A stretch of 25,593 bases of DNA from a virus. The stretch is taken from the IMG/VR virus record IMGVR_UViG_3300029787_000291, positions 1 to 25,593 of that record; one strand, written 5' to 3'. This document shows positions 1 through 25,593 of this stretch, in pieces; the first letter of the stretch is position 1; every line of letters begins with the position of its first letter. A model generated the notes under the pieces. The model was not told the DNA's origin. It ran no database searches and saw only the letters and a program-made list of their open reading frames with translations. Position numbers and translations under genes: made by a program.

Positions 1-1
1 G

Positions 2-325
2 GTTAAAGGTAAAGATGTAGTTACTAATACTCCTGACCAAACAATTAATATTTCACAGAAGTTTAGTCCAGATTCCGAAACAGCAGATAAAAATGATGGT
101 GGTTCGGCTATTACTACAGATGTACCAAACGATGATACTACAAAGCCAGGAGGCAAAAAAGGTGGTATGCCAGAAATTTTAGCTGCGGCAACAGGAACTG
201 GTGGTAATACAAAAATAAATAGAAGTAATCCAGTAGATGGTACACCGGTCTCAGATGGTTCAAGTGCTGATCCAACTTTTAAAGCAGGTCTTAATTTAAA
301 CAATCAAGCAGTAAATAAAGCTTAA
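2..325 (+). CDS. Hypothetical protein, C-terminal part (5' end outside window)
   Basis: An open frame enters from the left edge and stops with TAA at 323-325, giving about 107 residues. The composition is Gly, Asn, Thr, Asp and Lys rich with few hydrophobics, and includes a PGGKKGG stretch and a run of GTGGN-type residues. It looks disordered or fibrous rather than like a compact enzyme. No domain is recognised. It lies 10 nt upstream of a fibre-like gene on the same strand, so a virion or appendage role is possible, but that rests only on position. The true start and full length are not visible here. Confidence 0.6.
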   Translation, partial: VKGKDVVTNTPDQTINISQKFSPDSETADKNDGGSAITTDVPNDDTTKPGGKKGGMPEILAAATGTGGNTKINRSNPVDGTPVSDGSSADPTFKAGLNLNNQAVNKA

Positions 326-335
326 AATATAAAAA

Positions 336-2078
336 ATGGCAATAATATATACATATCCAAAACTACAAAATCCTCAGGGTAATGAACTAATAGTCGTATC
401 GGATGTAAATAATAAGAACGCAACTAGATTAATTACCATAGCAGATATAGCATCGTTAGTACCAGGCGGTGGTGGAGCGGGTTGTAGTACTGCTATTACA
501 GGAATTGTTGACAACGCTGGCGTTTCTTTATATAGTGCTTTAGCATGTAGTGACATGTCTCTAGTATCTAGCGATAATTCAATATCAATAAGCACTAATG
601 CTAATAATGATGGTATAAATATAACAACAGTACAAACTCCTTTAGAGTGCGCTGAAACTACAGTATTAGGTGGTATTAAAATAGCTAGTCAATATGACAT
701 TGATTTTATACCAGGCCCTGTTACTTCGGATTTTACAACTCTACCTATAGAAAAATCTTTTTCTACAGACGAACCAGGGCAAAGCTGTACTGCAATAGTA
801 AGAATACCAAACACTACTCAATATCAACTTCCATGCGCAACGATTGATGCTATTGGAGGAATTAAAATAGGTGCTGTAGATGAAGCAGCTAATCCTGTTA
901 CAGGTACTGGAACTGCAATTGCTTTAGAAGCGAACGCAAACTGTGAAGGTTTTGTAAGAATACCTAGCATTGATCCTTATGTTTTACCTTGTGCTGGAGC
1001 GACTACCTTAGGTGGTATTAAAGCAGGTAAGGTAACTATAGAAGTTCCAGCCGTTGCTGAGAGCGGTGCGTACTACCCTATTGAAACTGTTGAAGATGAT
1101 TGTACGGCAGTTGTTAGAGTGCCATCAAGTGCTAGTATAACTTGTGCAACTACTGAAAGCATTGGTGGAATAATTGTAGGTTCTGCAGGTGGTTCTATAT
1201 CTCCAACAACAACAGAAAATCCGGCAACAGCATATGCTGTAGAAGTAAACAATAACTGTGAAGCTTATGTTCAGGTACCTAATTCATCTTCACTTAGCTG
1301 TGCTACAAGCACCACACTTGGAGGAGTTAAAATAGCTAGTGCTATATCTCAAGACTCTGTTCCTTCTGCGGCAGGATCAGGAACATTATATCCAGTTCAA
1401 AAATTAAGTAATGAAGTAGGTACCGACTGTACGGCAGTAGTAAGAGTACCAGATTCAACTACGCCTGAAACTGTTAAAATAGGTTTTTCACCTATGAGTA
1501 TATATGAAGCTAGAAACCAAATAGCTGCAGTTTCACAAACCTACTGGATACAACACGTTATAAACAGCGAAACTTTATTTAATAAAGTTGATTACTGGTC
1601 TTTAAATGGAGGAATAACTGGTCAACTTACAGTTGGTGTATATTCTGGAAATTTAGATACATTTGCTAGTTCAAACGCCACGCTCATTGCATATGGGACT
1701 GCAGATACTATTGCGGTAGGTGTTAATACTATTAATTTAACAACAGCTGCAAATGGAGCATCAGTACCTCCTGGTCAAGACGTTGTAGTTATGGTTTCAA
1801 GAGATACAGAAGGTCCAGCTATATTAGGTATTCCAGGAAATCAATATCCATTAGCACAAGCTAAGCTATCAATGAAAACCCCTGGGTATTTAGTAAGTAC
1901 AGGCTTATCATTAGGAGATACTATTACAACAAACTTACAAACTCTTTTAAACGCAAGTGGTCAAGAAACTGCTGTTGGAGCAAGTGTGGACAGGTTTGCA
2001 TTACACTTTTATTTGAAAGAAGATGGTTCAGATAGTAAAGATGAGGCAGATAGTGAAGAAGAGTCTGAAGGAGGATAA
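336..2078 (+). CDS. Repeat-containing phage fibre / virion appendage protein
   Basis: This 580-residue protein has three parts. Residues 1-45 (IYTYPKL, then VVSDVNN and a T-R-x-I-T-I-A-D-I stretch) resemble short N-terminal segments I recall from virion-attached proteins of marine phages. Residues about 104-372 hold a repeated unit with an LGGIKIG-like motif at about 111, 173, 225, 276 and 328, that is every 51-62 residues. Most copies are preceded by C-x-A-x-V-R-V-P and a second Cys before ATxxxLGG (C151/C167, C203/C219, C256/C270, C308/C322). GGIK-type repeats are common in phage tail fibres. Residues 373-565 form a different, beta-rich domain, and the end is very acidic (Asp/Glu/Ser). A surface fibre or host-contact protein is the best reading. 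The C-terminal domain was not recognised. Confidence 0.6.
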   Translation: MAIIYTYPKLQNPQGNELIVVSDVNNKNATRLITIADIASLVPGGGGAGCSTAITGIVDNAGVSLYSALACSDMSLVSSDNSISISTNANNDGINITTVQTPLECAETTVLGGIKIASQYDIDFIPGPVTSDFTTLPIEKSFSTDEPGQSCTAIVRIPNTTQYQLPCATIDAIGGIKIGAVDEAANPVTGTGTAIALEANANCEGFVRIPSIDPYVLPCAGATTLGGIKAGKVTIEVPAVAESGAYYPIETVEDDCTAVVRVPSSASITCATTESIGGIIVGSAGGSISPTTTENPATAYAVEVNNNCEAYVQVPNSSSLSCATSTTLGGVKIASAISQDSVPSAAGSGTLYPVQKLSNEVGTDCTAVVRVPDSTTPETVKIGFSPMSIYEARNQIAAVSQTYWIQHVINSETLFNKVDYWSLNGGITGQLTVGVYSGNLDTFASSNATLIAYGTADTIAVGVNTINLTTAANGASVPPGQDVVVMVSRDTEGPAILGIPGNQYPLAQAKLSMKTPGYLVSTGLSLGDTITTNLQTLLNASGQETAVGASVDRFALHFYLKEDGSDSKDEADSEEESEGG

Positions 2079-2082
2079 AATA

Positions 2083-2121
2083 TTCTACAAACCGTAGAAA
2101 ACCAAACTATCATGTGATAGT
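2083..2121 (+). other. Two short tandem hairpins in the gap after the fibre gene
   Basis: The 71-nt gap holds two inverted repeats: TTCTAC/GTAGAA (2083-2088 with 2094-2099, 5-nt loop) and ACTATC/GATAGT (2106-2111 with 2116-2121, 4-nt loop). Neither is followed by a T-run, so they are not classical intrinsic terminators. They could slow polymerase, mark an RNA processing point or protect the fibre mRNA 3' end, or be chance in AT-rich DNA. Confidence 0.35.
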
Positions 2122-2149
2122 ATAATAATAACCAAAATAAAAAAAAACC

Positions 2150-2434
2150 ATGACGTTTTTATATACCAGTAGCTTTAGAGCTGCTACACAACCAGATCAA
2201 AGTATGATCAACCATTGGAAACATATAACCGAAAAAAGTAATTGGAGAATTGTACAGTTACCAAATGGATTTTATCAAACAGAATACAAACACCCAGAAG
2301 AAGATGACTGGGTAGATGTAACTCGTAGAGAAACAATGGAAGGAGCTGAAGCCGCTATTGATGGATCTATAGAACACTATGACAAAAAGTTAGAGTTTCT
2401 TAAAGGACCTAAAGTAGTTAAAACATTTAAATAA
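2150..2434 (+). CDS. Hypothetical protein, 94 aa
   Basis: A soluble protein of 94 residues with several aromatic residues in its first half (W23, W32, W54), then an acidic patch EEDDWVDV, then a Lys-rich end. The pattern WRIVQLPNGFYQTEY followed by DDWVDVTRRETMEGAE looks like a small compact alpha/beta fold with a beta-hairpin and a helix. I do not recognise the family. The start ATG follows a poly-A leader with no Shine-Dalgarno sequence, as for nearly all genes here. It sits between the fibre gene and the chaperonin pair with no obvious functional link to either. Confidence 0.6.
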   Translation: MTFLYTSSFRAATQPDQSMINHWKHITEKSNWRIVQLPNGFYQTEYKHPEEDDWVDVTRRETMEGAEAAIDGSIEHYDKKLEFLKGPKVVKTFK

Positions 2435-2440
2435 ATAATT

Positions 2441-2524
2441 ATGGCATACGGTAAGAAAAAATCTATGACTAAAAAGGTTAAAAGCAAACCTAAGAAAACA
2501 AAAAATAAGTCAAAAAAGAAATAA
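2441..2524 (+). CDS. Tiny Lys-rich protein, 27 aa
   Basis: ATG at 2441 starts a 27-codon frame six bases after the previous stop and ends with TAA at 2522-2524. More than half of the residues are Lys, with MAYGKKKS at the start and a KKTKNKSKKK end. Such a peptide would bind nucleic acid or acidic surfaces non-specifically. The MA- start, the A-rich leader and the tight spacing match neighbouring genes, which supports translation. The shortness and A-rich composition leave room for chance. Similar Lys-rich small proteins occur at 6830-7454. Confidence 0.45.
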   Translation: MAYGKKKSMTKKVKSKPKKTKNKSKKK

Positions 2525-2549
2525 GACAAATACAATTTAATTTAATCAA

Positions 2550-4106
2550 ATGAATGAAACCATAGTTAAGCATCTAAACTTCGGTGATGATGCTAGAAGC
2601 AAAATATTTGCAGGAATTAATAAACTCACTAATGCTGTTAGCTCTACATTAGGAGCTAGCGGCAAGTGTGTTATAATGGAAGACAATACTGGTAAACCAA
2701 TTATAACAAAAGACGGTGTAACTGTTGCTGACAATATAATATTACTAGACCCAGTAGAAAATATGGGAGCTAGATTACTAAAAGAAGCAGCACAAAGAAC
2801 AGTTAAAGACGCTGGTGACGGTACTACAACAGCAACCATACTTGCTCAAGCAATACTTGAAGAAGCTACCAAGCACGATCAAGTTGATAGTTCAAGAAAT
2901 ATAAAAGAAGGAATTAACTCAGCTGTTGAAAATGTAGTTAAATACTTACAAAAGAAAAGAAAAAAAGTAAGTGGTAATAAAATAGATCAAGTAGCTACAA
3001 TATCAGCTAACAATGATAAAGAGTTAGGAAAAATTATAGGTGAAGCTTTTAAAAAAGTAAATGAAACAGGCGTTGTTATCATGGAAACTCATGATGAGAA
3101 TAAAACTTTTGTTGAAGTTATTAAAGGAGCTCAATATGAAAGAGGATTAACCAACCCTCATTTTGTCACTAACAAAGACAAAGGAACTGTAGAGCTTGAT
3201 AATCCATATGTTTTGCTTGTAGAAAACAAAATAGAAAACATTAGGCAAATTCAAGGAGTTTTAGAGTTTATTATAAAAGGAAATAAAAGTTTATTAATAA
3301 TAGCTGAAATGGAACCAACGGTTACATCAGCATTAGCAATGAATAAGATACAAGGTAATATAAAGGTTAATGTTATTGATCCTCCAGTTTATGGAGTTAA
3401 TAAACAAAAAACTTTACATGACTTATCACTTATAACAGGTGCTACTATTATTAATGAAGATCTAGGAGATGATATGGACATGCTAACAGAAGAGCATTTA
3501 GGTTCTTGTGTTAAGTCAGTTACAGACAATGCTGAAACAATATTACAAGTTCATGAATTAAGTGAAGAGGTAGAAGATTTAATACTTAGTTTAAAAGATA
3601 AACTACAAAAAGAAACTAACCCAAACTTAGTGTTATCACTAGAAAAAAGATTAGCTAGATTAGCTGGCAAGGTTGCAATTGTTAAAGTTGGAGCTAACTC
3701 AGAGGTAGAATTAAAAGAAAAGAGAGATAGAGTTGAAGATGCTATTTGTGCTACTAAAGCCGCAATAAAAGAAGGCATAGTACCTGGAGGTGGTATAGCT
3801 TTATTAAATGCCGCACAGTTTTTAACACCTAAAAATATAGGTGAAGAAGTTTTATACTGTGCTATTAAAAAGCCATTTGAAGTTATATTAAGCAATGCTG
3901 GTATAAACGATTATGAAACCCCAGATACTACAGGTAAAGGTTTAGATGTGGTTACAGGAAAAACGGTGGATATGGTAAAAGCCGGAATAATAGATCCTTT
4001 GCTAGTAACAAAAAGTGCTTTAAAAAACGCGGCTTCTGTAGCAACTACTATATTATCAACTGATTGTGTAATCAACAACTTGAGAGCAAATGAAAGCAGT
4101 AGGTAA
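2550..4106 (+). CDS. groEL: Phage-encoded chaperonin GroEL (Cpn60)
   Basis: At 518 residues this is a complete group I chaperonin subunit, somewhat shorter than the usual 540-550. The family motifs are present: TLGASGK near 33-39, TKDGVTVA at 53-60 (D55, matching E. coli D52), DAGDGTTTAT at 87-96 (D90, matching D87) and RVEDA near 393-398 (D397, matching the catalytic D398). ATP binding and hydrolysis should therefore be intact. The apical domain is divergent: the substrate-contact segment reads RGLTNPHF where E. coli has RGYLSPYF, and a later helix lacks the VVN pattern. The Gly-Gly-Met tail is absent and a short equatorial loop is missing near 455-470. It overlaps groES by 17 nt. It likely folds a phage structural protein, either as its own ring with the neighbouring GroES or in a mixed complex; that role is inference. 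Confidence 0.95.
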   Translation: MNETIVKHLNFGDDARSKIFAGINKLTNAVSSTLGASGKCVIMEDNTGKPIITKDGVTVADNIILLDPVENMGARLLKEAAQRTVKDAGDGTTTATILAQAILEEATKHDQVDSSRNIKEGINSAVENVVKYLQKKRKKVSGNKIDQVATISANNDKELGKIIGEAFKKVNETGVVIMETHDENKTFVEVIKGAQYERGLTNPHFVTNKDKGTVELDNPYVLLVENKIENIRQIQGVLEFIIKGNKSLLIIAEMEPTVTSALAMNKIQGNIKVNVIDPPVYGVNKQKTLHDLSLITGATIINEDLGDDMDMLTEEHLGSCVKSVTDNAETILQVHELSEEVEDLILSLKDKLQKETNPNLVLSLEKRLARLAGKVAIVKVGANSEVELKEKRDRVEDAICATKAAIKEGIVPGGGIALLNAAQFLTPKNIGEEVLYCAIKKPFEVILSNAGINDYETPDTTGKGLDVVTGKTVDMVKAGIIDPLLVTKSALKNAASVATTILSTDCVINNLRANESSR

Positions 4107-4350
4107 ATATATAGTTATAAAAGAATTACAAGAAAAAACCACTAAAACAAAAGGTGGTTTGCTCTTGTCTGATAAACAAAGAGAAGACATAAGGTATCAA
4201 GAAGCTGAGGTATTAAACCCAGGTTCTGACGTAACATTATTAAACAAAGGTGATAAAATCTATTACGATCGACACGCTGGCTTTAATATTGAAATAAATA
4301 AAAAAATGTTCAAAGTAATTAAAGAACAAGATGTAGTAATCATCTTATAA
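4090..4350 (+). CDS. groES: Phage-encoded co-chaperonin GroES (Cpn10) with shortened roof loop
   Basis: An 86-residue co-chaperonin that caps the GroEL ring. The mobile loop is visible at about 14-34 with the GroEL-binding hydrophobic stretch KGGLLL at 21-26 (GGIVL in E. coli). The barrel strands follow as AEVL (39-42), NKGDKIYYD (52-60) and a final QDVVIIL. Between the AEVLNPG strand and NKGD there are only about six residues, where E. coli GroES has about fifteen, so most of the roof beta-hairpin is missing. The same loss is known for T4 gp31, where it enlarges the folding cage for the capsid protein. The start lies inside the groEL end in another frame, implying translational coupling. The order groEL-groES is the reverse of the usual bacterial operon. 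Confidence 0.9.
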   Translation: MKAVGKYIVIKELQEKTTKTKGGLLLSDKQREDIRYQEAEVLNPGSDVTLLNKGDKIYYDRHAGFNIEINKKMFKVIKEQDVVIIL

Positions 4351-4360
4351 AAAGAAAAAT

Positions 4361-4753
4361 ATGGCAGGTATAAGAACAGATTTAAATAGAATGGAGGATA
4401 TGGTTGGAGCAGCTAATAGCACTGAGAAACAACCTGACGCAACTAGATACTATAAAGAAATAACAAAGAGATCTGGAGAAGTAAAACAAAAATCCATTTC
4501 TCAAAAGAAATATGAAAAAAAAGCAACTAAAGCAAGCGAAGATGTATGGGATGAAAAACAGGATAAGAAAGTTGTTTTAAATCCACAAGCAAAATATAGT
4601 TCAGAAGGAAAAACAACTACAACAAAAGTAATTAAAAAAGGAGATAAACCTAGAAAAAAGACGTTTGTTAAAGAGACGTTCGCTGCTGGCGTTAAACCAC
4701 CAACTCATAAAAAAGGTGGTGTAATACTTCCTTCGGGACAAACCTATAAGTGA
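4361..4753 (+). CDS. Hypothetical Lys-rich protein, 130 aa
   Basis: A very polar protein rich in Lys, Thr, Glu and Gln, with no predicted membrane segment and little hydrophobic core before the end. The C-terminus KKGGVILPSGQTYK is the most ordered-looking part and could be a small beta-hairpin or a docking tail. It starts 10 nt after groES, so it is probably on the same transcript. The stop TGA (4751-4753) overlaps a GTG that opens a short remnant reading frame (see 4750-4776). Family not recognised. A long disordered basic region suggests contact with nucleic acid or capsid interior, but nothing proves this. Confidence 0.6.
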   Translation: MAGIRTDLNRMEDMVGAANSTEKQPDATRYYKEITKRSGEVKQKSISQKKYEKKATKASEDVWDEKQDKKVVLNPQAKYSSEGKTTTTKVIKKGDKPRKKTFVKETFAAGVKPPTHKKGGVILPSGQTYK

Positions 4754-4776
4754 GAAGATTAACCTCATCAAATTAA
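4750..4776 (+). pseudogene. Remnant 5' end of the winged-helix-like gene
   Basis: GTG at 4750 opens a nine-codon frame reading M-R-R-L-T-S-S-N-stop. The intact gene at 5128 begins M-R-L-T-S-S-D-L. Both starts overlap the TGA of the gene before them (GTGA and ATGA). The shared bases (4756-4770 = 5131-5145) make chance similarity unlikely. I read this as the old start of the downstream gene, left behind when the gene at 4790-5131 was inserted or duplicated in. Confidence 0.5.
4756..4770 (+). repeat. 15-bp direct repeat, upstream copy
   Basis: AGATTAACCTCATCA, identical to 5131-5145 and 375 bp upstream of it. Similarity continues for about ten more bases with one substitution and one single-base gap (AATTAAAA versus GATTTAAAA). 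The two copies bracket one gene. Confidence 0.8.
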
Positions 4777-4789
4777 AAACCCAAACAAA

Positions 4790-5131
4790 ATGCAAGATAG
4801 AAAAGATTTAGAAAGAAACGAGGCTACAATAAAAAAAATAAAAAATCCACCTAATTATAGTATATTAAACCCGGAGTATAAAGCCGCAACAAAAACTGAT
4901 GAAGAAATAGCAGATACTAGAATTCAAAAAAGAGTTGACAAGCATAAGCAAAAAGCAAAAGACACTTTAGACTCTAACGAAAATAAATCTTATAGACATC
5001 ACGAAAAGCAGAAAAAGCTTTTGCATAAAAGAAGATTAAGACACGGTTTAAGTACTCTTGAACAAGACCAACAACAACGTCTTGGTAATGCCATTGGCAG
5101 TTCCATGAATATAGGAGGAACAGCTAGATGA
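4790..5131 (+). CDS. Hypothetical highly charged protein, 113 aa
   Basis: A mostly helical, very polar protein with heavy Lys/Arg/Glu/Gln content, including NPEYKAATKTDEEIAD near 27-42, a Lys/His-rich stretch around 68-82 and a GNAIGSSMNIGG end that may be flexible. No known domain is recognised. Its stop TGA overlaps the ATG of the next gene by four bases (ATGA at 5128), typical of coupled translation. The gene is flanked by a 15-bp direct repeat containing the start region of the next gene, suggesting it entered this position as a unit. It could be an internal virion or nucleic-acid-binding protein, based only on composition. Confidence 0.55.
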   Translation: MQDRKDLERNEATIKKIKNPPNYSILNPEYKAATKTDEEIADTRIQKRVDKHKQKAKDTLDSNENKSYRHHEKQKKLLHKRRLRHGLSTLEQDQQQRLGNAIGSSMNIGGTAR

Positions 5132-5553
5132 GATTAACCTCATCAGATTTAAAAGAATTAAATTTACTTAAACATTATAGAATAATACGTAAATGGGCTT
5201 GCAAAACAAACGAGCTTAACGATGCTGATCTAGAACTTTTAATTTATTTGGATTCTTTAGAATTATTTACTAAACAAGATTTTAAAACCGGTACGTACTC
5301 ATATAGCTGGGATAATAGGCGCTGGAACAGGTTGTTGAAAAGTGGTTGGATAGTAGTTTGGAGAGAACGAAATAGAACAACGCAGAAATACAATATATAT
5401 AAAGTTTCTACAAAGTGCAAGCAGTTAATAAGTCGTATGTACCGTATTATATTAGGTGAGGAAGATATGCCCACCAAAAAATTAAAAAACAATTATATAG
5501 ATACAGTATTAAAAACTTCTATAAAAAACGTTAACAAAGATAAAACAAGATAA
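5128..5553 (+). CDS. Winged-helix-like (MarR-like) protein
   Basis: A 141-residue protein that reads as a compact winged-helix fold. A helix at about 14-28 (KHYRIIRKWACK) is followed by NDADLELLIYLDSLELF (31-47), a probable recognition helix in SYSWDNRRWNRLLKSGWI (58-75), and a hairpin wing (VVWRERNRTTQKYNIYKVS, about 76-94). A further helix ends at ILGEEDMP, and a basic tail follows. The order of helix, helix and basic wing resembles MarR-type regulators. I recall similar proteins among structural genes of Bacteroidota phages, so it may regulate late transcription or simply bind DNA or protein. Its 5' end is partly duplicated upstream at 4750-4776. Confidence 0.5.
   Translation: MRLTSSDLKELNLLKHYRIIRKWACKTNELNDADLELLIYLDSLELFTKQDFKTGTYSYSWDNRRWNRLLKSGWIVVWRERNRTTQKYNIYKVSTKCKQLISRMYRIILGEEDMPTKKLKNNYIDTVLKTSIKNVNKDKTR
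5131..5145 (+). repeat. 15-bp direct repeat, downstream copy
   Basis: Second copy of AGATTAACCTCATCA, lying within codons 2-6 of the winged-helix-like gene. Together with the preceding GATG it forms an inverted repeat GATGAG/CTCATC with a 6-nt loop over the start codon (5127-5144), which could partly occlude initiation. Confidence 0.8.
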
Positions 5554-5554
5554 T

Positions 5555-5830
5555 ATGGCAATGATAACTCAAGTCAATGGTAAAGCATTAAACACCATGG
5601 ATCAAACGTACCAAACTGGTCAAAAGCCAGTACCAGCTGGATTAAGCTCTATAGATGGAGCACAGAGCTCAATATCTGGTTTAGCAGGCGATGTTAGTGC
5701 AGCTCAAGGAACTGTTGGTGGTGTAAATCCAGCGAGTGGTGCAACTGTTGGAACAAACCCTGGTACAGGTTTAGGATCTTCAACTAATCCTATGGATCCA
5801 AGCGAAATTATAATTAACAATCAAACATAA
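5555..5830 (+). CDS. Hypothetical Gly/Ser/Thr-rich protein, 91 aa
   Basis: A low-complexity protein dominated by Gly, Ser, Ala, Thr and Asn, with VNGKALNTMDQTYQTGQ at the front and a long GTVGG/GATVG/GTGLGSS stretch. There are no Cys or Trp and hardly any charged residues. The composition resembles linkers and flexible parts of virion proteins rather than enzymes. It starts one base after the previous stop (TAATATGG) and belongs to the same transcript. Function unknown. The stretch resembles the composition of the partial protein at 2-325. Confidence 0.55.
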   Translation: MAMITQVNGKALNTMDQTYQTGQKPVPAGLSSIDGAQSSISGLAGDVSAAQGTVGGVNPASGATVGTNPGTGLGSSTNPMDPSEIIINNQT

Positions 5831-5835
5831 AAATT

Positions 5836-6015
5836 ATGCCAAGTTACGGAGAAAAACAAATACCAGCAGGTAAAAAGAAAAATTGTAACCCTAATTACTT
5901 TAAGCCAATGGGCACAAGATCAATGGAGTCAAGAATGACTACAGTAAAAACTGATCTAAAAGTAGAAAATATAGAGTACAAAGGCAACGCTGTACTTAGA
6001 GCAAATAAAGGGTAG
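5836..6015 (+). CDS. Small basic protein, 59 aa
   Basis: ATG at 5836 follows the previous stop by five bases (TAAAAATTATG) and the frame runs to TAG at 6013-6015. The product begins MPSYGEKQIPAGKKKNCNPN, contains MGTRSMESRMT, and ends in a polar stretch. It is too small and polar for a clear domain. The start context, tight spacing and one-base overlap with the next GTG start support it as a real gene. Role unknown. Confidence 0.5.
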   Translation: MPSYGEKQIPAGKKKNCNPNYFKPMGTRSMESRMTTVKTDLKVENIEYKGNAVLRANKG

Positions 6016-6158
6016 TGGAAGATATAAAGCTTTATTTACTAAATGCAGGAGCTTTTGGTATAACAATGATGGATTGGCTAGAGCCTGCATTAAAAATAAT
6101 GTTGCTTATTGTAACTATTGGTTACACTGCTCATAAATGGTGGAAACTTAAAAAATGA
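6015..6158 (+). CDS. Small single-span membrane protein, candidate holin
   Basis: GTG at 6015 shares its G with the preceding TAG and starts a 47-residue frame whose TGA overlaps the amidase ATG (ATGA, 6155-6158). The product has one hydrophobic helix at about residues 24-38 (ALKIMLLIVTIGYTA), followed by a basic aromatic end HKWWKLKK. A tiny membrane protein directly coupled to an endolysin is the classical holin-endolysin arrangement. An internal ATG at 6066 would give a shorter form and a possible dual start. A second, better-supported holin candidate lies at 7768-8220, so this could instead be an antiholin or pinholin. Confidence 0.55.
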   Translation: MEDIKLYLLNAGAFGITMMDWLEPALKIMLLIVTIGYTAHKWWKLKK

Positions 6159-6568
6159 GACAAATAAATAAAATTATCGTACATTGCTCGGCTACTAGAG
6201 AAGGCCAAGATATTCCAGTTGAAACGATTAAAAAATGGCATATCGAAGGTCGAGGGTGGTCAGACATAGGCTATCATTTCTACATTGACATAAATGGTAA
6301 AATACAAAAAGGTAGAGACATAGCTAAAATCGGAGCTCACTGCAAGGGTCAGAATCGTAACTCAATAGGATTATGTTATTGCGGAGGCGTTGAGGCAGAT
6401 GGTAAGACTCCGAAAGACACTAGAACAGACGAGCAAAAAGATGCTCTACTTGCGGTACTTAGAACTCTAAAAGCTATGTATCCGGAAGCAATAATACACT
6501 CACACAACGACTACGCTAATAAAGCATGTCCATCATTTGACGCGACTAGTGAATATGAAAATATCTGA
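6155..6568 (+). CDS. N-acetylmuramoyl-L-alanine amidase (T7 lysozyme type endolysin)
   Basis: A 137-residue amidase that cuts the bond between N-acetylmuramic acid and L-alanine in peptidoglycan. The Amidase_2/PGRP pattern is clear: IIVHCSAT with zinc ligand H10, WSDIGYHFYI with Y40, and SHNDYANKACPSFD with H117, K123 and C125. The H-x5-K-x-C spacing matches T7 lysozyme (H122, K128, C130), so zinc binding and catalysis should be intact. Length is close to T7 lysozyme (about 150). No signal peptide is visible, so it needs a holin to reach the wall. It overlaps the small membrane gene upstream by four bases and the next gene by 14. Whether it also inhibits an RNA polymerase, as in T7, cannot be judged; no such polymerase is in the window. 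Confidence 0.93.
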   Translation: MRQINKIIVHCSATREGQDIPVETIKKWHIEGRGWSDIGYHFYIDINGKIQKGRDIAKIGAHCKGQNRNSIGLCYCGGVEADGKTPKDTRTDEQKDALLAVLRTLKAMYPEAIIHSHNDYANKACPSFDATSEYENI

Positions 6569-6830
6569 AAACACAGAGTTTAAAATAGATCTCAAGACTG
6601 TAATAGCTATAATAATGATAACAACTACTTTTGTTGGTATGTATTACACGCTTCAATCAGATATAGAAGAAGCTAAAAAGCTTCCACCTTCTGAAATAAA
6701 GCGTATGGAATATGATTTAAAACAAGAGTGGCAAACTAATCATATAGAAAGTTTAGAAGAAAAAGTAGATGAAATACTTGACTGGTGTAAAGAACTAGAC
6801 AAAAAAATCAACAAAAAAAAAGATAGATAA
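6555..6830 (+). CDS. Membrane-anchored coiled-coil protein (spanin-like)
   Basis: From ATG 6555 the product is 91 residues: a short N-terminus, one membrane helix at about 14-33 (VIAIIMITTTFVGMYY), then a charged helical region with heptad-like spacing (EWQTNHIESLEEKVDEIL) ending in Lys-rich KKINKKKDR. A single N-terminal span followed by a coiled coil is the architecture of inner-membrane spanins (Rz type), and the position after the amidase fits. No overlapping lipoprotein partner was seen. A start at 6537 would add six residues (MTRLVN); 6555 is preferred because MKIS is the more usual gene start and the overlap is shorter. Another small holin-like or scaffold function is possible. Confidence 0.6.
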   Translation: MKISENTEFKIDLKTVIAIIMITTTFVGMYYTLQSDIEEAKKLPPSEIKRMEYDLKQEWQTNHIESLEEKVDEILDWCKELDKKINKKKDR

Positions 6831-6967
6831 TGGCTAAGATGAAAACCAAAAAGAAAAACCCTTGCTGGAAAGGTTATACAGCTATGGGAAAAGATGGTCA
6901 AATTATCATGAAGAAAAAAGGTAAAAAAATGGTACCTGCCTGTAGACCTATTAAAAAGAAAAAGTAA
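6830..6967 (+). CDS. Small Lys/Cys protein with NPCWKGY motif, 45 aa
   Basis: The frame begins at the A of the preceding TAA (TAATG) and ends at 6967, again as TAATG with the next gene. It encodes 45 residues, a third of them Lys, with NPCWKGYTAMG near 10-20 and VPACRP near 35-40. The two cysteines and the WKGY and VP-x-C-x-P pieces recall tiny conserved proteins of marine phages that I have seen without assigned function. The coupled overlaps on both sides are strong support for translation. A small zinc-ribbon-like or nucleic-acid-associated role is possible, but two Cys alone would not bind zinc unless the protein dimerises. Confidence 0.6.
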   Translation: MAKMKTKKKNPCWKGYTAMGKDGQIIMKKKGKKMVPACRPIKKKK

Positions 6968-7242
6968 TGGCTAAAAGCGTTAATGCAAGATATGAAAAGC
7001 GTAATAAAAAAATGCGCTCAGATTATAAAAAAGAAACTGGCAAAACTTTGGGTACTCGACAAACTGCGGGTAAAGGTGGTCGTAGAGTTTCTTTTGCTTG
7101 CAGATTCGGTGGTATGGCCGGAGGTATGACTAAGAAAAACGGTGAACCTAGTAATTTAGCAATGGCCCTTAAAAAATGGGGTTTTAGTAGTAAAGGTGAA
7201 GCTAGGGCTTTTTGTAAAAGAAATAAAAAATCTAAGAAATAA
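6967..7242 (+). CDS. Small basic conserved phage protein, 91 aa
   Basis: A strongly basic 91-residue protein. The ordered-looking part is 40-84: VSFACRFGGM, a Gly-rich link, then KKNGEPSNLAMALKKWGFSSKGEARAFCKRNKK. The RFGGM, P-x-LAxALKxWGF and SKxEARAFxxRN segments recall a conserved small phage protein family of unknown function (possibly DUF6321; recalled, not searched). The helix-turn shape and the basic surface suggest nucleic acid contact. It is joined to neighbours on both sides by one-base TAATG overlaps, so it is part of a three-gene translationally coupled unit (6830-7454). Confidence 0.65.
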   Translation: MAKSVNARYEKRNKKMRSDYKKETGKTLGTRQTAGKGGRRVSFACRFGGMAGGMTKKNGEPSNLAMALKKWGFSSKGEARAFCKRNKKSKK

Positions 7243-7454
7243 TGGCTGAAGAAAAATTTCCAGAAGTAAAAGAAAAAAATGAAGGTAAATTTACTAAATG
7301 GGTAGAAAAAAATATGCCTGGTAAAGATACTTGTGCTGCTGCATCTGCAGTTATGAAAAATAAAGATAATTATGAACCAGCTGTTGTTAAAATGGCTAAC
7401 TATGCTAATAACTTTGGTTGTAAAACTAAAAGTAAAATGCGTAAAAAGAAATAA
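7242..7454 (+). CDS. Small conserved-looking protein, 70 aa
   Basis: This 70-residue product has a likely helical core, GKFTKWVEKNMPGKDTCAAA followed by KNKDNYEPAVVKMANYANNFGCK, and a basic end (KSKMRKKK). Cys at about 31 and 60 could pair or lie together. Its start overlaps the preceding stop by one base. It resembles no named family to me. It is the last gene of the coupled trio of small basic proteins, and proteins with such Lys-rich ends recur in this region, so they may act together, for example as internal head or DNA-associated proteins; that is inference. Confidence 0.6.
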   Translation: MAEEKFPEVKEKNEGKFTKWVEKNMPGKDTCAAASAVMKNKDNYEPAVVKMANYANNFGCKTKSKMRKKK

Positions 7455-7456
7455 TT

Positions 7457-7615
7457 ATGGAAGTAATAAAACAAATTGTTAATCACCCACTTTCAAAAGG
7501 CGTAGCATGCTTTGTTATAGGTGCTTTACTTATTATAGAATCTCACTCACTATATGCTGGAATAGCTATAGGTATGGGAATACGAGAAATATTATTAGCT
7601 TTTAAACAGGGTTAA
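7457..7615 (+). CDS. Small membrane protein, 52 aa
   Basis: ATG at 7457, two bases after the previous TAA, opens a 52-residue frame ending in TAA at 7613-7615. The product has two hydrophobic stretches, about 15-27 (KGVACFVIGALLII) and 33-48 (YAGIAIGMGIREILLAF), separated by the short polar turn ESHS, so a membrane hairpin is likely. Proteins of this size with a helical hairpin occur among phage holins and antiholins. It lies between the amidase/spanin-like genes and the GTA-type holin candidate, consistent with a lysis-timing role, but nothing more specific can be said. Confidence 0.5.
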   Translation: MEVIKQIVNHPLSKGVACFVIGALLIIESHSLYAGIAIGMGIREILLAFKQG

Positions 7616-7625
7616 AAAAAATAAA

Positions 7626-7781
7626 ATGGAATCAAATCAATCAAAGGGTTTAGGAGACTCAATAGAAAAGTTTACAACTGCAACAGGTATAAAAAAACTA
7701 GCTGATAAAATACCAGGCGGTTGTGGATGTAAAGCTAGAAAGGAAAAGTTAAATAGTATGTTTCCTTATGGAAAAAAATAA
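7626..7781 (+). CDS. Small Cys-motif protein (GCGCKARKEKLN..FPY), 51 aa
   Basis: A 51-residue protein starting at ATG 7626. A helix-rich front (SIEKFTTATGIKKLADKI) leads to GGCGCKARKEKLNSMFPYGKK at the end. The CGC plus basic helix plus FPY ending recalls a conserved tail seen in small proteins of Bacteroidota phages, where its function is, to my knowledge, unassigned. The CxC pair could bind metal or form a redox or intersubunit disulfide. It overlaps the next gene's start by 14 bases, consistent with coupled expression with the holin candidate. Confidence 0.6.
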   Translation: MESNQSKGLGDSIEKFTTATGIKKLADKIPGGCGCKARKEKLNSMFPYGKK

Positions 7782-8220
7782 AAAAAAATTTAAAGAAACT
7801 AAAGTTGGAGCTTTTTTAAAAGAAAGAGCTCCTAAACTAGTTTCTCAAATAGGAGAGTTCTTACCGGATCAAGGTGCACTAGGTATTGTAAAAAATATGA
7901 TAACAAGTGATACTATTATAGAACCTAAGGATAAAGAAACAGCGTTAAAGCTGTTAGAACAAGATATAGCTGAAATGAACAACGTTTCACAGAGATGGAT
8001 AAGTGATATGACTTCTGATTCTTGGTTAAGCAAAAACACTCGACCTTTAGCATTAATATACTTAACTTTATGTATGAGTATATTTATAATATTAGATTCT
8101 ACAGTGATACTAGAAATAAACCAAGGTTGGATTTCACTATTAGAAGCTTTATTAATAACAGTTTACGTAGCGTATTTCGGTAGTAGAGGCGCTGAAAAAA
8201 TACAAAAAATTAGAAAATAA
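7768..8220 (+). CDS. Holin candidate, GTA_holin_3TM-like
   Basis: A 150-residue protein with a polar N-terminal half and two clear membrane spans at about 92-111 (RPLALIYLTLCMSIFIILDS) and 121-139 (WISLLEALLITVYVAYFG), followed by the basic tail SRGAEKIQKIRK. The segment SQRWISDMTSDSWLSKNTRP before the first span and YFGSRGAEKI after the second match my recollection of the 3TM holin family of gene transfer agents and phages (PF11351). Such proteins make inner-membrane lesions that let the endolysin reach the wall. It lies 1.2 kb after the amidase in the same cluster and probably provides the main lysis trigger. Confidence 0.7.
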   Translation: MEKNKKKFKETKVGAFLKERAPKLVSQIGEFLPDQGALGIVKNMITSDTIIEPKDKETALKLLEQDIAEMNNVSQRWISDMTSDSWLSKNTRPLALIYLTLCMSIFIILDSTVILEINQGWISLLEALLITVYVAYFGSRGAEKIQKIRK

Positions 8221-8225
8221 AAAAA

Positions 8226-8972
8226 ATGAGTGTAATAGGATTAACACATAAAGAACCAAGAGTTTTTGCTCACGACGCTGTAGCTTTAGAAAATTTACCA
8301 GGATGCTTGTATAGAGGTATTGTATCTATAGATACCGTTGCTCAAAATGGTGGTGAAGGTTTTGTCGCTGGAGAAACTTATAGAGCTATATCAACAGGAT
8401 CTGCTGGAACAATAATAAATGTAACAGTTAGTACTGTTGGCGCAAGTGGAAATATAACTTCTCTTGTGATTGACAACGCGTCTTGTACTAGTACTAACTA
8501 TTCAGTTGGAGATACATTAACTGTAATATGGCAACCAAAAGGTGCTCAAACATCTACAACGGCTCACGTTGATGCTGTAGATTATATACAAATAGATGAA
8601 TTACAAAACACTGATTGGGACTATGGATGTCCTATTTCTCCTATAGGTACAAGATTTGGCAAAGATCCAAATGATACCGGTGTACCTGCTTCTTATAGAC
8701 CATCTTATTCTTATAGACAAAAAGATTTAATAGATCTTAATTGTAACGAATGTGATTATCAAGCTGCTGCTCCAGGAGCTTCTCTTTATATAGGTTATGA
8801 TTTAACTTCTTTAGATGTTATAATGGAAAGTGGTAAATTTGTTGAATATAAAAATGTACCTGCTGGAAGCTTTCTACCTATAGCAGTACTAACAGTTTGT
8901 GCAGCGCAAGCAGCTGGACCTACTCCACCTACTTCAGAAGAATTAAAAAACTTGATATTATGCCTGTTTTAA
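8226..8972 (+). CDS. Beta-rich virion protein with GxG-type repeat module
   Basis: A 248-residue protein rich in beta-strand patterns. Residues about 25-105 look like a module: Y-R-A-I-S-T-G-S-A-G-T followed by INVTVSTVGASGNITSLVID and then NYSVGDTLTVIW. This pattern (glycine turn, NVTV, xITSLVI, GDTLTV) recurs in many phage decoration and tail proteins and a related stretch occurs in the nozzle protein at 23257 (near 25273-25395). The C-terminal half holds NCNECDYQAAAPG (two Cys three apart) and a region ending in EELKNLILCLF. No known enzyme motif. A head decoration or tail-appendage role fits the position between lysis and appendage genes. The end overlaps the next start. Confidence 0.5.
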   Translation: MSVIGLTHKEPRVFAHDAVALENLPGCLYRGIVSIDTVAQNGGEGFVAGETYRAISTGSAGTIINVTVSTVGASGNITSLVIDNASCTSTNYSVGDTLTVIWQPKGAQTSTTAHVDAVDYIQIDELQNTDWDYGCPISPIGTRFGKDPNDTGVPASYRPSYSYRQKDLIDLNCNECDYQAAAPGASLYIGYDLTSLDVIMESGKFVEYKNVPAGSFLPIAVLTVCAAQAAGPTPPTSEELKNLILCLF

Positions 8973-9130
8973 GTAATAAAAATACTATACCTGCTATATC
9001 ACCTCCTGGTGGACCATTTGGACCTAACATTATACCAATTGTTAACGGTATAGTTCAAGAATCTGCTCCTTTTCCTTTTTATATTTTAGCAGAAAACGCT
9101 ACTAACGAAGATTATATAATACAAGAATAA
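8960..9130 (+). CDS. Hypothetical Pro-rich protein, 56 aa
   Basis: The start is placed at ATG 8960, which gives MPVLSNKNTIPAISPPGGPF; a longer frame from 8897 would lie almost wholly inside the preceding gene and is rejected. The 56-residue product is rich in Pro, Asn and Ile (SPPGGPFGPNIIPIVNG), then ends FPFYILAENATNEDYIIQE. It overlaps the previous gene by 13 bases and the next by one (TAATG). A short structural or assembly peptide is possible. It has no recognised domain. Confidence 0.55.
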   Translation: MPVLSNKNTIPAISPPGGPFGPNIIPIVNGIVQESAPFPFYILAENATNEDYIIQE

Positions 9131-9816
9131 TGGCAAATATAAAAATATCTCAATTTACAACAACCAGTGACATAACAACCATTGAAGGTTTAGCTGGTTA
9201 CAACTCTACTACAAACGTTCAGATAAGCGGGACCGATCTATTATCGTCATTAGCAAGTAATCTATACTCACCTTTTGGAAATAATGGAGATGTATTAACA
9301 ATTGTTAATGGTGCTCCGGCTTGGGCTGTTGGCGGTAGTGGTGGAACATTACAGCAAGTTTTTGATAATTCTGTTTCTAATAATCAAATAACCACAAGCA
9401 ATCTTAATGACGCTATACAAATGGATTTCCAAGAGTATGCGATTAGAACAGCAAATGATGGAGCTTTACTTTTAAGTGCTCCTAGCTCTGGAGCTGGACC
9501 AGGTAGTAGCATTACTATGAATATTACTGGAATTACAGCTCAATTAGACGGTTCTATAACTCAAGATTTTAAAGTTCAAGGAGCTTCAGGAAGTAAAATA
9601 CAATTAGGCGCTTCAAGTGGTGCAACTATACAAATAAAGTCAACGATTACTGGAACTCCAGCACAAGGAGATGTGGCTGTTGCAGAGGACACAGACGGAA
9701 CTGTAGTTTGGCTAGATGCATCTGAATTAGATTTTTCTAACCTACCTACTACAGACCCTCAAATAGCAGGAAGACTGTACAATGAAGGCGGTGCTGTCAT
9801 GGTGTCAGAACCATAA
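9130..9816 (+). CDS. Tail-fibre/virion appendage protein, 228 aa
   Basis: A protein of 228 residues made mostly of short beta-strands and Gly/Ser/Asn/Thr turns. Residues 1-40 (ANIKISQFTTTSDITTIEGLAGYN) look like a virion-binding N-terminus, similar in type to the start of the 580-residue fibre protein. The middle (about 60-180) has repeated strand-turn units, including DFKVQGASGSKIQLGASSGATIQI (split here by turns). The last 25 residues contain LPTTDPQIAGRLYNEGGAVMVS, a C-terminal motif (LPTxDPxxAGxLY) very widespread in phage tail and decoration proteins. It is therefore most likely a displayed fibre or decoration subunit that forms trimers. Receptor specificity cannot be read from the sequence. 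Confidence 0.6.
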   Translation: MANIKISQFTTTSDITTIEGLAGYNSTTNVQISGTDLLSSLASNLYSPFGNNGDVLTIVNGAPAWAVGGSGGTLQQVFDNSVSNNQITTSNLNDAIQMDFQEYAIRTANDGALLLSAPSSGAGPGSSITMNITGITAQLDGSITQDFKVQGASGSKIQLGASSGATIQIKSTITGTPAQGDVAVAEDTDGTVVWLDASELDFSNLPTTDPQIAGRLYNEGGAVMVSEP

Positions 9817-9844
9817 AATAAAACAAACAATTAAATTAAATAAA

Positions 9845-10093
9845 ATGAATAAAATAAAAGAAGAACACTTAAAAACAATCCAAGAACAACAAACAAAGTT
9901 GAATAACCTGTTAAATCAAATAGGTTATGTTTCCGCACAAAAACACGGCTTACTTCACGAATTTGGAGAAGAAAATAAAAAAGCAGAAGATTTTAAGTCT
10001 TTATTAGAAGAAGAATACGGACAAATAAATATTAATGTAGAGACTGGTGAGTATACTAAAATAGAAGAACCAGAACTAACTAAAGTAGACTAA
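9845..10093 (+). CDS. Coiled-coil protein, 82 aa
   Basis: ATG at 9845 follows an A/T-rich leader; a longer frame from 9782 overlaps the previous gene and is not used. The product starts MNKIKEEHLKTIQEQQTKLN and is helical through about residue 60, with heptad-like hydrophobics, then ends in a short strand-like INVETGEYTKIEEPELTKVD. The pattern of helical hairpin plus HGLLHEFG recalls small prefoldin-like coiled-coil proteins often found near phage terminase genes. It could act as an adaptor or assembly factor. Function not established. Confidence 0.6.
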   Translation: MNKIKEEHLKTIQEQQTKLNNLLNQIGYVSAQKHGLLHEFGEENKKAEDFKSLLEEEYGQININVETGEYTKIEEPELTKVD

Positions 10094-10094
10094 A

Positions 10095-10328
10095 ATGTCA
10101 AATGTAATAAGAAAAATAAGTATTGGTTCTGATTACAAAAATGACGCCATGCATTATTCCTTAGGGCAAGAAGTATATGGAGGTCATATTATTTGTGATA
10201 TTTTATCTGACGAAATAAAAGGTGAATACTCTGTTTTTATAAAAAAAGAAAATGAAGTTTTACCTTGGAAAAAGTTTAATGCTAATATGGCTATAGCTGT
10301 AGAATATAATTTACAGTATAGTGAATAG
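10095..10328 (+). CDS. Small conserved-looking phage protein, 77 aa
   Basis: A 77-residue all-beta-looking protein: SNVIRKISIGSDYKNDAMHYSLGQ, then GGHIICDI, YSVFIKKE and WKKF, ending AIAVEYNLQYSE. The start NVIRKxxIGxDYKNDAMHY rings of small proteins found before the terminase in aquatic phages (recalled, unverified). It begins one base after the preceding stop and ends overlapping the next gene's GTG by eight bases. I cannot name a role; a small capsid- or terminase-associated protein is a reasonable guess from position. Confidence 0.6.
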   Translation: MSNVIRKISIGSDYKNDAMHYSLGQEVYGGHIICDILSDEIKGEYSVFIKKENEVLPWKKFNANMAIAVEYNLQYSE

Positions 10329-10920
10329 TATTTATGACTATATAGTAAGACCAATAGGTGAAAGATATAATAATAAAATTAAAGTTGGTAACAAAGATCT
10401 TGTATTAAATACTAAAATAGAAAACTTTAAAGTTATTAATAAAAAAGCAGAAGTTATTGCAGTTCCTAAAGCTTATGATTTACCAATAAAAACAGGTGAC
10501 GTAGTTTACATACATCACAATGTTTTTAGAAAGTTTTATAATATGAAAGGTAAACAGCAAAATAGTAGAGCTTATTTTAACGATAATTTATATTTTTGTT
10601 CACCAGATCAAATATATATGTATGAGAGAAATGGTTTTAAAAAATCTTTTTTAGATAGATGTTTTGTAAAACCGCTTAAGCACAAAACTTTAGGTAAAAA
10701 AACAATACCAAACCTAGGTGTTTTAAAATATGGAAATAAAGTATTAGAAACGTTAAAGGTTTATGAAAATGATATAGTTAGTTTTCCTAATTTAAGAGAA
10801 TGGCAATTTGTTATAGATAATGAGCTATTATATTGTATGAAATCAAAAGATATATTATTAAAGCATGGACGTCAAGGAAACGAAGAAGAATATAATCCAA
10901 GCTGGGCAACTAGCAGTTAA
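10321..10920 (+). CDS. Putative tandem GroES-like barrel protein, 199 aa
   Basis: The 199-residue product starts at GTG 10321, overlapping the previous gene by eight bases. Two stretches echo the GroES order. First, AEVIAVP (43-49), IKTGDVVYIHHNVFR (56-70) and DNLYFCSPDQIYMY (88-101) match the GroES series EVVAVG, VKVGDRVLYSKYAG and EEYLILRESDVLAV. Second, CFVKPLKHK, then GVLKYG, LKVYENDIVSF, and WQFVIDNELLYCMKSKDILLK repeat the same order. I infer two GroES-like barrels in tandem, somewhat like chloroplast Cpn20. The mobile loop motif GGIVL is not obvious. Direct binding to the phage GroEL is therefore uncertain; it may instead be a structural use of the fold near terminase. The last 56 bases overlap the next gene. 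Confidence 0.45.
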   Translation: MNSIYDYIVRPIGERYNNKIKVGNKDLVLNTKIENFKVINKKAEVIAVPKAYDLPIKTGDVVYIHHNVFRKFYNMKGKQQNSRAYFNDNLYFCSPDQIYMYERNGFKKSFLDRCFVKPLKHKTLGKKTIPNLGVLKYGNKVLETLKVYENDIVSFPNLREWQFVIDNELLYCMKSKDILLKHGRQGNEEEYNPSWATSS

Positions 10921-11140
10921 AGAATTAATCAAAGTAGCAAAAGAACCAATAGTAGACACAGGAGAAGATGTTACAGCTGATAGATTAAAAAATGCAGCAG
11001 CTACAAAAAAGTTAGCTATATTTGATGCTTTTGAAATACTAACAAAGATACAAGAAGAGGAAGATAAAATAACAGGAAAACCTAAAGAAGAAAAAAAAGA
11101 AATAAGTTTTAAAGGTTTTGCAGAAGGGCGTAGCAAATGA
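10865..11140 (+). CDS. Putative terminase small subunit or terminase-associated protein
   Basis: A helical 91-residue protein directly before the large terminase, with which it overlaps by four bases (ATGA at 11137). Features: TGEDVTADRLKNAAATKKLAIFDAFEILTKIQEE (33-66, mostly one or two helices), then a basic flexible tail ending FKGFAEGRSK. The short acidic/basic helical design and the location before terL suit a small terminase subunit, which recognises packaging DNA, but no clear helix-turn-helix is visible, so this is a positional inference. Its start lies 56 bases inside the previous gene; no other in-frame ATG exists, so either the overlap is real or a non-ATG start is used. Confidence 0.5.
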   Translation: MDVKETKKNIIQAGQLAVKELIKVAKEPIVDTGEDVTADRLKNAAATKKLAIFDAFEILTKIQEEEDKITGKPKEEKKEISFKGFAEGRSK

Positions 11141-13359
11141 GTTATCAGCAAACACTTTGGAAAGAAGTTAAAGATCTTATAAATCCTAAAATTTTAGCTA
11201 AAAATAATAGGTATAAAAAATGGGATTATGGTTATAACGCAGATTATGATTTTATAGTAATTAGTAAAACTGGTCAAATTGGACAAATCATTGAAATACA
11301 AAATCTCAGGATTGCTTTACCAGCAGCAAATGAATCGTATAAACGAAGCGAAAAAAAAGAGGAACAATACTGGGAAAAATTTGAATACCCGAAAGAATTA
11401 GCTAGAATAAAAACAAGGTTTGACTGGGAAGAATATCCTATAGATTTTAAGGAAAAATGGTATGAATATATCGATGAAGAATTTAAGCGTAGAGAAGAAG
11501 GTTTTTATTTCTACAATTGTGGCAGTCCTGTATATATTACTGGTACTCATTACATGTATTTGCAATGGTCAAAAATTGACGTTGGTGCGGCCGATTATAG
11601 AGAAGCAAACAGACTCTTCTTTATATTTTGGGAGGCATGCAAAGCAGATAATAGATGCTATGGAATGTGCTATCTTAAAAACAGACGGTCTGGATTTTCT
11701 TTTATGTCGTCCGCAGAACTCGTCAATCAAGCCACCATATCTTCAGATGCCAGATTCGGTATCCTTTCTAAGTCTGGAGCGGACGCTAAGAAAATGTTCA
11801 CAGATAAAGTTGTACCAATATCCGTTAACTATCCGTTTTTCTTTAAACCGATCCAAGACGGTATGGATCGTCCTAAGACCGAGCTCGCTTATAGAGTCCC
11901 AGCTTCAAAGCTTACTAGACGTAAACTAGATGACAACGTTAAGCTAAAAGAACTACAAGGTTTAGATACAACTATTGATTGGAAAAATACAGGTGATAAC
12001 TCTTATGACGGTGAAAAACTAAAACTATTAGCTCACGATGAAAGCGGTAAGTGGGAAAGACCTGATAATATATTAAACAACTGGAGAGTTACAAAAACTA
12101 CATTGAGACTAGGACGTAGAATAGTAGGTAAATGTATGATGGGCTCAACTTCTAATTCATTAGATAAAGGTGGAAACAACTTTAAAAAATTATACTATAA
12201 TTCAGATGTTACAAAACGAAATAGAAATGGACAAACAGCTTCTGGACTCTATAGCTTGTTCATACCTATGGAGTGGAACTACGAAGGATTCATGGATACT
12301 TTCGGATTACCTGTTTTCATTACAACAAAAAATAAAAAAGTCGGAATTGATGGTTTACCAATTAAAATCGGAGTCATTGAACATTGGGAAAACGAAGTCG
12401 ATGGATTAAAAGAAGATCAAGATAGTTTAAATGAATATTATAGACAGTTTCCAAGAACAGAAAAACACGCTTTTAGAGATGAAGCTAAAAAAAGTTTATT
12501 TAATTTAACTAAGATTTATGAGCAAATAGATTTTAATGAAGAATTAAATAATACTGTACAAGTTACTCAAGGATCTTTTATGTGGGCAAACGGAGTCAAA
12601 GACACTAGTGTTGTTTTTGTTCCTTCCAACAATGGTAGATTTAATATTAGTTGGACACCACCTGTAGATATACAAAATAACGTTATTATAAAAAATGGAA
12701 TTAAATACCCTGGCAACGAACACATTGGAGCTTTTGGTTGTGATTCTTACGATATTAGTGGCACTGTTGACGGTCGCGGTTCTAAAGGAGCATTACATGG
12801 ATTAACTAAATTTTCATTAGAAGACGCTCCTCCTAATCACTTTTTTTTAGAATATGTAGCTAGACCTCAAACTGCTGAAATATTTTTTGAAGATGTTTTA
12901 ATGTCTTTAATATTTTATGGTATGCCCATACTAGCTGAAAATAATAAACCTAGATTATTATATTATTTAAAAAGAAGAGGCTATAGACAGTTTAGTATTA
13001 ATAGACCAGATAAAATTTGGAATAAACTTTCTACAGCAGAAAAAGAAGTTGGCGGTATACCTAATTCAAGTGAGAACATTAAACAAGTGCATGCTGCTGC
13101 AATTGAAGCCTATATAGAAGATCACGTAGGAAATTTAGAAGATGGCATGGGTGATATGTATCATCAAGCCACATTAGAAGATTGGGCAAATTTTGATATA
13201 AACAATAGAACAAAGCACGATGCTTCGATTAGCTCAGGATTAGCTATTATGGCTTGCAACAAAAATAAATATAAACCCGTGTCTGAAAGACAGGTTAAAA
13301 AAATGGATTTAGGATTTAAAAAATACGACAATAATGGAGTATATTCAAAAATAATATAA
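11137..13359 (+). CDS. terL: Terminase large subunit (packaging ATPase and nuclease)
   Basis: At 740 residues it is the DNA-packaging motor. The ATPase half carries a variant Walker A, KNRRSGFSFMSS (181-192), Walker B LLAHDE (297-302, D301 and E302) and a coupling motif GSTSN (336-340). The nuclease half has the RNase H-like acidic residues: D536/D539 in FGCDSYD, E581/E585 in EIFFEDV and D695 in KHDASIS. The segment ILAENNKPRLLYYLKRRGY near 598-616 is typical of this family. RRSGFS in place of GKS-type P-loops, and this length, fit Bacteroidota and crAss-like phage terminases as I recall them. It acts at the portal to cut and pump DNA into the prohead. The portal gene begins three bases after its stop. 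Confidence 0.95.
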   Translation: MSYQQTLWKEVKDLINPKILAKNNRYKKWDYGYNADYDFIVISKTGQIGQIIEIQNLRIALPAANESYKRSEKKEEQYWEKFEYPKELARIKTRFDWEEYPIDFKEKWYEYIDEEFKRREEGFYFYNCGSPVYITGTHYMYLQWSKIDVGAADYREANRLFFIFWEACKADNRCYGMCYLKNRRSGFSFMSSAELVNQATISSDARFGILSKSGADAKKMFTDKVVPISVNYPFFFKPIQDGMDRPKTELAYRVPASKLTRRKLDDNVKLKELQGLDTTIDWKNTGDNSYDGEKLKLLAHDESGKWERPDNILNNWRVTKTTLRLGRRIVGKCMMGSTSNSLDKGGNNFKKLYYNSDVTKRNRNGQTASGLYSLFIPMEWNYEGFMDTFGLPVFITTKNKKVGIDGLPIKIGVIEHWENEVDGLKEDQDSLNEYYRQFPRTEKHAFRDEAKKSLFNLTKIYEQIDFNEELNNTVQVTQGSFMWANGVKDTSVVFVPSNNGRFNISWTPPVDIQNNVIIKNGIKYPGNEHIGAFGCDSYDISGTVDGRGSKGALHGLTKFSLEDAPPNHFFLEYVARPQTAEIFFEDVLMSLIFYGMPILAENNKPRLLYYLKRRGYRQFSINRPDKIWNKLSTAEKEVGGIPNSSENIKQVHAAAIEAYIEDHVGNLEDGMGDMYHQATLEDWANFDINNRTKHDASISSGLAIMACNKNKYKPVSERQVKKMDLGFKKYDNNGVYSKII

Positions 13360-13362
13360 TAT

Positions 13363-15756
13363 ATGATTTATACTAATTCACAAAGTTCCTTTCCGGATCA
13401 AGTAGTTCCTCAAGAAGAGAAAATGTCGTTGGACTATGGACTTCAAGTCGGTAGAGCAATAGAAGGAGAGTGGTGGGCCGCAGGAGTAGGCGGAGCAAGA
13501 TATTCTAATAATTACAATATATATCATAGAAGAAGATTATACGCTAGAGGGGAACAGTCAATACAAAAATATAAAGACGAACTTTCAGTTAACGGTGATT
13601 TATCTTATCTTAATTTAGACTGGACACCAGTAGCTGTAGTTCCAAAGTTCGTAGATATTGTAGTTAACGGTATGTCAGAAAAAATATATGACATAAAAGC
13701 ATTTGCGCAAGATCCAGCTTCTCAAAAGAAAAGAACTAATTACGCAGAAAAACTTCATAAAAATATTGTAACTAGAGATTTTATAGAATCAGTAAAGTCT
13801 CAAATGGGTATGGATATATCAGAGGTTAAGAATATGCAAAACCCTCCTGAAAACGAAGAAGAATTAGAAATTCATATGCAACTAGATTATAAACAATCAG
13901 TTGAAATTGCAGAAGAAGAAGTAATAAATAATACGTTAGAAAGAAATAAATATGAACTAACGAAAAGAAGAATTTATAAAGATTTAGTAGAACTAGGAAT
14001 TGGTTGTGTTAAAACAGCTTGGAATAAATCTGAAGGGGTTGTTGTGGATTATGTTGATCCAGCTAATATAGTTTACTCATATACAGATGATCCTAACTTT
14101 GAAGATGTTTATTATGTAGGTGAAGTAAAAAACATTTCATTACCAGAGCTTAAAAAAGAATTTCCAAACTTAACAGACGCTGAGTTGGAGATGATACAAA
14201 AAATGCCAGGCAATACTAACTATAGAAGAAACTATAGAGGAAATAGAGATAGTGATACTATTCAAGTACTATATTTTGAATATAAAACTTATGCTGATCA
14301 AGTTTTTAAAGTTAAAAAAACAGCTAACGGGTTAGATAAAGCATTAGAAAAGCCAGATACTTTTAATCCACCACCTAACGATGGGTTTGAAAGAGTTAGT
14401 AGATCTATTGAGGTTTTATATCATGGAGCAAAAATATTGGGCCATCCAATTATGCTAGACTGGAAAGTTGCTGAAAATATGACAAGACCAAAGTCTAATT
14501 TATGTAAAGTTAACATGAATTATAGTATATGTGCTCCATCTTTGTATAAAGGTCGTATAACTTCTTTAGTAGAAAGGATGATTACTTTTGCAGACATGAT
14601 ACAATTAACATCGTTAAAACTACAACAAGTATTATCTCGTATGGTACCAGATGGTGTTTATTTAGATGTTGATGGTTTAGCAGAAGTTGACTTAGGTAAT
14701 GGAACAAACTATAATCCAAGAGAAGCCTTAAATATGTACTTTCAAACAGGTTCTATTGTAGGTCGATCAATGACACAAGATGGCGATATAAACCCAGGTA
14801 AAGTTCCTATACAAGAATTAAACAGTTCTAACGGTATGGCTAAAATACAAAGCCTTATATCTACATATCAATATTATTTACAAATGATAAGAGATGTAAC
14901 CGGTTTAAATGAAGCTAGAGATGGTAGTAATCCAGATAAAGATGCTTTACTAGGATTACAAAAATTAGCTGTAGCTCAATCAAATGTTGCAACTAGAAAT
15001 GTGCTTGACGCTGGTTTATATTTAACCTTAAGAACCTGTGAAAATATAGCTTTAAGAATAGCTGATTCACTAGAGTTTGCTTTAACAAACGAAGCTTTAG
15101 TTGATAGTATTAGCTTATATAATGTAGCAACATTAGAAGAAATAAAAGAATTACATTTATATGACTTTGGTATATTCTTAGAATTAGAACCTGATGAGGA
15201 AGATAAGCAAATTTTAGAACAAAATATAGATATAGCCTTAAAAAATAATCAAATAAACTTAGAAGATGCTATAGATATAAGAAATATACATAATTTACGT
15301 TTAGCTAATCAATTATTAAAATTAAAAAGAAAACAAAAATCTAAAGAAGACCAACAAAAGCAACAACAAATGATTCAAGCACAAGCTAAAGCTAATGCTG
15401 AGTCAGCTGAAAAAGCTGCTATGTATGAAGTTCAGAAAAAAGAAGCTTTTGCTCAGACCGAATTACAAGTAGAAAAAGGTAAGTCTGATTTTAGAATACA
15501 ACAAATGCAAGTTGATTTACAGTTAAAAATGCAATTAGCACAGCAAAAGTTTGCTTTTGATAAAGAGTTAGCTCAAATAGATTTACAAAAAGATGTAAAT
15601 AAAGAACAAATGATTGAAAATCGTAAAGATCAAAGATCCAAACTTGAAGCAACGCAGCAAAGTAAACTAATAGAACAAAGAGAATATAATCTTACCCCTA
15701 CTGATTTTAGTGATCAACCGAGTGGTCCAACACTAAGTGAACAGGTAGGTATTTAA
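13363..15756 (+). CDS. Portal protein
   Basis: A 797-residue protein directly after terL, the expected place for the dodecameric portal ring through which DNA is packaged. N-terminal half: wing and clip regions with DWTPVAVVPKFVDIVVNGM near 88-106. Middle: stem-like helices around RITSLVERMITFADMIQLT and a crown-side DVTGLNEARDGSNPDKDALL. From about 660 to 765 there is a long Lys/Gln-rich coiled coil (KEDQQKQQQMIQAQAKANAE and following), like the helical barrel that extends into the head in P22-type portals. A length near 800 and the long barrel are consistent with crAss-like portals. It is followed by the scaffold gene after a 10-bp tandem duplication. Confidence 0.88.
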   Translation: MIYTNSQSSFPDQVVPQEEKMSLDYGLQVGRAIEGEWWAAGVGGARYSNNYNIYHRRRLYARGEQSIQKYKDELSVNGDLSYLNLDWTPVAVVPKFVDIVVNGMSEKIYDIKAFAQDPASQKKRTNYAEKLHKNIVTRDFIESVKSQMGMDISEVKNMQNPPENEEELEIHMQLDYKQSVEIAEEEVINNTLERNKYELTKRRIYKDLVELGIGCVKTAWNKSEGVVVDYVDPANIVYSYTDDPNFEDVYYVGEVKNISLPELKKEFPNLTDAELEMIQKMPGNTNYRRNYRGNRDSDTIQVLYFEYKTYADQVFKVKKTANGLDKALEKPDTFNPPPNDGFERVSRSIEVLYHGAKILGHPIMLDWKVAENMTRPKSNLCKVNMNYSICAPSLYKGRITSLVERMITFADMIQLTSLKLQQVLSRMVPDGVYLDVDGLAEVDLGNGTNYNPREALNMYFQTGSIVGRSMTQDGDINPGKVPIQELNSSNGMAKIQSLISTYQYYLQMIRDVTGLNEARDGSNPDKDALLGLQKLAVAQSNVATRNVLDAGLYLTLRTCENIALRIADSLEFALTNEALVDSISLYNVATLEEIKELHLYDFGIFLELEPDEEDKQILEQNIDIALKNNQINLEDAIDIRNIHNLRLANQLLKLKRKQKSKEDQQKQQQMIQAQAKANAESAEKAAMYEVQKKEAFAQTELQVEKGKSDFRIQQMQVDLQLKMQLAQQKFAFDKELAQIDLQKDVNKEQMIENRKDQRSKLEATQQSKLIEQREYNLTPTDFSDQPSGPTLSEQVGI

Positions 15757-15775
15757 TCATATAATATCATATAAT
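15756..15775 (+). repeat. Perfect 10-bp tandem duplication at the scaffold start
   Basis: ATCATATAAT occurs twice back to back (15756-15765 and 15766-15775). The first base belongs to the portal stop codon and the last two to the scaffold ATG. The duplication sets the distance between the portal stop and scaffold start, so it could alter re-initiation efficiency. Confidence 0.7.
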
Positions 15776-16910
15776 GGAAGAAAAAAAAGTAGAAGATGTT
15801 CCTCAAGAAGGGGAATTTAAAATGAAAAAAAAGCCAGGTAGGCCAAAAAAATTAGTAATAAAAACTAATGATGCGCCTAAAATGGATTTAACTAAAAAAG
15901 AAGAAGATGCCATTCAAACACAAGAGACAAGCGATAGCGATGTTGTTATCGAAGAAAAGAAAGACGAGACAAGTGGCGAAAAAGTGGTTGAAGAAGTACG
16001 GAATGCCGAAGAAGTAGAAAAACCAATAATAGAAGAAATAACAGAGGAAGATACTGTAGAAAATAAAACAGAAACACCTGTTATTGAAGATCAAATTAAA
16101 TTACCTGAAAACGTAGAAAAGCTAGTTAGCTTTATGAACGAAACTGGAGGTGATCTAAACGACTATTTAAGATTAAACGCAGATTACTCTTCAGTAGATG
16201 AAGACGCACTGTTAAAAGAATATTATAAAAATACTAAACCACATTTAGATTCTGAAGAGATAAATTTTATCATGGAAGAAAATTTTAAAGTGGATGAAGA
16301 TTACGACGAAGAGCGAGAAGTGCGTCGAAAAAAACTCGCTAAAAAAGAGGAAATTGCTAAAGCAAAAAATTTTTTAGAAGGACTAAAGGAAAAGTATTAC
16401 GAGGAAATCAAGTTGAGGCCCACGGTAAATAATGAATTAAGTAAAGCTAAAGAGTTTTTTGATAGGTTTTCAAAAGATAAAGAGATAGCGAATAAGCAAC
16501 ACGAAAGTTTTAAACAAAATACACAACAATATTTTTCTGAAGATTTCAAAGGTTTTGATTTTAGCGTTGGAGAAAAAAAGTTTAGGTATGGAGTTTCTAA
16601 CCCAAACGAGGTTGCTGATTCTCAATCAGATATTTCTAATGTAGTTAAGAAGTTCTTAAATGATAAAGGAGAAGTTGTCGATGTTAAAGGCTATCATAAA
16701 GCTATGTACACAGCTAGGAACGCTGATACTATAGCACAACATTTTTATGAGCAAGGTAAAGCTGACGCTGTAAAAGATGTTGTTGCTAAATCTAAAAATA
16801 TAAATACCGAAGGTAGAAAAAGTGCTCCTGAAGATATTTATTTAAATGGATTAAAAGTAAAAGCGGTTAGTGGTGTAAATAGTTCTAAGTTAAAAATAAA
16901 AAAAAGATAA
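15774..16910 (+). CDS. Scaffold / head assembly protein
   Basis: A 378-residue acidic, helix-rich protein between portal and capsid genes, where scaffolds sit. The first 100 residues are highly charged and likely disordered, with an AT-hook-like KKKPGRPKKL at 18-27 (core GRP). A folded helical section follows: ENVEKLVSFMNETGGDLNDY near 113-132 leading into DEDALLKEYYKNTKPHLDSE. Long helices run to about 250, and the C-terminal region ends in a basic tail KLKIKKR that could bind the capsid protein. The order of helical, charged and basic-tail parts is typical of phage scaffolds, which guide coat assembly and leave the head. No protease signature is visible. AT-hook function is speculative. Confidence 0.75.
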   Translation: MEEKKVEDVPQEGEFKMKKKPGRPKKLVIKTNDAPKMDLTKKEEDAIQTQETSDSDVVIEEKKDETSGEKVVEEVRNAEEVEKPIIEEITEEDTVENKTETPVIEDQIKLPENVEKLVSFMNETGGDLNDYLRLNADYSSVDEDALLKEYYKNTKPHLDSEEINFIMEENFKVDEDYDEEREVRRKKLAKKEEIAKAKNFLEGLKEKYYEEIKLRPTVNNELSKAKEFFDRFSKDKEIANKQHESFKQNTQQYFSEDFKGFDFSVGEKKFRYGVSNPNEVADSQSDISNVVKKFLNDKGEVVDVKGYHKAMYTARNADTIAQHFYEQGKADAVKDVVAKSKNINTEGRKSAPEDIYLNGLKVKAVSGVNSSKLKIKKR

Positions 16911-16920
16911 AAATTAAAAA

Positions 16921-18363
16921 ATGGGACAATTTGCAAGCACAGGCCCAGGATTAATTCCTACTCAAGATCAAAGTATTCTGTCGACTAACTATCTACAGTG
17001 GACTGATCCTAACGGAGCTAATTTTGCGGACTTTGCACAACAATACTTACCTGAGCTATATGAGCAGGAAGTAGAAAGATTTGGTAACAGAACGTTATCA
17101 GGTTTTTTAAGAATGGTAGGCGCTGAAATGCCTATGACATCTGACCAAGTTATTTGGTCTGAACAAAATAGATTACACATTGGTTATGATGACGTGTCTG
17201 TAGGTGGTGCTAATAACACTACTTTTACAGTTGTTATTCCACCAGGAAACGAAGTAGTAGTTAGAGTTAATCAAACATTTGTTGTTTATGATCCAGCTCA
17301 ACAAATTACTTTAAAAGGTTTAGTAACTACAGCTCCTAACCCAGGTGCTCCAGGTACTTTAACTTTTGAGGGTGCTTGTTACACTGCTAATGATTTTGGA
17401 TCTCTTAATCCTAATGGACTAAAACTATTTGTTTATGGTTCTGATTTTGCGAAAGGAACACTAGGAATGGACGGATCTGTTACTCCATCTTTTACTCAAT
17501 TTCATAATAAGCCAATTATTATTAAAGACAAGTACGAAGTTAATGGTTCAGACACTGCTCAAATTGGTTGGGTTGAAGTTGCTACTGAAGACGGAACATC
17601 TGGATTCTTATGGTACATGAAAGCTGAGTCTGAAACTAGATTAAGATACGAAGATTATCTTGAAATGGCTATGGTTGAAGGTGAACTTGCCACAGCTGGT
17701 AACTTTGCTGCCGCTGCAGGACCTACTGCTGGTAGTGGAACACAAGGTATGTTCTCTGCTATTGAAAATAGAGGAAATGTTTATCAAGGATTCGCTGGAG
17801 CTGCAAACCCTGGTGCTGGTGCATTAGGAGACTTTGACGAGATTCTACAAGAATTAGATTTACAAGGTGCTATTGAAGAAAACATGTTATTCTTAGACAG
17901 AGCTACTGCTCTTGATTTTGATGATATGATTGCTGCTCAAGCTGGTGGTGGATATAACAACACAAGCGCTGCTTCTTACGGTCTTTTTGATAACGAAGCT
18001 GAAATGGCATTAAACTTTGGTTTTTCTGGTTTTAGAAGAGGTTCTTATGACTTTTATAAAACAGACTGGAAATACTTAAACGATGCTTCTACCAGAGGAA
18101 TGGTTGACAACATTAAAGGTGTGTTAATCCCTGCTGGAACATCTACAGTATATGATCAAATGTTAGGATCTAACATCAGACGTCCTTTCTTACATGTAAG
18201 ATATAGAGCTTCTGAAACAGACGATAGAAGAATGAAATCATGGATTACTGGTTCAGTTGGTGGAGCTTATACTTCATCTCTTGATGCTATGGAAGTTCAT
18301 TATCTTTCTGAAAGATGTCTATGTGTACAAGCTGCTAACAATTTCGTATTATTTGTAGCGTAA
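16921..18363 (+). CDS. Major capsid protein
   Basis: A 480-residue protein right after the scaffold. The N-terminal part (ANFADFAQQYLPELYEQEVE and RTLSGFLRMVGAEMP) forms long helices like an HK97-type N-arm and spine. A beta-rich insertion follows at about 90-200 (VVVRVNQTFVVYD, LFVYGSDF). The central section RLRYEDYLEMAMVEGELATA then leads into an axial-domain-like C-terminal region with RGMVDNIKGVLIPAGTSTVY and RRPFLHVRYRASETDDRR. Pro and Cys are few, and the codon usage appears less A-biased than neighbours (many GCT/GGT/GAA), fitting a highly expressed product. It is a plausible client of the phage chaperonin. The HK97 fold is inferred from gene order and helix/strand pattern, not from a clear motif. 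Confidence 0.85.
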   Translation: MGQFASTGPGLIPTQDQSILSTNYLQWTDPNGANFADFAQQYLPELYEQEVERFGNRTLSGFLRMVGAEMPMTSDQVIWSEQNRLHIGYDDVSVGGANNTTFTVVIPPGNEVVVRVNQTFVVYDPAQQITLKGLVTTAPNPGAPGTLTFEGACYTANDFGSLNPNGLKLFVYGSDFAKGTLGMDGSVTPSFTQFHNKPIIIKDKYEVNGSDTAQIGWVEVATEDGTSGFLWYMKAESETRLRYEDYLEMAMVEGELATAGNFAAAAGPTAGSGTQGMFSAIENRGNVYQGFAGAANPGAGALGDFDEILQELDLQGAIEENMLFLDRATALDFDDMIAAQAGGGYNNTSAASYGLFDNEAEMALNFGFSGFRRGSYDFYKTDWKYLNDASTRGMVDNIKGVLIPAGTSTVYDQMLGSNIRRPFLHVRYRASETDDRRMKSWITGSVGGAYTSSLDAMEVHYLSERCLCVQAANNFVLFVA

Positions 18364-18389
18364 TTTATTAACCTTTTAAAATTTAAATT

Positions 18390-19028
18390 ATGGCAACAAT
18401 ACAAATTAATATAGTAGACCAAGCACCTTTTTTCTATACATTAGAAGATGGTGATTCTTATGCAACTACGCAAAACAACGAGCCAAATCAATTGGTTATA
18501 CTAGTAGCAGATGCAACTGGTACACCAAAAAAAGAGATCGTTGTAACTAGAGATGATTCATCTGTTGATGGTAATTCTATGGCTGCTTGTTTGCAAGAGG
18601 GAATGGAGATCGCTGAATCGCTACTTTTAGCAACAGGGAGTCCAACACAACAATTACCTATTTACACTGGTGAAGCTTGGGACTCGGCTGTTAGTTCAGC
18701 AGTTTCAGGTAATGAGCCAGGTCTTTTTCAAGAAGTTATTTGGTATTGCACCCAAGACGAAAAAAATGTAATTAACCAATTGATAGCTGATAGAAAAGAC
18801 AAGGTTGAAGACGTAAAGGCACAAATTGAAACAGATTTAAAAGTCGCTTGTGATGAGCTCAATTTATCTGCAATAAGAGGTCCATTAGGTCCTATTGAGT
18901 GTGGAGCATCTAGTGACAAGATCGATGGCATAGCTAATGCTGCTGTTGGTCCTTTAACTGATATTCCATATGTTGGAAAAGTAGGGGTTGTTTATAAATC
19001 CGTTACAGTTCAAACTCCTTCACCATAA
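18390..19028 (+). CDS. Head accessory / decoration protein candidate, 212 aa
   Basis: A 212-residue protein immediately downstream of the capsid gene and upstream of a terminator. The front (ATIQINIVDQAPFFYTLEDG, then QLVILVADATGTPKKEIVV) is beta-rich; the middle is helical (EKNVINQLIADRKDKVEDVKAQIETDLKVACDEL, two helices), and the end is a beta-like tail (PYVGKVGVVYKSVTVQT). No recognised family. Three Cys residues are dispersed. Being between capsid and a terminator on one transcript suggests abundant expression and a head role such as decoration or head completion. Confidence 0.6.
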   Translation: MATIQINIVDQAPFFYTLEDGDSYATTQNNEPNQLVILVADATGTPKKEIVVTRDDSSVDGNSMAACLQEGMEIAESLLLATGSPTQQLPIYTGEAWDSAVSSAVSGNEPGLFQEVIWYCTQDEKNVINQLIADRKDKVEDVKAQIETDLKVACDELNLSAIRGPLGPIECGASSDKIDGIANAAVGPLTDIPYVGKVGVVYKSVTVQTPSP

Positions 19029-19050
19029 GGAAATTGATTATTTAAAATAT

Positions 19051-19090
19051 AATAAAGCCTCTTTAATTAGAGGCTTTATTTTAAAATAAA
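19051..19090 (+). terminator. Intrinsic terminator after the capsid gene block
   Basis: AATAAAGCCTC (19051-19061) pairs with GAGGCTTTATT (19070-19080) across an 8-nt loop, giving an 11-bp stem. The descending arm runs into TTTATTTTAAAAT. The next gene starts at 19095, so little room remains for a promoter. The terminator is probably leaky or a promoter lies within it. Confidence 0.8.
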
Positions 19091-19094
19091 AAAT

Positions 19095-20264
19095 ATGAAA
19101 GCAATAAAAATAAAAAGAGATAATCAGTTTTGGAAAGATGAAAAAAGTTATAGTATTACAGATGCTAAACTATTGACTCTTCCTTCTATAAAAGAAGTTA
19201 TAACTACAGTTGGTGACAATACTTATACAGCAACGGTATTTGAAGAAGCTAATGGTGACTTTTACTTCATATGCTCAATTCCTTTATATAATGATCAATT
19301 TGGAGCTGATGTAGACTATATAAGTTTATTTAAAGAAAACGACCCCAACTTAGTACAATACTTGAGTACCAAAATTGGAGATACAACTAGCACGAGCTTA
19401 GAGAGTAAATTTAACCAAGCTAGAATTAATCAAACAAATACGTTTAAAAATTTTTTAGCTAGTGGAGACGATGTTTTAACTTTCACCTCTTCTATTGGTT
19501 TTCCTGATAGAAAAGAATTAGATATGGTTACTAAGTTTTGGCAAAATAATATTGATGCTGAACAAACTAGTACTTATAAAAAAGGAGATCAAATTACCAT
19601 GTCTAATGTATATTCAGATACTAGAACGCTATTTGAGTCAAGTTATGGATTAACTTTTGATAGTACCAATGCTTGGCCAGGGCAAACAAGTATAACATTT
19701 TTTGATGTTGAAGTAAAAGGTGGTTTTGTTTCATCTGCTGCGGCTCTTGCATCAGCTATTTCTTTCGCTACTAAAGCAAATACTGAGCAATGCACTCAGT
19801 TTAGAACTAAGTTTTGGAATTCTGAAACAGCTGATAATTATACTGATGAACTTAATAAATTAGTAGACGCTGCGCAAGCAACGGTAAAAGAGCGTAATGA
19901 AGAGGTTCAGAAAGCTGAAGAAGCTCAAGAGCAAGCTAATCAGGATCTTTCAGAAGCACAAGAAAACTTAGCAAATGTTACATCTAAGGCTAATGAAGAA
20001 TATGAAGAGTGTGTTAAAGAATGTGGTGAAAATCCCAGCGCTTCATGTGTGGCTGCTTGTCAAGCAACTAAAGATGATGCAATTGCAGCTGCGCAAGCTA
20101 ATGTAGATAATGCTCAAGCCGCTTTAGACACGGCTAAAGCAAATTTACAAGCTGCACAGGCTGCGTATAGTGAAGCTGACTTGGCGTTGACTCAAGCTTC
20201 CCAAAATCAAACAGCACAAGAAGAACGAACCCAGCAAATCCAAGAAATTTGTGGGGAGAGCTAA
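19095..20264 (+). CDS. Coiled-coil virion protein with twin CX3C motif
   Basis: A 389-residue protein. The first 230 residues are a mixed beta/alpha region, with strand-like YTATVFEEANGDFYFICSIP and TFFDVEVKGGFVSSAAALAS. The rest is a Gln/Ala/Glu-rich coiled-coil hairpin: arm one about 245-305 and arm two about 323-385. At the hairpin tip sits C306-x3-C310-x7-C318-x3-C322 (ECVKEC, then SCVAAC), a twin CX3C arrangement known from disulfide-stabilised helical hairpins such as alpha-hairpinins, but unexpected for a cytoplasmically made phage protein. It is probably a structural virion component (internal, whisker or neck fibre) with oxidation after release or during cell lysis. The family was not recognised. 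Confidence 0.55.
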   Translation: MKAIKIKRDNQFWKDEKSYSITDAKLLTLPSIKEVITTVGDNTYTATVFEEANGDFYFICSIPLYNDQFGADVDYISLFKENDPNLVQYLSTKIGDTTSTSLESKFNQARINQTNTFKNFLASGDDVLTFTSSIGFPDRKELDMVTKFWQNNIDAEQTSTYKKGDQITMSNVYSDTRTLFESSYGLTFDSTNAWPGQTSITFFDVEVKGGFVSSAAALASAISFATKANTEQCTQFRTKFWNSETADNYTDELNKLVDAAQATVKERNEEVQKAEEAQEQANQDLSEAQENLANVTSKANEEYEECVKECGENPSASCVAACQATKDDAIAAAQANVDNAQAALDTAKANLQAAQAAYSEADLALTQASQNQTAQEERTQQIQEICGES

Positions 20265-20299
20265 TAAATAAATACAAATAAACAATTATATTATATATT

Positions 20300-21058
20300 A
20301 TGAAAAAAGAAAAAACCCCAAATGATTGGGAAATTAAAGACAGAAACTACTATTTAAAAAATGGTCTTTCGCCATTAACATTTACATTATCTTCTAAACA
20401 TACTCGAAGATTTCCTTTACTTTATTTTGATGAAGAAAAAGGACATAATAGAGAATTAAGATATGCTACTAATCAAAAATCCGTTTTTGTTGACGAACAA
20501 GATGGGATGGTAACTTTGGAACATATTGTTTTTAAGGACGGCGTTTTACACGTACCAAGGGAAAAACAAAATTTACAAATGTTATTATCTATTTACCATC
20601 CAGGAAAAAACAAAAGATATTCGGAACTAGATGTAGTAAAAGAAGCAGATGATGAAATAGATGTTTTAGAAAATGAGTTTCAAGCAATATCTGCAGCTAG
20701 AGAGCTAACTGTTGATCATGCTGAGGCTATATTAAGAGTAGAGTTTGGATCTAAAGTGTCAGAGATGAGTTCTAAAGAACTTAAAAGAGATCTTCTTATA
20801 TTTGCTAAGAAAAATCCTTTATTGTTCTTAGAATTGGTAAATGATGACAATGTAGAGTTGAGAAACTTTGGAATAAAAGCAACAGAGGCAGGTATTATAT
20901 CTTTATCACAAGATCAAAGAACATTTGCCTGGGCTAGTAATGGTAAAAAGCTAATGCAAGTTCCTTTTGATGAAAATCCATATTCAGCATTTGCTGCATA
21001 TTTAAAAACAGATGAAGGAGTTGAGGTTTATAAATCAATCCAGAAAAAACTAAAATAA
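20300..21058 (+). CDS. Conserved-looking phage structural-region protein, 252 aa
   Basis: A 252-residue protein with a beta-rich first half (NDWEIKDRNYYLKNGLSPLT, TLSSKHTRRFPLLYFDEEKG, NRELRYATNQKSVFVDEQDG, ending VLHVPREKQNL) and a helical second half (AILRVEFGSKVSEMSSKELKRD, then FLELVNDDNVELRNFGIKAT, ending with VPFDENPYSAFAAYLKTDEG). I recall the same order of segments in a protein adjacent to neck and tail genes in aquatic phages, usually annotated as hypothetical. There are no catalytic motifs. It is followed by a strong terminator, closing a two-gene block that starts at 19095. A head-tail joining or assembly role is inferred from position. Confidence 0.6.
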   Translation: MKKEKTPNDWEIKDRNYYLKNGLSPLTFTLSSKHTRRFPLLYFDEEKGHNRELRYATNQKSVFVDEQDGMVTLEHIVFKDGVLHVPREKQNLQMLLSIYHPGKNKRYSELDVVKEADDEIDVLENEFQAISAARELTVDHAEAILRVEFGSKVSEMSSKELKRDLLIFAKKNPLLFLELVNDDNVELRNFGIKATEAGIISLSQDQRTFAWASNGKKLMQVPFDENPYSAFAAYLKTDEGVEVYKSIQKKLK

Positions 21059-21073
21059 CAAGTGATTATAATT

Positions 21074-21099
21074 AAGGCGGCTATGCGGCCGCCTTTTTT
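21074..21099 (+). terminator. Strong intrinsic terminator
   Basis: AAGGCGGC (21074-21081) pairs with GCCGCCTT (21088-21095) over a 6-nt loop, followed at once by a T-run (21094-21099). The stem is GC-rich against an AT-rich background, which makes a rho-independent terminator convincing. Only 17 nt separate the T-run from the next ATG. Confidence 0.85.
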
Positions 21100-21116
21100 A
21101 TTACAAAAATATTAAA

Positions 21117-21920
21117 ATGGCTATAAACGTAAATACAGTATATCAAACAGTCTTATTAATTCTTAATAAAGAACAAAGAGGTTATATTACTCCAAATGAG
21201 TTTAATAAAATAGCCACTCAAGTACAATTAGAAATATTTGAACAATACTTTGAAGATTTAAATCAACAATTAAGAAATCCAGGATATGAAGATGAATATG
21301 CTGATAGAGTAGACAACATTGAAGAAAAAATATCTTTATTTAAGAAGGTAGGAGAAGCTTCTTATTACACTGGTAATCCTGCTAATTCTTTGTCTGAACC
21401 TTATTTTTATATGCCAAGTGATGTTCATAGAATAGGAACTATAATATATAAAGGAGAACAAGAGATAGAAATGACAAATAGAGGAGAATACCTAAGACTA
21501 AACATGTCTAAATTAACTCGACCAACTACTAACTATCCTTTATATATACAAGAAGAAAATGTAAGTCCTGTAAATCCATTACCTCCAAATCAAGTTTTAT
21601 GTGACGACTGTATTAGAGTTTATGTATATCCAGAAAAAATAACTGATAAAGTTTCTATATCATATATTAGAAAACCAAAAGATGTAATTTGGGCTTTTAC
21701 TCAAGGTAGTTTACAGCAATACATTTGGGATGGTGATCCTAGTTCTACTGGTATTCCTACTCCAAGTACTGGATCTGTTAATTTTGAAATAGATGATACA
21801 GAACAAACAGAAGTTATAATAAGAATACTTATGTATGCTGGTGTGGTAATAAGAGATCCACAAATAATCCAAGCAGCTGCAGCGCAAACTAACGCAACAG
21901 AAGCAAATCAAAAAAGCTAA
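21117..21920 (+). CDS. Ring / neck (head-tail connector) protein, crAss-like type
   Basis: A 267-residue protein opening MAINVNTVYQTVLLILNKEQ, then RGYITPNEFNKIATQVQLEI and FEQYFEDLNQQLRNP. The pattern NTVYxTVLxILNKEQRGYITPxEFNxxA recalls the ring/tubular protein that follows the head genes in Bacteroidota and crAss-like phages. A beta-rich middle (YMPSDVHRIGTIIYKGEQ and IRVYVYPEKITDKVSISYIR) precedes a C-terminal helix rich in Ala/Gln. Such proteins connect the portal to the short tail. It is 3 nt upstream of the next ring protein. The class is inferred from the N-terminal pattern and neighbourhood. Confidence 0.65.
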   Translation: MAINVNTVYQTVLLILNKEQRGYITPNEFNKIATQVQLEIFEQYFEDLNQQLRNPGYEDEYADRVDNIEEKISLFKKVGEASYYTGNPANSLSEPYFYMPSDVHRIGTIIYKGEQEIEMTNRGEYLRLNMSKLTRPTTNYPLYIQEENVSPVNPLPPNQVLCDDCIRVYVYPEKITDKVSISYIRKPKDVIWAFTQGSLQQYIWDGDPSSTGIPTPSTGSVNFEIDDTEQTEVIIRILMYAGVVIRDPQIIQAAAAQTNATEANQKS

Positions 21921-21923
21921 AAT

Positions 21924-23252
21924 ATGTCGTTTTTAACAAATACACCAAATGGTGGTTTAATAACCGAAACAAATCAACAGTATTACGTAGGTACTCAAAA
22001 CAATATAGTAAGTTACACAAACGCCATTATGGATTCTATGGTGTATACTTTTAACGAGATATTAAGTATGGGATCTTCTACTTCTTGGAATCCTACTGAT
22101 TATGATTATCATTTAAATAACTTTTATTTAGAGGTTAGTCCAGATGGGTTAGCTCCATACGAGTTATGGACAGGAGCTGGCGGTGCTGGTTCACCTGCTG
22201 GTCCAAACGGGACTGGTGGTGGATTTTCTATATCTAAATTTTCTAACACACAATCATTTAGTGTTGTTACTTTTGAACAGCCTGACGCTATAGAAGATGG
22301 TTATTACGTAAGAGTTAAATTAAAATCTCAGCTAGTAGATGGTGCTCCAAATTATGGTGATTATCAATACACTTCTATATTTGATCTAGTAAACAATTTT
22401 ATGATTGGTTATGTAGGCAATGATAAATTAATATCAAAGGTTAAAAGAACTGATGTTTTGTTTTATGCTAAACGTGGTTTACAAGAGTTTTCTTATGATA
22501 CATTAAGGTCAATGAAGTCTATGGAATTAACTATTCCACCTAGTTTATCTGTTATAATGCCTCAAGATTATGTAAATTATATTGGCTTGTCTTGGATAGA
22601 TAGAAGTGGCATTAAACATCCTATTTACCCTACTAATTTAACAAGTAATCCAACTCAAAAGCCTATACAAGATACTAATATAGAAGACAATCCATTTGGA
22701 TTTAATTTTCCTAGTTCTGGTTATGGAATACCAACTCAAGATAATTTTGGAGAAAATTTAGAAGGTACGTCTATGACTGAAGAAAGATGGCAAAATTTAA
22801 AACCGTTTGATCAACCAACATTAGAACCTATTTTTTCCGAAGGTATAGGAGATAGTATATATGCTAGAAGAGAAGTAGCATTATTAGGTCAAAGATATGG
22901 TTTAGAACCTGAACTGGCTAATTACAATGGATGGTTTACTATAAATTCTAGAGAAGGTAAAATATCTTTTAGTAGTAATTTAAAAGAAAGATTAATTATA
23001 TTTGACTATATATCAGATGGATTAGCTTACGAAGAAGATACAAAAATACCAAAGCTTGCAGAAGAAGCATTGTACATGCATATTGCCTATAGTATACTCG
23101 CTAGTAGAAGAAATGTACCCGAGTATTTAATTGCAAGATTTAAAAAAGACAGAAGAGCCCAACTAAGAAACGCTAAGATAAGATTATCAAATCTAAAACC
23201 ACAAGAATTTGTCCAAGTAATGAGAGGCAAAGCCAAGTGGATTAAATATTAA
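21924..23252 (+). CDS. Second ring / tail tubular protein
   Basis: A 442-residue protein. Its centre contains the segment VKRTDVLFYAKRGLQEFSYD (about 171-190), then TLRSMKSMELTIPPSLSVIM and PQDYVNYIGLSWIDRSGIKH, a block I associate with ring/tubular proteins of Bacteroidota podoviruses, where a helical bundle leads into a beta-sandwich. A Gly-rich loop (GAGGAGSPAGPNGTGGG) lies at about 84-100, and a C-terminal helical region (AEEALYMHIAYSILASRRNV) ends in basic KAKWIKY. It likely stacks under the 267-residue ring protein in the short tail. No enzyme motif. Four bases separate it from the nozzle gene. Confidence 0.65.
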   Translation: MSFLTNTPNGGLITETNQQYYVGTQNNIVSYTNAIMDSMVYTFNEILSMGSSTSWNPTDYDYHLNNFYLEVSPDGLAPYELWTGAGGAGSPAGPNGTGGGFSISKFSNTQSFSVVTFEQPDAIEDGYYVRVKLKSQLVDGAPNYGDYQYTSIFDLVNNFMIGYVGNDKLISKVKRTDVLFYAKRGLQEFSYDTLRSMKSMELTIPPSLSVIMPQDYVNYIGLSWIDRSGIKHPIYPTNLTSNPTQKPIQDTNIEDNPFGFNFPSSGYGIPTQDNFGENLEGTSMTEERWQNLKPFDQPTLEPIFSEGIGDSIYARREVALLGQRYGLEPELANYNGWFTINSREGKISFSSNLKERLIIFDYISDGLAYEEDTKIPKLAEEALYMHIAYSILASRRNVPEYLIARFKKDRRAQLRNAKIRLSNLKPQEFVQVMRGKAKWIKY

Positions 23253-23256
23253 ATAT

Positions 23257-25593
23257 ATGCCAGAAGCTAAAAACACATTTATCCAGTCCAAAATGAACAA
23301 GGACATGGACGGTAGAATATTACCCAATGGTCAATATAGGGATGGTGAAAACGTTCAAATTAGTAAATCAGAAGGAGATGATGTAGGAGCTCTAGAAGTA
23401 GTTTTAGGAAATATATTATTAACCGATTTTGGTTTAGATGATAAAAACTTAGAAGCGATAGGTAAGTATTTTGATGATAATACAGATACTATTTATTTAT
23501 TTTTAACTAACTACACTGACTCTTCTCCAAACCAATTGGATAACGATTGTATAAATGTTCCAGGTGTATCTTGCTACATTGTATCATATAATGTAAAAAC
23601 AACTGTACCAACTACGCTAGTTGAGGGTAATTTTTTAAACTTTTCAACTACTCACCCTGTATTAGGAGTAAGTCTTATGGAAGGTTTATTATTTTTTACA
23701 GACAATAGAAATCAACCTAGAAAAATAGATGTAAATTTAGCTTCACCTGGTTACTACACTAATGAAGATCAAATATCTGTAGCTAAATACTATCCTTACA
23801 CTTCACCGTTACTTTTAAATTTTAAAAACGAGCCAGGTTCAGGAGGTATTGTTTGGGAATCAACAATGAAAGACACCACTAGTGAGTATTTACCTATTCA
23901 CGCTGCTGGTAAGGTTGATAGTGTTAATGGTCAAACTTTAACTATAGAAGGAGAGTATTATAACATAATGCCACAAACACCAGGCTTTGGAGACTTTAAT
24001 GGTAATTTAGTCACTGGAAATAGAGTACCTGCCAATGTAACAGTTTCTACAGTTAATGTTGTAGGTGGTAATACTGAATTAACTTTTAGTGTTGGTATTA
24101 GTTCAGAGTGGGATCCTCAAAATGGAGACGTAATATATTTTCAGTTTCAAAATCCTAGTTATTTAGCGGCTTGGCCAGGTGATCCTAACTATTTAAAAGA
24201 CAAGTTTGTAAGATTTTCATATAGATTTAAATTTGATAATAACGAATATTCACTTATAGCACCATTCACTCAAATAGCTTTTATACCTAAACAAGACGGT
24301 TATTTTATAGGAGACAATGCTGTTCAAAGTGTTGGTAGTGATAGCATAACGCCTGAACTAGTAGGTCAAGAAAGTGAAACTTTTGACTCAACAGTAGTTC
24401 CATTTATGGAAAACAAAGTTACAGATATTGATCTATGTTTAATATCTCCTACATTTGGTAACGATGGTGACAACTTAAACTGGGATCAAGTAAACTCTTA
24501 TTTGAAAATAATTGAGGTAGATATACTTATTAAAGAATCTATGACTAACAATGTTTATGTTGTAGATACTTTACTTCCTGGAGACTTTAAAATTAATGAT
24601 AAATATTTATATTATAATTATCAAAGTAAAAAACCATGGAGAACTATTCCTACAAATCAAGTAACTAGAGTTAGTGATGTTGTACCAGTTAGAGCCAAAG
24701 CTCAAGAGATATCTGGAAACAGAGTTATATATGGTAATTACGTAGAAAAAAATGCTTCACCAGCAAGATTAAATTATTTTTTAACTGTTGGTCAAAAACC
24801 AACTTTTCCGCCTTTTAATGATCCTCTTACTCGTAGTAACGAAGAATTATATGTAAGAAAAGAATATCAAAATCACACATTAAAACAAAATAGAACATAT
24901 CAAGTAGGAATAGTATTAGCAGATAGGTATGGTAGACAATCAAACGTAATACTGTCTGAACTTTTAGATCAAGAGCTAGATATAGGTGATGCTAAAAATT
25001 CAACTATATTTCATAACTACAAAAACAAAGAAGATTTAATAATAAGTGACAAAACTTTTGCCTCATTTACAGATACTCCAACTTGGCCTGGTGACTTATT
25101 AAGTATTATTTTTAATAATGTTATTCCAAAAGAAAAAACGAATAATGGTTACCCTGGCGTTTACTCAATAGATGATGGTAGCTTAGTAGGAGTAACTATT
25201 ATACAAAGTATATCAGGCGTTTTTCCACCTAACTCTACTTGTAATAATGTTCCAATATATAGTGGAAGTTCTTATGGCGCTGCTGGAACAGCAACAATAT
25301 CTATAACAACAGATGCTAATGGAGATGTTGTATCAACGTCTATTACCAGTAGTAATAATTCATGGGTTGAAGGTGTTCCTTTTCAAGTTGACTGGAGCCA
25401 ATCTGGTTTAGGTTGTATTGGTTGGGAAGCTAGTCCTCAAGTTAGAGGTAATGCTATATGTCCAATAGACAATCCGTTAGGTTGGTATAGTTATAAGGTT
25501 GTAGTAAAACAAACGGAACAAGAATATTATAATGTATACATGCCAACCGCTTTAGCTGGTTATCCTTGTAATCAAAATCCTTCTGGAGATGTT
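23257..25593 (+). CDS. Tail nozzle / stabilisation (muzzle-like) protein, N-terminal part
   Basis: ATG at 23257 opens a frame that stays open to the window end, giving 779 residues of a larger protein. The N-terminus carries KNTFIQSKMNKDMDGRILPN and then GQYRDGENVQISKSEGDDVG ALEVVLGN. This F-x-x-x-M-N-x-D-x-D-x-R-x-LP-x-G-x-Y-R-D pattern is typical of the tail stabilisation/nozzle proteins of P22-type and crAss-like phages. The rest is long and beta-rich, consistent with a propeller plus appended domains. A Gly/Thr-rich beta module near 25273-25395 (GAAGTATISITTDANGDVV then ITSSNNSWVEGVPFQVDW) resembles that in the 8226 protein. The 3' end is cut, so length and C-terminal domains are unknown. 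Confidence 0.75.
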   Translation, partial: MPEAKNTFIQSKMNKDMDGRILPNGQYRDGENVQISKSEGDDVGALEVVLGNILLTDFGLDDKNLEAIGKYFDDNTDTIYLFLTNYTDSSPNQLDNDCINVPGVSCYIVSYNVKTTVPTTLVEGNFLNFSTTHPVLGVSLMEGLLFFTDNRNQPRKIDVNLASPGYYTNEDQISVAKYYPYTSPLLLNFKNEPGSGGIVWESTMKDTTSEYLPIHAAGKVDSVNGQTLTIEGEYYNIMPQTPGFGDFNGNLVTGNRVPANVTVSTVNVVGGNTELTFSVGISSEWDPQNGDVIYFQFQNPSYLAAWPGDPNYLKDKFVRFSYRFKFDNNEYSLIAPFTQIAFIPKQDGYFIGDNAVQSVGSDSITPELVGQESETFDSTVVPFMENKVTDIDLCLISPTFGNDGDNLNWDQVNSYLKIIEVDILIKESMTNNVYVVDTLLPGDFKINDKYLYYNYQSKKPWRTIPTNQVTRVSDVVPVRAKAQEISGNRVIYGNYVEKNASPARLNYFLTVGQKPTFPPFNDPLTRSNEELYVRKEYQNHTLKQNRTYQVGIVLADRYGRQSNVILSELLDQELDIGDAKNSTIFHNYKNKEDLIISDKTFASFTDTPTWPGDLLSIIFNNVIPKEKTNNGYPGVYSIDDGSLVGVTIIQSISGVFPPNSTCNNVPIYSGSSYGAAGTATISITTDANGDVVSTSITSSNNSWVEGVPFQVDWSQSGLGCIGWEASPQVRGNAICPIDNPLGWYSYKVVVKQTEQEYYNVYMPTALAGYPCNQNPSGDV

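Follow-up and report, generated by a model that had tools for sequence, protein, structure and literature searches.

A predicted tandem co-chaperonin beside terL accompanies a reversed groEL-groES pair in a marine Bacteroidota phage

In phage T4, gp31 directs the folding chamber toward gp23. Like CocO of phage RB49, gp31 is a phage co-chaperonin that acts on GroEL (PMC9598537); both differ from the protein described below in being single-domain and in working without a phage GroEL. Phage homologues of GroEL are also on record: OBP and AR9 have single-ring forms (PMC9598537), and the chaperonin of phage EL is only 22% identical to GroEL (PMC7185714). The EL, OBP and AR9 chaperonins are, however, reported to be functional without a co-chaperonin. 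Another design is found in chloroplasts, where Cpn20 and Cpn23 (chains R and Q of 7ekq) consist of two GroES domains arranged head to tail, about 200 amino acids in all, and occur alongside a group I chaperonin and a co-chaperonin of one domain. For chloroplasts it is a matter of debate how a tandem lid, with its even number of domains, can cap a ring of seven-fold symmetry, and why it does so. Cpn20 has been called chloroplast-specific, and in Chlamydomonas Cpn20 and Cpn23 form seven-domain lids together with the single-domain co-chaperonin (PMC5780408).

We analysed a 25,593-base viral fragment from IMG/VR, referred to here as the window. Its ORFs confirm an earlier note on this DNA, which had placed groEL (2550-4106, 518 aa) and groES (4090-4350, 86 aa) on one strand (+), with groES second and starting 17 nt before the end of groEL (4090-4106). 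This overlap of the groEL stop with the groES start suggests that translation of the two may be coupled. The GroEL product, a member of the group I chaperonins within a deep viral clade, matches the Cpn60 domain over its full length and well above the Pfam threshold (PF00118, 194.9 bits versus 34.3, E 2.9e-57); it also matches PHROG 5725 'chaperonin groEL' (E 1.2e-134) and passes NCBIfam NF009487 (471 bits, cut-off 352). Because it stays below the threshold of the NCBIfam GroEL equivalog TIGR02348 (456.9 bits versus 582.1), we class it from its sequence as a divergent GroEL and not a standard bacterial one. The ATP motifs are kept, as the earlier note had it: T30, K51, D52, D87, T89-91, D398 and G415 (E. 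coli numbering) are all present, and the binding and hydrolysis residues (D52, D87, D398, GDGTTT, GGG) do not vary among the 27 family members. The C terminus, NNLRANESSR, has no GGM-rich tail; cellular rows have longer, mostly G/M-rich ends. Ring assembly and ATP-driven folding by this protein are predictions from its sequence. The groES product is a single-domain co-chaperonin that passes PF00166 (44.6 bits versus 21.1), and its mobile loop (TKGGLLLSDKQRED) contains GGLLL, the triad being hydrophobic in 95-100% of 38 sequences. A Lys-rich mini-ORF of 27 aa just before groEL (2442-2525, MAYGKKKSMTKKVKSKPKKTKNKSKKK) was found at one of 89 loci and hence rejected as part of the module. Further upstream, positions 336-2078 encode a repetitive 580-aa protein that is weakly head-fiber-like (PF11133 below the cut-off, PHROG 14753).

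The pair had been thought uncommon, which proved mistaken: one GroEL scan returned 97 relatives (80 retained, identity up to 79%), and 265 GenBank phage records contain a GroEL match. With the first ATG taken as the start of groES, the two genes overlap by 17 nt at 88 of 96 loci of environmental relatives, by 4 nt at seven and by 1 nt at one. The order is indeed the reverse of the bacterial one, since, of 43 cellular rows, 40 have groES before groEL and none has it after, the other three having no groES scored nearby. The isolated phages Elemovirus (Flavobacterium; 1-nt overlap) and Maribacter phage Panino (one small gene between) and the uncultured ctfjg026 likewise have groEL followed by groES on one strand; they differ from the window in the overlap or gap, and their GroELs are 35-42% identical to that of the window. 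In phages immuto and DAC19 groES or a groES-like ORF comes first, and their GroELs fall near or inside the cellular group. This contrast in order fits what Marine et al. 2017 (ISME J 11:2479) are said to have stated, namely that the GroELs of virioplankton are divergent from those of bacteria and that the order of the subunit genes follows GroEL phylogeny; that study reportedly mentions no tandem co-chaperonin. The reversed order is on this account prior knowledge, and the groEL-groES pair itself is an already known type among phages. Both PMC7185714 and PMC5934643 cite Marine et al. 2017 on viral chaperonins.

The source is a marine Bacteroidota phage of the podovirus type. The closest terL relatives of the window are phages of Flavobacterium, Cellulophaga, Maribacter and Tenacibaculum, which supports the earlier reading of a complete, phage-owned pair of a Bacteroidota podovirus. 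For GroEL we ran the phylogeny that had been proposed as a check. The tree had 80 rows, among them 25 GroELs of Bacteroidota and 12 of Pseudomonadota. The window and its environmental relatives come out as one group in it, with an SH-aLRT of 100 and a stem 1.1 changes per site long; this group, Panino, Elemovirus and ctfjg026 lie outside the cells, which group separately with a few phage GroELs. The deep order of the tree is unsure, its branches being long, yet the window sequence falls outside any host clade, so that the placement which the earlier note had named as refuting was not found for GroEL. Could a phage nonetheless have picked up an ordinary groESL from its host, or could the contig be misassembled? 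In favour of this are the completeness of the pair and its location in a phage of Bacteroidota. However, the window GroEL is only 37-41% identical to Bacteroidota GroELs and sits in a well-supported viral group outside the sampled cells, the two genes stand in reverse order and there is no GGM tail; these sequence comparisons tell against a recent host capture. Misassembly is ruled out by the identical groEL-groES junction in dozens of independent contigs, and we give this whole explanation next to no chance. All three genes of the putative module, including the ES2 gene introduced below, are under purifying selection (median dN/dS of 0.077 for groEL, 0.122 for groES and 0.103 for ES2; 0.091 for terL). 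One relative, L086, has a groES (L086:3020-3280) at a dS of 0.20 from that of the window (4090-4350), with a dS of 1.23 for groEL, a contrast in the sequences pointing to recombination at groES.

The earlier note was right that the pair is complete but overlooked a third co-chaperonin gene, which we call ES2 (10321-10920, plus strand, GTG start). Its product of 199 aa belongs to a family of about 200 aa, twice the length of GroES; it matches PHROG 13932, co-chaperonin GroES (E 8e-22), and equivalent genes in isolated phages are annotated cpn10 or GroES. An AlphaFold2 model built with 55 related sequences (pLDDT 86.8, pTM 0.80) has GroES-like domains at residues ~1-106 and ~107-184, and its confidence is lowest around residues 11-40, the expected site of a GroES mobile loop. 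Foldseek against the PDB put Cpn20 (E 6.5e-5, TM 0.54) and Cpn23 (E 6.3e-4, TM 0.50) of 7ekq at the top, both over the full length; GroES ranked after them and gp31 was among the fold matches. In a viral library the model matched the cpn10 of phi18:3 over its full length (TM 0.72). When the N-terminal half was folded alone its 18 best matches were GroES, gp31 and Cpn20, all with an E of 0.01 or worse.

Profile comparison of the C-terminal half with cellular GroES gave 97%, none of 30 decoys doing equally well. The N-terminal half is the weaker one: compared with phage GroES it gave 43% (0 of 30 decoys), and the 5% that hhalign gave it against cellular GroES is uninformative. A Pfam search reported no match for the window protein or for the N-terminal halves; the relatives in phi19:3 and phi38:1 pass PF00166 in their C-terminal half. 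A search of the ES2 profile against PDB sequences gave nothing significant; the tandem build came to light only through profile comparison and fold search. The modelling thus gives good support to ES2 as two GroES-fold domains head to tail, with the N-terminal half as the weaker link. Like Cpn20 and Cpn23, ES2 is accompanied by a group I chaperonin as well as by a single-domain co-chaperonin, but it is phage-encoded, only ~15% identical to them and reduced in one of its mobile loops. We do not regard it as plastid-derived, and claim no common descent: it would work like Cpn20 at most. Among 198 Bacteroidota genomes ES2 was found in one, a MAG that also contains phage GroEL contigs. The tandem lid is already in databases as GroES or cpn10, with its two-domain build pointed out in no paper that we found, and the literature searched, which covered few subscription journals, held no phage Cpn20 or tandem GroES. 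The novelty would lie not in the reversed pair, a known arrangement, but in a putative phage double-domain lid, of which the other descriptions come only from the chloroplasts of plants and algae.

ES2 lies directly upstream of terL, with one small ORF between them, at all 155 loci. In the window this ORF (10865-11140, plus strand, 91 aa) occupies the position of a small terminase gene, has no family match, and shares 56 nt with the end of ES2 and 4 nt with the start of terL. The large terminase gene terL (11137-13359, PHROG 6681) is followed on the same strand by the portal gene (13363-15756, PHROG 6547) and by a gene for a head/packaging, virion structural protein (16921-18363, PHROG 13704), probably the major capsid protein. 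Terminase and capsid genes had been placed within 7 kb of the pair; this is true of terL, 6.8 kb past groES, and not of the head gene, which is 12.6 kb off. In the 56-nt overlap (10865-10920) the DNA is read in two frames, one for the last part of ES2 and one for the first part of the following ORF; here lies the conserved ES2 tail GNEEEYNPSWA, and some relatives extend ES2 by ~30 residues into the region. Between groES and ES2 there is a lysis pair, an amidase gene (6155-6568, PHROG 822) and a holin gene (7768-8220, PHROG 3427).

All 20 long contigs that bear GroEL also contain ES2. Conversely, GroEL is present in 18 of 23 ES2-bearing contigs, starting 4.2-10.4 kb upstream of ES2, and the other five contigs end 1.8-8.6 kb upstream of ES2. 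Elemovirus, Panino and ctfjg026 also have a second GroES-like gene beside terL, as well as homologous terL and portal genes. The Pervagoviridae (phi38:1, Calle) and Pachyviridae (phi19:3, phi46:3) likewise combine a single groES with a tandem cpn10 of ~195-200 aa before terL, cpn10 being a listed core gene of the Pervagoviridae (PMC8776804). They differ from the window in the C-domain loops of ES2, which are longer, in phi38:1 by a groES that precedes groEL and is separated from it by one gene, and in the phi19:3-type Pachyviridae by records without GroEL. The chaperonin gene fixed to terL is thus ES2, whereas the groEL-groES pair shifts strand and neighbourhood between genera: in Elemovirus it lies on the strand opposite terL, and in phi38:1 both genes are near replication genes. 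This makes the structural-protein client that the earlier note deduced from the location of the pair a weak proposal. In the Tenacibaculum phage Gundel_1 (L172, L239), one of the terL relatives, a profile search found no GroEL, single GroES or ES2, so the entire module can be absent.

The two domains of ES2 differ in their predicted GroEL-binding loops. The N-domain has its triad (LVL) at residues 27-29, and 98-100% of 55 sequences are hydrophobic there; the C-domain loop of the window family is shortened and has no hydrophobic triad. Elemovirus, ctfjg026 and Panino lack this triad too, and phi38:1 has a disrupted one (LRV); all of these, like the window family, bear GroEL. The triad is intact in two GroEL-less lineages, phi19:3 (LIYI) and L329 (IIV), which thus retain both of their loops. 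L329 is a record of 72.8 kb with two co-chaperonins and no GroEL; because it ends in a 32-nt terminal repeat, the genome is probably complete, and in the terL tree it is sister to phi38:1 (99/99). In these sequences, loss or disruption of the C-domain triad tracks the presence of a phage GroEL, but with two GroEL-less lineages against five this is a pattern and not a result.

The window GroEL is itself changed at apical and inter-ring positions. Apical substrate- and GroES-binding residues are replaced (Y199 by L, Y203 by H, L234 by Q, V263 by A, V264 by M), and the bacterial inter-ring contacts are lost: A109, R452, E461 and V464 are Q, E, N and E, and the E434 segment is deleted. The 43 cellular GroELs all have A109 and carry R/K452, E/D461 and V/I464. 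The four positions changed in an engineered single-ring GroEL (R452, E461, S463 and V464; PMC5575113) read ENYE in the window where the 43 cellular GroELs have RESV or nearly so, in an alignment that crosses a deletion near 461-464. The sequence is thus consistent with a phage GroEL that is possibly single-ring.

How might the three proteins work together? We propose, with a probability of roughly 60%, that they form a three-gene phage chaperonin module, in which the GroEL ring is capped by mixed lids of single GroES and tandem ES2. The phage GroEL would bind unfolded phage proteins and ATP, and seven GroES-type domains drawn from single and tandem lids would then cap it, by analogy with the Chlamydomonas lids; three tandem proteins and one single, for instance, would supply seven domains with four live loops. 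ES2, if made late from the packaging operon, would steer the chamber to virion proteins, much as gp31 does for gp23 in T4. The lid composition and stoichiometry, the number of rings, the timing of expression and the client are conjectures of this model. Its weak points are the N-terminal half of ES2, unrecognised by Pfam, and TM-scores near 0.5, which are moderate. Nor need ES2 depend on a phage GroEL, because the GroEL-less phi19:3 group and L329 keep both co-chaperonins.

These GroEL-less genomes, complete or in the case of L329 probably so, bring in a different explanation: ES2 would serve above all the host GroEL, as a gp31-like lid, and the groEL-groES pair would be a separate, interchangeable cassette with other clients. 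The mobility of the cassette, set against the constant ES2-terL linkage, agrees with this, as does its apparent recombination in L086. Yet every sufficiently long contig of the window family has both ES2 and GroEL, and the state of the C-domain loop follows the phage GroEL; we consider the explanation possible, if on the doubtful side. The invariant linkage to terL, together with the loss of the C-domain triad, could also mean that ES2 is a structural or packaging protein with a borrowed GroES fold, a partner of the terminase or portal. That would leave unexplained an N-domain triad kept in nearly all 55 members, and in phi38:1, phi19:3 and phi46:3 it is other proteins that are labelled structural by similarity, ES2 being annotated as cpn10 or GroES. 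Such a role seems to us quite improbable.

A further possibility is a sharper form of the mixed-lid proposal and not its opposite: the phage GroEL would be a single seven-membered ring, and a tandem lid with one dead loop in every two would let the lid release. A single-ring GroEL holds GroES too tightly, and a half-dead tandem lid would lower the affinity. The engineered single ring, which traps GroES, became functional with GroES concatemers in which two or three of the seven loops were mutated (PMC5575113). The ENYE residues of the window fit this idea, along with the changes at A109 and E434, and so does the triad, lost or disrupted in phages with GroEL and kept in those without, even between the terL-tree sisters phi38:1 and L329. 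On the other hand, lost bacterial contacts are no proof, since other contacts may substitute; within the family K is found at 452 in 8 of 27 members and E/D at 461 in 12 of 27, and the alignment at 461-464 spans the deletion. Moreover, the phage EL chaperonin forms a double ring which comes apart with ATP (PMC7185714), and the pattern in the loops has just two GroEL-less lineages to set against five. We hold it only tentatively. The fullest version, a natural single-ring chaperonin whose hetero-lid of tandem and single proteins has about three of seven loops dead and in which the Cpn20 design arose independently, is to our mind unlikely; if true, it would be the product of evolution that corresponds to the engineered single ring and its loop-mutated GroES concatemers.

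A small conserved module of groEL, single lid and tandem lid, with relatives that have no ring gene, would offer a clean system for the tandem-lid question. Should the ring prove single, it would show a natural answer to the problem of lid release, which engineers overcame through mutations in some of the loops.

Short contigs with phage GroEL also turn up in bacterial MAGs. Several are binned in Flavobacteriaceae MAGs (L166, L167, L186-L189), and others (L164, L165, L219-L222) in a MAG named Aliivibrio. Aliivibrio was rejected as a host, as this MAG, with its several short phage-GroEL contigs, is probably mis-binned. Since such contigs are binned into bacterial MAGs, a GroEL marker annotated in a MAG can be phage-derived.
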